Assembly: GCF_900113085.1 (NCBI RefSeq) | Contig: NZ_FOOC01000011.1 | Location: forward strand, 1-64,000 | Direction: 5' to 3' | Source: Fontimonas thermophila | Lineage (GTDB): Bacteria; Pseudomonadota; Gammaproteobacteria; Nevskiales; Nevskiaceae | Length of the DNA: 64,000 nucleotides | Part shown: positions 1 to 64,000 of the stretch, piece by piece | How positions within the stretch are numbered: the first letter of the stretch is position 1 | Layout: each line of letters begins with the position of its first letter | Notes under the pieces: model-generated | Told to the model about the DNA's origin: nothing | What the model saw: the letters and a program-made list of their open reading frames with translations, nothing else | The model's database searches: none | Translations under genes and position numbers: made by a program

Positions 1-17
1 CAACCCATCCCCGCTTC

Positions 18-45
18 AAAAAAGAAGGCGAGCCAAAGCTCGCCT
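18..45 (-). terminator. Rho-independent terminator of the ComEA-like gene
   Basis: An 8-bp perfect stem (AGGCGAGC at 26-33, GCTCGCCT at 38-45) with a 4-nt loop is followed, on the minus strand, by a T-rich tract read from 25 down to 18. It lies just beyond the stop codon of the minus-strand gene ending at 73, which is where its terminator should be. Confidence 0.85.
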
Positions 46-72
46 GCAACCCTCCCTCGAGGCCGTTTTGCT

Positions 73-336
73 TCAGTCCTTGACCTTGATGTTGTCCTTG
101 TTCTGCTCGTAAATCGCCGGACCTATCCCCTCCACACGCGTGATCTCCTGCGGCGCCTTGAACAAACCCCGCTCCGCACGGTCCTTCACAATCGCCTCCG
201 CCTTCGCAGGACCCACACCCTTGAGCTCTTTCGCCAGGGTCTTCGCATCCGCCGTGTTGATGTTGACCACACCCGCATGGGCCACACCCACCACCAAACC
301 CGCACCCACCAGCACCGCCTTGAACCACGTATTCAT
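73..336 (-). CDS. ComEA-like helix-hairpin-helix DNA-binding protein, exported
   Basis: An 87-residue protein. An N-terminal hydrophobic signal segment (about residues 1-20, ending near VAHA) is followed by two helix-hairpin-helix motifs: NINTADAKTLAKELKGVGPA and the later TRVEGIGPAIYE. In the ComEA family this fold binds double-stranded DNA without sequence specificity, in the periplasm or at the membrane during DNA uptake. Small stand-alone versions are common in proteobacteria. The ATG at 336 was chosen because GGAGGGAC lies just upstream and the signal peptide starts there; the longer open frame to 420 adds only non-conserved residues. It is a single gene with its own terminator. The DNA-uptake role is inferred from family, and a housekeeping DNA-binding role is equally possible. 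Confidence 0.85.
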   Translation of the reverse strand: MNTWFKAVLVGAGLVVGVAHAGVVNINTADAKTLAKELKGVGPAKAEAIVKDRAERGLFKAPQEITRVEGIGPAIYEQNKDNIKVKD

Positions 337-420
337 GTCTTGTCCCTCCACTCTTGCGTCTTCTTGCCACGCCCACACCAGGCGCATGCCCACCCTACCC
401 CAGCACGCCGCGCAACACAC

Positions 421-840
421 TTCCCCAATCGGCTAGTCCTCACCCCACCAAACGGACAATTGACGGCAATCGCGCTTTGTGTTCCACAAAAGACTGCGAC
501 ACCAGAACGAACCTTGGACCCTGGGATCGCGTCCTCGGTCGTGATGCGGGCTTCTGAAGACCCTCGGAAACAACGCGTGCGAGTTCGATGTTTACACCCT
601 GAACATAAAAACCACCGATGACCGATGGGGTGATCGGCTGCGGACACTCGTGGGCAAGAGCCCGAATACCATCAGCGAAACACAGCGGTTAGTCGCGGTG
701 CATGAAATGGCGCCGCGATCCCGTGCGCAGGCAAAGGCACGCCACCGCTAGGGCCAGGGCTGCCGGGACAATCGGCCGAGTGCACCCCGCCTGCCAACGA
801 TGCTCAGAGGGTTGGCGCGATCTATGGACCTTACCGGTTC
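421..840. other. Gene-poor stretch with a possible gene remnant
   Basis: No complete gene is evident in about 420 bases. On the plus strand the frame from 545 to 750 is open for 68 codons, with a composition that looks protein-like (for example NIKTTDDRWGDRLRTLVGK). It has no credible start or ribosome site, and a TGA at 542-544 precedes it. It may be the 3' fragment of a decayed gene. I do not recognise the family. Confidence 0.3.
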
Positions 841-3093
841 TTAGCGACCGCTCTTCTTGCGCGCGGCTTCGGCGCGCTCCCAGGCCCGCAGATAGGCTTC
901 GGCCGAGCGGAACAAATACTGGAGCGCCTCGGGCCCACCGGGCTGCATCTGCATGTCGGCGATGAAGTCCGGATAAAGCCCGTAGTGTGCGACGCCGTCG
1001 ACGTTCAGATCGAACACGCGCTCGCCTGTCACCTGACGGTCGAAGACGACGCGGCCGTCGTAGGATTTGAATGGGTAGATCAGCGGATTCTGCGCCGCGT
1101 CCTGACGCGGTGCGGCCTGCACGTGGATGCCATTGATGTCCGAGCCCAAGCCCGTTGCCAGCCGCTCGGTGTTGCCGTGGACTTCCCGATACAGCGCGAT
1201 GAGGTCTTGGATGAAAGCGACGGTCACCGGTGACGGCTCGTCTGGCAGGTTGGAAATGATCCCGCCGACCTCGAGAATGCGGCGGGAATCGCGGCTGTCG
1301 CTGATAAATCCCGTATGTCCGGACAGCACCGGCACGTCACGCGCTTTTGCGATATCGAGAATGCGCTTGCGCGCCAAGGTGCCGCTGTGATCCGTCTCGA
1401 TCAGGATGCCACGGTCGATCATCGCATTGATGAAATAGTCACCCAGCTCGGTAAGCCCGCGCGCGTTCTGGACACAGCCGGTCAGCGGCGACGCAGGCGG
1501 CAGTCCGCGGATCGTCAGCAGCACCGTGTCGATGATGCCGCGCGGCGTTTGGGTCGGCGCCTGCCCGGGCGGGGTAGCGTCGGCCTCCGCACATGGAATC
1601 GTGGCGTAAGGGTGGCCCGTCTCGAGGATGTTGCCGCCCTGGTAAACGGCGCTGAGCGCTGGATCCTCAGTCAGGCGTGTGCCGCCGAGCGCGTTGTCGA
1701 ACAAGTGGATCGGGAAGATGGCGCGCAAGCCAAGGTCGTACCAGCGGTCGAGCTCGGCATCGATGTGCTCGCGCGTGCACTCGGGCACATCGAGGAATTC
1801 ACCGCAGCCGAAGATTTTTTCGTTCTCCGTACCGAGCACGACGGCCATCTTGCCGTCCTCGATCACCCGACGTGCCTCGGCGGCGCTATACACGATGCGG
1901 AAGAAACCCTTACCCGGTCCACCCTCCTGCGCATCGATGTAGTCCTGCAGATCGAGCACCAGCTGGCGCTGTAGCGCGATGCTGTCCATCTCGTCGCAGT
2001 CATGCTGTTTGAGCGGCCAGATCTGGCAGATCACCTCGTTGGCCACGAGATGGTTGACCATGAGACGCAAACCTCCCATCCACGCGCGCTTGAGCCAGAC
2101 CCAATACGTCTGATGGTGGGTTTGTGAACCGTGGCTTGGCCAGTCGCGGAACGTCGGCCAGCCCTGCGTGTCGTGGGGCGGGAAGAACGCTTTATCCGGA
2201 TTGACGATGGCATCGAGGGCATCGAAAGCCCCGCTCGGGCCGTGATCGACGGCGCAATTCCCGAGCGCATGGGGGATACCGAATTTGTGGAACGGGCTGC
2301 CATAACCCAGACGCCCACCCAAGGCCTCGGTGCCGCCCAGGTGCATATGCGTTTCGGCATAGCCGAATACCGTGCCATCCGCAAGCCGCCCTTTGAACGG
2401 CTCGCCGGTAGCGTTGAGCTGTGCTTCCGGATACGGCGTGCACCCACTCTGCGCGACGAAAACAAAACGACCGGGCGCACCATCGATTGCCAACGCATCG
2501 CCGGTTGCGGTCGCAACAATGCTGAACCCCTGATCCGCGGTATCGACGGTCCACTCGGCACCATCATTGGGCGCATCGACGATGCCGAGCGTGCGCTGTG
2601 CGGTGATCGCCGCCTCGATCGCATCCCCGGTTCCGTCGATCGCGTCGCCGGCGTCATTGAGCCCATCGGCCACCGGCAGCGCGGGATTGACCAGCGCGAT
2701 CACATCGCCCCCACCTCCGACACTCGCCCCCACCGCGTCGACCAGATCACCCAGCGCATCGGCTGCCGTCTGATTGGGCGAGGTCATCGCCAGAAAGCGC
2801 TGATCCGGCGTGTAGAACAGGTAGCGCCCGAGCGCCGTCGGCTTCATGAAAAACGGGGTTCCGGTATCGGCCAGACGCACGGTACCCCCCGCGACCGCGA
2901 GGAAACGGCCACTGCGCAGCTCGCGCACCGCAAAACAACCGTTGGCCATGGCATAACGGTCGCCGGCCGACATGTCGGACACGGGCACTTCGGGTGCACG
3001 GCTGCCACCGCAGGCCCCTAGCAGCAGAGTCGCGGCAACGGCCACGACTCCGACCGAAAAAAGAACGGACCGCGCGATACGGATTGAACTCAT
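841..3093 (-). CDS. M19-like (membrane dipeptidase family) metallohydrolase lipoprotein
   Basis: About 750 residues. A lipoprotein signal with lipobox LGAC ends at Cys28 when counted from the ATG at 3093; upstream in-frame starts at 3105 and GTG 3132 would only lengthen the signal. The C-terminal two thirds carries residues arranged as in peptidase family M19: ETHMHLGG (first metal ligands), VLGTENEK (bridging Glu), ETDHSG and VLSGHTGF (further His ligands) and GLGSDING. The N-terminal 200 or so residues are an extra domain with repeated aromatic/hydrophobic strands (CFAVRELRSGRFLAV, GRYLFYTPDQRFLAM) that recall a beta-trefoil; that part is inference. Family members hydrolyse dipeptides or related amides using two metal ions. 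The lipid anchor suggests action in the periplasm or at the surface. The substrate is unknown. Confidence 0.75.
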   Translation of the reverse strand: MSSIRIARSVLFSVGVVAVAATLLLGACGGSRAPEVPVSDMSAGDRYAMANGCFAVRELRSGRFLAVAGGTVRLADTGTPFFMKPTALGRYLFYTPDQRFLAMTSPNQTAADALGDLVDAVGASVGGGGDVIALVNPALPVADGLNDAGDAIDGTGDAIEAAITAQRTLGIVDAPNDGAEWTVDTADQGFSIVATATGDALAIDGAPGRFVFVAQSGCTPYPEAQLNATGEPFKGRLADGTVFGYAETHMHLGGTEALGGRLGYGSPFHKFGIPHALGNCAVDHGPSGAFDALDAIVNPDKAFFPPHDTQGWPTFRDWPSHGSQTHHQTYWVWLKRAWMGGLRLMVNHLVANEVICQIWPLKQHDCDEMDSIALQRQLVLDLQDYIDAQEGGPGKGFFRIVYSAAEARRVIEDGKMAVVLGTENEKIFGCGEFLDVPECTREHIDAELDRWYDLGLRAIFPIHLFDNALGGTRLTEDPALSAVYQGGNILETGHPYATIPCAEADATPPGQAPTQTPRGIIDTVLLTIRGLPPASPLTGCVQNARGLTELGDYFINAMIDRGILIETDHSGTLARKRILDIAKARDVPVLSGHTGFISDSRDSRRILEVGGIISNLPDEPSPVTVAFIQDLIALYREVHGNTERLATGLGSDINGIHVQAAPRQDAAQNPLIYPFKSYDGRVVFDRQVTGERVFDLNVDGVAHYGLYPDFIADMQMQPGGPEALQYLFRSAEAYLRAWERAEAARKKSGR

Positions 3094-3350
3094 GGCAGAT
3101 GGCATGCGACCGGAATACCGCAGGAACGGCACAAATAGCCGTCACCTGCCAGGTCAGTATCGACATCAGGCGTGCGCGACACCAGGATGTCGATTTACCA
3201 CTTGACCATCGCAGGCTTGCGGTATCCGCTACCGGCGCACGCGCCAGAACCACCGTCGGATGAACCGACGCGACTGCCGGCCCAGACGCCGTTGCCAGAT
3301 TCATCGCGCGCCGCAGCCCTGTCTTGCCGGCCACGCGCGCGCCACATTCC

Positions 3351-5549
3351 TCAGAAATCGACCGACAGCGACACCGTGAACGTCCGCGGCGGCGCCAGCA
3401 CGAGGTAGTTGGCACCCGGGAATCCGCCGGTCGAAGCCCAGTAATCGCGGTCTGCGAGATTGTCGAGCCGCGCGCGCACCGTGGTGTCGAGTGCGCCGAT
3501 GCGCCGGGTGTGGCGCACGCCCATGTCGATGCGCGTCCAGGATGGCAGATGCAGGCGGTTGTCTTCTGCCGCGGCCTGCTCGCCGGTGTACACGATTCGG
3601 CTTTCCAGCGTCAGGCCCGTCACCATCGGCAAATCCCATTCGGCGCCGAGATTGGCCTGCCACTCTGGCACCCCGATCGGCGTATTGCCATCGTTTGCGC
3701 CCCCTTCGGTCCGGGTCAGCTTGGCATCCAGCCAGGTCGCGCCACCCAAGACCCGCACACCGGGCAGCGGCTCGCCAAAGGCGGTGAGTTCCACGCCGAC
3801 GTGGCGCTGCTCACCGTCGAGATTGACGCGGCGCCCGTCGAAGCGGGTGCTCGGTTGCGCAGTGCGGAACAGTGCTGCCGTCAGGCCCAGCGTGCCGCCA
3901 TCGTATTTGGCGCCGATTTCGTACTGCTTGGACCTGAACGGTTCGAACACCTCGCCGGCATTTTCCACCGGCTGTCCATCGATCGTCGCCGGGACGGTTT
4001 CGCCCTGCGCGAGGCTCTCGATGTAATTGGCATAGAGCGAAACCGCTGCCGATGGCTTGCCCACGATGGCGAAGACCGGGGTCACCGTACTCTCATCGTA
4101 GGCGGAGGTCTCCTCGCCCGTATTGAAGTCGTACCCGTACTGCTCGATCGTCTGGTGACGCGCCCCCAGAGTGACCAGTACGCGGCGATCGAGCAGCGCC
4201 AGCGTATCGGCCAGGGCAACGCTGGCAGTCCTGGTCAAGGCCGTGGTCCGCGGCGCCCGCAGGTCGCCGCCGGCAAACACCGGCCCCGAGGACGGTTCGA
4301 CCGGCTGTGGCTCGTACAAATCGTTGGCGAACGGCGTCAGGTAGAACGCAAAGGCGTTCTTCGAATCCAGCCTCAGCACCGAGGCGGACAGGGTCAGGCG
4401 ATGCCCGACCGCACCGGTTTCGAATTCGGTCCGCAGTCCGATTTCGCTGGTCGTGACGCGATCCTCACGGGTATTGTCGAAACGGTTCGACGAGGTCTGC
4501 CCGTCGGCGTCGGACCGCGGATTGGCCAGCACATTGGACTCCTCGCCGTTGCGCAGACCGGTCGCAGCCCAGATTCGCGTGGTAGCCCCGAGGTCGAACT
4601 CGCCGCGCAGGGTACCGAACAGATCCTCCTCGGTGCTGAACGTCCACGGCTGCGCAAAATTCCCCGAAGCATCCGGGGGCCGGGGAATCCCGTCGCCGGG
4701 CGTTACGCTCGGGCGCGGCGCATCGAGCCGGTAGTCCTGCCAGCCCAGATCGGCCGACAGGCGCAGACGCTCGCCGCGATAATCCGTGCCAATGGCGACG
4801 ACACCAAGCTCCCGGTCTTCGCCCGCGATCGCGGTTTCGCCGTCGCGGCGCACGGCGTTGACACGCAGGCCGTATGCACCATCGCGACCGAAACGGCGTG
4901 CCACATCCGCGGCGGCATAGCGCTGGGCCGCGTTTTCATACCCCAGCGTCACGCGATTCAACCCTTCATCCGGTGCGCGCTTGGGGACGAGATTGATCAA
5001 CCCCCCGATGCCGGACCCCCCGGGCGCGGCCCCGTTGAGAAAGCTGTTCGCACCGCGAAACACCTCGACGCGTTCGAGAAACTCCGCGGCGGTGTACTGG
5101 CGCGGCAACACGCCGTACAAGCCGTTGTAGGCCATGTCGTCGGAGAACACGGGAAAGCCGCGGATGAAATACAGCTCCTGGAAATTGCCGAAGCCGCGTG
5201 CGACGCGCACGGCCGGGTCGTTCTGCACCACGTCGGCCATGCTGCGCGCCTGCTGGTTCTTGATCAGCTCGGCCGTATAGCTCGTGCTGTTGAACGGGGT
5301 GTCCATCATGTCCAGGTTGCCGAACAAGCCGACACGCCCGCCGGTGGCGACTTGCCCGCCGGCAAAGGGCTGCGGCAATTCCACCTGGGAGCCATCGGCC
5401 TTGACCTCGATGTCCGCGAGCCGGACGACCTCGCGCGCCGCGGACGCAGCGGTGCCACCCGCAGGGTCCGGTGTGGCTTCCGGTGCAGTGGCCCAGGTGG
5501 TGGGGATCGACAACAAGGCGGCGACGGCCGCCAGAATGGATTGGCGCAT
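3351..5549 (-). CDS. TonB-dependent ferric-siderophore receptor
   Basis: A 732-residue outer-membrane receptor. It has a signal peptide (residues 1-20), then a plug domain (about 60-220) with NSTSYTAELIKNQQARSMAD, FIRGF and the ERVEVFRGANSFLNG/GSGIGGLINLVPKR signature. The remainder is a 22-strand-type barrel ending in Phe (SLSVDF), the usual insertion signal. The plug sequence is closest to the FhuE/FpvA class that imports ferric siderophores with energy from TonB-ExbBD. No N-terminal FecA-type signalling domain is present. A Fur-box-like sequence sits about 40 bases upstream, so iron repression is expected. No siderophore biosynthesis genes are adjacent, so it may use siderophores made by other cells (inference). 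Confidence 0.9.
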   Translation of the reverse strand: MRQSILAAVAALLSIPTTWATAPEATPDPAGGTAASAAREVVRLADIEVKADGSQVELPQPFAGGQVATGGRVGLFGNLDMMDTPFNSTSYTAELIKNQQARSMADVVQNDPAVRVARGFGNFQELYFIRGFPVFSDDMAYNGLYGVLPRQYTAAEFLERVEVFRGANSFLNGAAPGGSGIGGLINLVPKRAPDEGLNRVTLGYENAAQRYAAADVARRFGRDGAYGLRVNAVRRDGETAIAGEDRELGVVAIGTDYRGERLRLSADLGWQDYRLDAPRPSVTPGDGIPRPPDASGNFAQPWTFSTEEDLFGTLRGEFDLGATTRIWAATGLRNGEESNVLANPRSDADGQTSSNRFDNTREDRVTTSEIGLRTEFETGAVGHRLTLSASVLRLDSKNAFAFYLTPFANDLYEPQPVEPSSGPVFAGGDLRAPRTTALTRTASVALADTLALLDRRVLVTLGARHQTIEQYGYDFNTGEETSAYDESTVTPVFAIVGKPSAAVSLYANYIESLAQGETVPATIDGQPVENAGEVFEPFRSKQYEIGAKYDGGTLGLTAALFRTAQPSTRFDGRRVNLDGEQRHVGVELTAFGEPLPGVRVLGGATWLDAKLTRTEGGANDGNTPIGVPEWQANLGAEWDLPMVTGLTLESRIVYTGEQAAAEDNRLHLPSWTRIDMGVRHTRRIGALDTTVRARLDNLADRDYWASTGGFPGANYLVLAPPRTFTVSLSVDF

Positions 5550-5586
5550 GGATCGGGTCGACAGGCGGGAATCACGGTATGCAATA

Positions 5587-5605
5587 GATAATCATTGTCA
5601 TTTTT
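5587..5605 (-). promoter_or_regulatory. Fur-box-like operator of the TonB receptor
   Basis: GATAATCATTGTCATTTTT reads as adjacent NAT(A/T)AT-like hexamers and matches most of the 19-bp Fur consensus GATAATGATAATCATTATC. It stands out as AT-rich in a GC-rich background and lies 38 bases upstream of the receptor start, a normal position for an iron-repressed promoter. Confidence 0.7.
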
Positions 5606-5677
5606 ATAATGAATGGCGTCAACCCGTCGGCACAGAGCATCCTTTTATCCGCATGGACGGATATACTGAGCCCCATC

Positions 5678-5695
5678 GCGTGCCGGCCGGCACGC
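5678..5695. repeat. 18-bp perfect palindrome in the ahcY leader
   Basis: GCGTGCCGGCCGGCACGC is a perfect inverted repeat 28 bases before the ahcY start. A second inverted repeat, TATCCG/CGGATA (5646-5651/5658-5663), lies just before it. There is no T-tract, so it is not a standard terminator. It could be a protein-binding site or a leader hairpin. Confidence 0.5.
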
Positions 5696-5723
5696 CCCCT
5701 TCTCTTACCGACCGGGATACCGC

Positions 5724-7166
<1,443 letters not shown>

Positions 7167-7214
7167 TACGAAGGGACTTTCGGCAACAGGCCGCGTCAGC
7201 GGTGTCGTGCGCGC

Positions 7215-8072
7215 ATGAGTGCATCGTCGATCCATTTCTCCTTCGAACTGTTTCCGCCGCGCACGCCCGCGGGTGCGGAGAAACTGCCGGCGGTCGTCTC
7301 CCGGCTGGCGGCAGTGGGGCCCGCCTTTTTCTCGGTCACCTATGGCGCCGGTGGCTCCGACCAAGAGGGCACCTACGAGACGGTGATGCGCATCGCCGAA
7401 GACACCGGCATCGAAACGGCGCCGCACTTAACCTGCATCGGATCGACCCGCGCGAAGATTGCCGCACTGCTACAGCGCTATCGCGACAGCGGCATCCGCC
7501 GCATCGTCGCGCTGCGCGGCGACCTGCCGGCCACCGCGGCGAGCGCCGCCGCGCCCGGCGAATTCCGCTACGCAAGTGAGCTGGTGCGCTTCATCCGCGA
7601 GACCCACGGCCAGCACTTCCGGCTCGAGGTCGCCGCGTATCCGGAGATGCACCCGCAGGCACCCAATCCGGACACCGATTTCGAAAACTTCCGGCGCAAG
7701 GTCGAAGCCGGCGCCGACGGCGCGGTGACGCAATACTTCTACGCAGCCGAGGCCTACTTCGACTTCATGGAGCGCTGTGCCCGCGCCGGTATCACGATTC
7801 CGGTCGTCCCCGGGATCATGCCGATCACCAACTTCGCGCAGCTGACGCGTTTTTCCGCCGCCTGTGGCGCGGACATCCCGCGCTGGATCCGCCTGCGCCT
7901 GGAGCAGTACCAAGACGACAAACAGGCCCTGCTCGACTTTGGCCTCGAGGTCGTCACGCGCCTGTGCCGTACCCTGCTCGATGAAGGCGCGCCGGGACTG
8001 CATTTCTATACCCTCAATCAGGCCGAACCGACGCTGCGGCTATGGAAACATCTCGGCCTGCCGGTGCGCTGA
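7215..8072 (+). CDS. metF: 5,10-methylenetetrahydrofolate reductase
   Basis: A 285-residue FAD enzyme that reduces 5,10-methylene-THF to 5-methyl-THF, the methyl donor for methionine synthesis. Family signatures seen: [11 protein letters not shown] at the N-terminus, [11 protein letters not shown], the RGDLPA loop, [33 protein letters not shown] and [12 protein letters not shown]. Length is normal for bacterial MetF, which lacks the regulatory domain of the eukaryotic enzyme. The ATG at 7215 gives the standard N-terminus ([15 protein letters not shown]). It sits directly behind ahcY and the two probably share a transcript, coupling homocysteine release to its remethylation. Confidence 0.97.
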
Positions 8073-8133
8073 TCCGCCGTCCGGCCATGCACGACCCGAG
8101 CGTCTTTGCGCCCGTGTTCTCGCTCGAACGCCG

Positions 8134-9150
8134 ATGAACACCGCCCCTCCACGCCAGCCGCCCAGTCTCGGAGTGCCTGCACACAAGTCGCTGCCCGCGC
8201 TGTACGGATCACCCCGCCGCCAAACTCCCCCCGCTCCCTCACCGCGCCGGCGCAGACTCTCCGTACTGGACTGGATTGTGCGCCTGCTCCTGGGGCTGTT
8301 CGCGCTGATCGTGCTCACCGTGCTTGCGCTGCGCTGGCTGCCGGTGCCGACCACCGCGTTCATGCTGCAAAGCCCGGTCACGCCGGTGCGCTACACCTGG
8401 GTACCCGCCAGCCGCATTGCCGACAGCATGCGGGCCGCGGTCATCGCCGCAGAAGACCAGAAGTTTTTCGAACACCGGGGATTCGACTTCGAGGCGATTG
8501 AAAAAGCCATCGACCACAACCGCCAACGCCGCCAGCGCCGCGGCGCCTCGACGATCAGCCAGCAAACCGCGAAAAACCTCTTTCTGTGGCCCGGCGGCGG
8601 CTATTTCCGCAAAGGCCTCGAAGCCGGGCTGACCGTGCTGATCGAAACACTGTGGCCGAAGGAGCGCATCCTCGAGGTTTATCTGAACATCGCCGAGTTC
8701 GGCCCCGGTATCTATGGGGTCGAAGCGGCTGCGCAGACCTTCTTCGGCAAACCCGCGTCCCGGCTCACGGCGCTGGAATCCGCGCGCCTGGCGGCGGTCC
8801 TGCCCAGCCCGCGCCGCTGGAGTGCACGCCAGCCCGGACCGTATGTGCAGGCGCGCAGCGCCTGGATCCTGCGGCAGATGGGGTACGGCCCGCGCCACGA
8901 CCCCGAGCCAGAACCCCCGGCCGAGCCGGATCAGAACGACGAGTCCGGGACCGCCGCCCCCCTGACAACCGATACGCCACCGGCGGCACCGGAAGATGCC
9001 GGCATGATGGAAACCGACCCGGCACATGAGCGCGCAGTGCCGGCCCGTGATCCAACCCGTGATGCCGATCCGCAACCGCTGGCAGCAGAGACCGCCTCCA
9101 CAGCCGAGCAACCCGCCGACAGACCAACGACGGATAACCCGCCGCCTTGA
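8134..9150 (+). CDS. mtgA: Monofunctional peptidoglycan glycosyltransferase with acidic C-terminal tail
   Basis: 338 residues. A Pro/Arg-rich cytoplasmic N-terminus (1-47) and one membrane helix (about 48-70) precede a glycosyltransferase family 51 domain. Family 51 motifs are present: [19 protein letters not shown] with the catalytic Glu, [16 protein letters not shown], and [20 protein letters not shown]. The enzyme polymerises lipid II into glycan strands on the outer face of the inner membrane. There is no transpeptidase domain, hence MtgA. The family usually ends soon after the LPSPRRWS motif; here about 80 extra residues rich in Pro, Glu, Asp and Thr follow, probably disordered in the periplasm. 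The ATG at 8134 gives a sensible N-in membrane topology. Confidence 0.93.
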
Positions 9151-9167
9151 GTCTGGGCTGAGCCCGG

Positions 9168-10064
9168 CTATTCCCGCAAACGCATGAGCGGCGGATCCGC
9201 CCCTTCGGAAGTCGCCCACAGGTGTCCCTGGGCATCGACGGCGAGAGCCTCATACAGTCGTTTGTCCCGCGGCAGCGGCACCACCGCATCCGGCGCTTGC
9301 TGCAAGACATCGGCCCAGGGTCGCTGCGGACCGGTGCGAAACCGCAGCACACGGTGATAGGTCAGCACGTACAGCGCACGATGGATGGGATCGAAGTCCA
9401 TCGCCGTCACGGTATCGCGGTAATACCAGGCCGAAAGCGTCTCCGCCGGCACCGCCGGCGAGGGCGGCACGGCCGGGAGCTCACCGACGATGCGCGCGAC
9501 CTGTTGCTCCGGCCCCTCCAGCGCCAGCGCGTACAGGCGCGCCGGCGGCGGCCGCTTTTCGAACAGCAAGAGTTGCCCGTTCTCGACATCGACCATCAAG
9601 GCCTCGACATCACGCGGGCCATCGGGATAGGTAAACCGCAGAACCTTGCGCGGCCGCACGCTGGACTGATCGACTTGCGGCTCCTCGACCAACCATACCC
9701 GCACTTCGCGCCGCCAGGCGAGGTTGTCGCCGGTATCGGCGAGCGCCAGCATCGGCACCCCGTGCCAGTCGAAACTGGCCAGATCCTCCCAGTCCTCCAG
9801 ATCCGCCTCGACACGCACACGTCCGCGCAAACGCCCCCTGGAGTCGAAGGCGTACAGCTCCGGCCGATGCCCGCTGTCGTTGTGAACCCAGAACAGGCCG
9901 GGATGACGGCGCGAGCATGCCAGCCCGGAGACCTCGCTCAAGCCCTCTGCCTTGAGCAAACCCTGCACTGCCCAAGGTCCTGGGGGCATCGCCACGGCCC
10001 CCTGCATCAGCCCCGCTGCGAGCAGCGCGCATCGGATCGCCAGCCGTGAGCACTGATTGAACAA
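9168..10064 (-). CDS. Secreted protein of unknown function, beta-propeller-like
   Basis: 298 residues starting with a TTG codon at 10064, supported by GAGGT upstream and by the good signal peptide it produces (about 25 residues ending GAVA). The mature part has repeated strand-turn units with conserved-looking motifs EVSGLACSRRHPGLFWVHNDSG, DLEDWEDLASF, ALADTGDN and DPIHRALYVLTY (shown here in parts). This pattern recalls SdiA-regulated or phytase-esterase-like beta-propeller proteins, which have no single known activity. No catalytic set can be assigned. It is convergent with mtgA, separated by 17 bases, and is otherwise a lone gene next to an AT-rich intergenic region. Confidence 0.7.
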   Translation of the reverse strand: MFNQCSRLAIRCALLAAGLMQGAVAMPPGPWAVQGLLKAEGLSEVSGLACSRRHPGLFWVHNDSGHRPELYAFDSRGRLRGRVRVEADLEDWEDLASFDWHGVPMLALADTGDNLAWRREVRVWLVEEPQVDQSSVRPRKVLRFTYPDGPRDVEALMVDVENGQLLLFEKRPPPARLYALALEGPEQQVARIVGELPAVPPSPAVPAETLSAWYYRDTVTAMDFDPIHRALYVLTYHRVLRFRTGPQRPWADVLQQAPDAVVPLPRDKRLYEALAVDAQGHLWATSEGADPPLMRLRE

Positions 10065-10438
10065 TTTTTCTTACCTCGTCCGGGAACTGACGCGAACAAT
10101 AGCGCCTAAACGTCGATTTGAAAAAGAAAACATTGCCGTTACCCACAACGCCTGTGGATAACTGTGTGCACAGCCATCCGGATAGTTGCCGCAAATGCCC
10201 GCAGCGGCTCACTTTCTGCGCTGCGGCCGGTTTTTGTACATCTTCATTTTTAATAATTTATTCAAATGTTTGCATGAAAATTACGGCATTTTTACGGCAA
10301 AACCTCGCAAGTTCGCGGCCCGGCCCGGCGTCGCGGCAGTGCTGTGCATAACCACCATGGCGTCAACCCGATATCCGGACATTTGTCAACCTGCGCGCCG
10401 CCACACGGTGAACAGAATCGGCGGCTAGACTCCCCGGC
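10065..10438. other. AT-rich intergenic region with DnaA-box matches
   Basis: 374 bases without a gene. TGTGGATAA at 10153-10161 is the exact complement of the DnaA box TTATCCACA. TGTGCATAA at 10343-10351 is the complement of TTATGCACA, which also fits TTATNCACA. TTACCCACA at 10139-10147 has one mismatch. Between them, roughly 10228-10310, is a strikingly AT-rich run that includes TTTTTAATAATTTATTC and two copies of TTACGGC. It must also hold the promoters of thiD and of the minus-strand gene. Confidence 0.5.
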
Positions 10439-11230
10439 ATGACGCAAACATCCATCCCCCAGGTCTTGTGCATCTCGGGCCACGATCCCAGCGGCGGCGC
10501 CGGGCTGCAGGCCGACATCGAAGCCATCGCCGCGCAGGGTGCGCACGCGCTGGGCGTGATCACCGCGCTGACGGTACAGGACAGCCGCGATGCGCGCCGG
10601 GTGCAGCCTATCGCACCCGCACTCATCGGCGAGCAACTTGCGCATCTGCTCGCGGACTGCCGGATCGATGCCATCAAGCTGGGCCTGCTCGGCGATGCCG
10701 ACCAGGTTCCGCACATCCTGCGCGCGATCGAGCGTGCGCGTGTGCCGGTCGTCGTCGATCCGGTGCTGCGCGCCGGCGGCGGCGGCGCACTGGCGAGCGC
10801 GGCCACGGCACGTGCGCTGCTGGAGCAGCTGCTGCCAGTGGCCACGGTGGCCACACCCAATGCCGCCGAAGCCCGCCGTCTCGCGGCCGAAGCCGCGGAT
10901 CTGGACACCGCCGCGCAGCAACTGCTGGCGCGAGGCTGCGCCCATCTGCTGATCACCGGCGGGGATGAGGATACGGCAGAGGTCGAAAACCGCTGGTACC
11001 AGCCCCATCAGCCCCCCTATATCTTCCGCTGGCCGCGGCTGCCCGGCGGCTTTCACGGCGCCGGCTGCACGCTGGCGGCCGCGCTGGCGGCACGACTGGC
11101 GTTCGGAGAACACATCGCCGTGGCCCTGGACACAGCCCAGCGCTATGTCCAGGGCTGTCTGGAACGGGCCCTGCGCATCGGCGGCGGCCGTCCTATCCCC
11201 AACCGCGTCGCACGCACGGCACAGCGATGA
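10439..11230 (+). CDS. thiD: Bifunctional hydroxymethylpyrimidine/phosphomethylpyrimidine kinase
   Basis: 263 residues of the ribokinase-like family. ThiD phosphorylates HMP to HMP-P and then HMP-PP, the pyrimidine half of thiamine. Signatures: ISGHDPSGGAGLQADIEAI at the N-terminus, TALTVQDS, IKLGLLG, VVVDPVLRAGGGGAL, TPNAAEA, and the C-terminal GGFHGAGCTLAAALAARLA holding the anion-hole/catalytic GAGC. thiE starts inside its last codons (ATGA overlap), so the two are translationally coupled. No TPP riboswitch was found in the leader. Confidence 0.96.
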   Translation: MTQTSIPQVLCISGHDPSGGAGLQADIEAIAAQGAHALGVITALTVQDSRDARRVQPIAPALIGEQLAHLLADCRIDAIKLGLLGDADQVPHILRAIERARVPVVVDPVLRAGGGGALASAATARALLEQLLPVATVATPNAAEARRLAAEAADLDTAAQQLLARGCAHLLITGGDEDTAEVENRWYQPHQPPYIFRWPRLPGGFHGAGCTLAAALAARLAFGEHIAVALDTAQRYVQGCLERALRIGGGRPIPNRVARTAQR

Positions 11231-11862
11231 CGACACTGCGCGGTTTGTATGCCATCACCTCACAAGATCTCGTCGCCGACGAGGTCCGCCTGCTGCAGGC
11301 CGCACGGGCGGCCCTGTCCGGCGGTGCGGTCTTGCTGCAATACCGCGACAAATGGAATCCACCCGCGCGCCGAGAACGCCTCGCCGCTGCGCTCGTCGCG
11401 CTGTGCCGCACGCACGGAGTACCGCTGATTATCAACGACGACATCGACCTCGCCGAGCGCTGTGGCGCCTATGGCGTGCATCTGGGTGCCGCCGATGGCG
11501 ACATCGCCGCTGCGCGCGCACGGCTCGGCCCCGATGCGATCATCGGCGCCACCTGCGGCAATGCGCTGGAACGCGCCCGGCATGCGGTGGCCGCGGGCGC
11601 GAGCTACGTCGCCTTCGGCCGTTTTTTCGCCTCGCGCACCAAGCCCGACGCACCACCGGCGGAGCTGGCGACGTTGCGCGCCGCGCGCGCAACCCTGGCC
11701 GTGCCGATCTGTGCGATCGGCGGCATCACACCGGACAATGCCGCGCAGGTCATCGCCGCCGGCGCTGATCTCGTGGCCGCCGTCGAAGGAATTTTCGGCG
11801 CACCGGACATCGACACCGCCGCACGGCGTTATGCCCAGTGTTTCGTACATGCCGGGCCTTGA
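11227..11862 (+). CDS. thiE: Thiamine-phosphate synthase
   Basis: 211 residues with the expected TIM-barrel motifs of ThiE: GLYAITSQ, LLQYRDK, LIINDDIDLAERCGAYGVHLG, IIGATCGN, SYVAFGRFFASRTKPDAPPA and PICAIGGITPDNAAQVIAAGAD (seen in order). The enzyme joins HMP-PP to hydroxyethylthiazole phosphate to give thiamine phosphate in the cytoplasm. Its start overlaps the thiD stop by four bases. The hemL region follows after about 400 bases carrying the tandem repeat. Confidence 0.96.
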   Translation: MTTLRGLYAITSQDLVADEVRLLQAARAALSGGAVLLQYRDKWNPPARRERLAAALVALCRTHGVPLIINDDIDLAERCGAYGVHLGAADGDIAAARARLGPDAIIGATCGNALERARHAVAAGASYVAFGRFFASRTKPDAPPAELATLRAARATLAVPICAIGGITPDNAAQVIAAGADLVAAVEGIFGAPDIDTAARRYAQCFVHAGP

Positions 11863-11992
11863 CGAAGGCATCCCGTACAATGCGCCCTTGCCTTCGGCCT
11901 TGTGCTCCGATGCGGCGTCATGAACCGATCCGTACGCTCTCACCCTGCCCCCACCACCGCAGTCCGACCACGCCACGCGCACGTGCGCGTGC

Positions 11993-12344
11993 GCAAACAA
12001 AAGCCCTGTGTTGACGCCGCCTCCCACCGAGTCCGCCAATGAACACACGCTCCGAAGCCTTGTTCGCACGCGCGCAGAACGCGATTCCGGGCGGCCCACG
12101 GACGCGCTTGCGCGTCCGCAAACAAAAGCCCTGTGTTGACGCCGCCTCCCACCGAGCCCGCCAATGAACACACGCTCCGAAGCCTTGTTCGCACGCGCGC
12201 AGAACGCGATTCCGGGCGGCCCACGGACGCGCTTGCGCGTCCGCAAACAAAAGCCCTGTGTTGACGCCGCCTCCAACCAAGCCCCCAAAGAACACACGCT
12301 CCGAAGCCTTGTTCGCACGCGCGCAGAACGCGATTCCGGGCGGC
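11993..12344 (+). repeat. 125-bp tandem triplication spanning the hemL translation start
   Basis: Unit 1 is 11993-12117, unit 2 12118-12242 and partial unit 3 12243-12344. Each begins GCAAACAAAAGCCCTGTG, runs through the presumed old hemL leader and start, and covers codons for [19 protein letters not shown]. Units 1 and 2 end in an 18-bp hairpin GGACGCGCTTGCGCGTCC (12100-12117, 12225-12242). A related perfect palindrome, CACGCGCACGTGCGCGTG, sits at 11974-11991 before unit 1. Units 1 and 2 keep ATG (12039, 12164); in unit 3 the same position reads AAG (12288-12290) and one base upstream has been lost. Because 125 is not a multiple of three, the upstream ATGs are out of frame with hemL. Confidence 0.95.
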
Positions 12345-13583
12345 GTCAACTCGCCCGTACGCGCGTTTCGCGCGGTCGGTGGCACCCCGCGTTTCATCGC
12401 TGCGGCGAGCGGTGCCTGGCTCACCGACGCCGACGGGCGGCGGTATATCGACTACGTCGGCTCCTGGGGCCCGATGATTCTCGGCCACGGGCACCCAGCG
12501 GTGGTCGCGGCAATCCAGGCGCAGGCGCAAATCGGTGTGTCCTATGGCGCGCCGACCGAACTCGAGGTCGAGATGGCCGAGCTGTTGTGCGCACGCGTGC
12601 CGGGGATGGAGATGGTGCGCATGTGCAACAGCGGAACCGAGGCAACGATGTCCGCGCTGCGCCTGGCACGTGGTCATACTGGACGCGACGGCATCATCAA
12701 GTTCGAGGGCTGCTACCACGGCCATGGTGACGCGCTGCTGGTCAAGGCCGGTTCGGGCTTGCTGACGTTCGGAGTCCCGACGTCGCCGGGCGTGCCGGCG
12801 GACATGGCCCGGCACACGCTGATCGCCCAGTACAACGATCTCGACTCGGTGCAGCGTTTGTTCGAGGCGCACCCGCAGGGCATCGCCGCAGTCATCGTCG
12901 AGCCGGTGGCCGGCAACATGAACTGCGTCTTGCCGGCGCCGGGCTTTCTCGAAGGTCTACGCCAGTTGTGCGATCGATATGGCGCGGTGCTGATCTTCGA
13001 TGAGGTCATGACCGGCTTTCGCGTCGGCCCACGCGGTGCCTCCGGGCGCTATGGCGTGACACCGGATCTGACCACGTTGGGGAAAATCATCGGCGGCGGC
13101 TTGCCGGTAGGAGCTTTCGGCGGCCGTCGCGCAATCATGTCGCAGCTCGCTCCGACGGGCCCGGTTTACCAGGCCGGCACCTTGTCGGGCAATCCGCTGG
13201 CGATGGCCGCAGGACTCGCCGTGCTGCGCCAGCTCGACGACGAGGCGCTGTACGCGCGCCTTGAGCAGACCACCGCCGAGCTGCTCGCCGGCTTGCGCCG
13301 CGCGGCCGCACGCGCCGGCGTGCCACTGGCGACGACCCAGGCCGGCAGCATGTTCGGGCTGTACTTCACCGACGGCGAGCCGCCGCGCCGCTTCACCGAG
13401 GTCATGGCCTGCGACGCCAACGCCTTCAAACGCTTCTTTCATGCGATGCTCGAACGCGGCATCTATCTGGCGCCGTCGGCATACGAGGCCGGCTTCGTCT
13501 CGGCCGCGCATGGCGCAGATGAAATCCGGCGCACGCTGGAGGCCGCCGACGCAGCCTTTGCCGCACTGGCCTGCGCGGCATGA
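12258..13583 (+). CDS. hemL: Glutamate-1-semialdehyde 2,1-aminomutase
   Basis: A PLP enzyme converting glutamate-1-semialdehyde to 5-aminolevulinate for tetrapyrrole synthesis by the C5 pathway. Signatures: [65 protein letters not shown] and the PLP-lysine loop [19 protein letters not shown]. The ancestral ATG is mutated to AAG in this copy, so initiation must use GTG at 12258 ([19 protein letters not shown]) or TTG at 12261, which add about 10 residues ahead of the normal N-terminus; the true start is uncertain. The next gene overlaps the stop by four bases. The body of the enzyme appears intact, so it is probably functional, perhaps with altered expression. Confidence 0.92.
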
Positions 13584-15598
13584 TCGCAGCGCTGCAGCAA
13601 TCCCTGGCGTGGATCCACCTGCACCCGCACTGGGCGCTGCTGTTGTTGCTGCTCGCCGCACTGCTCGATTCGGTTTTCCTGATCGGGGCCTTCGTCCCCG
13701 CCGGCGTTGCCCTGTTCGCGGCCGGCGCGCTCGTCGCACTCGGCTCGTTGGAGTTGTGGGAGGCGATTCTGGCCGCGGCGCTGGGCGCGATCGCCGGCGA
13801 TGTGTTTTCCTTCTGGCTCGGCCGTCGCTACGGCGAGCGCCTCTTCGCCTGGCGACCGCTGCGCCGCCACCCGGAACTGGTGCTCAACGGCCGCCGTTTC
13901 TTTCAGCGCCATGGCGCCTGGAGTGTCGCCCTGGCGCGCTTTCTCGGTCCGATGCGCGCCATCGTACCGGCGCTGGCCGGCGCCTCCGGTCTGCGCACCC
14001 CGGCCTTCCTGCTGGCCGACATCGGCTCGGCAACCGCATGGGCGTTCGCCTTCGTCCTGCCTGGCGTTGCTTTCGGGGCCTCGCTCGGTCTCGCCGCGGA
14101 GGTCGCCGGGCGCCTGGCGTTGCTGCTGCTCGGTGTCATCATCGCCCTGATTCTCACGGTCTGGATCACGCTGCTGATCGGCCGTGCGGCACAGCGCCAC
14201 GCCAGCGCCTGGATCGGTGCATGGCTGGACTGGAGCCAGCGGCACCGCCGGCTCGGCAAATTCGGACCTGCACTCGCCGATCCGGCGCAGCCGGAAACCC
14301 CGGCGCTGGCCCTGCTGGCCGTCCTGCTGCTGCTGATCAGCGGCATCGGACTCTGGCTGTGGGCCGGCACGGCGCTGCATACCTACCCGTGGGCCTTCGA
14401 CGCCGCAGTGTTCCAGTCGATGCGCGATCTGCACAGCCCGTGGGGATGGGCGCTGGCACAACGGCTCGACCAGATCGGGCAGTGGATCGTCTATGGTCCA
14501 GTCGCGCTGGTGACCTTCGCCGGCCTCCTCGGCCTGCGCCAGAAGCGGGCCGCCGCGCACTGGGCCGCGGCGATCTGTTTTGGCGCCGCGCTGTCGGTCG
14601 GATTGCATGCCGTACCCACACTGCCGCCACCCCACGTGTATTTCGGCACGCCGGCGCCGTCCGCGCAGCACACACGCGACCTGGTGCTGGTCACGGTGAT
14701 TTATTCGTTTCTGCCGGTCTTGCTGGCCACCGGCCGTAGCGCACTGCTGCGCCGGCTGCTCTACGCCAGTGCGATGAGCATCATCCTGCTGGTCGTGCTC
14801 GCACGCCTTTATACCGGCACCCAATGGGCCAGCATTGCTTTGTTCTCGGTCCTGGTCGGCGCCGTGTGGTCGGCCATGCTGGGGCTCGGTTACCGCCGCC
14901 ATCAGCCGCAGCGGCTGCCGGTGCGTCGGGTGCTTGCGCCGAGTCTGATCGCTTTCATCGCCAGCGTCGCCTTTGCGTGGGCGACGCCCCATGCCGTTGC
15001 GCCGAACCCACCGCTGACCGTGCATCGGGTCGGTGCCGCCGAGTGGATGGCAACGGCCTGGCAAGAGCTGCCGCGGCATCGCATCGACATTGCCGGCCGC
15101 AACCAGCAGGCACTCACCCTGCAATGGGCCGCCGATCTTACGCACATCAAAGCCGCCCTCGCAGCCACCGGTTGGGAACCGCCGCCCCCACTGTCCGGCA
15201 GTGCGGCCCTGCGCTGGCTCGGCCGTTCTCTGCCGATCGCAGAACTGCCGATCCTGCCGCAAGTCCATGCCGGCCATCATCCCGTGCTGAGCCTGCGCCG
15301 TATCGTCGATGAGGAACAGGCCGAGCTGATCCGGTTATGGCCATCGACGCTCGCACTCGACGACGGCCGCCCGATCTGGCTGGGTACGATCACACGCATC
15401 CAGGCGCGCACGATGTACCGCGTGCTGCGCTATCCGGCCACGACTTTGCTTGCGGTGGATCCGGCTGTGGCGCTGGCCGACGTCGCCGGCCTGCAGATCG
15501 CGCCGCGCCCGAACGTCTGGCTGTTATCCTTCGCCGATACTTCCGATGCGACCGCGGCGGCCCCTCCCGGTCGGCTCCAGACCCCAACCCATGACTGA
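13580..15598 (+). CDS. DedA/SNARE-associated protein fused to degenerate PAP2-like and LssY C-terminal domains
   Basis: 672 residues. Residues 1-220 are a DedA (VTT) domain: [54 protein letters not shown]. Residues 240-440 are a multi-helix PAP2-like region, and about 470-672 is a soluble LssY_C-like domain. The architecture is known as bifunctional DedA/PAP2. In this copy the PAP2 catalytic motifs are eroded: the PSGH position reads PAPSAQHT (358-365) and the SRX5H position reads [11 protein letters not shown] (408-418), without His or Asp. DedA proteins take part in membrane lipid (undecaprenyl phosphate/phospholipid) flipping and envelope homeostasis. It overlaps hemL by 4 bases and ftsY by 8, so it lies in one transcription unit with them. 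Confidence 0.88.
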
Positions 15599-16514
15599 CA
15601 GCGGCTTCATCAGCAGACTGCGCGCGCGCCTGAACAAAGGTGATTCCTGGCTCACGCGCGATATCGCCACGTTCTTCAGCAACGAGCGTCTGAACGATTC
15701 CGCCTTCGATGAACTCGAAACACGCTTGCTGACGGCCGATGCCGGCGTGGAAGCAACCGAATGGCTGATGCAGCGCCTGCGCAGCGAAGCCAGCGCCGGT
15801 CGGGTGCGCACGCCGGCGCAACTGCGCGCCGCGTTGCGGCGGGCCCTGGTGGAACTGCTGGCCCCGGTGGCCCAGCCGTTGCGTATCCCCGATTTCATCC
15901 GTCCGTACATCTTGTTCGTGGTCGGCGTCAATGGCGTCGGCAAGACCACGACGATCGGCAAGCTCGCGCTGCGCCTCAAACGCGATGGCAAGAGCGTGTT
16001 GCTGGCCGCCGGCGACACCTTTCGCGCCGCCGCGACCGAACAGCTGCGCGCCTGGTCCGAGCGCGCCGGTGTCCCGATCCTGGCGCAGGGAGAAGGCGCC
16101 GATGCGGCGAGCGTGATCTACGATGCAGTCCAGTCGGCCAAGGCGCGCGGTATCGACGTGGTCATCGCCGACACCGCCGGACGGCTGCATACCCAGGCGC
16201 ACTTGATGGAGGAGCTGCGCAAGATCAAGCGCGTCGTGCAAAAGCACGACTCCTATGCGCCCCACGAGGTGATGCTCGTCGTCGATGCCACCACCGGCGG
16301 CAATGCGCTGATGCAAGCCCTGCAGTTTCACGAGGCGATCGGCTTGACCGGCATCACCCTCACCAAGTTGGACGGCACGGCCAAGGGCGGTATCCTGCTC
16401 GCGATCGCGCGCCGCATGGCCCTGCCGGTGCGCTTCATCGGCATCGGCGAGGCGGTTGATGATTTACAACCCTTCGACGCCGAGGCGTTCGCAGATGCGT
16501 TGATCGGGGAATGA
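15591..16514 (+). CDS. ftsY: Signal recognition particle receptor FtsY (NG domain only)
   Basis: 307 residues. An N-domain four-helix segment (about 1-95) precedes the SRP-type GTPase G domain: GVNGVGKTTTIGKLA (P-loop), GDTFRAAATEQL, DTAGRLHTQAHLMEEL, TKLDGTAKGGILL and a C-terminal amphipathic end. FtsY docks ribosome-SRP complexes at the inner membrane for co-translational insertion. Compared with E. coli FtsY, the long acidic A domain is missing and only a short basic lead (RLRARLNKGDSW) is left, which probably serves as the membrane-binding helix. The ATG at 15591 lies within the end of the preceding gene. ftsE and ftsX follow, the classic gene order. Confidence 0.97.
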   Translation: MTDSGFISRLRARLNKGDSWLTRDIATFFSNERLNDSAFDELETRLLTADAGVEATEWLMQRLRSEASAGRVRTPAQLRAALRRALVELLAPVAQPLRIPDFIRPYILFVVGVNGVGKTTTIGKLALRLKRDGKSVLLAAGDTFRAAATEQLRAWSERAGVPILAQGEGADAASVIYDAVQSAKARGIDVVIADTAGRLHTQAHLMEELRKIKRVVQKHDSYAPHEVMLVVDATTGGNALMQALQFHEAIGLTGITLTKLDGTAKGGILLAIARRMALPVRFIGIGEAVDDLQPFDAEAFADALIGE

Positions 16515-16628
16515 CGCCGTGCGAGAGGTAACGCCCATTCGTGCAACATCGGCCGTCCACGGAGACGTGGCTGCCGCCACGGTCCGTCGATACCGGATTT
16601 CGCTCCGCCTGTCCTGCAGCCTGCGCGC

Positions 16629-17345
16629 ATGACCGATCTCATCCGCTTCGATCGTGTCAGCTATCGCTATCCGGGTGGGCAGGACGTGCTCGCCGACGTG
16701 AGCTTTGCCATCGCCCAGGGCGAGATGGCTTATATCACCGGCCCCAGCGGCGCCGGCAAAACCACTGTGCTGCGCCTGATCGCGGCGCTGTGCCGGGCCA
16801 CCCGCGGCCAGATCGTGGTCATGGGGCAGAATCTGTCCACCCTCAAACCCCGACATGTACCCGCTTTCCGGCAGCGGTTGGGTCTGGTCTTCCAGAACTT
16901 CAACCTGCTCTACGACCGCACGGTGTTCGACAACGTCGCATTGCCGCTGGTGATCCGCGGCTATGCCCATGCCGACATCGGCCGGCGTGTGCGCGCGGCG
17001 CTGGATGCAGTCGGCCTGCTCGGCAAGGAAAAAGTGCTACCGCTGACCCTCTCTGGGGGTGAGCAACAACGCGTCGGCATCGCGCGCGCAATCGTCACCA
17101 AGCCGGCGCTGATTCTGGCCGACGAACCCACTGGCAATCTCGATCCGGAAATGGCACTGGAGGTGATGCGCGGCTTTGCACGGTTCAATGAAGTCGGCGT
17201 GACCGTGCTCGTCGCCACCCATGCGATCGATCTGATCGAAGCCGTGCCCCGCCGCATCATTCATCTCGAACAGGGGCGCATCACCGACAAGCATCCGCTT
17301 GCGGCATCGAAGTTGAAAGAGGCAGCCAGCCATGGCCATCGCTGA
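16629..17345 (+). CDS. ftsE: Cell-division ATP-binding protein FtsE
   Basis: 238 residues, an ABC ATPase. Motifs: Walker [16 protein letters not shown]-loop LVFQNFNLL, signature [15 protein letters not shown], Walker [13 protein letters not shown], and the switch His in VATHAIDLI. FtsE partners FtsX to control periplasmic peptidoglycan hydrolases through EnvC-type activators at the division septum. It runs about 15 residues longer than usual at the C-terminus, and this tail overlaps the start of ftsX by 14 bases, so translation is coupled. Confidence 0.95.
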
Positions 17346-18282
17346 AGCCGGTCTTGAGCGCCCCAACTGGCTTGCGCGCTGGACGCAGGAACATCTGCGC
17401 GTCTTGTTCTTCTCGCTCGGCAAGCTCGCACGGGCGCCCATGGCCGCGGCCTTGACCGCGCTGGTCATCGGCATCGCCCTGGCGCTGCCAGCCGGCCTGT
17501 TTGTCGCCGTACGCAATCTATCGACGGTTGGGTATTCCTGGCAGGAATCGCTGCAGATCTCGCTGTTTCTCAAGGACAGCGTCAGCGACGAGCGCGGCAA
17601 GGCCCTGGCCCGCGAGATCGGCGCCGAAACCGGCGTCGCCCGCGCCACCTACATCTCCCGTGAACAAGCGTTGGCGGAATTCCGCGAGCTGTCCGGTTTC
17701 GGTGAGGCATTGGACCTGCTCAAGGACAACCCGCTGCCGCCGGTGATCGCTGTCACACCGGCGCGCGGCCAGACCAAGGCCGAGGTGCGCAGCCTGCTCG
17801 CCCGGCTGTCGCAGCGGCCCGAGGTCGATCTCGCCAAGCTCGACCAACAGTGGCTGGAGCGACTGTATGCCGTGCTGTCGATCGCCGAGCACGCCGTCGG
17901 AATCATCGCGCTGCTGCTCGGGCTCGCGGTCATGGTCATCATCGGCAATACCATCCGCCTCGACATCGAGGCGCGCCGCGAAGAAATCGAGGTCATGAAG
18001 CTGATCGGCGCGCCGCACAGTTTCGTGCGCCGACCCTTCCTCTACAGCGGGGTCTGGTTCGGACTCGGGGGTGGGCTGCTGGCCTGGGGTCTGGTGGCCC
18101 TGGCCACACATCTGCTCGACGCCCCGACCGCCCAGCTCGCGGCGCTGTACGACAGCACCTACCGGATCGCCGGCCTGAGCCTGAGCGATGGGCTGGCACT
18201 GGTCGCCGCCGGAATCGTCCTCGGCTGGTCCGGCGCTTTTGCCACCGTCACCCACCGCCTCGCCCAGATCGAGCCCCGCTAG
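17332..18282 (+). CDS. ftsX: Cell-division permease-like protein FtsX
   Basis: 316 residues of the FtsX/MacB-type family. A cytoplasmic N-terminus and a first membrane helix (about 35-60, ALTALVIGIALALPAGLFVAV) lead into a periplasmic domain (about 65-180) and three more helices in the C-terminal half. The coupling-loop motif DIEARREEIEVMKLIGAPHSFVRRPF lies between the second and third helices. FtsX transmits the ATPase cycle of FtsE to cell-wall hydrolases at the septum. It follows ftsE with a 14-base overlap and precedes rpoH, as in many Gammaproteobacteria. Confidence 0.95.
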   Translation: MAIAEAGLERPNWLARWTQEHLRVLFFSLGKLARAPMAAALTALVIGIALALPAGLFVAVRNLSTVGYSWQESLQISLFLKDSVSDERGKALAREIGAETGVARATYISREQALAEFRELSGFGEALDLLKDNPLPPVIAVTPARGQTKAEVRSLLARLSQRPEVDLAKLDQQWLERLYAVLSIAEHAVGIIALLLGLAVMVIIGNTIRLDIEARREEIEVMKLIGAPHSFVRRPFLYSGVWFGLGGGLLAWGLVALATHLLDAPTAQLAALYDSTYRIAGLSLSDGLALVAAGIVLGWSGAFATVTHRLAQIEPR

Positions 18283-18338
18283 TGATGATATCTTTATAAA
18301 TCATATAGTTGGAAATGAATTCCGAACTTTTTGCGGGA

Positions 18339-18365
18339 TTAGCACTCAATGCGTGCGAGTGCTAA
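18339..18365. promoter_or_regulatory. Perfect CIRCE element (HrcA operator) in front of rpoH
   Basis: TTAGCACTC (18339-18347), nine bases, GAGTGCTAA (18357-18365): every position matches the CIRCE consensus TTAGCACTC-N9-GAGTGCTAA bound by the heat-shock repressor HrcA. It ends 25 bases before the rpoH ATG chosen here, downstream of an AT-rich stretch (18288-18330) that probably contains the promoter. The site is normally found before groESL or hrcA-grpE-dnaK. Confidence 0.95.
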
Positions 18366-18390
18366 CATCAGCCGCATGGGAGAACAACCG

Positions 18391-19248
18391 ATGACCACCG
18401 CTCTGACGCTGCGCCAACCGACGGCGCTGGTTCCGGTTGCCGGCAGCCTTGATGCGTACATCGCATACGTCAACCAGATTCCGGCGCTGGACGCCGATAC
18501 CGAAAAGCACCTGGCAGAAAAGCTGCGCGACGAGAACGATCTCGCCGCCGCGCAGCAGCTCGTGCTGTCCAACCTGCGCCATGTCGTCCATATTGCCCGT
18601 AGCTATCTCGGCTATGGTCTGCCGCTGGCCGATCTGATTCAGGAGGGCAACATCGGGCTGATGAAGGCGGTCAAGCGCTTCGATCCAGCGATCGGGGTGC
18701 GCCTGATTTCCTTCGCCGTACACTGGATCAAGGCCGAGATCCACGAGTTCATCCTCAGGAACTGGCGCATCGTCAAGATTGCGACGACCAAGGCCCAGCG
18801 CAAGCTGTTCTTCAACCTGCGCTCCGCCAAACGCGAACTGGGCTGGCTCAACCAGGAGCAGGCCGAGGCCATCGCGGCCGATCTCAAGGTCAAGCCCGAA
18901 GAAGTCCTGCAAATGGAAGCCCGTCTGGGCGGCGGCGACGTGTCCTTCAGTGCACTTCCCACCGACGGCGAGGACGGCTATGTCCCCGAGGACTATCTCG
19001 CCGACAGCCACGACGCGATCGCCGAGATCGAGGACGCCGAATGGCAGGCAGAGCGCGAGGCGCGTATGCGCACGGCGCTGGCCACGCTCGATCCCCGTGC
19101 GCGCGACATCGTCCAGCGCCGCTGGCTCACCGAAGGCGAGAAAGCCGGGCTGCAGGAACTCGCCGACGAGTACGGGGTGTCTGCAGAGCGCATCCGCCAG
19201 ATCGAAGCCGCGGCAATGAAAAAACTGCGCAAGGCGATCGAGGGCTGA
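18391..19248 (+). CDS. rpoH: RNA polymerase heat-shock sigma factor (sigma-32)
   Basis: 285 residues, normal RpoH length. Region 2 contains ARSYLGYGLPLADLIQEGN and AVKRFDPAIGVRLISFAVHWIKAEI (in order). The RpoH box RKLFFNLRSAKREL, diagnostic for this sigma group, is present, and region 4 holds the helix-turn-helix LQELADEYGVSAERIRQIE. RpoH directs RNA polymerase to chaperone and protease promoters after heat or misfolding stress. ATG 18391 was preferred over ATG 18376 because GGGAGA lies seven bases before it; the earlier in-frame ATG at 18349 lies inside the CIRCE element. A CIRCE site upstream suggests that HrcA represses its transcription. Confidence 0.97.
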   Translation: MTTALTLRQPTALVPVAGSLDAYIAYVNQIPALDADTEKHLAEKLRDENDLAAAQQLVLSNLRHVVHIARSYLGYGLPLADLIQEGNIGLMKAVKRFDPAIGVRLISFAVHWIKAEIHEFILRNWRIVKIATTKAQRKLFFNLRSAKRELGWLNQEQAEAIAADLKVKPEEVLQMEARLGGGDVSFSALPTDGEDGYVPEDYLADSHDAIAEIEDAEWQAEREARMRTALATLDPRARDIVQRRWLTEGEKAGLQELADEYGVSAERIRQIEAAAMKKLRKAIEG

Positions 19249-19262
19249 GCGCCTGATTTTTT
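19241..19262 (+). terminator. Weak terminator-like hairpin after rpoH
   Basis: A short imperfect stem (AGGGC ... GCGCCT, one bulge) overlapping the rpoH stop codon is followed by six T residues at 19257-19262. The position fits a terminator between rpoH and the convergent ctaB, but the stem is short. Confidence 0.35.
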
Positions 19263-19313
19263 CTGCAAATGCTCGGGCCAGGGAAGGCCAAGATCGGCTA
19301 TGCGCTGCGCGTA

Positions 19314-20225
19314 TCAGAGCAGACCAACGACCACGTAGTGATCGACGAGCAGCAGCGTAAAAATCCCCATCAGATAGACGATCGAGTAACCGAACGTACG
19401 CATCGGCAAACCCGGAACGGGGCGCCATTTCAGGCGCACGGCATAGCCCAGGAAAATGCCGCCGAGCACCAGCGCACCCACCAGATACAGCCAGCCCGAC
19501 ATCCCGGTGGCAAACGGCAGTAAGGTCACCGCCACCAGCAGAATCGTGTACAGCAGCACCTGGGTGCGGGTGAACTCGATGCCGTGGGTCACCGGCAACA
19601 TCGGGATGTCAGCCTTGGCGTAGTCGTCGCAGCGGTCGATGGCCAGGGCCCAGAAATGCGGCGGAGTCCAGACGAAAATGATTGCGAACAAAACCAGCGC
19701 ATGGGCGTGTACCTCACCGGTTGCTGCCGCCCAGCCCAGCACCGGCGGCGCAGCACCGGCGGCGCCGCCGATGACGATGTTCTGCGGCGTCGCCCGTTTG
19801 AGATATAGGGTGTAAACCCCGGCATAGCCGATCAGCGTCAGCTGCGTCAGCACCGCGGTCAGCGGATTGACCAGAAACCACAGAATCGCAAAGCCCGCCA
19901 GGCCGATGACCGTGGCGAACGCGATGGACTCCGTCATCGTCAGCCGACCAGTGACCAGCGGACGCCCACAGGTGCGCGCCATCCGCGCATCGATGTTGCG
20001 GTCGATGATCTGGTTGACCGCAGCGGCCGAGGCCGCCTGCAGCGCGATGCCGAGCGTGCCCCAGACCAGCGCGGACAGCGGCGGCAGCCCCGGCACGGCC
20101 AGAAACATGCCGACGACGGCCGTGAACACGATCAGCATGACCACCCGCGGCTTGCACAGCTCGTAGTACTCCTGCGCCCGCATGCGCAGACCCATCGTGC
20201 GCAGACCCTCCGCGACGACCGCCAT
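19314..20225 (-). CDS. ctaB: Protoheme IX farnesyltransferase (heme O synthase)
   Basis: 303 residues from ATG 20225. A UbiA-superfamily membrane prenyltransferase with several helices and the Asp-rich motif [20 protein letters not shown], plus a second loop [21 protein letters not shown]. It adds a farnesyl group to heme B to make heme O for the aa3 oxidase. Start choice: ATG 20225 lies one base after the ctaA stop (TGAG ATG), giving [13 protein letters not shown]; an alternative is MRAQEYY at 20183. Upstream open sequence to 20390 overlaps ctaA and is not conserved. It is the last gene of the minus-strand oxidase cluster. Confidence 0.95.
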
Positions 20226-20226
20226 C

Positions 20227-21297
20227 TCAGGTGCGCCTCCAGACCGCGTGGTTGAGTACCACCAATGTGGCCAATAGTAACGCCGCGCCGGCATTGTGGG
20301 CGGCGGCGACCAGTAGCGGGAACTGGAACACAACGACACTGATTCCGATCGCGACCTGCAGGCCCAGCGCCGCGATGACGGCAATCCCAAAACTCCGCCA
20401 GCGGCCCTGCTGCGCGCGCAGCAGGCACAAACCCAGTCCGGTGAGCAACACGGTCACCACCAGCGCGCCGACACGGTGGAAATGATGGATCGTGACCCGC
20501 GCGCGGGCATCGAGGATGCCGTACTCGTAATTGATGCCCAGACCGTGCCACAGGGTAAAGGCGGTCTTGACATCGGTTGGCGGCCAGAATGAGCCATGAC
20601 AGGTCGGAAAATCGGGACAGGCGAGCGCGGCGTAGTTGGTGCTGGTCCAGCCGCCGAGAAAGATCTGGACGATGACGGCGATCAGCGCAACTGCGGCGAA
20701 TCCGCGCAGCCACCGCGGCGCCCGATCGACCGCATGCGCCGCGCAAACGCCGTTGCCCCCCCGCTGCAGCTCGACGGCCAGATGCCGTTCGCTGCGATAC
20801 TCACGCGAGACGTGAACCGGCGCCGATGGGCGCGACGACAGATACAGCCACAACAGCAGGGCCAGCGTCGTCATGCCGCCGAGCAGATGCGCCGTGACCA
20901 CGAGCGGCTTGAGCTGCCAGGTCACGGTCCACATCCCGAGTATGCCCTGGAACACTACCAGCGCCACCAGCACCCAAGGCAATACGCGCGGCGCGCCGGC
21001 CTCGCGCAAGCGCCGCGACATCAGCGCCAGGGCGATGATCAGCACGCCCAGCGACGATGCGAGGTAGCGGTGGATCATCTCCTTCCACGCCTTGGGTGCC
21101 TCGACCGGGCGCTGCGGGAATCGCGCCTCCGCCTTGGCGATCTCATGCTCGGTATCCGGCACCGTCAGATGCCCATAACAACCGGGCCAGTCCGGACAGC
21201 CGAGACCGGCATCGGAAAGACGCACGTATGCGCCAAAAACGACGACGCAAAAACACAAGGCCAGCGTCAGCAGATTGATACGGCGGAACCAGAGCAT
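20227..21297 (-). CDS. ctaA: Heme A synthase (COX15/CtaA)
   Basis: About 356 residues with eight membrane helices in two four-helix halves. Conserved His-bearing segments include [36 protein letters not shown] with [10 protein letters not shown], and [13 protein letters not shown]. The Cys pairs [12 protein letters not shown] and [12 protein letters not shown], one per half, are typical of CtaA. The enzyme oxidises the heme O methyl group to formyl, giving heme A. ATG 21297 ([10 protein letters not shown]) is preferred; a longer frame to 21366 would read through a terminator-like hairpin at 21329-21356. ctaB follows one base downstream. Confidence 0.94.
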
Positions 21298-21321
21298 CGC
21301 TAGGAAGATCGCGCGGCGGAC

Positions 21322-21356
21322 AAGAAAAGCGGAGACGGTCCATGACCCGTCTCCGC
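21322..21356 (-). terminator. Strong terminator/attenuator hairpin between the SCO-like gene and ctaA
   Basis: A perfect 10-bp stem (GCGGAGACGG at 21329-21338, CCGTCTCCGC at 21347-21356) with an 8-base loop is followed on the minus strand by TTTTCTT (21328-21322). It lies 63 bases beyond the SCO-like gene stop and only 24 bases before the ctaA start, leaving no room for a promoter between it and ctaA. Confidence 0.85.
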
Positions 21357-21419
21357 AAGCGTTCATTTTAGCCCAGCAAGGCGTAGTCCGCGGCGTCGGC
21401 GCAACCGTTGCGCCGTGGT

Positions 21420-22010
21420 TCAGCCGATCTGCGAGAAGCGCAACAGGCGCTTGATATCGCGCAAAATGCCCTTGGACTCGGCATTCCCCGGATACACCAT
21501 CAGCCAGTTGCCAAGGGGGTCGACCAGATACAGCGCCTGGGGATCATGTCCACCGAAAAACCGCCGGTAATCCTGCGCCGGCGTATCGGCGTAGTACCGC
21601 AGGTCCGGATGCTCCGGCGCGAGCACGGCCCTGGCCCGCTCCAGGGCCGCGCCATCCGGCGCGATGTAAACCCGCTGCACGCGCATGCGTTTTTCGTTAA
21701 GCAGGGTGCGAATCTGGCGGATCTGATAAAGCTTATCGGCGCACTGCGCATCGCAGTTCTCGGCGCCGAGGTAGATGAAACTCCACTTGCCGTGCAGCGC
21801 AGTACCGCCGGCATCCGCGCCGTCTGCGTCGAGCAGGGGCGCTGCCGGCAGCATCCGCGCCGGGACGATAAGCTCCCCGTAATTCGTATATGTCTGCGGC
21901 TGCCACTGCGGAAAAACGAAATACAGCAGCACCGCCGCCAGCAGCGGGGCGAAAAACAGCACGGCCAGCAGCAGCAACTGCAGCCGGCCACGACGCAGCA
22001 CATCGGTCAT
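21420..22010 (-). CDS. SCO1/SenC-like cytochrome oxidase assembly protein
   Basis: 196 residues from ATG 22010, whose first bases overlap the SURF1 stop (ATGA). One N-terminal membrane helix (about 10-35) anchors a periplasmic thioredoxin-like domain. That domain has GKWSFIYLGAENCDAQCADKL (shown here in part), with a Cys-X3-Cys pair like the copper-binding pair of SCO proteins, a later VYIAPDG and YLVDPLGNWLMVYP. SCO-type proteins deliver copper to, or reduce, the CuA centre of subunit II. Sequence is divergent from classical SCO1, so the family name is given with moderate confidence; the position between SURF1 and ctaA supports the oxidase role. Confidence 0.82.
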   Translation of the reverse strand: MTDVLRRGRLQLLLLAVLFFAPLLAAVLLYFVFPQWQPQTYTNYGELIVPARMLPAAPLLDADGADAGGTALHGKWSFIYLGAENCDAQCADKLYQIRQIRTLLNEKRMRVQRVYIAPDGAALERARAVLAPEHPDLRYYADTPAQDYRRFFGGHDPQALYLVDPLGNWLMVYPGNAESKGILRDIKRLLRFSQIG

Positions 22011-22723
22011 GTCGGTCGGGGACGAAAGCTGAATTTGACGAAAATCACCAGCAGCACGAGGGTAAAGGCAAACCACTGGGCGGCGTAGGCATAGTGCTTA
22101 TTCGGCGACAGCTCGGGCGTACCCGTCCAGTCACGCACGAAACCGCCCGGCAGATCAGCGTCCATCAGCAGGATGCCGCTTGCGGTCGACTCGCCGTAGA
22201 TGCAGCGCAGATCATCGACGGTCGGATACTGCACGATCCGCGGCCACGGACCGCCGGCGCAGTTATCGGTCTGCACCCGCAGACCCGGTTCGGGCGGCGC
22301 CCGCCAGTAACCCTTGACCGTGACCTCCCCCTGCGGCACGGGCAAGGCGGGCAGCTGGCTGCGGTCACCACCGGCCGGAATCCAGCCGCGATCGACGACG
22401 ACGATACCCCCATGCACCAAGATCAACGGCGTCCACACACGATACCCCGGAATGTGATCGTGGCTCTGGTTGTCGAGCAGCAATTGCCGGTCGGCGTCGA
22501 AGTGGCCGCGCGCCAGGGCGCGTTCGATCACGCCCGCTTCCGCCCAGCCGCCGGCTGTCAGTTCGCGCGGCGTCTGGCTATCGGCCGCACGGTAACGCGC
22601 AAGCAGCTCCGCCTTTTCGAACCCACGCTGGATCTGCCAGATGCCGAGCCCCACCATCGTCCCGCCCAAGACCAGCACGAGGATCACAGCCCACCACCGT
22701 GGCCGAAAGATTTTTTGCCCCAT
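22007..22723 (-). CDS. SURF1 family cytochrome oxidase biogenesis protein
   Basis: 238 residues with the classic SURF1 layout: an N-terminal membrane helix (about 10-30, ending GLGIWQIQRGFEKAELL), a periplasmic domain with GYRVWTPLIL and VVVDRGWIPAG, and a C-terminal helix preceded by NKHYAYAAQWFAFTLVLL. SURF1 helps insert heme A into subunit I. It is translationally coupled to the SCO-like gene (ATGA overlap). Its start at 22723 faces the small plus-strand DUF2909 gene. Confidence 0.95.
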   Translation of the reverse strand: MGQKIFRPRWWAVILVLVLGGTMVGLGIWQIQRGFEKAELLARYRAADSQTPRELTAGGWAEAGVIERALARGHFDADRQLLLDNQSHDHIPGYRVWTPLILVHGGIVVVDRGWIPAGGDRSQLPALPVPQGEVTVKGYWRAPPEPGLRVQTDNCAGGPWPRIVQYPTVDDLRCIYGESTASGILLMDADLPGGFVRDWTGTPELSPNKHYAYAAQWFAFTLVLLVIFVKFSFRPRPT

Positions 22724-22833
22724 CGCTCGTCCCCTTCATCACCCTCTGGCCGCGGCCGTCGGCAATCGAGCGCCGCACCGCCGCCATCGATTTGGCATAT
22801 GATGCCCGCATTTGCTCTGCCTGTAACGCGGAC

Positions 22834-23085
22834 GTGCTCGTAAAAGCCATCATCATCGGGCTGTTGCTCGCCATCGTGACCTCGCTGCTGACGAGCATGG
22901 TTTTCCTGGTGCGCGACCGCAGCGACCAGCGGCGCACACTCACCGGCCTTAAAATCCGCGTCGCCCTGTCGATCACATTGCTGGTTTTCGTCGTGCTCGC
23001 CTGGCGCGAAGGCTGGATACAGCCGCACGGCCTGGTCCGAACACCGCCGCCGACGTCATCGCCTGCGCCGTCCCCGGCGCCGTAA
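22834..23085 (+). CDS. DUF2909 family twin-helix membrane protein
   Basis: 83 residues starting at GTG 22834 (M/V-LVKAIIIGLLLAIVTSLLTSM). Two membrane helices (about 3-24 and 48-66) are separated by a basic loop RDRSDQRRTLTGLKIRVALS, and the end GWIQPHG is typical. DUF2909 proteins are found almost only beside cytochrome oxidase genes of proteobacteria; their exact role is not known to me. It is the only plus-strand gene inside the cluster, convergent with ctaE. The frame stays open back to 22699, but that part lacks conserved features and overlaps SURF1. Confidence 0.85.
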   Translation: MLVKAIIIGLLLAIVTSLLTSMVFLVRDRSDQRRTLTGLKIRVALSITLLVFVVLAWREGWIQPHGLVRTPPPTSSPAPSPAP

Positions 23086-23093
23086 AAGCCAAA

Positions 23094-23111
23094 GGGCGGC
23101 TGGTGCCGCCC
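23094..23111. terminator. Bidirectional hairpin between DUF2909 gene and ctaE
   Basis: A perfect 7-bp GC stem (GGGCGGC / GCCGCCC) with loop TGGT lies between the convergent genes. On the minus strand it is followed by TTTGGCTTTT, so it serves ctaE best; on the plus strand the following bases are only weakly T-rich. Confidence 0.65.
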
Positions 23112-23165
23112 CTCGCTCTTCAGCCTGCTGCCACGGCCCAGGGTGCCGGTCAGCGAGCAGACCTT

Positions 23166-24044
23166 CTACAGCCAATAGACGACGATAAACAAGCCGATCC
23201 AGACGACATCGACGAAGTGCCAGTACCAGGCCACGCCCTCGAACCCGAAATGGGCATCGGGCTTGAAATGCCCGGCCATCAGGCGCAGCGTGATGACGAT
23301 CAGCATGATCGTCCCCAGCGTCACGTGCATACCGTGAAAGCCGGTCAACATGAAGAAAGTCGAACCGTAGATTCCCGAATGCAGCGTCAGGTTCAGCTCG
23401 GTATACGCATGGATGTACTCCTCCGCCTGGAGGAAGAGGAAGGAGACGCCCAAGGCCACCGTCGCCCACATCCACAGAATGCAAGCCAGACGCTTGTTCT
23501 CCTTGAGCGCGTGATGCGCCATCGTAATCGTGAATCCAGAGGTGAGCAGGATGATCGTGTTGAGCAGCGGCACGCCAAACGCCGGGATCGTCTCGAACTC
23601 CCCCCCCAGATTGGCCGGACCGTTGGACGGCCACACTGCCTCGAAGCCGGGCCATAGCGTCAGATGGGTCGCGAGCTTGGAGCCCTCGCCCCCCAGCCAC
23701 GGCAGCGACAGGCTGCGCGCGTAAAACAGTGCGCCGAAGAAGGCCCCGAAGAACATCACCTCGGAGAAAATGAACCAGGACATCCCCCAGCGGTAGGTGC
23801 GATCCACCTGTGCGCTGTAGAGCCCGCCCTCGCTTTCACGGGCGATGCCACGGAACCAGCGGAAGATGATGTAGATCGAAAGGGCGACGCCGATCCAGAT
23901 CGGCAGCGGACCGATGTGCGCGCCTTCGAGATAAGCGCCGACACCGATGATGGTCGCGACCAGACCCACGGTGAGCACGAACGGCCAGGCGCTGGGCGCA
24001 GGTACGTAGTAGCGTTGCGTATGAGGGGCGGCAGTGCTCGCCAT
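23166..24044 (-). CDS. ctaE: Cytochrome c oxidase subunit III
   Basis: 292 residues with seven predicted helices. Family signatures: the N-terminal RYYVPAPSAWPF, WFIFSEVMFFGAFFGALFYAR, the loop Glu in LFLQAEEYIHA, and TGFHGMHVTLGTIML followed by GVAWYWHFVDVVWIGLFIVVYW (in part). Subunit III stabilises subunit I and helps proton uptake in heme-copper oxidases. It follows ctaG by 12 bases on the minus strand and ends at a GC hairpin. Confidence 0.97.
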   Translation of the reverse strand: MASTAAPHTQRYYVPAPSAWPFVLTVGLVATIIGVGAYLEGAHIGPLPIWIGVALSIYIIFRWFRGIARESEGGLYSAQVDRTYRWGMSWFIFSEVMFFGAFFGALFYARSLSLPWLGGEGSKLATHLTLWPGFEAVWPSNGPANLGGEFETIPAFGVPLLNTIILLTSGFTITMAHHALKENKRLACILWMWATVALGVSFLFLQAEEYIHAYTELNLTLHSGIYGSTFFMLTGFHGMHVTLGTIMLIVITLRLMAGHFKPDAHFGFEGVAWYWHFVDVVWIGLFIVVYWL

Positions 24045-24056
24045 TTTTCAAGCTCC

Positions 24057-24602
24057 TTAAGTTCCTCGGTTCTGCTGCATCGCGACGTCGGTCACGTCAA
24101 AGAAGGTGTACGACAGCGTGACGCGGTCAACGTAGGCCGGCAGCTCGGGATCGAGCATGAACACAACCGGCATGCGCTTCTCCTCGCCCGCCTTGAACGT
24201 CTGATTGTTGAAACAAAAGCACTCGGTCTTGCGCAGATGTTTGGCGGCGTCCCACGGCGCCACCTGCGGAACCGCCTGGGCGACCAGATCGTGCCCTTCA
24301 GTATTGGTCGCGTAAAAATTGACCGTATACAACTGCCCGGGGTGCACGTCGATCGATGCCTGCTCGGCGCGGAACTTCCACGGCCGGCCGCCGTTGACCG
24401 TGGTCACGAACTCAACGGTCACGGTACGGCTGCGATCGACCTCGACCGTGCCGACGCGGGCTGCGGTCGTCGCCACCTTGCCGTTGATGCCGAACGCATC
24501 GCAGAGCATGTTGTACAACGGCACCAAGGCATAACCGAAGCCGAACATGCCGGCGGTGACCAGCACCAATCGCAGCGCATGACGGCGAGGGTTCGAATTC
24601 AT
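24057..24602 (-). CDS. ctaG: Cytochrome c oxidase assembly protein CtaG/Cox11
   Basis: 181 residues: one N-terminal membrane helix followed by a periplasmic immunoglobulin-like domain. The copper-binding motif KTECFCFNNQTF is intact, as is the N-terminal FGYALVPLYNMLCDAFGING. CtaG inserts copper into the CuB site of subunit I. Its ATG at 24602 overlaps the stop of a 42-residue gene upstream (ATGA), so the two are coupled. Confidence 0.97.
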   Translation of the reverse strand: MNSNPRRHALRLVLVTAGMFGFGYALVPLYNMLCDAFGINGKVATTAARVGTVEVDRSRTVTVEFVTTVNGGRPWKFRAEQASIDVHPGQLYTVNFYATNTEGHDLVAQAVPQVAPWDAAKHLRKTECFCFNNQTFKAGEEKRMPVVFMLDPELPAYVDRVTLSYTFFDVTDVAMQQNRGT

Positions 24603-24727
24603 GGCCTGTGCACCACCGACCAGACGAACCAGCCCAGAATCGCCGCTGCGAGTGCGAGATGCAGCACAAACAACACCAGGTTGCGCCGTCTGCGCTGCCG
24701 GTCTTGATCGACGCGGGGCGAATCCAT
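24599..24727 (-). CDS. Small single-helix membrane protein of the oxidase cluster
   Basis: 42 residues: a basic N-terminus (MDSPRVDQDRQRRRR), one helix (NLVLFVLHLALAAAILGWFV) and a short tail. The ATG at 24727 lies 13 bases after the ctaD stop and its TGA overlaps the ctaG ATG. Proteins of this size and layout (cytochrome oxidase small assembly proteins) are often found between ctaD and ctaG in proteobacteria and easily missed because of length. The coupling and topology support a real gene that helps oxidase assembly (inference). Confidence 0.8.
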   Translation of the reverse strand: MDSPRVDQDRQRRRRNLVLFVLHLALAAAILGWFVWSVVHRP

Positions 24728-24740
24728 GCGCCTGACGACC

Positions 24741-26399
24741 TCAGGCCAGCTTGTGCCCATCGAGGGCGTCGGTCTTGTCGTGCACCGCGGTCAGCTCCGC
24801 CTCGGTGACCTGCGGCGGATCCTCGAAGGTGTGGTACGGCGCCGGGCTCGGCACGGTCCACTCCAGACCGTGGGCGCCTTCCCATACCCGCGCCGGAAGC
24901 CCCTGCTTGCGCCCGAACCAGCCGTAGCAGCAGGCCAGGATGTTGATGATGAAAATGAACTGTGCGGCGAAGAAACCGAATGCACCGATCGAGGAAATCA
25001 CGTTCCAGTCGGTGAACTGCACCGCGTAATCCGGCACACGGCGCTGCATCCCGGCCAGGCCCGCGAAGTGCTGGGGGAAGAAGGTCAGATTGATGAAGAT
25101 CGCCGACAGCCAGAAATGGACCTTGCCCCAGAATTCGTTGTACATGCGACCGGTCCACTTCGGGATCCAGTAGTACACGGCCGCGATGATCGAAAACACC
25201 GCGCCCGGCACCAGCACGTAATGGAAGTGCGCAACGACAAAATACGTGTCGTGATACTGGAAGTCCACCGGCGTGATGGCAAGCATCAGGCCGGAGAAAC
25301 CGCCAATCGTGAACAGGAAGACGAAGCCGAGCGCGAACAGCATTGGCGTCTCGAAGGTCATCGACCCCTTCCACATCGTCGCGACCCAGTTGAAGACCTT
25401 CACGCCGGTGGGCACCGCAATCAGCATCGTCGCGAACATGAAGAACAGCTCGCCGGCCAGCGGCATGCCGACCGTGAACATGTGGTGTGCCCAGACGATG
25501 AAGCTCAAGAACGCGATCGACGCCGTGGCATAGACCATCGAGTCGTAGCCGAACAGGGCCTTGCGCGCAAAGGTCGGGATGATCGTGCTGACGATGCCGA
25601 ACGCCGGCAGGATCATGATGTACACCTCGGGATGCCCGAAGAACCAGAAGATGTGCTGGAACAGCACCGGATCACCCCCACCGGATGCCGTGAAGAACGA
25701 GGTGCCGAAATACTTGTCGGTGAGCAGCATCGTCACCGCGCCGGCGAGCACCGGCATCACCGCGATCAGCAGGTAGGCGGTGATCAGCCAGGTCCAGACG
25801 AACAGCGGCATCTTCAGCAGGGTCATGCCCGGCGCGCGCATGTTCAGGATCGTGACGACGACGTTGATCGCGCCGGTGATCGACGAGATACCCATCAGGT
25901 GCACGGCGAAGATCAGGAACGGGAAGGCCTCGCCGGTCTGCAGCACCAGCGGCGGATACATGGTCCAGCCGCCGGCCGGCGCGCCGCCGTCCATGAACAG
26001 CGTCGACAGCAGCAGGCCGAAGGCGAACGGCAGGATCCAGAAGCCCCAGTTGTTGACACGCGGCAGCGCCAGGTCGGAGCAGCCGATCATCATCGGCACC
26101 ATCCAGTTGGCGAGGCCGACGAAGGCCGGCATGACGCCACCGAAGATCATCACCAGCGCGTGCATCGTCGTCATCTGGTTGAAGAACTCCGGCTGCACAA
26201 ACTGCAGTCCGGGCACGAACAGCTCGGCGCGGATCACCAGCGACATCAGGCCGCCGATGAAGAACATCGTGAACGCGAAGAACAGGTACAGCGTTCCGAG
26301 ATCCTTGTGATTGGTCGTCTTGATCCAGCGCATGATCCCCTTCTCGGGACCGTGATGATCGTCGTGCGCGTGATCGGCGTGGGTGTCGTGGTGAGCCAT
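24741..26399 (-). CDS. ctaD: Cytochrome c oxidase subunit I
   Basis: 552 residues, twelve or more helices. Catalytic features: [16 protein letters not shown] with a heme-a His, [16 protein letters not shown] with a CuB His and the cross-linked Tyr, [10 protein letters not shown] with the two further CuB His, and [11 protein letters not shown] with the heme a3/a His pair. The H-E-V-Y motif marks an A-type heme-copper oxidase that reduces O2 and pumps protons. The His/Asp-rich N-terminus ([17 protein letters not shown]) is common in this group. It follows ctaC by 38 bases. Confidence 0.98.
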
Positions 26400-26437
26400 G
26401 GCGGAACTCCGGAAATCTTCTTTGAAGCAGGCTGCTC

Positions 26438-27676
26438 TTAGCGCTGGGCGGCGACCTGGGCCGGCTGGACGACGCCGCCGCTGTTACCCCAAGAGTTGCG
26501 GGTATAGGTGACGACGGCGGCGATGTCGGCGTCGGAGAGCTGCTTGAACGGCGGCATCAGGTTCTTGCCGACGAGCACCTGCTTGATTTGCGCATCGGCC
26601 GGGCCTTTGATCACGGGGCTGCCGATCAGCGACGGGAAATTCGGCGGCAGGCCCTGGCCGGTGGCCTGGTGGCAGGCCATGCAATTGGCCTTGTAAACGG
26701 CCTCGCCCTGCTTCATCAGCTCGTCCTTGGACAGCGCCTTGGCGGCGGCCGGCGCCGCTTCGGCAGCGGCAAGCTGCTGCGCCGGCGCGGCCGGGGCGGC
26801 GGCGGGCGCATCGGCCGGCACGTCGGTGGCGGTCGCGGCCGGAGCAGCGGCGACGGTCTCGCCCTTCTGCTGCGCGAGCCAGCTCTTGTACTCGTCCTCG
26901 GTCACGGCCTTGAGCACGATCGGCATGTAGCCATGGTCACGGCCGCAAAGCTCGGCGCAGACGCCGCGGTAGGTGCCCGGCTGATCGATCTTGGTCCAGA
27001 CCTCGTTGACGTAGCCCGGGATCGCGTCCTTCTTGACCGCGATTTCCGGCACCCACCAGGCGTGGATGACGTCGTTGGACGTGATCAGGAAGCGGATTTT
27101 CTTGCCGACCGGCACGACCAGCGGGTTGTCGACGTCGACGAGATAGTTGGGCACCGTGTTGACGTCGACGCCGGAGTTGAGCTGGCGCGCCTTGTTGGAT
27201 TCGGCCGACAGCGTCGAGAAGAAGCTGACGTTCTCGCCCAGGTAGTCGTAGTGCCACTTCCACTGATAGCCCGTGATCTTGATGCTCATGTCGGAGTTGC
27301 GCGTGTCCTCCATCTTGATGAGCGTCGCCGCGGCCGGGACCGCGATCGCGATCAGGATCAGGAATGGAATCGTCGTCCAGATGATCTCGACGGTGGTCGA
27401 TTCGTGGAAATCCGCCGGCTTGGGGTTCTTGGAGCGGCGATGGAAGATGATCGAGTAGATCATCGCTCCGAAGACGATCACGCCGATGACGACGCAGACC
27501 CAGAAGATCGCCATGTGCAGATGGAAGACCTCGCGGCTGATCTCGGTGACCCCCACCGGCACGTTGTACCCGCCACTGGTCTCCGTATATGCCTGCGCGG
27601 TCAGTGCGGCCAGCCCCAATCCAGCGCCCGCCGCCCGCTCGGCCAGCCACTTCGCACGCAAACCCCGTCTCGACAT
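26438..27676 (-). CDS. ctaC: Cytochrome c oxidase subunit II with fused cytochrome c domain
   Basis: 412 residues from ATG 27676, which has GGAG nine bases upstream. Signal peptide (1-29), two membrane helices (about 52-75 and 95-120), then a cupredoxin domain with CuA ligands His205, Cys240, Cys244, His248 and Met251 ([12 protein letters not shown]). An Ala/Pro-rich linker (275-313) leads to a class I cytochrome c domain with heme motif CMACH (332-336) and axial Met374 (NLMPPF). The fused cytochrome makes this a caa3-type oxidase. The DUF2244 gene upstream overlaps by one base (TGATG). Confidence 0.97.
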
Positions 27677-28239
27677 CAGCGATCTCCAAAAGACAACCCG
27701 TGCGCGGACCCAAGGTCCGCTGCCGCCGGTGCCGGGCACCAGGCAGGCGTCAGCAACTGTTTCAGGCGGGCCGCGAGGCCAGCCCGCTCCTCATCCGTCA
27801 GGCAGGCGGCGATACGCACACGCTGCCCGGCACAGCTCAACACCAGGCGCGTCGCATCGTGCCGATGCGCTCCGGGCTCGAGCAGCACACGGGTCAATCC
27901 GCGTGTCAGCTCGACGACCGCGGTGGCCCCCGAGCCGACGCGCCCGTATTCGACGCGCAGGACATGCGGAGTGATCACCAGCACTTCGCGATCCGCGTTG
28001 CGGCGCACCGACACGTAAACCGCCGCGCCGAGCGCCGCCAGCTCCAGGCCGGTGAACGGCAGCACGAGCCACAGCCCGTGCCAGGCCATCACTGCGGCGA
28101 TCCCCAGGCCGAGCGCGGCACTCAGACCCATGAACAGCCATGCCTGGCGCGCACTCAGCGACGCGTTGGGACTGATCACGATCCGTGTCTCGACGGACTC
28201 TGCGACAGGGGATTTCGAAGCCGCGGAATTGTAGTGCAT
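27676..28239 (-). CDS. DUF2244 family membrane protein
   Basis: 187 residues from ATG 28239. A cytoplasmic N-terminus with VISPNASLSARQAW (typical start of DUF2244) is followed by two close membrane helices (about 40-85) and a soluble C-terminal part containing the strand motif HVLRVEYG. The function of DUF2244 is unknown, but the family is recurrently the first gene of ctaC operons in proteobacteria. The stop overlaps the ctaC start, so it is translated with the oxidase. Divergent from msrB across 126 bases. Confidence 0.85.
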   Translation of the reverse strand: MHYNSAASKSPVAESVETRIVISPNASLSARQAWLFMGLSAALGLGIAAVMAWHGLWLVLPFTGLELAALGAAVYVSVRRNADREVLVITPHVLRVEYGRVGSGATAVVELTRGLTRVLLEPGAHRHDATRLVLSCAGQRVRIAACLTDEERAGLAARLKQLLTPAWCPAPAAADLGSAHGLSFGDR

Positions 28240-28365
28240 AAGTCGGCGGAAAAAAATCGTGTGCGGGCCGCTCGGCCGACATGCTACGCCGATCCGGCCG
28301 GATCCGGCAGTCCAGCGGAACTCCCTTGCCACGGACGGCGTCCAAGCATCGAGCCCCGCAACGAC

Positions 28366-28869
28366 ATGGTCATGCATCGACGGCCCCTGCTACAGGCCTT
28401 GTCCGCCCTCCTCGCCACACCGGTGATGCTGCGTGTGCATGCCCAAGAAACCATCGGCACCCTGGGACACACGCCGGCGTACTGGCGGCCGTACTTAAGC
28501 GAGGCCGCCGGGCGTGTGCTGTTCGAGGAAGACACCGAACCACCGTTCAGCAGCCCGCTCAACGGCGAGAAACGCGCCGGCACCTACGTCTGCGCCGCCT
28601 GCCATCAACCCTTGTTCAGCTCGCAAACCAAGTTCGACAGCGGGACCGGCTGGCCCAGCTTCTGGGCCACACTTCCCAACGCCGTCGGCACCCGGCCCGA
28701 CCGGCGGCTGTGGATCGAGCGCACCGAGTATCACTGCCGCCGCTGCGGCGGCCACCAAGGTCATGTCTTCGACGACGGGCCACCGCCGACCGGCCTGCGT
28801 TACTGCAACAACGGCCTGGCGCTGCGCTTCGTACCTCTCGGCGAGAAGCTGCCGGAGCTGCGCGGATGA
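28366..28869 (+). CDS. msrB: Exported peptide-methionine (R)-S-oxide reductase
   Basis: 167 residues from ATG 28366. The N-terminus MHRRPLLQALSALLATPVM is an export signal with a twin-Arg look, cut near HAQ. The MsrB fold shows zinc Cys pairs CAAC and CRRC, FDSGTGWPSFW, the His of GGHQGHVFDDGP and the catalytic Cys in RYCNNGLALRF. It reduces the R epimer of methionine sulfoxide. msrA overlaps by four bases, so both stereoisomers are repaired by one exported pair. Neighbouring cytochrome oxidase genes suggest protection of periplasmic proteins from oxidants (inference). Confidence 0.94.
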   Translation: MVMHRRPLLQALSALLATPVMLRVHAQETIGTLGHTPAYWRPYLSEAAGRVLFEEDTEPPFSSPLNGEKRAGTYVCAACHQPLFSSQTKFDSGTGWPSFWATLPNAVGTRPDRRLWIERTEYHCRRCGGHQGHVFDDGPPPTGLRYCNNGLALRFVPLGEKLPELRG

Positions 28870-29465
28870 ACACCCTGCGCGCGACGCTGCTCGCGCTCGC
28901 TGCCATGGCAGGACCGGCAGCCCAGGCCGCGACATCGGTGGCCACCTTCGCCGGTGGCTGTTTCTGGTGCACGGAGGCGGACTTCGAGCGCGTGCCGGGC
29001 GTGATCGCCGTGGTGTCCGGCTATACCGGCGGTCATGTCGATGATCCAAGCTACGAGGAGGTCTCCGCCGGCGGCACCGGCCATGTCGAAGCCGTCGAGA
29101 TCCGCTTCGATCCGGCCGTCGTCAGCTACGCGCGCCTGCTCGAGATCTACTGGCACAGCATCGACCCCTACGACGCCGATGGCCAGTTCTGCGACCGCGG
29201 TCCGCAATATCGCAGCGCGATTTTCGTCCACGATGCCGCACAGCGCGCTGCCGCCGAGCGCAGCAAGGCCGAACTGGCGCAACGCTATCCCGATCGCCCG
29301 GCGATCGTCACTCCGATCCTGCCGGCGGTGCGCTTCTGGGTCGCCGAAGTGGCGCACCAGGACTATCACCGGAAAAATCCGGTGCGTTACCGCTACTACC
29401 GCTGGGGCTGCGGCCGTGATGCCCGGCTCGACGCATTGTGGGGGCCCCACCGGCCAGGCAGGTAG
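28866..29465 (+). CDS. msrA: Exported peptide-methionine (S)-S-oxide reductase
   Basis: 199 residues from ATG 28866, coupled to msrB by an ATGA overlap. A signal peptide (1-20, ending AQA) precedes the MsrA domain, with the catalytic motif FAGGCFWCTEADFE, VSGYTGGHVDDPSYEEV, and the later QYRSAIF and AEVAHQDYH (substrate-pocket residues). It reduces the S epimer of methionine sulfoxide. The resolving Cys may be the one near the C-terminus (WGCGRD). Convergent with bioD, 18 bases apart. Confidence 0.95.
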   Translation: MNTLRATLLALAAMAGPAAQAATSVATFAGGCFWCTEADFERVPGVIAVVSGYTGGHVDDPSYEEVSAGGTGHVEAVEIRFDPAVVSYARLLEIYWHSIDPYDADGQFCDRGPQYRSAIFVHDAAQRAAAERSKAELAQRYPDRPAIVTPILPAVRFWVAEVAHQDYHRKNPVRYRYYRWGCGRDARLDALWGPHRPGR

Positions 29466-29483
29466 ATTCCCCGCACCTTTCGC

Positions 29484-30149
29484 TCACCAGGGCGCCCCGG
29501 CGAGCGCCGCGGCCGCGGTATCCGCATCCGCATGCATCGGCACCACTCCCCACAGCGGGGCGGGCAAGCGTGCGCGCAGGGTATCGACATTTTCCCGCCA
29601 GTAAGGCTGCTCCGGCGGCAACACGTTGGCGACCCAGCCGGCCAGCGTCGTGCGCCGCAGAATCGATTCGGCGCTGAGCAAGGCATGGTTGATACAGCCC
29701 AGACGCAGACCGACGACGAGCACCACCGGGAATCGGTTGGCCGCGACCCAGTCATCGAACCCGCTGTCCGCGTCGAGCGGCACACGCCAGCCGCCGGCGC
29801 CTTCGACGACGACACGCTCGTATCGCTGCGCGAGTTGCGCATGCTGGCGTGACAAAAACAGCGGATCGATGCGCACACCGCTACGCGCCGCGGCAATGTG
29901 CGGTGCAATCGGCTCCTCGAGTGCAATCGGATTGACCTGGGCATAGTCGAGTCCAGGGGCGGATTCGGCGAGCAGCGCGAGCGCATCCTCGTTACGCAAA
30001 CCCTGCGCGGTACGCGCACAACCCGATGCCACCGGTTTGTAGCCGCAGGCGCGCAGCCCGCGCTGCCGCGCGCGCCGCAGCAGGGCGCAGGCGATGCGCG
30101 TCTTGCCGACGCCGGTATCGGTACCCGTGACAAATAGTGTTGTACTCAT
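29484..30149 (-). CDS. bioD: Dethiobiotin synthetase
   Basis: 221 residues. P-loop [18 protein letters not shown] at the N-terminus, [17 protein letters not shown] and [13 protein letters not shown] are standard BioD motifs. It closes the ureido ring of dethiobiotin from DAPA, CO2 and ATP. ATG 30149 gives [13 protein letters not shown], and its first bases overlap the stop of the small membrane protein gene upstream. Last gene of the bioB-bioF operon. Confidence 0.95.
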
Positions 30150-30376
30150 CGCATACCCCCGCGCAGCAAGCCATAGAGACTCACCGCCATCCATACCGCC
30201 TCGAGCAGCAGAAATCCCAACTGGCGCTCGAGGGCGGCAACCCCCGTGAGCAAGGTCGCGCCCACAAGATTGGCAAGCAGATAGGGGCGATCCGTTGGAT
30301 GCCAGCGCCCGGCCTGCTGCAACGCAAAGGCAGTGAGAATCAGGCCGGCACCGCACAGAGAAACGAGCTGGATCAT
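30146..30376 (-). CDS. Small multi-helix membrane protein (CBU_0592-like) within the biotin operon
   Basis: 76 residues with three predicted helices: [35 protein letters not shown] and [17 protein letters not shown], plus the conserved-looking segment [14 protein letters not shown]. This layout matches the small CBU_0592-type membrane family of unknown function. The ATG overlaps the bioF stop and its TGA overlaps the bioD start, so it is translationally embedded in the operon. No known biotin step needs a protein of this kind; a link to biotin or a hitch-hiking gene are both possible. Confidence 0.78.
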
Positions 30377-31575
30377 GCCGCGCGCGCCTCGATTCCTTGG
30401 GCGAGGACCTCGACCAGGCGATCGATCTGGGCCTCGGTATGCGCGGCCGACAGCGTGATCCGCAACCGCGAGGTACCCGGTGGCACCGTCGGTGGACGGA
30501 TCGCCGCAACCCAGAACCCGGCCTCGAACAGCCGGCGCGACAAAGCCAGCGTCGCCGTCTCCGACCCGAGGATCAGCGGCTGGATCGGCGTCGCCGAATC
30601 CGTCATGGCGATGCCGCACTGCCGGCAGCCCGTGCGGAAACGTTCGACGTTGGCCAGAAGCCGCGCGCGCCGGTGTGCGCCCTCGTCGCTGGCGACGATG
30701 GCCAGGGCCGCACGCGCCGCGGCAGCGAGCGCCGGAGGCGGTGCGGTCGAGAACACCCAGCTACGCGCGCGCTGGATCAGATACTCGATGAGCGCCTCGT
30801 CGCCGGCGACGAAAGCCCCACCGCAGCCGAGCGCCTTGCCGAGGGTGGCGACCTGGATCTGTGGCACCAGCGTCTCGCCGCACAAGGCGGACCAATGCTC
30901 GGCGATGCCGCGCCCGCCGGCGCCGAGCACGCCCAGGCCGTGGGCATCGTCGACCATCAGCACAGCGTCGTGCGCGGCGCAGAGGCGTACGAGCTCCGGC
31001 AGCGGCGCAAGATCGCCGTCCATCGAGAACACACCATCGGTGGCCACGAGCACGAGATCGGTATCCGACCGCCCAGCCGTGCGCGCCAGCGCGGCGGCAT
31101 AGGCCGCGCCATTGGCATGTGCGACCCGGACATAAGTCGCGCCACTGAGCCGGCCACCGTCGATCAACGATGCATGATTGAGCTCATCGGCGATGAGCAT
31201 ATCGTTTTTGCCGAGCAGGGCACGCAGCACGCCCAGATTCGCGGCCCAGCCGCTCGAGAACAACAGAGCGCGCGGTCGCCTGAGGAAAGCGGCGAGCGCC
31301 TCCTCGAGCGCGCAGTGTTCGCGGTTGTAGCCGGATACCAGAGCCGCGGCGCCGCTGCCGGTGCCGGATGCATCGAGCGCACGCCGTGCTGCCGCGGCGA
31401 CGCGCGGATCCGCGGCGAGCCCCAGATAGTCGTTGCTGCAGAAATTGATGCAACTGCGACCATCGACGCGGATCTGTACGCCGTGGGCGCCGTCGATGAT
31501 GCGGCGCACGCGGTACAAATCCGCTGCGCGGATTTGTTCGAGCCGCTGCTCGAGCCGCCGTGCCAGCGCGTTCAT
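30373..31575 (-). CDS. bioF: 8-amino-7-oxononanoate synthase
   Basis: 400 residues, a PLP enzyme of the alpha-oxoamine synthase family. Motifs: [52 protein letters not shown] and the PLP-lysine site [16 protein letters not shown]. It condenses pimeloyl thioester and alanine to KAPA. Its ATG at 31575 overlaps the bioB stop. The gene order bioB-bioF-(membrane protein)-bioD means KAPA aminotransferase (bioA) and the pimelate-arm genes (bioC, bioH) are elsewhere. Confidence 0.96.
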
Positions 31576-32597
31576 GCAAGGGCCTGACGGCACTCCCCCT
31601 CGCCGTGCGGCGGCTGCGGCAGAGCCTGCGCGCCGGCGGACTCGCCGTCCTCGGCCGCAATGCCCAGCCGCGCGAACAGGGCGCGGTCTTTTGCGTTCTG
31701 CGGGTTTTCGGTGGTCAGCAGCCGGTCGCCATAGAAAATCGAGTTGGCGCCGGCGAAAAAGCATAGCGCCTGCAGCTCGTCGGACATCGCGGTGCGGCCG
31801 GCCGACAGACGCACGTACGATCGGGGCATCAGAATGCGGGCGACGGCGATCGTGCGCACGAACTCGATCGGATCGAGTGCCTCGGTCCCATGCAGCGGGG
31901 TATTTTCGACCTGCACGAGCTGATTGATCGGCACGCTCTCCGGATGCGGATCGAGAATCGCGAGCTGGCGCAGTAACTCGGCGCGGTCGGCCGGGCTCTC
32001 GCCCATGCCGACGATGCCACCACAACAGATCTTGATACCGGCGGCGCGCACATGCGCGAGCGTGTCCAGGCGGTCTTGATAGGTACGCGTGGTGATGATC
32101 TTGCCGTAGTACTCCGGCGAGGTATCGAGATTGTGGTTGTAGTAATCCAGACCCGCCTGGGCCAGACGCTCGGCCTGCTCCGGCCTGAGCATGCCGAGCG
32201 TCACGCAGGTCTCCATGCCCAGACGCTTGACCTCGCGCACCATGGCCTCGACCTTCGCGAGATCGCGGTCCTTGGGCGAACGCCAGGCCGCGCCCATGCA
32301 AAAGCGCGTCGCACCATTGGCCTTGGCCGCGCGGGCCGCGGCCACCACCGCCTCGACCTCCATCAGTGGTTCGCGCTTTAAGCCCGCGTCGTAATGCACC
32401 GACTGCGGACAGTACGCGCAGTCCTCGGGGCAGGCGCCGGTCTTGATCGACAGCAGGGTGGACAATTGCACGCGGTTGGGCGCAAAGTGGCTGCGGTGCA
32501 CGCCGTGCGCGCGGAACAACAGGTCATTGAACGGCAGGCGGAACAAAGCCTCGACTTCCTCGCGGGTCCAGTCGTGACGCACGGCGGCAAAAGACAT
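31572..32597 (-). CDS. bioB: Biotin synthase
   Basis: 341 residues, a radical SAM enzyme that inserts sulfur into dethiobiotin. The cluster motif [11 protein letters not shown], followed by [48 protein letters not shown] and [12 protein letters not shown], is diagnostic. GAGGGAG lies about ten bases before ATG 32597. First gene of the bio operon; a BirA-type operator and promoter lie about 120-180 bases upstream. Confidence 0.98.
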
Positions 32598-32718
32598 CCA
32601 GATACTCCCTCAAGCTCGATGAAACGGCCGGCGTTGCGGCCAGGTTGGAAACGTGCTGAACCGTCGATCACCGCGGCGACCCACCCCGCCCCGGCGTACC
32701 CGGCAGCCGTGGGCTGGG

Positions 32719-32747
32719 AGTGTTCCGCGCACAGCGGATGCTGTCAA
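32719..32747 (-). promoter_or_regulatory. Predicted bioB promoter overlapping the BirA operator
   Basis: On the minus strand a perfect -35 TTGACA (32747-32742) is followed after 17 bases by AACACT (32724-32719), a weak -10. The -35 lies inside the left arm of the operator, so bound repressor would block RNA polymerase. The transcript would have a leader of roughly 115 bases before bioB. Confidence 0.5.
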
Positions 32748-32774
32748 CCAATCCGTGCCCGGTTTGGTTGACGA
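32741..32774. promoter_or_regulatory. BirA-type biotin operator
   Basis: CTGTCAACC (32741-32749), 16 bases, GGTTGACGA (32766-32774). This fits the proteobacterial BirA box TTGTAAACC-N(14-16)-GGTTTACAA in the core ACC/GGT positions, symmetry and spacing; the spacing equals that of E. coli bioO. It overlaps the region where comF begins, so comF may be affected as well. Confidence 0.7.
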
Positions 32775-32775
32775 C

Positions 32776-33456
32776 ATGGTGGGGCGTGCGCTCGCCGCGC
32801 TGTTGCCACCGCGCTGTCGCCGATGCCATACCCCCCTGCGCGGCGGCATGCTGTGCCCACCCTGCAGCGCCGAGCTGCCGTGGAACCACACGGCCTGTAC
32901 GCGTTGCGCGCAACCGCTGGCCGTGGCCACGGTTTGTTCCGGCTGCCAGGCACAACCGCCGCCGTTCGATCAAGCCTGGGCGGCGCTGCGCCTCGAACCC
33001 CCGGTGCAGCACTGGATCCACGCGCTCAAATACCGCGCCGATTTGGCGCAGGCGCCGCTGCTCGGCACGCTGATGTGCGCGCAGCTCGCGCGCCGGGCGG
33101 CGCCCCTGCCCCAATTACTCCTGCCGGTACCGCTGCATGCCATACGCCTGCGCCGCCGCGGCTACAACCAGGCCTTGGAAATCAGCCGCGTGCTCGCGCA
33201 CGGGCTGTCGATCCCCCTGGCCATCCGCGCCGCCGAGCGTATTCGCCCGACCGAGGATCAGATCGGCCAGTCAGCCGCCGCACGCCGGCGCAACATGCGC
33301 GATGCCTTCGCCATCAATGGCCGCCTGGATGGCCTGCACGTGGCGCTGGTGGACGACGTCATGACCACTGGCGCCACGTTCGCATCCCTCGCCCGCGCCT
33401 GTCGCGCCGCCGGCGCGGTGCGCATCGAGGTCTGGGCCGCGGCGCGGACACCCTGA
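32776..33456 (+). CDS. comF: ComF family phosphoribosyltransferase-like protein
   Basis: 226 residues from ATG 32776 (GTG 32755 is an alternative). An N-terminal zinc-ribbon-like domain with Cys pairs CRRC, CPPC, CTRC and CSGC precedes a type I phosphoribosyltransferase fold with PVPLHAIRLRRRGYNQALEIS and the PRPP loop ALVDDVMTTGATFASLA. ComF is needed for DNA uptake in competent bacteria; its biochemical activity is not settled. In Gammaproteobacteria it commonly sits divergent from bio genes, as here. Confidence 0.92.
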   Translation: MVGRALAALLPPRCRRCHTPLRGGMLCPPCSAELPWNHTACTRCAQPLAVATVCSGCQAQPPPFDQAWAALRLEPPVQHWIHALKYRADLAQAPLLGTLMCAQLARRAAPLPQLLLPVPLHAIRLRRRGYNQALEISRVLAHGLSIPLAIRAAERIRPTEDQIGQSAAARRRNMRDAFAINGRLDGLHVALVDDVMTTGATFASLARACRAAGAVRIEVWAAARTP

Positions 33457-33621
33457 GTACCCCGCGCCGGATGGGGCCCACTGCGCGCACCAATCGCACA
33501 CGGTCTGGCGCAGCACGATGGCGCAACCGGCCCGGTCGCGTCATCCTGAAAGCTTTCCCGCTTGCGCAGATCCGCGCGGATCGCGAACGTGCCGATTTCT
33601 CAGCAGAAATGACGACGCCCC

Positions 33622-34857
33622 GTGAAACCCGAGCCATTGATCACCAACGACGCCGTCACCCTCGGTCTGTTGTCGGCGCTGCTGGGCGTGGTGTTTTACA
33701 CCGCCCATAGCGCGCATCCGTTCTGGCGCCGGTTTTACGCCTACGTGCCAGCCCTGCTGCTGTGCTACTTCCTGCCGGCGCTGTTCAACTCGCTGGGGGT
33801 GATCGATGGTGAGCACTCACAGCTCTACGTCGTGGCCTCGCGCTACCTGCTCCCGGCGACGCTGGTGCTGCTGACACTGTCGATCGATCTGCCTGCCATC
33901 CTGCGCCTCGGCCCCAAGGCGCTGGCGCTGTTTCTGACCGGCACCCTGGGCGTGATCGTGGGCGGACCGCTGGCTCTACTGATCTGGCAATCCCTTGCGC
34001 CCGGGGTCGTCGCCGGCGAGGTCTGGCGCGGCATGGCCACGGTCGCCGGCAGCTGGATCGGCGGCAGCGCCAATCAGGCGGCGATGAAGGAAGTGTTTGC
34101 GGTCGACAACAATCTGTTCGGCATGATGGTCGCCGTCGATGTCATCGTTGCCAATCTGTGGATGGCGGTGCTGCTCTACCTCGCCGGGCGTTCGCAGACC
34201 CTCGATGCGCGGCGCGGGGTGGACACCTCGGCATTACAGGCCTTGCGCACGCGCATGGAGCGCTTCGAGGCCGAGCATGCCCGCATCCCCCAATTACCGG
34301 ATCTGATCTTCATGCTCGCGCTGGCCTTCGGCGCCACCGGGCTTGCGCATGCGCTGGCCACGCCGCTTGCGGCCTTCTTCGATGCGCAAGGGGCCTGGGC
34401 GCAGCGCTTGAGCCTGGCCAGCCCGTTTTTCTGGATCGTCGTGCTGGCGACGAGTTTCGGTCTTCTGCTGTCGTTCACCGGCGCACGCCGACTCGAAGGC
34501 GCCGGTGCCTCCAAGATCGGCAGTGCGCTGCTGTATGTGCTGATTGCGAGCATCGGCATGCACATGGATCTGCGCGCGATTCTCACCAATCCGGGGCTGT
34601 TCGGAGTCGGCCTGACCTGGATTGCGATCCACGCCGCCCTGCTGATCGCCGTCGCCCGACTGCTCAAGGCTCCGGTGTTCTACCTCGCGATCGGCAGTCA
34701 GGCCAACATCGGCGGCGCCGCGAGCGCACCGGTCGTCGCCAGCGCGTTCCATCCGTCGCTGGCGCCGGTCGGCGTGCTGCTCGCCGTGCTCGGCTATGCG
34801 CTGGGCACCTATGGCGGCTGGGTGTGTGGCCAGTTGCTGCGTCTGGTCGCGGAGTAA
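33622..34857 (+). CDS. DUF819 family integral membrane protein
   Basis: 411 residues with about eleven predicted helices and the internal repeat typical of DUF819 (YjcL-like) proteins: WIGGSANQAAMKEVF in the first half, FLAIGSQANIGGAASAPVVASAF-type sequence in the second, and a central SIGMHMDLRAI. The start is GTG 33622 (M/V-KPEPLITNDAVTLGLLSALLG). Members look like secondary transporters; the substrate is unknown. The gene stands alone, convergent with the esterase downstream. Confidence 0.85.
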   Translation: MKPEPLITNDAVTLGLLSALLGVVFYTAHSAHPFWRRFYAYVPALLLCYFLPALFNSLGVIDGEHSQLYVVASRYLLPATLVLLTLSIDLPAILRLGPKALALFLTGTLGVIVGGPLALLIWQSLAPGVVAGEVWRGMATVAGSWIGGSANQAAMKEVFAVDNNLFGMMVAVDVIVANLWMAVLLYLAGRSQTLDARRGVDTSALQALRTRMERFEAEHARIPQLPDLIFMLALAFGATGLAHALATPLAAFFDAQGAWAQRLSLASPFFWIVVLATSFGLLLSFTGARRLEGAGASKIGSALLYVLIASIGMHMDLRAILTNPGLFGVGLTWIAIHAALLIAVARLLKAPVFYLAIGSQANIGGAASAPVVASAFHPSLAPVGVLLAVLGYALGTYGGWVCGQLLRLVAE

Positions 34858-34874
34858 ATCCGCGCGCATCAATC

Positions 34875-35693
34875 TTACGGCGGCGCAAAGCGCAGGTGTC
34901 GATCGAGAAAATCGAGCGCGTGCTCGCGGGCCGCACCGGGCCAGAAAAAACCGGCGATGTGCCCGCGCCAGCCCAACCATTCGAGGGCGTGATCGACGCC
35001 AGCGGATGCCAGCGCCGCCTGCATGCGCCGGGGATGCTCGGAAGACACGATCCAGTCCCAGCGCGCGTGGTAGAGAAACATCGGCGGCGCATTTGCATCC
35101 ACCTGATGCAGCGGAGAAGCGGCACGATAGCGCTCCGGCATCTGCTCGAGCGTGCCGCCCAAGAATCGCTGTACCAGGGGGCTGTCGGCGGCCGCGACCA
35201 GATCGGCGGGCAAGCCCCCGGCGACGACGGCGCGCACGCGCGGCGTTTCGGTGGTCAGCGCCGCCAGCGCGGCAAGGTGCGCACCGGCGGAATACCCCCA
35301 GGCACCGATGCGCTGCGCATCCAGACCCAGCGCCGGTGCTTGTGCCTGCAGCCATTCCAGGGCCAGGCGCACGTCATCGAGCTGCGCCGGAAAAATGTAG
35401 GCAGGGACGAGCCGGTAGTCGATCGAAAAAGCGGCATAACCGCGCGCCTGCAAGTCGGCGGCAAACGCATGCATGTGCGTGCGCTTGCCGCTGCGCCAGC
35501 CACCACCGTGGATCAGCAGCACGACCGGGCAGGCGGTGCAGGACGCAGGCCGGTACAGATCGCCCGATAGCGGCTGCGGCCACTCCGGCGGCGTGAACAC
35601 ATACGTCTGAGGCTGCGCCGCACGCCCCGCCGCCGGCAGCAACCCCAACACCCACACCAGTCCGGCCAGCACATTGCGCCATTGGGTTGTCAT
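34875..35693 (-). CDS. Exported alpha/beta-hydrolase (esterase/lipase type)
   Basis: 272 residues from ATG 35693, preceded by AGAAGGGA. Signal peptide of about 26 residues ending GRAA. Alpha/beta-hydrolase features are the oxyanion loop LLIHGGGWRSGKR, the nucleophile elbow GYSAGAH, an acid residue in YHARWDWIVSSEHP, and a His in GWRGHIAGFF. The HGGGW motif is typical of hormone-sensitive-lipase/BD-FAE-like esterases acting on acyl esters. Cys pair near CTACP may form a disulfide. No substrate can be inferred; it follows ubiA on the same strand but 61 bases apart. Confidence 0.85.
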   Translation of the reverse strand: MTTQWRNVLAGLVWVLGLLPAAGRAAQPQTYVFTPPEWPQPLSGDLYRPASCTACPVVLLIHGGGWRSGKRTHMHAFAADLQARGYAAFSIDYRLVPAYIFPAQLDDVRLALEWLQAQAPALGLDAQRIGAWGYSAGAHLAALAALTTETPRVRAVVAGGLPADLVAAADSPLVQRFLGGTLEQMPERYRAASPLHQVDANAPPMFLYHARWDWIVSSEHPRRMQAALASAGVDHALEWLGWRGHIAGFFWPGAAREHALDFLDRHLRFAPP

Positions 35694-35754
35694 CGATCCA
35701 TCCCTTCTCACACAGTGCCTGCGGGATACGTAGCGCCACCGCGCCTTGGATGCA

Positions 35755-36636
35755 TCACGCCGTCAGCGCGTAATCGGCGGCAAGCCCGGCGAACACCGCC
35801 AGACCGAACCAGTTGTTGTGCAAGAAGGCGCGGAAGCAGGCCTGCGGCTCACGCGTGCGCGTGAGGTACTGCTCATACAGCGCGCATCCGGCCGCCACGG
35901 CGATACCGCCGAAATACAGCGCGCCACGACCCGTGATCCAACCGAGACAGATGAGGAGCAGCAGCGCCGCACCGTGCAGCACACCGATCACCAGCCGATC
36001 GTATCGGCCAAACAGGATCGCCGAGGATTTCACGCCGATTTTCAGATCGTCGGCGCGGTCGGCCATCGCATAAAACGTGTCGTAGGCGATGACCCAGCAC
36101 ATATTCGCGGCCATCAGCAGCGCCACTTCGTTCCAGGCGATGGTGTGCCGCACCGCGGCGTAGGCCATCGGAATGCCCCACGAGAACGCCACGCCCAAAA
36201 CCGCCTGCGGCAGGCTGATCCAGCGCTTGGTGAACGGATAAACCGCGGCGAGAATCACCGCCGGCAGCGCCAGCAGCAGCGCCAGCGTGTTCTTCAGCGA
36301 GGTCAGCAAACCAAAGGCGATCAGCGCAACCGCAACGGACAGGCGCACCGCTTCTTCCGGCGTCACCCGGCCGGCGGCGAGCGGACGGTCGCGGGTACGG
36401 GCGACGTGTGGATCGAAATCGCGGTCGGCGAAATCGTTGATCGCGCAGCCGGCGGAGCGCATCAGCACGGTCCCGGCGACGAACACGAACAGCACGTGCG
36501 CATCGGGCACTCCGCCGGCTGCGAACCACAAGCCCCACAGCGTCGGCCACAGCAGCAGGTAAATGCCGATGGGGCGGTCAAGCCGCATCAGCACGAGGTA
36601 GTCGCGGAATTTGTCGGTGAGCGCGGTCATCGTCAT
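35755..36636 (-). CDS. ubiA: 4-hydroxybenzoate octaprenyltransferase
   Basis: 293 residues, a UbiA membrane prenyltransferase with about eight helices. Two Asp-rich motifs bind Mg-prenyl diphosphate: CAINDFADRDFDPHVARTRD and YDTFYAMADRADDLKIGVKS (in order). DRPIGIYLLLWPTLWGLW at the N-terminus is characteristic of UbiA itself. It attaches the isoprenoid tail of ubiquinone. ATG 36636 is used; ATG 36630 is an equally good alternative. No ubiC is adjacent. Confidence 0.95.
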   Translation of the reverse strand: MTMTALTDKFRDYLVLMRLDRPIGIYLLLWPTLWGLWFAAGGVPDAHVLFVFVAGTVLMRSAGCAINDFADRDFDPHVARTRDRPLAAGRVTPEEAVRLSVAVALIAFGLLTSLKNTLALLLALPAVILAAVYPFTKRWISLPQAVLGVAFSWGIPMAYAAVRHTIAWNEVALLMAANMCWVIAYDTFYAMADRADDLKIGVKSSAILFGRYDRLVIGVLHGAALLLLICLGWITGRGALYFGGIAVAAGCALYEQYLTRTREPQACFRAFLHNNWFGLAVFAGLAADYALTA

Positions 36637-36704
36637 GGCGCGCAAGCTTAGCCGGCGCACAAGACGGCTGCAGCGCCAGCGGCCTTGCCCGCGACCTGCG
36701 GCCT

Positions 36705-38798
36705 TCAGACCTGGGCGTAGCGCTCCGGATCACCGACCCAGCGTCGGATCAGGCGCTGCGCGAGCGCCGGATGATGGATGAGCCAGTCGTCGGCGAGGCG
36801 CTGCAGATCCGCAAGCAGCGCGGCATCGCGCACCGGATCGGCGAGTCTCATGCCGATTTCCCCGGTCTGGCGGCGGCCGAGCAGCTCGCCCGGTCCGCGT
36901 AGTTCGAGATCACGCTGCGCGATCGCAAATCCGTCGGTCGTCGCCCGCAGCGTTTCCAGGCGCGCACGCGCCATCTCGCCGAGCGGCGACTGGTACAGCA
37001 GGACACACTGGCTCTGGCCTGCACCGCGTCCGACGCGGCCGCGCAGCTGGTGTAACTGTGCCAACCCCAGGCGCTCGGCATTGTCGATCACCATGATGCT
37101 GGCATTGGGCACATCGACGCCGACTTCGATCACCGTCGTCGCGACGAGCAACTGCGTCGCACCTTCTTTGAACGCGCGCATCTGCGCGTCTTTTTCTTCC
37201 GGCCTCATGCGCCCATGCACGAGACCGATGCGCAGTTGCGGCAGTTCTTCGCGCAGACGGGCGGCCGTCGCCGCCGCTGCCTCGGCGTTGAGCTCCTCGG
37301 ACTGCTCGATCAGCGTGCACACCCAGTAGGCCTGACGCCCCTGCCGGCAAGCCTCGCCGATGCGCATCACAACCTCATCACGACGCGCGTTGGACAACAC
37401 CACCGTCGTCACCGGCGTACGCCCCGGCGGCAACTCGTCGATGACCGAGACGTCGAGATCGGCATAAATCGTCTGCGCGAGCGTGCGCGGAATCGGCGTC
37501 GCCGACATGATCAACTGGTGCGGCGCGAGGTGACCCGCCTTGTCACGCAGGGCCAAGCGCTGCTGCACACCGAACCGGTGCTGCTCGTCAACGACGGTCA
37601 GCGCCAGGCGTGCGTAGTCAACGCCCTCCTGCAGCAAGGCATGCGTGCCCACCGCAATCGCCGGCCGTTGCGCGGCGAGCGCGGCGATCACGTGCGCGCG
37701 CTCGCGCTTCTTCACGCGCTGCGACAGAAACAGCGGCGCAATCCCAAGCGGCGCAAACCAGGCCGTGAGCGTGCGCAGGTGCTGCTCGGCGAGCAGTTCG
37801 GTCGGCGCGACGAGCACGGCCTGCAGGCCGTCGCGGTAGGCGGCGAGCAGGGCGGCGGCGGCGATCACGGTCTTGCCGCTGCCCACATCGCCTTGCACGA
37901 GACGCAGCATCGGCCGGCTGCTGGCGAGATCCTGCGCGACCTCGTCGAGCACGCGGCGCTGCGCCGCCGTCGGCGCGAACGGCAGCACACCCAGCAGCTC
38001 GGCGATCGCCGCCTGCGGGCGGCGGATCACCGGGGCCGGCCTGGATTTCAGATGCGCGCGCAGCAAGCGCATGCCGAGCTGATGGGCGAGCAACTCCTCG
38101 CGCGCGAGACGCCGCTGCGCCGGGTGTGTGTGTGCAAGCAGCGCCTCGGCGTCGGCAGCGGTGGATGGATGATGGATGATGCGCAGCGCTTCGAGCGTCG
38201 CCGGGCCATCGACGCCCGGCAGGGGGGTCAGCAGATCGGCATCGGTCGCGGCGATTTCGAGCGCGCGGTCGATGAGCGCGCGCAGGCGCGACTGGGTGAT
38301 GCCCGTGGTGAGCGGGTAAACCGGCGTCAGATCGGCATCCGGTTGCAAGACCTCGGCGGCATCGGCGATCCGGTACTGCGGATGGACCATCTCCGGCCCG
38401 CCAGGACCGGCACGCACGGTGCCATAAGCCTGCACCCAGCGACCGACTGCGAAAGCCTGCCTCTGCGCTTCGTTGAAATGAAAGAAGCGCAGCAGCAAGC
38501 CACCGCTGCCGTCGTCGAGGACGACGCGCAACGTGCGCCGGCCGGCGATGCGCACCTCAGCCGCGACGATACGGCCGCGGACCAGGGCCTCCTCGTCCGG
38601 ACGCAGATGCGCGAGCGGCGTATGCCGCCGCCGGTCCTCGTAGCGCAACGGCAGATGGAACAACAGGTCGCGCACGCAATGCAGGTCGAGCGCACGCAGA
38701 CGCTGGGCGATCGCCGGGCCGGCCCCCTTGAGGTAGGCGATCTCGCTGTCGAGCGTGGGCGCAACTGGCCCCCCGCGCGAAAACCGGCGATCAGCCAA
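36705..38798 (-). CDS. recG: ATP-dependent DNA helicase RecG
   Basis: About 697 residues from TTG 38798, close to the usual RecG length. N-terminal wedge/OB region ([33 protein letters not shown] in parts, then [11 protein letters not shown]) precedes helicase domains with Walker [29 protein letters not shown] (DEQH box), [14 protein letters not shown] and QLRGRVGRG. RecG remodels stalled replication forks and branched recombination intermediates. No ATG or GTG exists in frame near the conserved N-terminus, so the TTG, which overlaps the end of ridA by 8 bases, is the best start; the frame stays open further upstream. Confidence 0.94.
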
Positions 38799-39174
38799 GC
38801 ACCAGAATCCCGTCGGCCTCGATACGCGCCCCGCGCGGCAGGCTGGCAACGCCAATCGCCGCGCGCGCCGGATATGGCTGCGGGAAATACTCAGCCATGA
38901 TCTCGTTGACCCTGCCAAAGTGGGCCAGATCGGTGAGATAGATATTGAGCTTGACGATACCGCAGAGCGCGCCACCAGCGGCCTCGCAGACCGCCCGAAG
39001 ATTGCGGAACACCTGATGGATCTCGTCGTCGATCGTGGCGTTGACCAGGGTCATCGTCCGCGGATCGAGGGGGATCTGGCCGGAGAGATAAACCGTGTTG
39101 CCACAGACCACGGCCTGCGAATAGGTGCCGATCGCCGGCGGCGCCCGGTCGGTCTGGATGATGCTGCGTGTCAT
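38791..39174 (-). CDS. ridA: RidA family enamine/imine deaminase
   Basis: 127 residues: the full RidA (YjgF/YER057c) fold with IGTYSQAV at the N-terminus, [33 protein letters not shown] and the C-terminal [21 protein letters not shown] containing the substrate-binding Arg. RidA hydrolyses reactive 2-aminoacrylate-type enamines released by PLP enzymes. It lies between spoT and recG, as in many Gammaproteobacteria. Confidence 0.95.
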
Positions 39175-39226
39175 GTCGGCCTCGTATGCGTGCGGGGGAT
39201 TGCCACCCCGGATCGTTTCGGATTGT

Positions 39227-41386
39227 TCATGCCCGCCAGACGCGCTCGATCCACTCGATGCGGCGCAGACGGCGCAGCACGCGCGCGAGATGGATGCGGT
39301 TCTTCACCGTGATGACGAAGCGCATCTCGACGATCTCGCCGCCGGCGCGGTCTGGCATCTGCACATTCTCGATCGAAGATTCGGCGTTGGAAATCTCGGT
39401 CGTGATCCGCGCCAGCAGGCCACGCTTGTTGTGCGCCTTGATCCGCACCTCGGCGAGAAAATCTCCCTGAACCTTCTCCGACCAGGCCAGCGGCACCCAG
39501 TCCTGGGGGCGGCCCTTGGCATGCTTGCATTCGATGCGGTGCACGACGATACCCCGGCCTACGCTGACATGGCCGCGGATATCGTCGCCGGGCAGCGGAT
39601 GGCAGCATCGTGCGTAATCGAGCGCCAGCCCTTCGGTGCCCTCGATCGCCAGCGGTGCGGGTTTGCCCTGCGGCGCATCAGTCTGCTCCTTGGGCAGAAA
39701 CTGGCGGGCCACTAGCGCGGCGAGCCGCTGACCGCTGCCGATCGCGGCGTACAGCTCTTCGACATCGGTGAAATGATGGGCCGCCAGCACCGGAGCGAGC
39801 CGCTGCTCATCCTTGAGCACGCTGGATGGAATCGACAGCTCGCGCAGCGCGATTTCAAGAAGCCGCCGGCCGAGCCGCACGGCCTCGTCCTCGTGCTGCT
39901 GACGCAGGTAGTTGCGTATCGCCGAGCGCGCCTTGGCGGTCTTGACGAAATTGAGCCAGGCCGCGTTCGGGCGCGCATGGCGCGCAGTGATGATCTCGAC
40001 AGTCTGGCCGTTGTGCAGGACCGTGTTCAGCGGCTCGAGCACGCCATCGACGCGCGCGGCGACACAATGATCGCCGAGCTCGGAATGCACCGCGTAGGCA
40101 AAATCCACCGGCGTGGCGCCCTTGGGCAGGCGGCGGATCTCGCCCTTGGGTGTGAATACGTAAACCTCGTCCGGAAACAGATCGATCTTGACGTGCTCGA
40201 TGAAATCCATCGGGCTGGCGCCACCGAAATCGTTGAACAGTCCGGCAACCCATTCGTGCGCGCGTGCCTGCGGGGCTCCGGCGCCGTCGCGTGCGCCCTG
40301 CTTGTATTGCCAGTGCGCGGCGATCCCGCTCTCGGCGACATGGTGCATGTCGCGCGTGCGGATCTGCACTTCGATCTTGTGGCCGCCAGGACCGATGCAG
40401 GCGGTATGTAGAGACTGATAGCCATTGGACTTGGGATTGGCGATGTAGTCGTCGAATTGCTGCGGCACCGGCTTGTAGACGTGATGCACGACCCCGAGCG
40501 CACGGTAACAGTCGTCCACCTTGGAGACGATGACGCGGAAGCCCAAGAGATCCATGACCTTGAGCAGTTTGAGCTTCTTGCGCCGCATCTTCTGGTAGAT
40601 GCTGTAGATGTTCTTCTGCCGGCCGACGACGCCCGCCCCGATGCCCTCCTCGCGCAGCGCCACCGACAGCCGCTGCTCGACCTCGCGGATGACCTTCTTG
40701 GCATCGCCGAGCTGTGCGCTCACCGCCTGCTGCAACACCGCGTAGCGCTTTGGATACAGCGCGGCGAAGGCCAGATCCTCGAGCTCGGTGCGCATCGAGT
40801 AGATGCCGAGCCGCTGCGCGATCGGCGCGTAGATCTCGAGTGTCTCGCGTGCGATGCGGTGCCGCTTCTCCGGCGCGACGTGCGCGAGCGTGCGCATGTT
40901 GTGCAGCCGGTCGGCGAGCTTGATCAGGATCACGCGCAGATCCTTGGTCATCGCGAGCAACAGCTTGCGGAAGCTCTCCGCCTGCTGCTCCGCGCGCGTA
41001 CGGCCCTCGACGCGGGTCACCTTGCTCACACCATCGACCAGTTCGGCGACATCGGCGCCAAACTCGAGCGCGAGCGACTCCTTGGACACACCGGTATCCT
41101 CGATGACGTCGTGCAGGATGGCTGCGATCAGCGTGGTGTGGTCGAGCCGCATCTCGGCCAGCGTGCGCGCCACTGCCAGCGGGTGATACACATACGGCTC
41201 GCCTGACGTGCGGTGCTGGCCTTCGTGCACGCTGGTGGCGAACTCGGCGGCGCGGCGCACTTCGGCCACCTGCTTGTCGGGCAGATAGGTCTCGAGCACA
41301 CGACACAGCGCGTCGATGCCGAACGCGCGCTCGACACGCTGCGTGCGGATCGCGTTGCTCAGCCGCTGGATCACCGACATGTCCAT
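39227..41386 (-). CDS. spoT: Bifunctional (p)ppGpp synthetase/hydrolase
   Basis: 719 residues with the complete long RSH layout. Hydrolase HD domain (about 25-190) with intact HDVIEDT and [12 protein letters not shown]; synthetase domain (about 230-350) with GFRVIV and the substrate loop [17 protein letters not shown] domain with [28 protein letters not shown] (in parts); helical and zinc-finger-like region ([11 protein letters not shown]); and C-terminal ACT domain ([22 protein letters not shown]). The intact HD site and overall sequence favour SpoT rather than a synthetase-only RelA. It heads the spoT-ridA-recG group. Confidence 0.97.
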
Positions 41387-41416
41387 GCCGCCAGTATAGG
41401 CCTGCGCTCGCGCACA

Positions 41417-41438
41417 CCGGGGGCGGGCTTGCCCCCGG
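41417..41438. repeat. GC-rich hairpin between spoT and the Cys-pair gene
   Basis: CCGGGGGC, loop GGGCTT, GCCCCCGG: a perfect 8-bp stem in the divergent gap of 80 bases. The GGGCTTGCCCC core resembles REP-like extragenic hairpins of Pseudomonas. No second copy was noticed in this window. Confidence 0.45.
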
Positions 41439-41466
41439 CACGGCGGTCTGCGAAGCTGCGCGCCCC

Positions 41467-41868
41467 ATGCGTCCCGCTACCCGCCCGTTGGCCTGGATCG
41501 GCATCCTCGTGCTGCTCGTGCAGCTGTGGGTGCCGTCCGTGCACGCCACGGCCTATGCCCAGCGCCACGGCAACGCGCTGGCCTACGCCATCTGCGGCAG
41601 CGGTTCGCCGGCGCTGCAGGCGCTGCTGCTCGCCCGCCTGCCAGACGAGGTCAAACGAGCGCTCGATGACCGGACCACCGCCACCCCGCTGGCAGACTGC
41701 GCGCTGTGCGCTGCGGTTCATGGCAGCCCGGCCGCCGGCGTACCGGCGGTGCCGGCCATCGTGCCCCGACCCGCAGCGCCGGCCGCGGTCATCCCAGCGA
41801 TATCCGCCAACCTTGGCGCATCACCGGTCCTGACGCCGCCGGCCCGCGGCCCTCCGACTCCAGGCTGA
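41467..41868 (+). CDS. Small exported Cys-pair protein, DUF2946-like
   Basis: 133 residues. Signal/anchor helix at the N-terminus (about 8-28, ending VHATAYA), a middle containing YAICGSGSPALQAL, then CALCAAVHG, and a long Pro/Ala-rich tail. The N-terminal helix plus a CxxC-type pair followed by His is the pattern of DUF2946, a family of unknown function often found near copper or TonB genes in proteobacteria; that assignment is tentative. It starts a three-gene plus-strand set with the next two genes. Confidence 0.6.
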   Translation: MRPATRPLAWIGILVLLVQLWVPSVHATAYAQRHGNALAYAICGSGSPALQALLLARLPDEVKRALDDRTTATPLADCALCAAVHGSPAAGVPAVPAIVPRPAAPAAVIPAISANLGASPVLTPPARGPPTPG

Positions 41869-41950
41869 ACGTGTAGCCCTGCGGCATGCCTGCGTGCCGC
41901 AGCTTCCCGTCACAGCGGCCGTTTCTTTCGGCCATATCAGGAGTCTTCCG

Positions 41951-42850
41951 ATGATTTGGATGCATCCGCTGCGCGCGGCGGCCTGCGCGAGCCTGGTCGT
42001 GCTCGCCGCCAGCCCGCCCGCGCAGGCTTGTTCGACCTGTAAATGCGGTGACTACAGCATCACCCTGCTCGGCACCGAAAAACCCTACGCCGGGCGGCTG
42101 CGCGGCGCACTGGACGTGCTCGTGCGCAGCGAAACCCAGGGGCGCGGCGCCAGCGCCCGCGAAACCGACGAATGGCGCAATACGCTCGGCTTTTCCTACA
42201 GCCTCAGCGAGACGCTCATCCTCGGCGCGCAATGGCCGTGGGTACGCAAGCGCATCCGCGACGCCAATCTTGCCGAGCTGGAAGCGCAAGGCTGGGGCGA
42301 TGCGGATCTGGTCGCGTGGTGGTCGCCCTACCGCAGCGGTGATCCGAGCCTCAAGCAGATTGCCGGCCTGCGCTTCGGTCTGCGCGTTCCCACCGGCGAG
42401 GAGATCGCACGCAACGGCAGCGCGCTCGACATCGATGTCCAGCCCGACGCTGGTGCGCTCGCACCCAATCTCGGTGCCTGGTATCGCTACTACCGCTTCC
42501 CGTGGCTGCTCAGCGTCTCCGGCACTTATTACTTCTACGGCGAGGGACGGCAGAACTTCGATCCCGGCGATGCGGCGACGGCCTCGCTGCTCGGCCAATA
42601 CGCGATCGACCCCAACTGGGCCATCCAGCTCGGGCTCGATCTGCGGCATGCGCAGCGCAACCGCTTCGATGGCACGCCCGATGCGGACTCGGGCGGCACG
42701 CTGGGCATGGTCTACACCGGCATCGCCGCGCGCTTTTTACAGGAGCTGTCGGTTAGCGCCGGCGCGCAGCTGCCGGTGATCGAAAACCTCCATGGCGCAC
42801 AGGATGAAGACGCCGTGCTGCGCCTGTCTTTGGCTTACGACTTTCGTTGA
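41951..42850 (+). CDS. Outer-membrane-like beta-strand protein with N-terminal Cys motif
   Basis: 299 residues from ATG 41951, supported by AGGAG eight bases upstream. The signal peptide ends near AQA, so the mature protein begins with CSTCKCGDYS. The remainder alternates amphipathic strands (LRGALDVLVRSE, NTLGFSYSLSETLILGAQW, LSVSGTYYFYGEG, IQLGLDLRHAQ, RLSLAYDFR), consistent with an outer-membrane barrel of about 12 strands. The CxxCxCG start could ligate a metal. It resembles proteins annotated only as putative transporter. It is followed 11 bases later by the His-rich lipoprotein, suggesting a shared job in metal handling. Confidence 0.65.
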   Translation: MIWMHPLRAAACASLVVLAASPPAQACSTCKCGDYSITLLGTEKPYAGRLRGALDVLVRSETQGRGASARETDEWRNTLGFSYSLSETLILGAQWPWVRKRIRDANLAELEAQGWGDADLVAWWSPYRSGDPSLKQIAGLRFGLRVPTGEEIARNGSALDIDVQPDAGALAPNLGAWYRYYRFPWLLSVSGTYYFYGEGRQNFDPGDAATASLLGQYAIDPNWAIQLGLDLRHAQRNRFDGTPDADSGGTLGMVYTGIAARFLQELSVSAGAQLPVIENLHGAQDEDAVLRLSLAYDFR

Positions 42851-42861
42851 GGAATGGGACG

Positions 42862-43704
42862 ATGAAACGTTTGTTCTTGTTCGGCAGCGCGCTGCTGCTC
42901 AGCGCCTGCGGCAGCGGCGACAGCCGCGACGGCATCCACGCCGAGGTCTCGGCGCTGCATCACACCCACGATGCCGCGATGACGACGGCGCATACCGCGA
43001 ACTACGCGCCGAAGCACTCGACATCCAATTACAAGACTTTCCGCCGCGAGGACGGCATGCGCATCGACCTGCAGCGCGGATTGCTGGGTATAAGCCCGGT
43101 GGCGCTCGAACCTTGCGGCATCCATGCCGCTGCGCTGGTTCGCAAAATCGCGGATGCCTTACTGCCGGCTGCGCATGCGCATGGTGGCGAAACACACGAT
43201 ACCGGTGACTTTATCGACGTCCTCGAACCCGATCTGAACACCATCGTCGATCTCGGATCGCTGCCTGCGGAACCGGGCGAATACTGCGGTCTTGTCGTCG
43301 AGCTGCTGCCAGCGCCCGCCGGCACGCAGATCGGAACAGACGATGGACCACTCGATATCGGCGGACAGTCAATCGTCGTCTCGCCGTGCTATTACCCGAA
43401 TACGGTCGGCGTTCCCGAGCTGCCGGCAGAGCGCACGGCAGACAATGCGCCGCTGTTTGCGCACGAGTGCATCGATGCCGCCTATGGCGGACCTGCGCTG
43501 CGCACGACGCTTGCCTTCGAGACGCCCGTTACCCTGAACGGCGAACATCGTCATCTCGAAGTCACCGTCGGCGTGATCTACGACCGCTGGTTCGAGGGCA
43601 TCGCAATGGACCGTCTGGCCAGCGATACCGCCGAGCAGGGCCGGTTCGCGCAGCAGGTGCTCGCGAGCCTGCACGTGCACGCCGTCGGCGATCACGCCGA
43701 CTGA
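42862..43704 (+). CDS. His-rich lipoprotein of unknown function
   Basis: 280 residues from ATG 42862 with GAGGAATGGGACG upstream. A lipobox (LLSACGSG) gives a lipid anchor. The mature N-terminus is His-rich (LHHTHDAAMTTAHTANYAPKH) and a second cluster AHAHGGETHD follows, both good candidate Zn/Cu ligands. The C-terminal half has strand motifs (HRHLEVTVGVIYDRWFEGI) that recall the MbnP-like periplasmic metal-binding proteins; this resemblance is weak and inferred. Two Cys (EPCGIH, GEYCGLV) and another pair (SPCYYP, HECIDA) may form disulfides. It is the last gene of the three-gene set and ends in a long hairpin. Confidence 0.65.
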   Translation: MKRLFLFGSALLLSACGSGDSRDGIHAEVSALHHTHDAAMTTAHTANYAPKHSTSNYKTFRREDGMRIDLQRGLLGISPVALEPCGIHAAALVRKIADALLPAAHAHGGETHDTGDFIDVLEPDLNTIVDLGSLPAEPGEYCGLVVELLPAPAGTQIGTDDGPLDIGGQSIVVSPCYYPNTVGVPELPAERTADNAPLFAHECIDAAYGGPALRTTLAFETPVTLNGEHRHLEVTVGVIYDRWFEGIAMDRLASDTAEQGRFAQQVLASLHVHAVGDHAD

Positions 43705-43717
43705 CCCACCGGCGCCA

Positions 43718-43754
43718 CGGAAGCGGTCGGCGCCTGGTGTGCCGGCCGCTTCCG
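43718..43754. terminator. Long convergent hairpin
   Basis: CGGAAGCGG (43718-43726) pairs with CCGCTTCCG (43746-43754), and an inner CGGC/GCCG extends the stem to 14 positions with one T-G pair, loop nine bases. It lies between the convergent lipoprotein and Omp85-fusion genes. No T-tract follows on either strand, so termination may be Rho-assisted. Confidence 0.5.
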
Positions 43755-43767
43755 ATCAAAAGCCGTT

Positions 43768-45777
43768 TCAAAAGCCGTTGCGATAGCCGTAAAAGCGCGC
43801 GCTGTCGCCGGAGAGTGGCAGCGCGACGCCGGCTTCGAACTCGACCCCCACCAGCCGCGGCACGCGGATCCGCAAACCCAGCCCCAGACTCCAGTGCACG
43901 GTGGTATCCAGATCATCGGCATCGTCGTAGACATTGCCGGCCTCGATGCTGGCCACAAAACGCAGCCAATCCCAACCGAAGGGGCGCAGATAACTCAAGG
44001 TCGCCAAGTAATAGGCGCCACCCGCGAAACTGTTGCGCGCATAACCGCGCAGTCCCTGGGTGCCGCCGAGCGAGAACGGCGGAATCTCCTGACGTCCGCC
44101 ATGGGCGCTGCCGAGCTTGAGGCCATATTCGAGCGTCTGATGGGGGACCTCGCCCAGGGCGAGCGCGCGGCGGTATTCGGCGGTCAGCCGGGTGTAGCTG
44201 TAATCCGACAGCAGATGCTGATCGGCGATCTCGTAGCGCAGACCTAAAACCGTGCCCTCCTCGCTGAACACATAATCGTGCTCGTCGCGGTAGCCGAGCA
44301 GGGCGACCAGCGCGTACGTATCGCCCCACGGCGCCGGCGCATCCTCGCCCGCGGTCCGCTGGCTGCGCCAGAGCAACCCGCCGCCCGCGCTCCAGCCCTG
44401 GCTCGCTGCGCCGCGCTCGCCAAACTTGCGCGTCGCGAGCAACTGCAGCTCATCGATGGTTTCGTCATACGACACGGCAGCGCCATCGAGCAGCGTGACC
44501 GGGGTCGTCGTCTGTGAAATCTTGAAACTGAGCGTGTACGGCGTCCCCCATGCGAACGGGGCCTGGTAACTGACCAGATAGCCGAGCTGACGGCCACGCC
44601 CGCGTTCGCGCCGATCGGCGCTGCTGACGAGCGCGCGCAGACCGTGATTGAGACCGAACACATTGTTCCAGCGCAGCTCGGCGCCTATCGAATCCTGCCC
44701 GTCGCTGTTCGCGGACAGGCGCGGATACGCCAGCACATACCATTTCTCGCGCACCACGAACACCACGCGCACACCGTCATCGAGCGGTTCCTGCACGGCA
44801 TCGACCATACGGAACAAACCGAGATCGAGGATCGCCTGGCGGCTGCTCTCGATCAGCGCAGGGTCGGCGGCATCGCCGGCGCGCAGGGGAATCTCGCGCA
44901 GCATCACCTCGGGCTGGGTCACCGCATTGCCGCGAAATGCGATCTCGCGCACCACGGGCAGGTCATCGGCACGCGCCACCCCGCTGCCGGCGAGCATCGC
45001 CAGCAACAAGGCCACACCGAACAAAACGGCAATCTGACCGCCCCCGGACTGTGCCGGCGCGACCGCGGCGGGACCCGCCGGTCGTCCCAGCATCGGCCCC
45101 GCCAGGGCATGCGCCACACTCCAGGCGATGAATGCGCTCCAGAGGTCATGGGAAGGGAAATGCGCGCCACGCAGCCATTGCAGCAGGGCAAAACTCAGCC
45201 CCAGCATGAGCGCCGCGACAAAAGCCGCACCGGCCCCGGGGCGACCACGCCGGCGCAGCAGCACGGACAGCGCCAGCAGCGCGAACGCACCAGAAGAATG
45301 GCCGCCGGGGAAGCAGCGGCCGCCACCGCCATCCCGCGGATCGAAGAGATGCCGGTAGGGTCGTTCGCCGCCATAGCCGGCGAGATCCCAGGGGCAGTCG
45401 AGCGCGGTCACCTGCTTGAGTCCACCGACGGTGGCCGTGGTGAGCGCGATGCAGGCCAGCAGATAGAGCGCGTCGCGGCGCAGCGGGCGCAGACGCGGTC
45501 GCACAAAGCCGCCGACGAACACGGCGAGCGCGGCCGATGCGACCAGCACGATGAATCCGGTCTGTCCCCGATGCAGCACGGTCTGCGCCCAGAACGCACG
45601 GCGGGCGGGGAACTCCCCGCGCGCGGGATCGAAGAAATGATCGAGCAGCCAGCGGTCGAAGCCTGCGTAGGCAGACAGCAGCGCGAGCACCGCCAGCGCC
45701 AATGCGACCGGCAGGTAGGCGCCGGCCAGATCGGCGAGCACCGACGCAGGCACCGCACCATGCGAATGGCGACGCAC
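43768..45777 (-). CDS. PAP2 phosphatase fused to a POTRA/Omp85 outer-membrane barrel
   Basis: 669 residues from GTG 45777, 11 bases after the sulfatase stop. Residues 1-225 form a six-helix PAP2 lipid phosphatase with intact motifs: GGLKQVTALDCPWDLAGYGG, CFPGGHSSGAFAL and LRGAHFPSHDLWSAF. Residues 249-270 look like a second, internal signal peptide ending GVARA. After it come one POTRA domain (VVREIAFRGNAVTQPEVML, about 273-345) and a 16-strand-type Omp85/TamA barrel with SLGGTQGLRGY, ending in YGYRNGF. No stop separates the halves. Cleavage at residue 270, or internal initiation at ATG 45093 (M229), would yield two proteins, one in each membrane. Omp85 proteins insert or move proteins or lipids at the outer membrane. 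Confidence 0.88.
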   Translation of the reverse strand: MRRHSHGAVPASVLADLAGAYLPVALALAVLALLSAYAGFDRWLLDHFFDPARGEFPARRAFWAQTVLHRGQTGFIVLVASAALAVFVGGFVRPRLRPLRRDALYLLACIALTTATVGGLKQVTALDCPWDLAGYGGERPYRHLFDPRDGGGGRCFPGGHSSGAFALLALSVLLRRRGRPGAGAAFVAALMLGLSFALLQWLRGAHFPSHDLWSAFIAWSVAHALAGPMLGRPAGPAAVAPAQSGGGQIAVLFGVALLLAMLAGSGVARADDLPVVREIAFRGNAVTQPEVMLREIPLRAGDAADPALIESSRQAILDLGLFRMVDAVQEPLDDGVRVVFVVREKWYVLAYPRLSANSDGQDSIGAELRWNNVFGLNHGLRALVSSADRRERGRGRQLGYLVSYQAPFAWGTPYTLSFKISQTTTPVTLLDGAAVSYDETIDELQLLATRKFGERGAASQGWSAGGGLLWRSQRTAGEDAPAPWGDTYALVALLGYRDEHDYVFSEEGTVLGLRYEIADQHLLSDYSYTRLTAEYRRALALGEVPHQTLEYGLKLGSAHGGRQEIPPFSLGGTQGLRGYARNSFAGGAYYLATLSYLRPFGWDWLRFVASIEAGNVYDDADDLDTTVHWSLGLGLRIRVPRLVGVEFEAGVALPLSGDSARFYGYRNGF

Positions 45778-45788
45778 TCGTCCCCCGC

Positions 45789-47768
45789 CTAGCGGTAGCG
45801 CCGTTCGGTGAACTGCGTGTAGGCCGTCTGGTAATAGGCGATCGCCAGATCGATCAGCGCCGGATCGTCGGCAATCGGCGCAAAACGCGTCGTTTCCGGC
45901 CCCGGCGCGCCCGGCAGGCGCGTATAACGCTGGCAGTGCGCCGTCTTGCGCAGGCCGAGGATGCACAGCCGGTCGCCCTGCAGCGCGGCGACATCGTGGT
46001 TGTGATTGAACAGCAGCGTGCGCGGCTCGCCCTCGGGCCAGGCGAGCACGTTCTGCCCGAAGAACGGCGCCTCATAGGCCAGGCCGAGCAATCCGAGCAC
46101 CGTGGGGGCGACGTCGATCTGACTCGTCGGCGTATCGACACGCCGCGGAGCCAGATGTGCCGGCGCGTAGAACAGCAGAGGGATCTCGTAGGTGTTGAGC
46201 GGCAGATCGGCTCGGCCATAGACGCGCGCACCGTGGTCGGCGACGATCACGAACAAGGTGTCGCGGAACCAGGGCTTGCGTGCCGCCATGCGGATGAAGC
46301 GGCCGAGGGCATGGTCGGCGTAGCGGACACCGGCCAGGCGCCCGCCCCCTTGAGGCGGCACCCCGGGCACGCCTTCCGGAAAAGTGAACGGCTTGTGATT
46401 CGACGCGCTCATGATCACCGCGAAGAACGGCCGGCCATCGGCGGCGCGCGCATCGAACCAGTCGAGCGCATTGTCCAGCAGATCCTCGTCGGACACACCC
46501 CAGATGTTGGCGAACCGCGGTTTGGGCATGCGCGCGCGATCGAGGATCGCAAAGCCATTGCTGCCGAAGTAGTGATTCATGTTGTCGAACGCGCCGTAGC
46601 CACCGTAGAGGAAGCTCGACTGATACCCGAGGCGATTCATGACCTTGCCCCAGGTCGCGATGTCCTCGTTGCCGGGGCGCTTGACGATCGATTCGCTCGG
46701 AATCGGTGGCAGCGAGGCAGTCAGCGCTTCGAGGCCGCGCACGGTGCGCGTGCCGGTGGCGTAGGCACGGGTGAACAGCACACCGTCCTGCGCCAGGCGG
46801 TCGAACTCCGGCGTCAACCCGCGTCGGTCGCCATAGGCACCGACGAACTCCGCACCCAAGGATTCTTCGACCAGCACGACGACGTTGAGCCGGCCGAGCC
46901 CTGCCGGATTGGCATTGTGACGGCGCGTGAGATCGCCATGCGGCAGATCGACGAAGCTCCCACCGCCGCGGCCCAGATCGGCGACGAGACGGTCGAACAT
47001 CACCTGCGCATCGCCAGTGCGGTAAAAAGACGGATAGTCGATGTGATTGGTGCGCAGCGCCGAGAAGAAACGCGCCGGACCATTGGCAGCAAGCTCATTG
47101 GCGAGGCGATCGCCGAACACATCCAACGTATTGGCCGTCCACAGCACCGCCATTGCTGCCGTCAATGCGCCATGCACGAGCAGAGCAACCATCCGCTGCC
47201 GCCATTGCGGCGCTGGCGCTGAGGCCTCGACGAACAGATACGGCCTGAGCGCGAAAACGATCAGCGCCGCGGCAAGCGCGATCGCGGTCAAGACCGGACC
47301 GACCGGATAACTCTCATCGATGTTGCCGATCACCTCGGTCGGATAGATCAGATAATCGACGGCGACCAGATTGAACCGCGAATCGAATTCCTCGAAGAAA
47401 AAGTACTCGGCGGCTCCGATGAATAACATGCCGGCGACGATCATCCATGCGACGGCGGCGAAGACAGACCGGCGCTGCGGCAGCCACGGAGCCAAGCCGA
47501 GCAACAGCGACACCGGCAGGAACAGATACACAGCTTGCGCAAGATCGTTGACCACGCCGAGCCCGCAAATCGCCGGCAATTCCGCAATCGACACACCGCC
47601 GGCGCGCCCGAACGCCCACCAGAGCAGCAGCCGCACACCAGCGCAGAGCGCAAGATAAACCCCGACCAGGGTGGCGAGCGGGCGCAGCCAGCGCCAGGAT
47701 GCGGCGGCGCCGCCTCCCGTGCGGACGGCGCTGCGCGCCGGCCAGGGCAGGGCAGTCGTCGTTTCCAT
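45789..47768 (-). CDS. LTA synthase family sulfatase (phosphoglycerol/phosphoethanolamine transferase type)
   Basis: 659 residues from ATG 47768, with AGAGGAATG upstream. Five N-terminal membrane helices (about 30-215) are followed by an alkaline-phosphatase-superfamily domain. Metal and nucleophile sites: VVVLVEESLGAEF (Glu), TRAYATGTRTVRGLEAL with the catalytic Thr, and IVADHGARVYG (Asp-His), with a His in LFNHNHDV. In Gram-negative cells this family adds phosphoglycerol or phosphoethanolamine head groups to periplasmic glucans or lipids rather than making lipoteichoic acid. The PAP2-Omp85 fusion follows, so both may act on the same phospho-lipid products (inference). Confidence 0.9.
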   Translation of the reverse strand: METTTALPWPARSAVRTGGGAAASWRWLRPLATLVGVYLALCAGVRLLLWWAFGRAGGVSIAELPAICGLGVVNDLAQAVYLFLPVSLLLGLAPWLPQRRSVFAAVAWMIVAGMLFIGAAEYFFFEEFDSRFNLVAVDYLIYPTEVIGNIDESYPVGPVLTAIALAAALIVFALRPYLFVEASAPAPQWRQRMVALLVHGALTAAMAVLWTANTLDVFGDRLANELAANGPARFFSALRTNHIDYPSFYRTGDAQVMFDRLVADLGRGGGSFVDLPHGDLTRRHNANPAGLGRLNVVVLVEESLGAEFVGAYGDRRGLTPEFDRLAQDGVLFTRAYATGTRTVRGLEALTASLPPIPSESIVKRPGNEDIATWGKVMNRLGYQSSFLYGGYGAFDNMNHYFGSNGFAILDRARMPKPRFANIWGVSDEDLLDNALDWFDARAADGRPFFAVIMSASNHKPFTFPEGVPGVPPQGGGRLAGVRYADHALGRFIRMAARKPWFRDTLFVIVADHGARVYGRADLPLNTYEIPLLFYAPAHLAPRRVDTPTSQIDVAPTVLGLLGLAYEAPFFGQNVLAWPEGEPRTLLFNHNHDVAALQGDRLCILGLRKTAHCQRYTRLPGAPGPETTRFAPIADDPALIDLAIAYYQTAYTQFTERRYR

Positions 47769-48047
47769 GCAGTCATTCCTCTCGTCGATGCCCACACTCG
47801 GGCTGTACGGGAACAACGGCACGCAAGGCCGATGCCGGCGCCGGGCATCGCGCCATCAATCACTCAAGCCGCTGAAAACAAAAAGAGATTTACGCCATCA
47901 CCAAGGCCGTCGGGGGAGACGGCGGCGCTGCAAATCCTGCGCGGCTGCAAAAATTGCAGACGTTTGCTGCAGGGCGCGGCAACGCTGGCCGGCACGCCGG
48001 CACATGCCTCGGTCGCCACCTCATCACCATGGGCGCCGATGCGGCCT

Positions 48048-48530
48048 TCACGGACAGGCCGGCAGTGGCGCCTGCGGCGGCCGGATACGCCCTTGGGCAT
48101 CCAGGGTCAGCACCACGCGCAAACCCTCGCCGAGCCAGCAATGGCCGAGATAGCCGATCGCCTGCGGCGTGGCGCGCACGAAGCGCGCCACGGCCTCCTC
48201 GGAAGCGAGCACATGGGGCGGCAATACGCCGTGGAAATATTGCGCGTTCCAGTACTCGTCGAGTGCCTCTGGGAGCTGTCCCAGGATTGCGACCGAAAAG
48301 CGTCGGCGCAGGGGATGGTCCGGCGGCAGGTTGACCGGCTGGATGCGCGCCCCATCGCGCCAGTACAGCCGGCGTCGCTTGTAAATCTGCGCGAGCATTT
48401 CGGCATCGAGCCGGCCGGTATCGACCGCCGGGTGCACGACGACGGCGATGACCGCATCCTCCGCCCGCGCAGCCGGCAGCAGCAGCGCACAGACGAGCGC
48501 ACCGGCACACCACCACCGGCTGCGACGCAT
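48048..48530 (-). CDS. Phosphate-binding (PstS-like) periplasmic protein, short form
   Basis: 160 residues with a signal peptide ending AARA. The body matches the second half of PstS-type binding proteins: LAQIYKRRRLYWRDGARIQPVNLP, FSVAILGQLPEALDEYWN, FHGVLPPHVLASEEAVARFV and QAIGYLG (in order). It lacks the second lobe of a full solute-binding protein. Its start overlaps the porin stop by one base, and both genes are divergent from a sensor kinase gene. It may be a sensor accessory or scavenging protein rather than part of a transporter; no ABC permease is present. Confidence 0.8.
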   Translation of the reverse strand: MRRSRWWCAGALVCALLLPAARAEDAVIAVVVHPAVDTGRLDAEMLAQIYKRRRLYWRDGARIQPVNLPPDHPLRRRFSVAILGQLPEALDEYWNAQYFHGVLPPHVLASEEAVARFVRATPQAIGYLGHCWLGEGLRVVLTLDAQGRIRPPQAPLPACP

Positions 48531-49573
48531 CAGAACAGCACCGCCACCGACGCACGCACGGTATCGTCGCGCCCCATGCGGTCGTCGGTCATCCGCGCAT
48601 ATTCGGCCTTGAGCGCAAACGCCGGCAATGGCCGAAAGGTGAGCCCGGCGAGATACCGATTGATGTCGTGCGCGGCGTTGGAAGCATGGAAGTTCTCGTA
48701 GCGCGCGACTGCGAACAGCCGTGCCGACAGCGGCGCCACCGCCTGCAGATAATGGCCATGCTCGTCGATCTGGTCCTCGCCGAAATCGCGCGTGCGGTAA
48801 GCCAGCTCGCCGGACAATTCATACCGCCGCCACGCCCACCGGAAATCCAGACCGTAGAGCGTCTTGCGGTCCGGCGTGCTTTCCTGCTCGAAGCTCGCAA
48901 AGGAAATGCCGAACTGGGTGTCCGGCAGCAAGGACGTGGCCAGGCGCAGCCCCAAAGCTTCGCGGAACGTATCGATGTCCTTGGCGGCAAACAATTCCTC
49001 GCCGGGCGATACGTACAGCGCGTATTCGATGCCATCCGCCGTCCACGGCAGTACGCCGTGGACCATCGCGCCGGTGGCATTGGTCGGAAACGTGGCCTCG
49101 GTGATCAGCGGACGTGAAGTCGTCCAGGTCAGCGGCGCGGCATGAATCAGATTCCAGCGCCCGATCGGCGTCAGAAATTTACCGAGGCGCAGCTGCCATC
49201 GATCGCCGTAGGCGTAATCGACGTGAAACCGCTCGAGCACGGGCGTCGCCGTATCGGTGGTCGTGTCACCCGGCTGCACCACGAGTCCGTCTTCGAGCTC
49301 CAGCTCCATCAGGAAACGCCAGCGCCCGCCGCCGTCCCACCACAGAATGCCGCTCAAGGCATTGAGCGCGAGCCGCCAGGGCTGCTCGCCGTCACGGCTG
49401 GCGTAGGCAGCTTCTGCATAGCCACCGAGATTAAAGCCGCTGTCGCCGAGCCGGTAACCGAGCCCGAGCCCTTCGCGCAAACCTGCGAGCGCCGGATCCG
49501 GCACCGGCGGCTGCGCCGGTGCGAGCGCGGCCTGGAGCAGGCCCAGCGCCATGACCAGCCCTCGCACCCCCAT
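48530..49573 (-). CDS. Outer-membrane porin-like protein
   Basis: 347 residues from ATG 49573 (GTG 49594 is an alternative). A signal peptide ends near APAQ. The mature chain has regular amphipathic strands: FNLGGYAEAAYASRD, WRFLMELELEDGLVV, FHVDYAYGDRWQLRLGKFLTPIG, YELSGELAYRTRDF, FALKAEYARMTDD, and ends in Phe (ASVAVLF). The layout is that of OprO/P-like or similar barrels; a phosphate preference is suggested only by the PstS-like partner directly downstream. The 110-base gap to the kinase gene holds both promoters. Confidence 0.8.
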   Translation of the reverse strand: MGVRGLVMALGLLQAALAPAQPPVPDPALAGLREGLGLGYRLGDSGFNLGGYAEAAYASRDGEQPWRLALNALSGILWWDGGGRWRFLMELELEDGLVVQPGDTTTDTATPVLERFHVDYAYGDRWQLRLGKFLTPIGRWNLIHAAPLTWTTSRPLITEATFPTNATGAMVHGVLPWTADGIEYALYVSPGEELFAAKDIDTFREALGLRLATSLLPDTQFGISFASFEQESTPDRKTLYGLDFRWAWRRYELSGELAYRTRDFGEDQIDEHGHYLQAVAPLSARLFAVARYENFHASNAAHDINRYLAGLTFRPLPAFALKAEYARMTDDRMGRDDTVRASVAVLF

Positions 49574-49683
49574 CGCCTTCGATCGCCCGTTCACACGCTG
49601 CCCTGGTTGACGCGGTCCTGCTCCGCTGCGGGGTATTCTAGGATGGCCATGTATCCGCATCGCAGCATCCCCACCACGCGCAC

Positions 49684-51447
49684 GTGAGCATCCGCCGCAT
49701 CCTGCTGCTCACGCTGCTGCTCGTCAGCCTGCTGCCGGCCACGTTGCTGACCGCGCTCGCCTTTGGCCGCACGCGCGCAGCGATGCTCGCCGAGATCGAA
49801 AGCGGCGTCCTGCGCTCGGCGGCAGCCATTGCCGAGGACGTCGAGCGGCTGATCCTCGAGCGTGTGTTCGACGCCAGCACGTGGAATCACCTCGAGGTCA
49901 TGCAGGACCTACGCCTGAACGACGTCGACAAACGCCTGTCCGCGTTTCTTGCGGAAATGAAGCGCCGTCATGGCGGGCTCTATCTGGGCCTGCACGCCAG
50001 CGCACCCGACGGTCGGATCGTCGCCAGCAGCGAACCCGCCCTGCTCGGCACACCTCTGCCGCCGCAACAGCCGTGGCGATCGATCCGGCTCGCTGGCAGC
50101 GAGATCCACATCGAACGTCCGCAGAACACGGACACGGGCCTGCGCCTGCGGCTGCGCTGCGCCATCGATTCGGCGTTCGCCGACGGCCGGATCGGCGATC
50201 TCGTCCTCGACGTGAACGGCGCGCTGCTGGAAGACGCGCTCGACCGCGTCGCCACCGCGGACCGACAATTGCTGCTGCTCGATACCGACGGCCGCGTGCT
50301 CGCCGCCTCGCACGCCCTGCGCGCCCGCGGCGTCGGTCTGGGCAGCGCACTCCCCGGCTGGTCCGTGGGCACTGCCGGCAGCGCCGTGCAGACACGCGAC
50401 GGCGCTCCGCTGATGCCGGCCGAAGTCATCGCCGGCCAGCACCGCGTCGAGCGCATCGGCGACTTTGCCGGCCTGGGCTGGACCGTGCTGCTCCTGCAGT
50501 CACGCGCGACCGCGCTGGCGCCGGTACGGCACATGGCCTGGACTTTCGCCGGCCTGCTCGCGGCCATGGCCGTGGCCATCGTCGTCGCCGCGGGCTGGCT
50601 GGCCGCGGTCATCTCCCGCCCGGTGGTCGCGCTGACCGAGTACGTGCGTCACTACACACAGCCCGGCGCGCTGCCGGACGCCCCGCCGGCCGGGCCGGGC
50701 GAGATCGGCGAGCTGACCCGCAGCTTCACGCAGATGGTCGAGACCCTGCACCGCTCGCAGCAGTCGCTGGTACAGGCCTCCAGGCTCGCCGCGCTCGGCG
50801 AGATCACCGCGCTGCTCGCGCACGAGATCCGCACACCGCTGGGCATCCTGCGCTCGGCGGCACAGACGCTGCGCGCGGAATCCGGGCTTTCGTCCGAAAC
50901 CCGCGAGCTGCTCGGCATCATCGAGACCGAGACCGCGCGGCTCAACCGCCTCGTCGGCTCCATGCTCGACAGCGCGCGCACGCGTCCACCCCAGTTCGCC
51001 GCCACCGACGTGCACGCATTGATCGCGCACACCCACACCCTGCTCGCCGCGCAGATCCGCAATCGCGGCATCTCGTTGACATTGCGGTGCGCGGCACGCC
51101 GGCACGTCGTCGAATGCGACGCCGAGCAGATTACGCAGGTCTTGCTCAATCTGGTGATGAACGCGCTGCAGGTGTTGCCACGCGGCGGTCATGTAGAGGT
51201 GGCGACGCGGGATGAAGCCTCGCGCCTGGTCATCGACATCGGCGACGATGGCCCGGGGATCGCACCGGAGGACCGCGAATTGATCTTCGAACCCTTTGTC
51301 TTCCGCCGCGAGGGCGGCATGGGGCTCGGACTCGCCGTCGTGCGCCGTATCCTGCGCCAGCACGGCGGAGATGTCGTCGCCGACCGCAGCCCCCTGGGCG
51401 GCGCATTGTTCCGCGTCTGGCTGCCGGCACGGGAGTCGATCGCATGA
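49684..51447 (+). CDS. Membrane sensor histidine kinase
   Basis: 587 residues from GTG 49684. First helix about 7-29, a periplasmic sensor region (about 30-280, Cache-like, with YLGLHASAPDGRIVASSEPA in parts), second helix about 285-312, and a HAMP segment. The HisKA motif LLAHEIRTPLGILRSA has the phosphorylated His at residue 380, followed by the HATPase boxes LNLVMNAL, IGDDGPGI and GGMGLGLAVV. It pairs with the sigma54-dependent regulator, whose start overlaps by four bases. The divergent porin and PstS-like genes are the obvious candidate targets. The signal is unknown; phosphate or another anion is a guess. Confidence 0.92.
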   Translation: MSIRRILLLTLLLVSLLPATLLTALAFGRTRAAMLAEIESGVLRSAAAIAEDVERLILERVFDASTWNHLEVMQDLRLNDVDKRLSAFLAEMKRRHGGLYLGLHASAPDGRIVASSEPALLGTPLPPQQPWRSIRLAGSEIHIERPQNTDTGLRLRLRCAIDSAFADGRIGDLVLDVNGALLEDALDRVATADRQLLLLDTDGRVLAASHALRARGVGLGSALPGWSVGTAGSAVQTRDGAPLMPAEVIAGQHRVERIGDFAGLGWTVLLLQSRATALAPVRHMAWTFAGLLAAMAVAIVVAAGWLAAVISRPVVALTEYVRHYTQPGALPDAPPAGPGEIGELTRSFTQMVETLHRSQQSLVQASRLAALGEITALLAHEIRTPLGILRSAAQTLRAESGLSSETRELLGIIETETARLNRLVGSMLDSARTRPPQFAATDVHALIAHTHTLLAAQIRNRGISLTLRCAARRHVVECDAEQITQVLLNLVMNALQVLPRGGHVEVATRDEASRLVIDIGDDGPGIAPEDRELIFEPFVFRREGGMGLGLAVVRRILRQHGGDVVADRSPLGGALFRVWLPARESIA

Positions 51448-52814
51448 AAGACATCCGCGTACTCGTCGTCGATGACGAACCCAACATGCGCCGCGTGCTC
51501 GAGATCATGCTCGCGCGCCGCGGGTACAAGACGATCAGCGCCGCCGACGGCCGCGAGGCCTTCTCGCTGCTGCAATCCGCGCCGGTGGACCTGGTCATCA
51601 GCGATCTGCGCATGCCCGGGATGAATGGCATCGAACTGCTGCGCAAGCTGCGGGAAAGCGGCAGCGATGTGCCGCTGATCATGATCACCGCCCACGGCAG
51701 CATCGAAAGTGCGGTCGAGGCGATGCGGCTCGGCGCCTGCGATTACCTGCTGCGGCCGTTCGACACGGAAACCCTGGATCTCTCAATCAGCCGGGTCTTC
51801 AGCGTCCGCGACGTGATCCAGCAGAAGGACTATCTGCGCGAGCAGATCGAGCACGCCTGGGAGGGGCTGATCGGCACCAGCGCGGCGATGCAGGCGGTGC
51901 GCACCCAGATCGAACGGGTTGCGCCGACCCGCGCCGCAGTGCTGCTCACCGGCGAGACCGGCACCGGCAAGGAAGTGGTCGCCCGCGCGATCCACCGCGC
52001 CTCGGATCGCCGCGAGCGCCTGTTCGTGCCGGTCAACTGTGCCGCGATCCCCGCGGACATGCTGGAAAGCGAGCTGTTCGGTTTCGAGAAAGGCGCATTC
52101 ACCGGCGCCGTGCGCCGGCACATCGGCAAATTCGAGCTCGCCGATGGCGGCACGCTGTTCCTCGACGAAATCACCGAGATGCCGGTTGCCCTGCAGGCCA
52201 AGCTGCTGCGCGTGCTGCAGGATGGCGTCATCGAACGCCTGGGTGGTGATCGCGCGCTTTCCCTCGATGTGCGCATCATCGCCGCCAGCAACCGCTCGCC
52301 CGTGCAGGCGATCCGCGAGGGCCACCTGCGCGAGGATGTGTACTACCGGCTCAATGTCTTTACGATCGAACTGCCGCCGCTGCGCGCGCGCCGCGAGGAC
52401 ATTCCGGCGCTCGTGCGGCATTTCATCGCACTGCATGCGGGGGCGCGCCCGACGCGCGCCGTGCCGACGATCACGCCGCAGGCCCTGGACCTTCTGCAGC
52501 GTTACGACTGGCCGGGCAATGTGCGCGAACTCGGGAACATGATCGAGCGCGCGCTGATTCTGAGCGGCGGACGCACCCTGGAGGCATCACACTTTCCGCT
52601 CGATGTGCCACCACGCGCGCCGCCGGCGGCTTCAGCTCATGCCCCCGTTCAGGATCTGCGCCTGGAGCCGGCGGTGGAAGCGTTGGAGAAACAACTGCTC
52701 ACGCAGGCCCTGCGCGAATCCGGCGGCAACAAGGCGCGCGCCGCGCAACTGCTGCAGATCAGCGAACGCTCGGTCTGGTACAAGCTGAAGAAGTACGGCA
52801 TCGGCGACGCCTGA
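51444..52814 (+). CDS. Sigma54-dependent response regulator (NtrC family)
   Basis: 456 residues. Receiver domain 1-120 with phosphoacceptor Asp54 (VISDLRMPG), then an AAA+ domain with Walker A GETGTGKE (171-178), the sigma54-contact loop GAFTGA (218-223), Walker B GGTLFLDEI and Arg finger region. The C-terminal Fis-type helix-turn-helix (about 414-454) has NKARAAQLLQISERSVWYKLKK. It activates sigma54 promoters after phosphorylation by the upstream kinase. I saw no clear GG-N10-GC sigma54 promoter in the gap before the porin gene, so its target may lie elsewhere. Confidence 0.96.
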   Translation: MKDIRVLVVDDEPNMRRVLEIMLARRGYKTISAADGREAFSLLQSAPVDLVISDLRMPGMNGIELLRKLRESGSDVPLIMITAHGSIESAVEAMRLGACDYLLRPFDTETLDLSISRVFSVRDVIQQKDYLREQIEHAWEGLIGTSAAMQAVRTQIERVAPTRAAVLLTGETGTGKEVVARAIHRASDRRERLFVPVNCAAIPADMLESELFGFEKGAFTGAVRRHIGKFELADGGTLFLDEITEMPVALQAKLLRVLQDGVIERLGGDRALSLDVRIIAASNRSPVQAIREGHLREDVYYRLNVFTIELPPLRARREDIPALVRHFIALHAGARPTRAVPTITPQALDLLQRYDWPGNVRELGNMIERALILSGGRTLEASHFPLDVPPRAPPAASAHAPVQDLRLEPAVEALEKQLLTQALRESGGNKARAAQLLQISERSVWYKLKKYGIGDA

Positions 52815-52878
52815 CCGCGCACGGCCGGGCAGCCGCGCCAGAACGAACGTTGCCCGCGCACCGGCGATCCACGCGCCC

Positions 52879-54117
52879 TCAGCGGCGGCGCAGACAAGCG
52901 CCGAAAAAACCATCGGTCCCGTGCACGTGCGGATACAGCCTGAGACGGCGACCGGGCAGCGCGATCCCCTGCGCGGCGAGCACCGCACCGGCATCCTCTT
53001 CGAGGAAATCCGGATGGCGGGCGCAGAAACGCTCGACCACGGCGTCGTTCTCGGCGCGCAACAGACTGCAGGTCGCATAGACCAGACGGCCGCCCGGACG
53101 GACGAGCCGTGCGGCCCGCGCGAGGATCTCGTACTGCTGGCGCGCCAGTGCATCGAGATCGAGCGCCTTCAGCCGCGCCTCTGGCTGGCGGCGCCAGGTT
53201 CCCGTGCCCGAGCATGGTGCATCGACGAGCACGGCGTCGAAATCCGCAACCCGCACCTGTGCCGCATCGACCGGCAGCAGGCTCACGATGCGCACACCGG
53301 CGCGCTGCAGGCGTGGTTTCAAGCGTTCGAGCCGGCCGACGTCGATATCCATCGCGACGAGCGTGCCGCGATCCTGCATCTGCGCAGCGAGCGCGAGCGT
53401 CTTGCCGCCCGCACCGGCGCAGTAATCGACAATGCGTTCGCCCGGACGTGCGGCTACGAGCAGCGCGAGCAACTGGCTGCCCTCGTCCTGCGGCTCGATC
53501 CAGCCGTCACGGTAGGCCGTGAGCGCCGTCAGCGAAACCCGCCGGTGCAGGCGCAGCCCCAGCGGCGCGTAGGGCGTCGGCATCGCCGCGAGTCCTGATG
53601 CGGCGAGCGCACGCTGCGCTTGCTCGCGCGTGGCCCTGAGCGCGTTGACGCGCAGATCCACCGGCGCTTGCCGTTGCAGATCCTGCGCCAGGGCAGCCGC
53701 CGCGTCCGCGCCCAGCTCGGCCTGCCAGTACGCATAGATCGCGTCGGGAACGTTGTAGCGCTCTGCCGGCGTCAGCGCTGCCGGATCGAACACGCGCAGA
53801 CGGTGCGCCATGGCCTCGGCGCCGGCGAAACCCAGCGCCGCGAGATGCGGCACATCGGCATACCCCGACTCCAGGGCCTGCAGCGCGCACAGCGCATTTG
53901 CGTCACTGCACCCGGCGATGCGCTGCAGGCGCCGCAGATCGCGCAGCACGCCATAGACGAGTGCAGTCACGGCGGCGCGGTCGCGGCTGCCCATGTTGCG
54001 CTGCTCGCGAAACGCCGCGTGCAGCCGATGATCGGCAGCCGCACCTGCGCGCAGCACCGCCTCGAGCGTCGCACACGCCAGGCGCCACTGCGGTGGATAC
54101 AGACGCCGCGCGCTCAT
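52879..54117 (-). CDS. RsmB/NOP family SAM-dependent RNA (cytosine-5) methyltransferase
   Basis: 412 residues from ATG 54117. An N-terminal NusB/helical region (about 1-140, RDRAAVTALVYGVLRDLRRLQ) precedes a Rossmann methyltransferase with SAM motif VDYCAGAGGKTLALAA, VDAPCSGTGTWRRQPE with one catalytic Cys, and VYATCSLLRAEND with the other. The two-Cys active site is that of m5C RNA methyltransferases. It resembles RsmB, but without fmt/def neighbours the rRNA position cannot be assigned. An earlier ATG at 54141 adds eight residues. Convergent with the NtrC-type regulator. Confidence 0.9.
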   Translation of the reverse strand: MSARRLYPPQWRLACATLEAVLRAGAAADHRLHAAFREQRNMGSRDRAAVTALVYGVLRDLRRLQRIAGCSDANALCALQALESGYADVPHLAALGFAGAEAMAHRLRVFDPAALTPAERYNVPDAIYAYWQAELGADAAAALAQDLQRQAPVDLRVNALRATREQAQRALAASGLAAMPTPYAPLGLRLHRRVSLTALTAYRDGWIEPQDEGSQLLALLVAARPGERIVDYCAGAGGKTLALAAQMQDRGTLVAMDIDVGRLERLKPRLQRAGVRIVSLLPVDAAQVRVADFDAVLVDAPCSGTGTWRRQPEARLKALDLDALARQQYEILARAARLVRPGGRLVYATCSLLRAENDAVVERFCARHPDFLEEDAGAVLAAQGIALPGRRLRLYPHVHGTDGFFGACLRRR

Positions 54118-54270
54118 TGCTTCACCCGGATTCGGGGGCATGACCGTTCGTCGGCTCGTGCCCACAAGCTATTGTGGCTTGACAAATCAAATGACACTAT
54201 GAGTCGTGGTTGGCGGACTGTAGACACAGGGTTTACGGAGCCGACCGCTTTGCGCAATCAGGAGGTCATC

Positions 54271-54324
54271 ATGGCTGCCAAGAAAGCGACCAAAAAAGCG
54301 GCGAAGAAAACCAAGAAGAAGTAA
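54271..54324 (+). CDS. 17-residue Lys/Ala-rich basic microprotein
   Basis: MAAKKATKKAAKKTKKK: 17 residues, ten of them Lys. A near-perfect ribosome site AGGAGGTC ends six bases before the ATG, a perfect -35-like TTGACA lies at 54179-54184, and a strong terminator follows at 54357-54388, so this is a self-contained expressed unit. The K-A-K repeat is that of histone H1-like tails such as AlgP/Hc1, which bind DNA or RNA electrostatically. It is too short to fold, so it may bind nucleic acid or lipid. I know of no characterised homologue of this length. Confidence 0.6.
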   Translation: MAAKKATKKAAKKTKKK

Positions 54325-54356
54325 GTCTAGCCCCCGCGAAAAGCTGTATCGATTGC

Positions 54357-54388
54357 GCGGCGGTTCCACTCGGGACTGCCGCTTTTTT
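54357..54388 (+). terminator. Terminator of the microprotein gene
   Basis: GCGGCGGTTCC (54357-54367) pairs over 11 positions, including two G-T pairs, with GGGACTGCCGC (54372-54382), loop ACTC, followed by six T. It lies 33 bases past the microprotein stop and before the receiver-domain gene. Confidence 0.88.
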
Positions 54389-54432
54389 GTCGTGCTAGAT
54401 TCGCCGCCACGCACCGATGGAGACATCGCAGG

Positions 54433-54768
54433 ATGAACGCACGACTCGCGCTGATCGTCGACGACTCTCGATCCGCCCGCTTCGCACTGCGCAAGCAGCT
54501 CGAACACCATGCCTTCAAGGTCGAAGCCGTCGAAAGTGCGCGTGCGGCCTATCAGTGGCTCGCTGCGCAGACACCGGACCTGATTTTTCTCGACCACGTC
54601 ATGCCCGGAGAGGATGGATTCGAGGCCCTGCGCCACATCAAGGCGAACCCGCGCACGGCGGCGATTCCAGTGGTGATCTGCTCGTCCAACGAGGGCGGCA
54701 GCTTCGTCGCCGAAGCGCGCAGCCAGGGCGCCGCCGACGTGCTGCAGAAACCGCCGTCGCCGGAGTAG
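54433..54768 (+). CDS. Response-regulator receiver-domain protein, truncated by an amber codon
   Basis: 111 residues, a CheY-like receiver with acidic pair DD (10-11), phosphoacceptor in LIFLDHVMPGEDG, Ser in CSSNEG and Lys in LQKP. The final alpha-helix is cut: the frame meets TAG at 54766-54768 and then continues open in the same frame (LQRVLQQLEAVLA), which reads as the missing last helix. A C-to-T change of CAG (Gln) would explain the stop. As it stands the product lacks helix 5 and any output. Without the stop the protein would be a receiver joined to a coiled coil. Whether the receiver alone is stable is unknown. Confidence 0.75.
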   Translation: MNARLALIVDDSRSARFALRKQLEHHAFKVEAVESARAAYQWLAAQTPDLIFLDHVMPGEDGFEALRHIKANPRTAAIPVVICSSNEGGSFVAEARSQGAADVLQKPPSPE

Positions 54769-55377
54769 CTGCAACGTGTGCTGCAACAGCTCGAAGCCGT
54801 ACTCGCCACACCGATCGCGAAAACGGCGGTGGCGGCTGCGAATACACAGACTGGCGGCAGCGTGCCCGATCGCGTCGCATCGCCAGCGGTGGCGCAGACC
54901 CCTGCGGTCGTCACCCGCGCGCCGTCGCCGGATCGCGATGATCGCATCGCCGGACTGATGGCCCGGCTCGCCGCGCTGGAGCAGCGCCACAGCGCCGATC
55001 TCGCCGCGCTCGAAGCGCGCCTCGCCGCGGCGGAGCAGCGCCACAGCGCCGATCTCGCCGCGCTCAATGCGCGCCTCACGGCGCTGGAGCAGCGCCACAA
55101 CGCCGATCTCGCCGCGCTGGAAGCGCAGCACAAGACCCTCGAAGCCTTCAAGAAGGCCTACGAACAGGACTGCGAGACACTGCGCCGCCACTTCGACACC
55201 GCCCTCGAGGCCGGCATCCGCCGCGCGCGCGAGCAGGCATCCGCCGACATCCGCGCAACGCTGCTGCGCGCGCTGGTTCGGCGGAATGACGGCGGACGCG
55301 CCTTCAGCGCGAGGAAAGCAGCGCGGCCAACAGCAGTGCCCAGCCGGCAATCAAGAGCACGCCGCCGAACGGCGTGA
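54769..55377 (+). pseudogene. Coiled-coil C-terminal part of the broken receiver gene
   Basis: In the same frame as the receiver and directly after its amber codon. The first 20 codons complete receiver helix 5. A linker with Ala/Pro/Thr follows, then heptad-rich coiled coil made of three near-identical 18-residue repeats (ARLAALEQRHSADLAALE type), then EAFKKAYEQDCETLRRHFD and an Arg-rich end. The last 74 bases overlap the 3' end of the convergent DUF423 gene, so the natural end may be earlier. A GTG at 54778 could start a separate coiled-coil protein, but no ribosome site supports it. Confidence 0.6.
54961..55122 (+). repeat. Three tandem 54-bp coding repeats
   Basis: Units 54961-55014, 55015-55068 and 55069-55122 share the core GAGCAGCGCCACAGCGCCGA and encode the 18-residue coiled-coil repeat. 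Differences are a few bases per unit, so the expansion is fairly recent. Confidence 0.9.
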
Positions 55378-55675
55378 CCACGCCCCAGGCGCGCACGCCG
55401 CTCAAGCACAGGACATAAAGACTGCCCGAGAACAGCAGCACGCCGACGGCGAAACACACCGCCGCGGCGTACAGCAGACCCGATTCCGCCGACCGCAGCA
55501 GCACGCCGACCAGCACGAGAGCGAGCGCGTGATACATCTGGTACTCGACCGCGGTCTTCCATACCGACAGCAGCCCCTCCGGCAGTTGACCGCGCAGCGC
55601 ATGTGCGCCGAATGCGCCGAGTGCGACGCCGAGCAGGCCATAGACGGCGCCCAGGGCGGGCCACAGGGCGCTCAT
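55304..55675 (-). CDS. DUF423 family membrane protein
   Basis: 123 residues from ATG 55675, overlapping the stop of the upstream gene by four bases. Four helices with the family start GAVYGLLGVALGAFGAHALRGQL and the later VEYQMYHALALVL, LLFSGSLYVLCLSG and PFGGVLLIAGW. The role of DUF423 is unknown. It is translationally coupled to the oxidoreductase gene upstream. Confidence 0.92.
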   Translation of the reverse strand: MSALWPALGAVYGLLGVALGAFGAHALRGQLPEGLLSVWKTAVEYQMYHALALVLVGVLLRSAESGLLYAAAVCFAVGVLLFSGSLYVLCLSGVRAWGVVTPFGGVLLIAGWALLLAALLSSR

Positions 55676-56853
55676 GACCGGGCCTCGGCGACCCTGAACG
55701 CGATGCCGGCGCGCATCAGCCGTTCGATCAGCGCATTGCCCATCGCCTGCACCGGCGTGATCACGCCGCAGGTCTTGGCCAGCCGGTCGCGCGCAAGACA
55801 CAGCGCCGACTCCGCAAGCATCTTGGAAGTCTCGCCATAGCCTGGATCACCGCCGCTGACTTCGCAGCGCACGCGTTTGCCGCCGCCTTCTCCGAGAAAC
55901 GTCACCTTGAACCAGCCGCGGGCGCGGGCCGAGGGACTCGGCCCCTCGCCGCTGTCCAGCAGCGCGAGCAGACGCTCGCGGGTGGGCTTGAACTGACTGC
56001 CGACGAGCACGATGCCGGCACCGCCGACGAGCTGCAGCAGGGTGGAGAGCTTCTTTACCTGCAGGAAGTGACCGTAGCGGAAATCGGGGCCGTAGCGCGC
56101 GATCGCCGCTGCGCTGCGGCGCACGATCTGCGGGTCGATCGTCGGCATCGGAAGCGTCCAGGTGCCCAGCTCCTCGACGTAGCGCACGCCGTGGTGGATC
56201 GCGCCGATGTGCCGATCCAGCGGCAACCCTTCCTCTCGGCGCCGCTCGCGGCGGACTTTCGCATACTCACCCAGACGCGAGAGTGCCGTGACTGCAGAAT
56301 GCAGCGTGCCGCCGGAAAACCGCCCGCCGGCGCGCACAAAGCCCTGCACCCGCAGCGGCACGTCTTCCGGCAGCTGCTGCACGGTGAACCAGCAGCCGAG
56401 ATCGTGTGGAATGCTGTCGAAGCCGCAGCAGTGGACGATGCGCGCCCCGCTGGCACGGGCGCGGTCGTGGTAGCGCAGCCACATGCGATCGACGAACTCG
56501 GGCTCCCCGGTCAGATCGACGTAATCGGTTCCGGTGGCGGCACAGGCGGCGACCAGCGGTTCGCCGTAGCGAATGTAAGGACCGACCGTGGTGATCACCA
56601 CCTTGGCCGATTCGGCCAGACGCTGCATCGATGCGGCATCGCCGACCTCGGCCTGGAGCAGCGGCAGCGTGCGGCAGTGCGCCGCGATATCGGTCAAGCG
56701 CGCGCGCACGACCTTGAGCTTGTCGAGATTGCGCCCTGCCAATGCCCAGCGCAGATCCGCCCCGGCATGGCGGGCGAGGTATTCCGCCGTGAGCTGGCCG
56801 GTATAGCCGGTCGCTCCGAACAGCACGATCTCGTATTCGCGCGTCTTGCCCAT
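55672..56853 (-). CDS. Saccharopine dehydrogenase-like (trans-acting enoyl reductase type) oxidoreductase
   Basis: 393 residues from ATG 56853 with AGGAACTG upstream. The N-terminal Rossmann domain has VLFGATGYTGQLTAEYLA, WALAGRNLDKL and VVITTVGPYIRYGEPLVAACA. HCCGFDSIPHDLG and a C-terminal part with CEVSGGDPGYGETSKMLAESAL are typical of the family that includes mycobacterial trans-acting enoyl reductase and eukaryotic saccharopine dehydrogenase-like proteins. The cofactor is likely NAD(P). The substrate is not known; saccharopine itself is unlikely because lysine-pathway neighbours are absent. Confidence 0.88.
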   Translation of the reverse strand: MGKTREYEIVLFGATGYTGQLTAEYLARHAGADLRWALAGRNLDKLKVVRARLTDIAAHCRTLPLLQAEVGDAASMQRLAESAKVVITTVGPYIRYGEPLVAACAATGTDYVDLTGEPEFVDRMWLRYHDRARASGARIVHCCGFDSIPHDLGCWFTVQQLPEDVPLRVQGFVRAGGRFSGGTLHSAVTALSRLGEYAKVRRERRREEGLPLDRHIGAIHHGVRYVEELGTWTLPMPTIDPQIVRRSAAAIARYGPDFRYGHFLQVKKLSTLLQLVGGAGIVLVGSQFKPTRERLLALLDSGEGPSPSARARGWFKVTFLGEGGGKRVRCEVSGGDPGYGETSKMLAESALCLARDRLAKTCGVITPVQAMGNALIERLMRAGIAFRVAEARS

Positions 56854-56893
56854 GTTTTCAGTTCCTGTCGGCGGCGTGGATGATAGTGGACGC

Positions 56894-57499
56894 TCAAGGA
56901 TCGAAGCCACGCCGCCCGGTGCGGATCTCGCTGACCCGGCCGTTTTCGAGAACGACGATGCGCAGCAGTTGGTTGGCACCGAAGTTGTACACCCATTCCT
57001 CGCGGTACACCGGTGTCCCGGTGACGTAGTCATCGCGCAGATCGTAGGGACGATCCCAGATCTCCGGCCTTGCGTACCGCAGCACGTAATCGGCGTAGCG
57101 CGTCAGTGGCTCGCCGCAGAAGGCCAGCAGGCGGTATTTGCTCATCCCCGGGCGGATCTCGCCGTGACCGCAACCCTGACCCTGCCGCGGCGCAAAGCCG
57201 TAACCCTCCGACTCGATGCGATCGAGCCGGCCATTGCGAAAGCGCAGAATCCGCAGCAGCTGGCTGGAGCCGCGGTTGTACGTCCATTCCTCGGTCGGCG
57301 CCAGGTAGCCGTAACCGTAAGCGCCGGGCGGCGGCCAGACGTCCCGGAAATCCGGCTCGCCGCAGATCGCCAGCACCTCGGCCGCGAACATGCCCTCGCT
57401 GACCAGACGCGAACCACAGCGCATCGAGCCGGCCGCATCGACCGGCGCCGGGACGCCGATGGCGCAGAGCCACAACAGCAGGGCGGCGAAAGAACGCAT
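56894..57499 (-). CDS. Exported DUF2845 protein with two repeats
   Basis: 201 residues from ATG 57499 with a signal peptide ending PVDAAG. Two DUF2845-type repeats: first MRCGSRLVSEGMFAAEVLAICGEPDF and EEWTYNRGSSQLLRILRFRNGRLDRIES, second IRPGMSKYRLLAFCGEPLTR and EEWVYNFGANQLLRIVVLENGRVSEI (quoted in parts). Each repeat has a CGEP motif after a helix and a long hairpin, as in BamE/SmpA-like small periplasmic domains. The function is unknown. Confidence 0.85.
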   Translation of the reverse strand: MRSFAALLLWLCAIGVPAPVDAAGSMRCGSRLVSEGMFAAEVLAICGEPDFRDVWPPPGAYGYGYLAPTEEWTYNRGSSQLLRILRFRNGRLDRIESEGYGFAPRQGQGCGHGEIRPGMSKYRLLAFCGEPLTRYADYVLRYARPEIWDRPYDLRDDYVTGTPVYREEWVYNFGANQLLRIVVLENGRVSEIRTGRRGFDP

Positions 57500-57805
57500 G
57501 CATCCTCGCAGGCGCAAAGCTGCCATCATTATCGGCCGCACACAGCGCCGTATGTCCACCTCCCGATCGTTGCATGCACCATCGCCCGCCGCACCCGGCA
57601 CGATCGGCGCGACTGTGGCCGCACACCGATCCGACGCAGTGCACCGGGCGCGGGAATGGTAGGCTAGGGCAGCCTCTGGCCTGCGCGGCGATGGTCCCAT
57701 GCGGTGCACGCTGCATCCCGCGCGCATCGTCCCACAGCGATCCCCCACACACGGTGAACCCGCGCACACGCCCGCGGTCTATCGCATATTCCCGAGCTTT
57801 CACCC
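57500..57805. other. Intergenic region between DUF2845 and dsbD
   Basis: 306 bases with no gene, repeat or clear hairpin seen. It separates divergent genes and must hold both promoters; I could not identify convincing -10/-35 pairs. Confidence 0.5.
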
Positions 57806-59902
57806 ATGCTCCGATATTTATCGCTGCTTTTCGCCGCGCTGGCCGCCGTCCTCGGCACCCTCGCCCGTGCCGAGCCGGTGCGCACGGATGAGGTCGAGGC
57901 CGAGCTGATTGCCGAAACCACAACACTGCAACCCGGCCAGAACTGGATTGCACTGCGCCTGCGGCCCCAGCCAGGCTGGCACGTGTATTGGCGCAACCCC
58001 GGCGACTCGGGCATCCCGACCACGCTCGCATGGACGCTGCCGGATGGAATCCGCGCCGGCGACATCCACTGGCCGTATCCGCACACCGAATCGCTCGGCG
58101 AACTGACCAACTATGGCTACAGCGAGGAGACGCTGCACCTGATCCCGGTGACAGTGGATGCGGCGCTCGCTGGCCAGACGGTGACGCTCGCCGCCAAGGC
58201 GAGCTGGCTCGCTTGCAAGGACATCTGCATCCCCGGCAAGGCCGATCTGCAGTTGCGCCGGGCGGTCGCCGCGCCGGCGCGCCCCGACCCGGACTGGTCC
58301 TCTGCATTTGCGCAGGCGCGCAGCGCGCTGCCCCAGCCGGCGCACGACTGGCCGGCATGGTTCAGCATCGATGCCGACAGCGTCTCCCTGCGCATCGAAA
58401 GCGCGCTGCTCGCCAACGCCGAGGGCATCGCGTTCTTCCCCTATGCCCAGGATCTGGTCCTGCACGCCGCGCCACAGCGCCTCGCCGTCGAATCCGGCGC
58501 GGTGCGGCTGAGCCAGACACTGAGCCCGTATTTCGTCGATGCCCCGGCGCGTGTCGAAGGCGTCATCGTCGTCACGCGCGCAGGCCAGACCCAGGCCTTC
58601 GAGATTGCCGCGCAACCGGGCACCGTCACGCCGGTTCCGCCGGACCACGGCGTGCAGGCGACGCCGGCCCATCGCGGCACGGCCGTTGCGCCGGCTGGCC
58701 CACCCACGCTTGCGCTGGCGCTCGCCTTCGCGCTGCTCGGCGGCCTGATTCTCAACCTCATGCCTTGCGTGTTCCCGGTGCTCTCCCTCAAGGCTCTCGC
58801 GCTGATCGAACACAACGGCAGCGACGGCCGCGAGCGCCGCCGACAGGTGTATGCCTATACCGCCGGCGTCATCGCTTCCTGTGTACTGGTGGCATTCGCC
58901 ATGCTCGGTCTGCGCAGCGCCGGCGAGGCGATCGGCTGGGGCTTCCAGTTGCAATCCCCCGCGTTCGTCAGCCTGATGGCCTATCTGATCTTTGCGCTCG
59001 GTCTGTCGCTGTCGGGGGTCGCGCAGCTCGGTGTCGGCCTGATGAACCTGGGCAGCGGTCTTGCGCAACGGCCGGGGCTGGCCGGTTCGTTCTTCACCGG
59101 CGTGCTCGCCGTCGTCGTCGCCAGTCCGTGCACGGCGCCGTTCATGGGCACTGCGCTCGGGTATGCGATGACACAGCCGGCCTGGGTCGCGCTCATCGTG
59201 TTCGCGACGCTGGGCCTGGGGCTGGCGCTGCCGTTCTTGCTGATCGGCTGGGTGCCGCGGCTCGCCGCCTGGCTGCCGCGGCCCGGTCCGTGGATGGAGC
59301 AATTCAAGCAGTTGATGGCGTTTCCGCTGTACCTGACCGTGGTCTGGCTGCTGTGGGTGCTGGCACGCCAGACCGATCCGCAGCATACCGGGCGCGTCAT
59401 GCTCGGCCTCGTCGCCGTGGCCTTCGCGATGTGGCTATGGCATCGCCGCGGACCGCTCGCTGCGGTATTCAAGCTCGGTGCGCTGGGTGCTGCGGTAGCA
59501 CTGGTATTCTTCGCCCCGGTCGCCGCGATCAGCCAACCCGCCGCGGCGATGCCTGAGGCAGAACCTTGGTCTGCCGAACGCGTCGCCGAGTTGCGCGCCG
59601 ACGGCCGCACGATCTTCGTCGATTTCACCGCCGACTGGTGCTTGAGCTGCAAAGTCAACGAACGGGTCGCCCTGCGCTCGGAACGGGTTCGGCGCGCATT
59701 CGCCGAGCATAATGTGGCCGTCCTCGTCGGTGACTGGACCCGCTCTGATCCGGCGATCACCGCCGAGCTCGCCCGTTTCGGACGCAGCGGCGTGCCGCTC
59801 TACCTGGTCTACGTCCGCGGTGGAGAACCGCGCGTCCTGCCACAGCTACTGACCCCCGACATCGTGATCGATGCCCTCAATACTCCCGCATCATCCAAGT
59901 AA
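57806..59902 (+). CDS. DsbD/ScsB family thiol:disulfide interchange protein
   Basis: 698 residues. Signal peptide (1-22), N-terminal DsbD-alpha-like domain with Cys137 and Cys141 (WLACKDICIPG), eight membrane helices (about 300-590) with the electron-relay Cys in NLMPCVFPVLSLKAL and VVASPCTAPFMG, and a C-terminal thioredoxin domain with Cys612-x-x-Cys615 (DWCLSCK). Electrons from cytoplasmic thioredoxin pass across the membrane to periplasmic partners such as DsbC or c-type cytochrome maturation proteins. The long N-terminal domain fits the ScsB subtype linked to copper tolerance. The redoxin downstream is a likely partner. Confidence 0.93.
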   Translation: MLRYLSLLFAALAAVLGTLARAEPVRTDEVEAELIAETTTLQPGQNWIALRLRPQPGWHVYWRNPGDSGIPTTLAWTLPDGIRAGDIHWPYPHTESLGELTNYGYSEETLHLIPVTVDAALAGQTVTLAAKASWLACKDICIPGKADLQLRRAVAAPARPDPDWSSAFAQARSALPQPAHDWPAWFSIDADSVSLRIESALLANAEGIAFFPYAQDLVLHAAPQRLAVESGAVRLSQTLSPYFVDAPARVEGVIVVTRAGQTQAFEIAAQPGTVTPVPPDHGVQATPAHRGTAVAPAGPPTLALALAFALLGGLILNLMPCVFPVLSLKALALIEHNGSDGRERRRQVYAYTAGVIASCVLVAFAMLGLRSAGEAIGWGFQLQSPAFVSLMAYLIFALGLSLSGVAQLGVGLMNLGSGLAQRPGLAGSFFTGVLAVVVASPCTAPFMGTALGYAMTQPAWVALIVFATLGLGLALPFLLIGWVPRLAAWLPRPGPWMEQFKQLMAFPLYLTVVWLLWVLARQTDPQHTGRVMLGLVAVAFAMWLWHRRGPLAAVFKLGALGAAVALVFFAPVAAISQPAAAMPEAEPWSAERVAELRADGRTIFVDFTADWCLSCKVNERVALRSERVRRAFAEHNVAVLVGDWTRSDPAITAELARFGRSGVPLYLVYVRGGEPRVLPQLLTPDIVIDALNTPASSK

Positions 59903-59912
59903 AGGAGCCACC

Positions 59913-60515
59913 ATGCGCCAACTCGTCCGCTGTCTCGTTCTCGCTGCATCCCTCACCGCCGGTAGTGCCAACGCCGCCCCGTCGGTCGGCCAGCGCGCAC
60001 CCGACTTCAGCGCCCTCGACAGCGCCGGGAAAACCGTGCGCCTGTCGGATTTCAAGGGTCGTTTCGTCGTGCTGGAATGGACCAACGACGGCTGCCCGTT
60101 CGTGAAGAAGCATTACGACTCCGGCAACATGCAGGCCCTGCAGAAAGAGGCCACGGATCAGGGCGCGGTCTGGCTGTCGGTGATCTCGTCGGCGCCCGGC
60201 AAGCAAGGCCACGTCGATGGTGCCAGGGCCGATGCGCTCACCCAAACGCGCGGCGCGCACCCCACGCATGTACTGCTCGACGAAACCGGCACCGTCGGCC
60301 GCCTGTATGGCGCCAAGACCACGCCGCACATGTTCATCATCGACCCCGAGGGCACGCTGATCTATGCCGGTGCGATCGACAGCATCGCCAGCAGCGACCC
60401 GGCCGACATTCCGCGGGCTAAGCCCTACGTCAAGATCGCGCTCGCCGAAGCCATGGCCGGCAAGCCGGTCAGCCAGCCAGTGACTACGCCGTACGGCTGC
60501 AGCGTCAAGTACTAA
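59913..60515 (+). CDS. Exported redoxin (AhpC/TSA-type thioredoxin-like protein)
   Basis: 200 residues from ATG 59913, with AAAGGAG six bases upstream. The signal peptide ends ANA. A thioredoxin-fold peroxiredoxin-like domain has QRAPDFSALDSAGKTVRLSDF, VLEWTNDGCPFVKKHYDSGNM, with a single Cys at the usual site, and HMFIIDPEGTLIYAGAID. The conserved end PVSQPVTTPYGCSVKY has a second Cys that could resolve it. The motif NDGCPFVKKHY is that of a redoxin group often beside DsbD/ScsB. It is 10 bases after the dsbD-type gene and probably receives electrons from it. Confidence 0.9.
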   Translation: MRQLVRCLVLAASLTAGSANAAPSVGQRAPDFSALDSAGKTVRLSDFKGRFVVLEWTNDGCPFVKKHYDSGNMQALQKEATDQGAVWLSVISSAPGKQGHVDGARADALTQTRGAHPTHVLLDETGTVGRLYGAKTTPHMFIIDPEGTLIYAGAIDSIASSDPADIPRAKPYVKIALAEAMAGKPVSQPVTTPYGCSVKY

Positions 60516-60528
60516 AGCCCAGCAGCGC

Positions 60529-61908
60529 TCAGGATCGCGCCGGCTGCACCACCGGCCGCGACATCGTGGATGCGACGAGATACGCCGTCAGCGCCGCCGC
60601 GAGCGAGGTCAGATAGGGATAGTCGGCAGCGCCGATATGCGCTGCACCGACATACGTGACGAGGCCGGTTGCCAGCGCTGCATACGCGGCACCGGCAGCA
60701 CCGATGCGCGGCCCCCACAGCGCGAACAGTAGAATCACCAGCACGCCCGCCGAACCGAAGCTCGACGCCTCGACGACCAGTTCATAGACGTTGTCGCTGG
60801 CAAGGGCGAGCGCATATGCCGTCATCCCGAACGCGATGACGGCGATGCGGTTGGCGCGCAGCTTGGCGGCCTCGGACAGATTCGGCCGCAGCGGCAGCAC
60901 CAGGTTGTGCGCCGCCAGCGAACCGGCAACCAGCAGCGCCGAATCGACCGTCGACAGAATCGCCGACACCAATGCGCCGACGAAGATCGCATACAGCAGC
61001 GTCGGCAACTGGGTCTGGGCTAGATGCATCAGCACCTGCTCTTGCTCGTCGAGGGGACCGACATAATTCACCGCAATCAGTCCCAGCGTCACCGGCATCA
61101 GGCCGACGAGCAGGTAGAGCACGCCGGCACTGACCGTCGCCCGGCGCGCCAGCTCCGGACTGCGGATCGCGAGCACGCGCGCCACCAGCTCCTGCGCGAC
61201 GATGGTGCCGCAAATCGGCACGGCGAAGGTCTCCAGCGTGCGCAGCCAGGACACATCGGCATCGAAAAGACCGCTGCGGGCCGGCCAGGCAGTGATGTGG
61301 GCAACCCCGCCATCGGCCACCATGACCAACCCGAACACGATGAGGATGCCGGCGATCAGCACACCCCCCTGTACGAGATCGGTCATCGCATCGGCCCACA
61401 TGCCGCCGCTGGCGGTGTAAATGATCACCACAGCCGCCGCACATGTGATCGCAACCACCACGCTCAGTTCCGACGAGGCCGCGAGCACCTGGCCAAAGGC
61501 GCGGATCTGGGCCGCCGCCCACATCAAGGATGTCGGAATCATGATCAGCGCGGCAGCGCGTTCGACGCCGGCGCCATAGCGTTGGCGAAATAAGTCGGCG
61601 AGCGTGATGATGCCGCGGCGCCACAGCGGCACGGCAAAGATCAAGCCGACGATGACGATACCGATCGCATAGCCGAAAGGATCGGCCCTCACGCCGGAAA
61701 GGCCATTCGCATAGGCCTCGCCGGCCGCTCCGATGCAGGTTTCGGCACCGAACCAGGTGGCAAACACCGTGAACGTCGCCATCCACGGCCCGAGCTGGCG
61801 CCCGGCGATGAGGTAATCGGCCTCGTCGTGCACCCGGCGCGAAGCCCACCACGCGAAGACGAGCTGCAGGCCGATATAGCCGAAAATGAACAGCAAAACG
61901 AAGTTCAC
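60529..61908 (-). CDS. Sodium:solute symporter family transporter
   Basis: 459 residues from GTG 61908, preceded by AGGGGGG. About 13 helices of the SSS (LeuT-fold) family, with the N-terminal EADYLIAGRQLGPWMATFTVFATWFGAET, GFAIGIVIVGLIF-type segment, YTASGGMWADAMTDLVQGG (the Na-binding helix) and VSAILSTVDSALLVAGSLAAHNL (quoted in parts). It takes up a solute with Na+. The substrate cannot be told from sequence; nucleobases, amino acids or organic acids are possible. It is divergent from the isoaspartyl peptidase. Confidence 0.9.
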   Translation of the reverse strand: MNFVLLFIFGYIGLQLVFAWWASRRVHDEADYLIAGRQLGPWMATFTVFATWFGAETCIGAAGEAYANGLSGVRADPFGYAIGIVIVGLIFAVPLWRRGIITLADLFRQRYGAGVERAAALIMIPTSLMWAAAQIRAFGQVLAASSELSVVVAITCAAAVVIIYTASGGMWADAMTDLVQGGVLIAGILIVFGLVMVADGGVAHITAWPARSGLFDADVSWLRTLETFAVPICGTIVAQELVARVLAIRSPELARRATVSAGVLYLLVGLMPVTLGLIAVNYVGPLDEQEQVLMHLAQTQLPTLLYAIFVGALVSAILSTVDSALLVAGSLAAHNLVLPLRPNLSEAAKLRANRIAVIAFGMTAYALALASDNVYELVVEASSFGSAGVLVILLFALWGPRIGAAGAAYAALATGLVTYVGAAHIGAADYPYLTSLAAALTAYLVASTMSRPVVQPARS

Positions 61909-62048
61909 GCGCCCCCCTGCCCGAGCTGCCCCGCATCATCTGCGTCGAAAGCCGTGCACGATAGCAAAAATCGGCATGCGTGCACTCCAATTCACGCGGC
62001 AATCGGCCTGCGGATACGATGGCACCGCAACCTCAGTCCCTTTGACCC

Positions 62049-62990
62049 ATGATCCGACTGGCCATCCATGGTGGTGCCGGCGACCTCGCCGCCGATCAGA
62101 CCGACACGCGCGAACACCGCGCTGCCCTGCGCCGCATCGCCGAGGAAGGACGCGCGTTGCTGCAAGCCGGCGCCAGCAGTCTCGACGTGGTCGAGCGCAT
62201 GGTCGTACGGCTTGAAGACTGCCCGCTGTTCAATGCCGGCATCGGCGCAGTGCTCAACCGCGACGGCATGCCCGAGCTCGACGCGGCGATCATGGACGGC
62301 CGCACCCGTGCCTGCGGCGCCGTCGCGGGGGTCATGCGCGTCAAAAATCCAGTGCGACTCGCACGCGCGGTGATGGAACGCTCCCCGCACGTCATGTTCA
62401 TGGGCAGTGGCGCCGAGGCGCTCAATCGCGAGCTGGGCCTGGACGAAGTCACACCGGATTACTTCATCACCGAAGAACGCTTCCGCCAGCTCAAGCAGGC
62501 GCACGCCCGCGGCGTCATCGTGCTCGACCATGAAGCCGCGTTCACGCCGGCAGAGCCGACCAGCGGCGGCTTCGGTACCGTCGGCGCGGTCGCCCGCGAT
62601 GCCGAAGGACGGCTCGCCGCGGCCACCAGCACCGGCGGCCTCACCAACAAGCACCCGGGCCGTATCGGCGACACCCCGCTCATCGGTGCCGGCACGTTCG
62701 CCGATGACCGCAGTGCGGCGGTCTCGTGCACCGGCACCGGTGAATGCTTCATCCGCGTCGGCTTCGGATTCGAAGTGCACGCGCGGATGAGTTACTGCAA
62801 CTGGACGCTGGAACGTGCCTGCCGTGAAGCGCTGGAGGACGTCCGCCGGCTGGGTGGACGCGGCGGCTGCATCGCGATCGATCACGAAGGCAATCTGGCA
62901 CTGCCGTTCAACTCGACGGCGATGTACCGCGCGTGGATGGGCGCCGACGGCGTGATCCATGTCGGCATCGGCACCGATGACGTCGACTGA
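62049..62990 (+). CDS. iaaA: Isoaspartyl peptidase/L-asparaginase (N-terminal nucleophile type)
   Basis: 313 residues, the plant-type asparaginase family. LAIHGGAGDL at the N-terminus, LFNAGIGAVLNRDGMPELDAAIMDG (in parts), then the autocleavage site SGGFGTVGAVARD whose Thr becomes the N-terminal nucleophile of the beta chain, followed by GRIGDTPLIGAGTFAD and STGTGE-like CTGTGECFIR. It removes isoaspartyl residues from damaged peptides and hydrolyses asparagine. The enzyme is cytoplasmic here (no signal peptide). Convergent with the cyclase gene, five bases apart. Confidence 0.94.
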   Translation: MIRLAIHGGAGDLAADQTDTREHRAALRRIAEEGRALLQAGASSLDVVERMVVRLEDCPLFNAGIGAVLNRDGMPELDAAIMDGRTRACGAVAGVMRVKNPVRLARAVMERSPHVMFMGSGAEALNRELGLDEVTPDYFITEERFRQLKQAHARGVIVLDHEAAFTPAEPTSGGFGTVGAVARDAEGRLAAATSTGGLTNKHPGRIGDTPLIGAGTFADDRSAAVSCTGTGECFIRVGFGFEVHARMSYCNWTLERACREALEDVRRLGGRGGCIAIDHEGNLALPFNSTAMYRAWMGADGVIHVGIGTDDVD

Positions 62991-62995
62991 CACGT

Positions 62996-64000
62996 TCAAA
63001 CCGCCGCGTAATGCGGCACCGCCGCCGTAAAACCCTTGAGCTGGAGCGGCGCGCGCGCCTGCAGGGCGACGGCACCGGCAAGCTCGGCGGTCCGGGTGTC
63101 GACGAGCACATCGCCATCGGCAGCGTGCTCGCACAGACGGCACGCCAGGTTCACCGCCGACCCCACCGCCGTGTATTCCAGCCGTGAAGCCGAACCGATG
63201 ACGCCGACCGTGACCACACCCGTGGCCACACCGACGCCGATGCCGAGGCGGTAGCCCGGACGGCTCCAGCGCTGCGTGAGCGCCACACCGACGTCGCGGA
63301 TCCGACAGGCCAGCTCGATGCCGCGCTGTGCGTGGTACGCAACCGGCAGGGGCGCACCGACGAGCACCAGAATCCCGTCGCCGGCGAAATCATTGATCGT
63401 CGCTCCGACCGCTGCGACCTCGCGCCCGACCGCATCGTAATACTCGCGCAGCACTGCAATGACCTCCGCAGACGGATGCGCCGCGGCGTAGGCCGTGAAC
63501 CCGCGCAAGTCGCAGGCGACGACGGTGATCTCGCGCTGGGTGTCACGCATCGCCTGATCGAGTCCGCGTTCGGACACCAGACGCGCCACCTGCGGTGACA
63601 GAAAACGCGACATGAACTGCCCGCGCTGACCCTGGAGCACGTGGTAATGCACGGCGCCGATCAAAAACACGAGCTCGCCCGTGATCACGGACAGCGCAGA
63701 CCACTGCAACGGCAACACGAAACCGGCGACGAACAAGGGAGCGGCGAGCGCCATCGCCACCACCCGGATCGTCTCGGCGCGATCTGGCCGGCGCTTGAGC
63801 AGCAGTGCGATGCCGACACATCCTGCGATCATCGCCAACAGCACGGGCCCCATGAACACCCAGAATCCGGCACTCAGAAACAATTCCGGCCGATCGCCGG
63901 CGCGCAGGAAGGCCTGCGCACGCAGCTCCGGCCAGATGAATGAAAACACACCGTACAGCACGCCGCTGAGCTGTCCCAGCCGCAGCACGCGATCGCCCGT
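62996..64000 (-). CDS. Class III adenylate/guanylate cyclase, 5' end beyond the window
   Basis: At least 335 residues; the frame is still open at base 64000, so the start may lie outside, although GTG 63988 is a possible start inside. Four or five membrane helices (about the first 130 residues) lead into a cyclase domain with metal-binding Asp in VVACDLRGFTAYAA and NDFAGDGILVLVGAP, GIGVGVATGVVTVGVIG and LEYTAVGSAVNLACRL with the transition-state Asn and Arg. All catalytic positions I can check are present, so it probably makes cAMP (or cGMP; not decided from sequence). It resembles the membrane-anchored Cya type of Gram-negative bacteria. Confidence 0.88.
   Translation of the reverse strand, partial: TGDRVLRLGQLSGVLYGVFSFIWPELRAQAFLRAGDRPELFLSAGFWVFMGPVLLAMIAGCVGIALLLKRRPDRAETIRVVAMALAAPLFVAGFVLPLQWSALSVITGELVFLIGAVHYHVLQGQRGQFMSRFLSPQVARLVSERGLDQAMRDTQREITVVACDLRGFTAYAAAHPSAEVIAVLREYYDAVGREVAAVGATINDFAGDGILVLVGAPLPVAYHAQRGIELACRIRDVGVALTQRWSRPGYRLGIGVGVATGVVTVGVIGSASRLEYTAVGSAVNLACRLCEHAADGDVLVDTRTAELAGAVALQARAPLQLKGFTAAVPHYAAV

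Follow-up and report, generated by a model that had tools for sequence, protein, structure and literature searches.

A perfect CIRCE operator before rpoH in Fontimonas thermophila that is predicted to be built into the rpoH promoter

The rpoH gene of Fontimonas thermophila, encoding the heat-shock sigma factor sigma-32, is preceded by a perfect CIRCE sequence, and this 27-mer probably serves at once as a working operator for the repressor HrcA and as a piece of the rpoH promoter, which HrcA would repress by covering it. The operator is predicted to be built into the promoter in such a way that the -10 element of a sigma-E promoter falls on CIRCE, while the right arm enters a sigma-70-like extended -10. 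HrcA/CIRCE and sigma-32 are usually pictured as heat-shock systems that run side by side and converge at groESL; these two systems, often regarded as separate, look wired together in F. thermophila and many related bacteria.

The CIRCE operator and the heat-shock genes of F. thermophila

A sequence-only reading of the window (the whole 64-kb stretch of DNA that was analysed) had placed a perfect CIRCE operator 25 bases before rpoH, and both the site and the distance stood when the coordinates were rechecked: the sequence TTAGCACTC-AATGCGTGC-GAGTGCTAA at 18339-18365 on the forward strand has 0 mismatches to CIRCE and ends 25 bases before the rpoH ATG at 18391 (Table 1). It is the sole match in the window with up to 3 mismatches allowed, and CIRCE was found in 0 of 100 shuffles of the window. 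When the 2.73-Mb genome was scanned at the same threshold, as the earlier reading had proposed, 2 sites were obtained, the one at rpoH, which alone is perfect, and one further site with 2 mismatches before groES; a reversed-pattern control over the same genome gave 0 matches. A chance match at rpoH was considered and is ruled out by this uniqueness and by the conservation of the site. No CIRCE was found at the hrcA-grpE-dnaK genes of the genome at up to 3 mismatches.

The gene behind the operator had been named rpoH from sequence, and its product indeed scores above the cut-off of the NCBIfam equivalog TIGR02392 (386.1 bits against 323.1), the second-best RpoH-like match in the genome being only 33% identical. 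A genome without hrcA had been named beforehand as grounds for giving up HrcA control; hrcA is present as a TIGR00331 equivalog (331.4 bits, cut-off 197.2) with an intact reading frame, and the open reading frames after it are read as grpE and dnaK. The genome also encodes an rpoE equivalog (TIGR02939, 296.4 bits, cut-off 236.15). The gene upstream of the operator is one that we take to be ftsX-like from its sequence and place.

Table 1. Features around the rpoH operator, in coordinates of the window
Feature	Position	Strand	Remarks
ftsX-like upstream neighbour	17332..18282	+	named from sequence and place
Predicted sigma-E -35, CGAACTT	18323..18329	+	6/7 to GGAACTT; starts 16 bases before CIRCE
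CIRCE operator, perfect	18339..18365	+	arms 18339-18347 and 18357-18365, 9-base spacer
Predicted sigma-E -10, TCAAT	18346..18350	+	16 bases past the -35; the left CIRCE arm ends with its TC
Possible housekeeping-sigma extended -10, TGC-TAACAT	18360..18368	+	TGCTAA lies inside the right CIRCE arm
Shine-Dalgarno-like GGGAG before rpoH	18378..18382	+	read from sequence
rpoH, sigma-32, 285 aa	18391..19248	+	NCBIfam equivalog

The site is classed as an HrcA/CIRCE operator on its pattern, TTAGCACTC-N9-GAGTGCTAA at 0 mismatches, on the presence of hrcA in the same genome, and on relatives that keep the site and in which it co-occurs with hrcA. The predicted HrcA regulon of F. thermophila consists of rpoH and groESL, and of the two predicted operators the one at rpoH is nearer to consensus. 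The groES CIRCE (L002 1501-1527; G000:C11:190451-190477) is preceded by CTTGAAA-N13-CCCCAA, a promoter near the sigma-32 consensus printed in PMC545781. In the family of F. thermophila the groES CIRCE carries the odd arm TTAGCAGCC in 19 of the 19 loci read (L002, L236-L253), whereas at rpoH the site remains close to consensus; the groES operator of the family is perhaps a tuned, weaker operator.

Predicted promoter elements at the rpoH operator

Sigma-E promoters have -35 and -10 elements separated by 16-17 bases. The assignment of such a promoter to F. thermophila rpoH rests on CGAACTT-N16-TCAAT, that is, a GGAACTT-like -35 and a TCnnA-like -10 at a spacing of 16-17 bases, together with rpoE in the same genome, although the box matches at 6 of 7 positions and TCAAT is not the commonest form of the -10. 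The corresponding E. coli elements are given as GGAACTT and TCAAA (PMC2893595). The hexamer of TGC-TAACAT matches a TATAAT-like -10 at 4 of 6 positions, and a consensus scan for a sigma-70 promoter at rpoH found none that was complete and no recognisable -35 to accompany TGC-TAACAT. Because no separate -35 can be recognised, the sigma-70-like part is the weaker of the promoter evidence.

The same signals were sought in 71 rpoH, 50 groES, and 7 hrcA sites with up to 2 mismatches to a degenerate pattern, identical stretches having been dropped; left outside these sets are L182, at 4 mismatches, L183, whose spacer has 8 bases, and L014 and L017, which carry variant sites. When 43 rpoH sites were aligned on CIRCE, an extra conserved GGAACTT-like box was seen upstream, along with T1 and A3 of the spacer and an A-T after the right arm. 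GGAACTT, scored at 6 or more of 7 positions, is found in 43 of the 71 rpoH sites, as against 0/50 groES and 0/7 hrcA sites, and shuffled rpoH upstream regions gave a mean of 1.2 and a maximum of 4. Of the 43 boxed sites, 40 have the box beginning at -17 or -16 (40/71 overall); with a looser cut of 5/7 the peak reaches 45/71, and offset pairs clear of -17/-16 reach at most 8/71. A T at +29 is carried by 67/71 rpoH sites, compared with 3/50 at groES and 1/7 at hrcA. At the mirror-image positions preceding the left arm, 0/71 rpoH sites show the conserved bases, and the extra conservation is therefore not that of a longer palindrome. The geometry is that of a predicted sigma-E promoter (GGAACTT, 16-17 bases, TCnnA), with the left arm giving the TC; with nAT after it, the right arm GAGTGCTAA reads TGC-TAAnAT, which resembles a housekeeping-sigma extended -10.

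The remaining 3 of the 43 boxes belong to the Comamonadaceae-type loci L072, L076, and L078 and start at -12, and 16 bases past them, within the spacer, lie TCCAA, TCACA, and TCATA, respectively. A box at -12 together with TC-like bases in the spacer means that the register shifts as a unit, with the operator still over the -10. In the Betaproteobacteria the box is at -17/-16 in 5/20 and at -12 in 3/20 (8/20 in total), and T at +29 is found in 20/20; the box is present in 14/22 of the other named loci and in 20/27 relatives of F. thermophila. Since the box is patchy and T at +29 near-constant, the sigma-70-like part is more general than the sigma-E part, the predicted sigma-E part being strongest in Gammaproteobacteria and in the family of F. 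thermophila. A conserved A at -41 was also considered (27/43 in the named set) and was dropped, as it is found in only 5/27 relatives.

Distribution of the operator and its co-occurrence with hrcA

The named set comprised the best 80 relatives of F. thermophila RpoH in a name-bearing collection, with taxa taken from record titles. CIRCE with up to 3 mismatches lies near the rpoH start in 42 of these 80 loci, mostly in Beta- and Gammaproteobacteria, and in 20/20 of the betaproteobacterial ones; it was found in 0/10 loci of Enterobacterales, 0/4 of Vibrionaceae, and 0/5 of Pseudomonas. A search for hrcA covered 50 of the 80 genomes (the other 30 being mostly further Pseudomonas, Enterobacterales, Vibrionaceae, and Burkholderiales) and found it in 31, in one of them, a Pseudoalteromonas, weakly. 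The rpoH CIRCE is present in 27 of the 31 named genomes with hrcA vs 2 of the 19 without, both of the latter being metagenome bins. Four genomes with hrcA lack a standard site: L014 and L017 have a variant palindrome, L066 has none, and the fourth, a metagenome bin, possesses a second rpoH that does carry CIRCE (L118). At L033 (Pseudoalteromonas luteoviolacea) the rpoH CIRCE is perfect and the sole HrcA match is weak (E 1.2e-11), pointing to either a divergent HrcA or another binder. L006, titled Verrucomicrobia, encodes an RpoH 71% identical to that of F. thermophila and is probably a mislabelled bin.

Closer relatives of F. thermophila were represented by 41 genomes, of which 39 were readable, the exceptions being G080 (upstream region missing) and G087 (no rpoH match). 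The rpoH CIRCE is found in 29 of the 33 with hrcA and in 1 of the 6 without. Comparison of rpoH upstream regions across related genomes, which the earlier reading had recommended, shows the operator to be common; within the family it is present in all 25 sampled genomes, including one with an 8-base spacer and some with up to 4 mismatches. Genomes G076, G083, G086, and G090, three of which represent one genus, have hrcA and one CIRCE-like site elsewhere, with none at rpoH. L183 (G065) has an rpoH CIRCE with perfect arms and the 8-base spacer. Second RpoH-like genes, 51-60% identical to that of F. thermophila and with no CIRCE upstream, are found at L204, L205, and L206 (G060, G069, and G067). 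It had been supposed that CIRCE normally controls groESL or dnaK operons; the rpoH site is no odd exception, being common in hrcA-bearing Beta- and Gammaproteobacteria.

A second sample of 274 genomes, drawn evenly across the class, was searched with a composite pattern consisting of GAAC, a gap of 11-12 bases, CIRCE (TTRGCACTC allowed), and nAT, a strict pattern that undercounts. F. thermophila and two of the relatives described above are part of this sample, which has at least one genome in common with the named set (G033/G222, same hrcA place) and is thus largely, not wholly, independent of the earlier sets. The composite pattern was found in 62/274 genomes vs 0 for the reversed control, and all 30 of the composite loci that were checked adjoin rpoH on the same strand. 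At positions that the pattern leaves unfixed, the two bases after GAAC are T in 50/62 and T in 43/62, and in the spacer T1 is found in 43/62 and A3 in 54/62; the pattern-free positions still spell sigma-E elements. hrcA was found in 199/274 genomes, and the composite in 58 of these 199 vs 4 of the 75 without detected hrcA; three of those four are 62-85% complete and the other, G183, is 99% complete.

Some loci carry altered forms of the site. In the Xanthomonad-type loci L014, L017, L021, and L075 the palindrome upstream of rpoH is a variant whose arms contain CAGTC and GACTG, as if the specificity of HrcA had shifted. A search of HrcA residues against the Xanthomonadaceae operator variant (alignment of 58 proteins, 2 partial ones excluded) pointed to no clear residue: the single candidate column, an M-to-L change at position 49, is not decisive, L being present in 2 of the other 54 proteins as well. 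Among rpoH loci outside the 71-site set, 38/52 have a box at 6 or more of 7 positions with a -10-like sequence, of varying quality, at 15-18 bases, in a scan that was run without a shuffle control and that includes L014, L017, L182, L183, and RpoH paralogues. In the Pseudomonas loci L023, L025, L026, L028, and L045 a CAGTGC-like remnant occupies the place of the right arm behind the predicted sigma-E promoter. Boxes without an operator and such remnants therefore suggest that the sigma-E promoter may outlive the operator.

Proposed regulation, alternatives and relation to known systems

The reading of the 27-mer as operator and promoter in one is supported by the sites themselves, by the hrcA, rpoE, and rpoH genes, and by conservation, fixed spacing, and co-occurrence with hrcA; from these sequence data we infer HrcA binding, promoter use, repression, release on heating, and feedback. 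RNA polymerase carrying sigma-E would recognise CGAACTT and TCAAT, and polymerase carrying the housekeeping sigma factor may recognise TGC-TAACAT. With HrcA on CIRCE, both -10 elements would be masked and rpoH kept low. In Bacillus, GroEL helps to keep HrcA active. On heating or protein misfolding HrcA activity would be lost, either directly or by GroEL being drawn away, and rpoH and groESL would then rise together, sigma-32 would turn on the chaperone genes, and fresh GroEL would restore HrcA and close the loop. Sigma-E would feed an envelope-stress input into the same promoter wherever the box is present. The cascade envisaged at the outset, in which HrcA controls rpoH and sigma-32 in turn drives the chaperones, agrees with the anatomy of the site and with its conservation, but it should not be taken as a simple chain, because groES has a CIRCE to itself, located after a sigma-32-like promoter, and because the rpoH operator overlaps the predicted sigma-E promoter, so that envelope stress probably enters at this operator/promoter too.

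The site might instead be a plain HrcA operator with one ordinary promoter, sigma-E being inactive here and the box and the A-T mere side features. CIRCE is indeed wider in its distribution than the sigma-E box, which is missing (<6/7) in 28/71 rpoH sites and 12/20 betaproteobacterial ones, and the near-constant T at +29 (67/71) would suit a single promoter of the sigma-70 type. Against this, the spacing of the box is fixed, the pattern-free positions spell sigma-E elements, the register is shifted in three loci, and sigma-E binds at rpoH in Salmonella and Vibrio (PMC4577112, PMC4890791), which leaves this account rather unlikely.

Nor is it probable, by a wider distance still, that the palindrome is a relic kept by chance or for its promoter role after HrcA control of rpoH was lost here: the few genomes with composite or CIRCE sites in which hrcA was not found would agree with it, but in F. 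thermophila all 18 of 18 arm positions are intact and hrcA is intact in frame, and the site is kept in 25/25 sampled genomes of the family. That the palindrome works at the RNA level, forming a hairpin or thermosensor within the rpoH transcript, and not as a DNA operator, is very unlikely. The self-complementary CIRCE would be part of any transcript begun further upstream, for example from ftsX; variants, however, break the pairing while keeping one arm (e.g., TCAGCACTC vs GAGTGCTAA). An RNA thermometer or structured leader is also unsupported by the folding of one stretch, 18357-18450, which folds no better than its shuffles (z 0.73, with 152 of 200 at least as stable), and by a scan of 17800-19400 at the Rfam gathering threshold, in which no family was found.

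If HrcA represses rpoH as proposed for the combined operator and promoter, loss of HrcA activity would lift the whole sigma-32 regulon, and sigma-32 synthesis would have GroEL as its sensor. Such a fused promoter would be a short switch with three inputs, sharply testable in many Beta- and Gammaproteobacteria. It is conceivable, though we hold it only tentatively, that ancestral Gammaproteobacteria, perhaps Beta- and Gammaproteobacteria together, had an rpoH promoter compressed into some 45 bases, its palindrome being both repressor site and -10 for two sigma factors and sigma-32 synthesis being gated at transcription by HrcA (and hence by GroEL supply) and by sigma-E, and that the well-studied E. 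coli pattern, in which sigma-E acts at rpoH and HrcA is missing, is a later simplification after loss of hrcA; the patchiness of the sigma-E box in Betaproteobacteria lowers the odds of this scenario. hrcA is absent from E. coli, which was on the control list of the hrcA search, and this suggests that E. coli is an atypical guide for Beta- and Gammaproteobacteria with the fused promoter.

The nearest precedent is Geobacter sulfurreducens, in which CIRCE before rpoH was predicted by Rodionov et al., 2004 (PMC545781), and no claim to a first description of the CIRCE-rpoH link is made here. As in F. thermophila, the operator sequence is the same, with perfect consensus and rpoH behind it (Table 8 of that report, at -51); that report concerns one delta-proteobacterium and the site only, whereas the present data show the site to be widely distributed in Beta- and Gammaproteobacteria, to co-occur with hrcA, and to overlap predicted promoter elements. 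With HrcA/CIRCE at groESL the rpoH site shares operator and repressor, and F. thermophila has both, but groES sites differ in lying after a sigma-32-like promoter, in carrying the sigma-E box in 0/50, and in lacking T at +29 in 47/50. Sigma-E is reported to act at rpoH in Salmonella (PMC4577112) and Vibrio alginolyticus (PMC4890791), and AlgU dependence of one rpoH promoter is mentioned for Pseudomonas (PMC4585239). Enterobacteria and vibrios share with the rpoH sites described here the sigma-E-type -35 and -10 with 16-17 bases between them (PMC4577112, PMC4890791), and differ in that CIRCE occurs in 0/10 Enterobacterales and 0/4 Vibrionaceae loci, while here a repressor site lies over the -10. 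In the retrieved portions of the open-licence literature no report was found of CIRCE at rpoH in Beta- or Gammaproteobacteria, nor of a CIRCE/sigma-E promoter overlap at rpoH. CIRCE at Geobacter rpoH and sigma-E at rpoH were thus known before; what is new here is the predicted building of the operator into the rpoH promoter.
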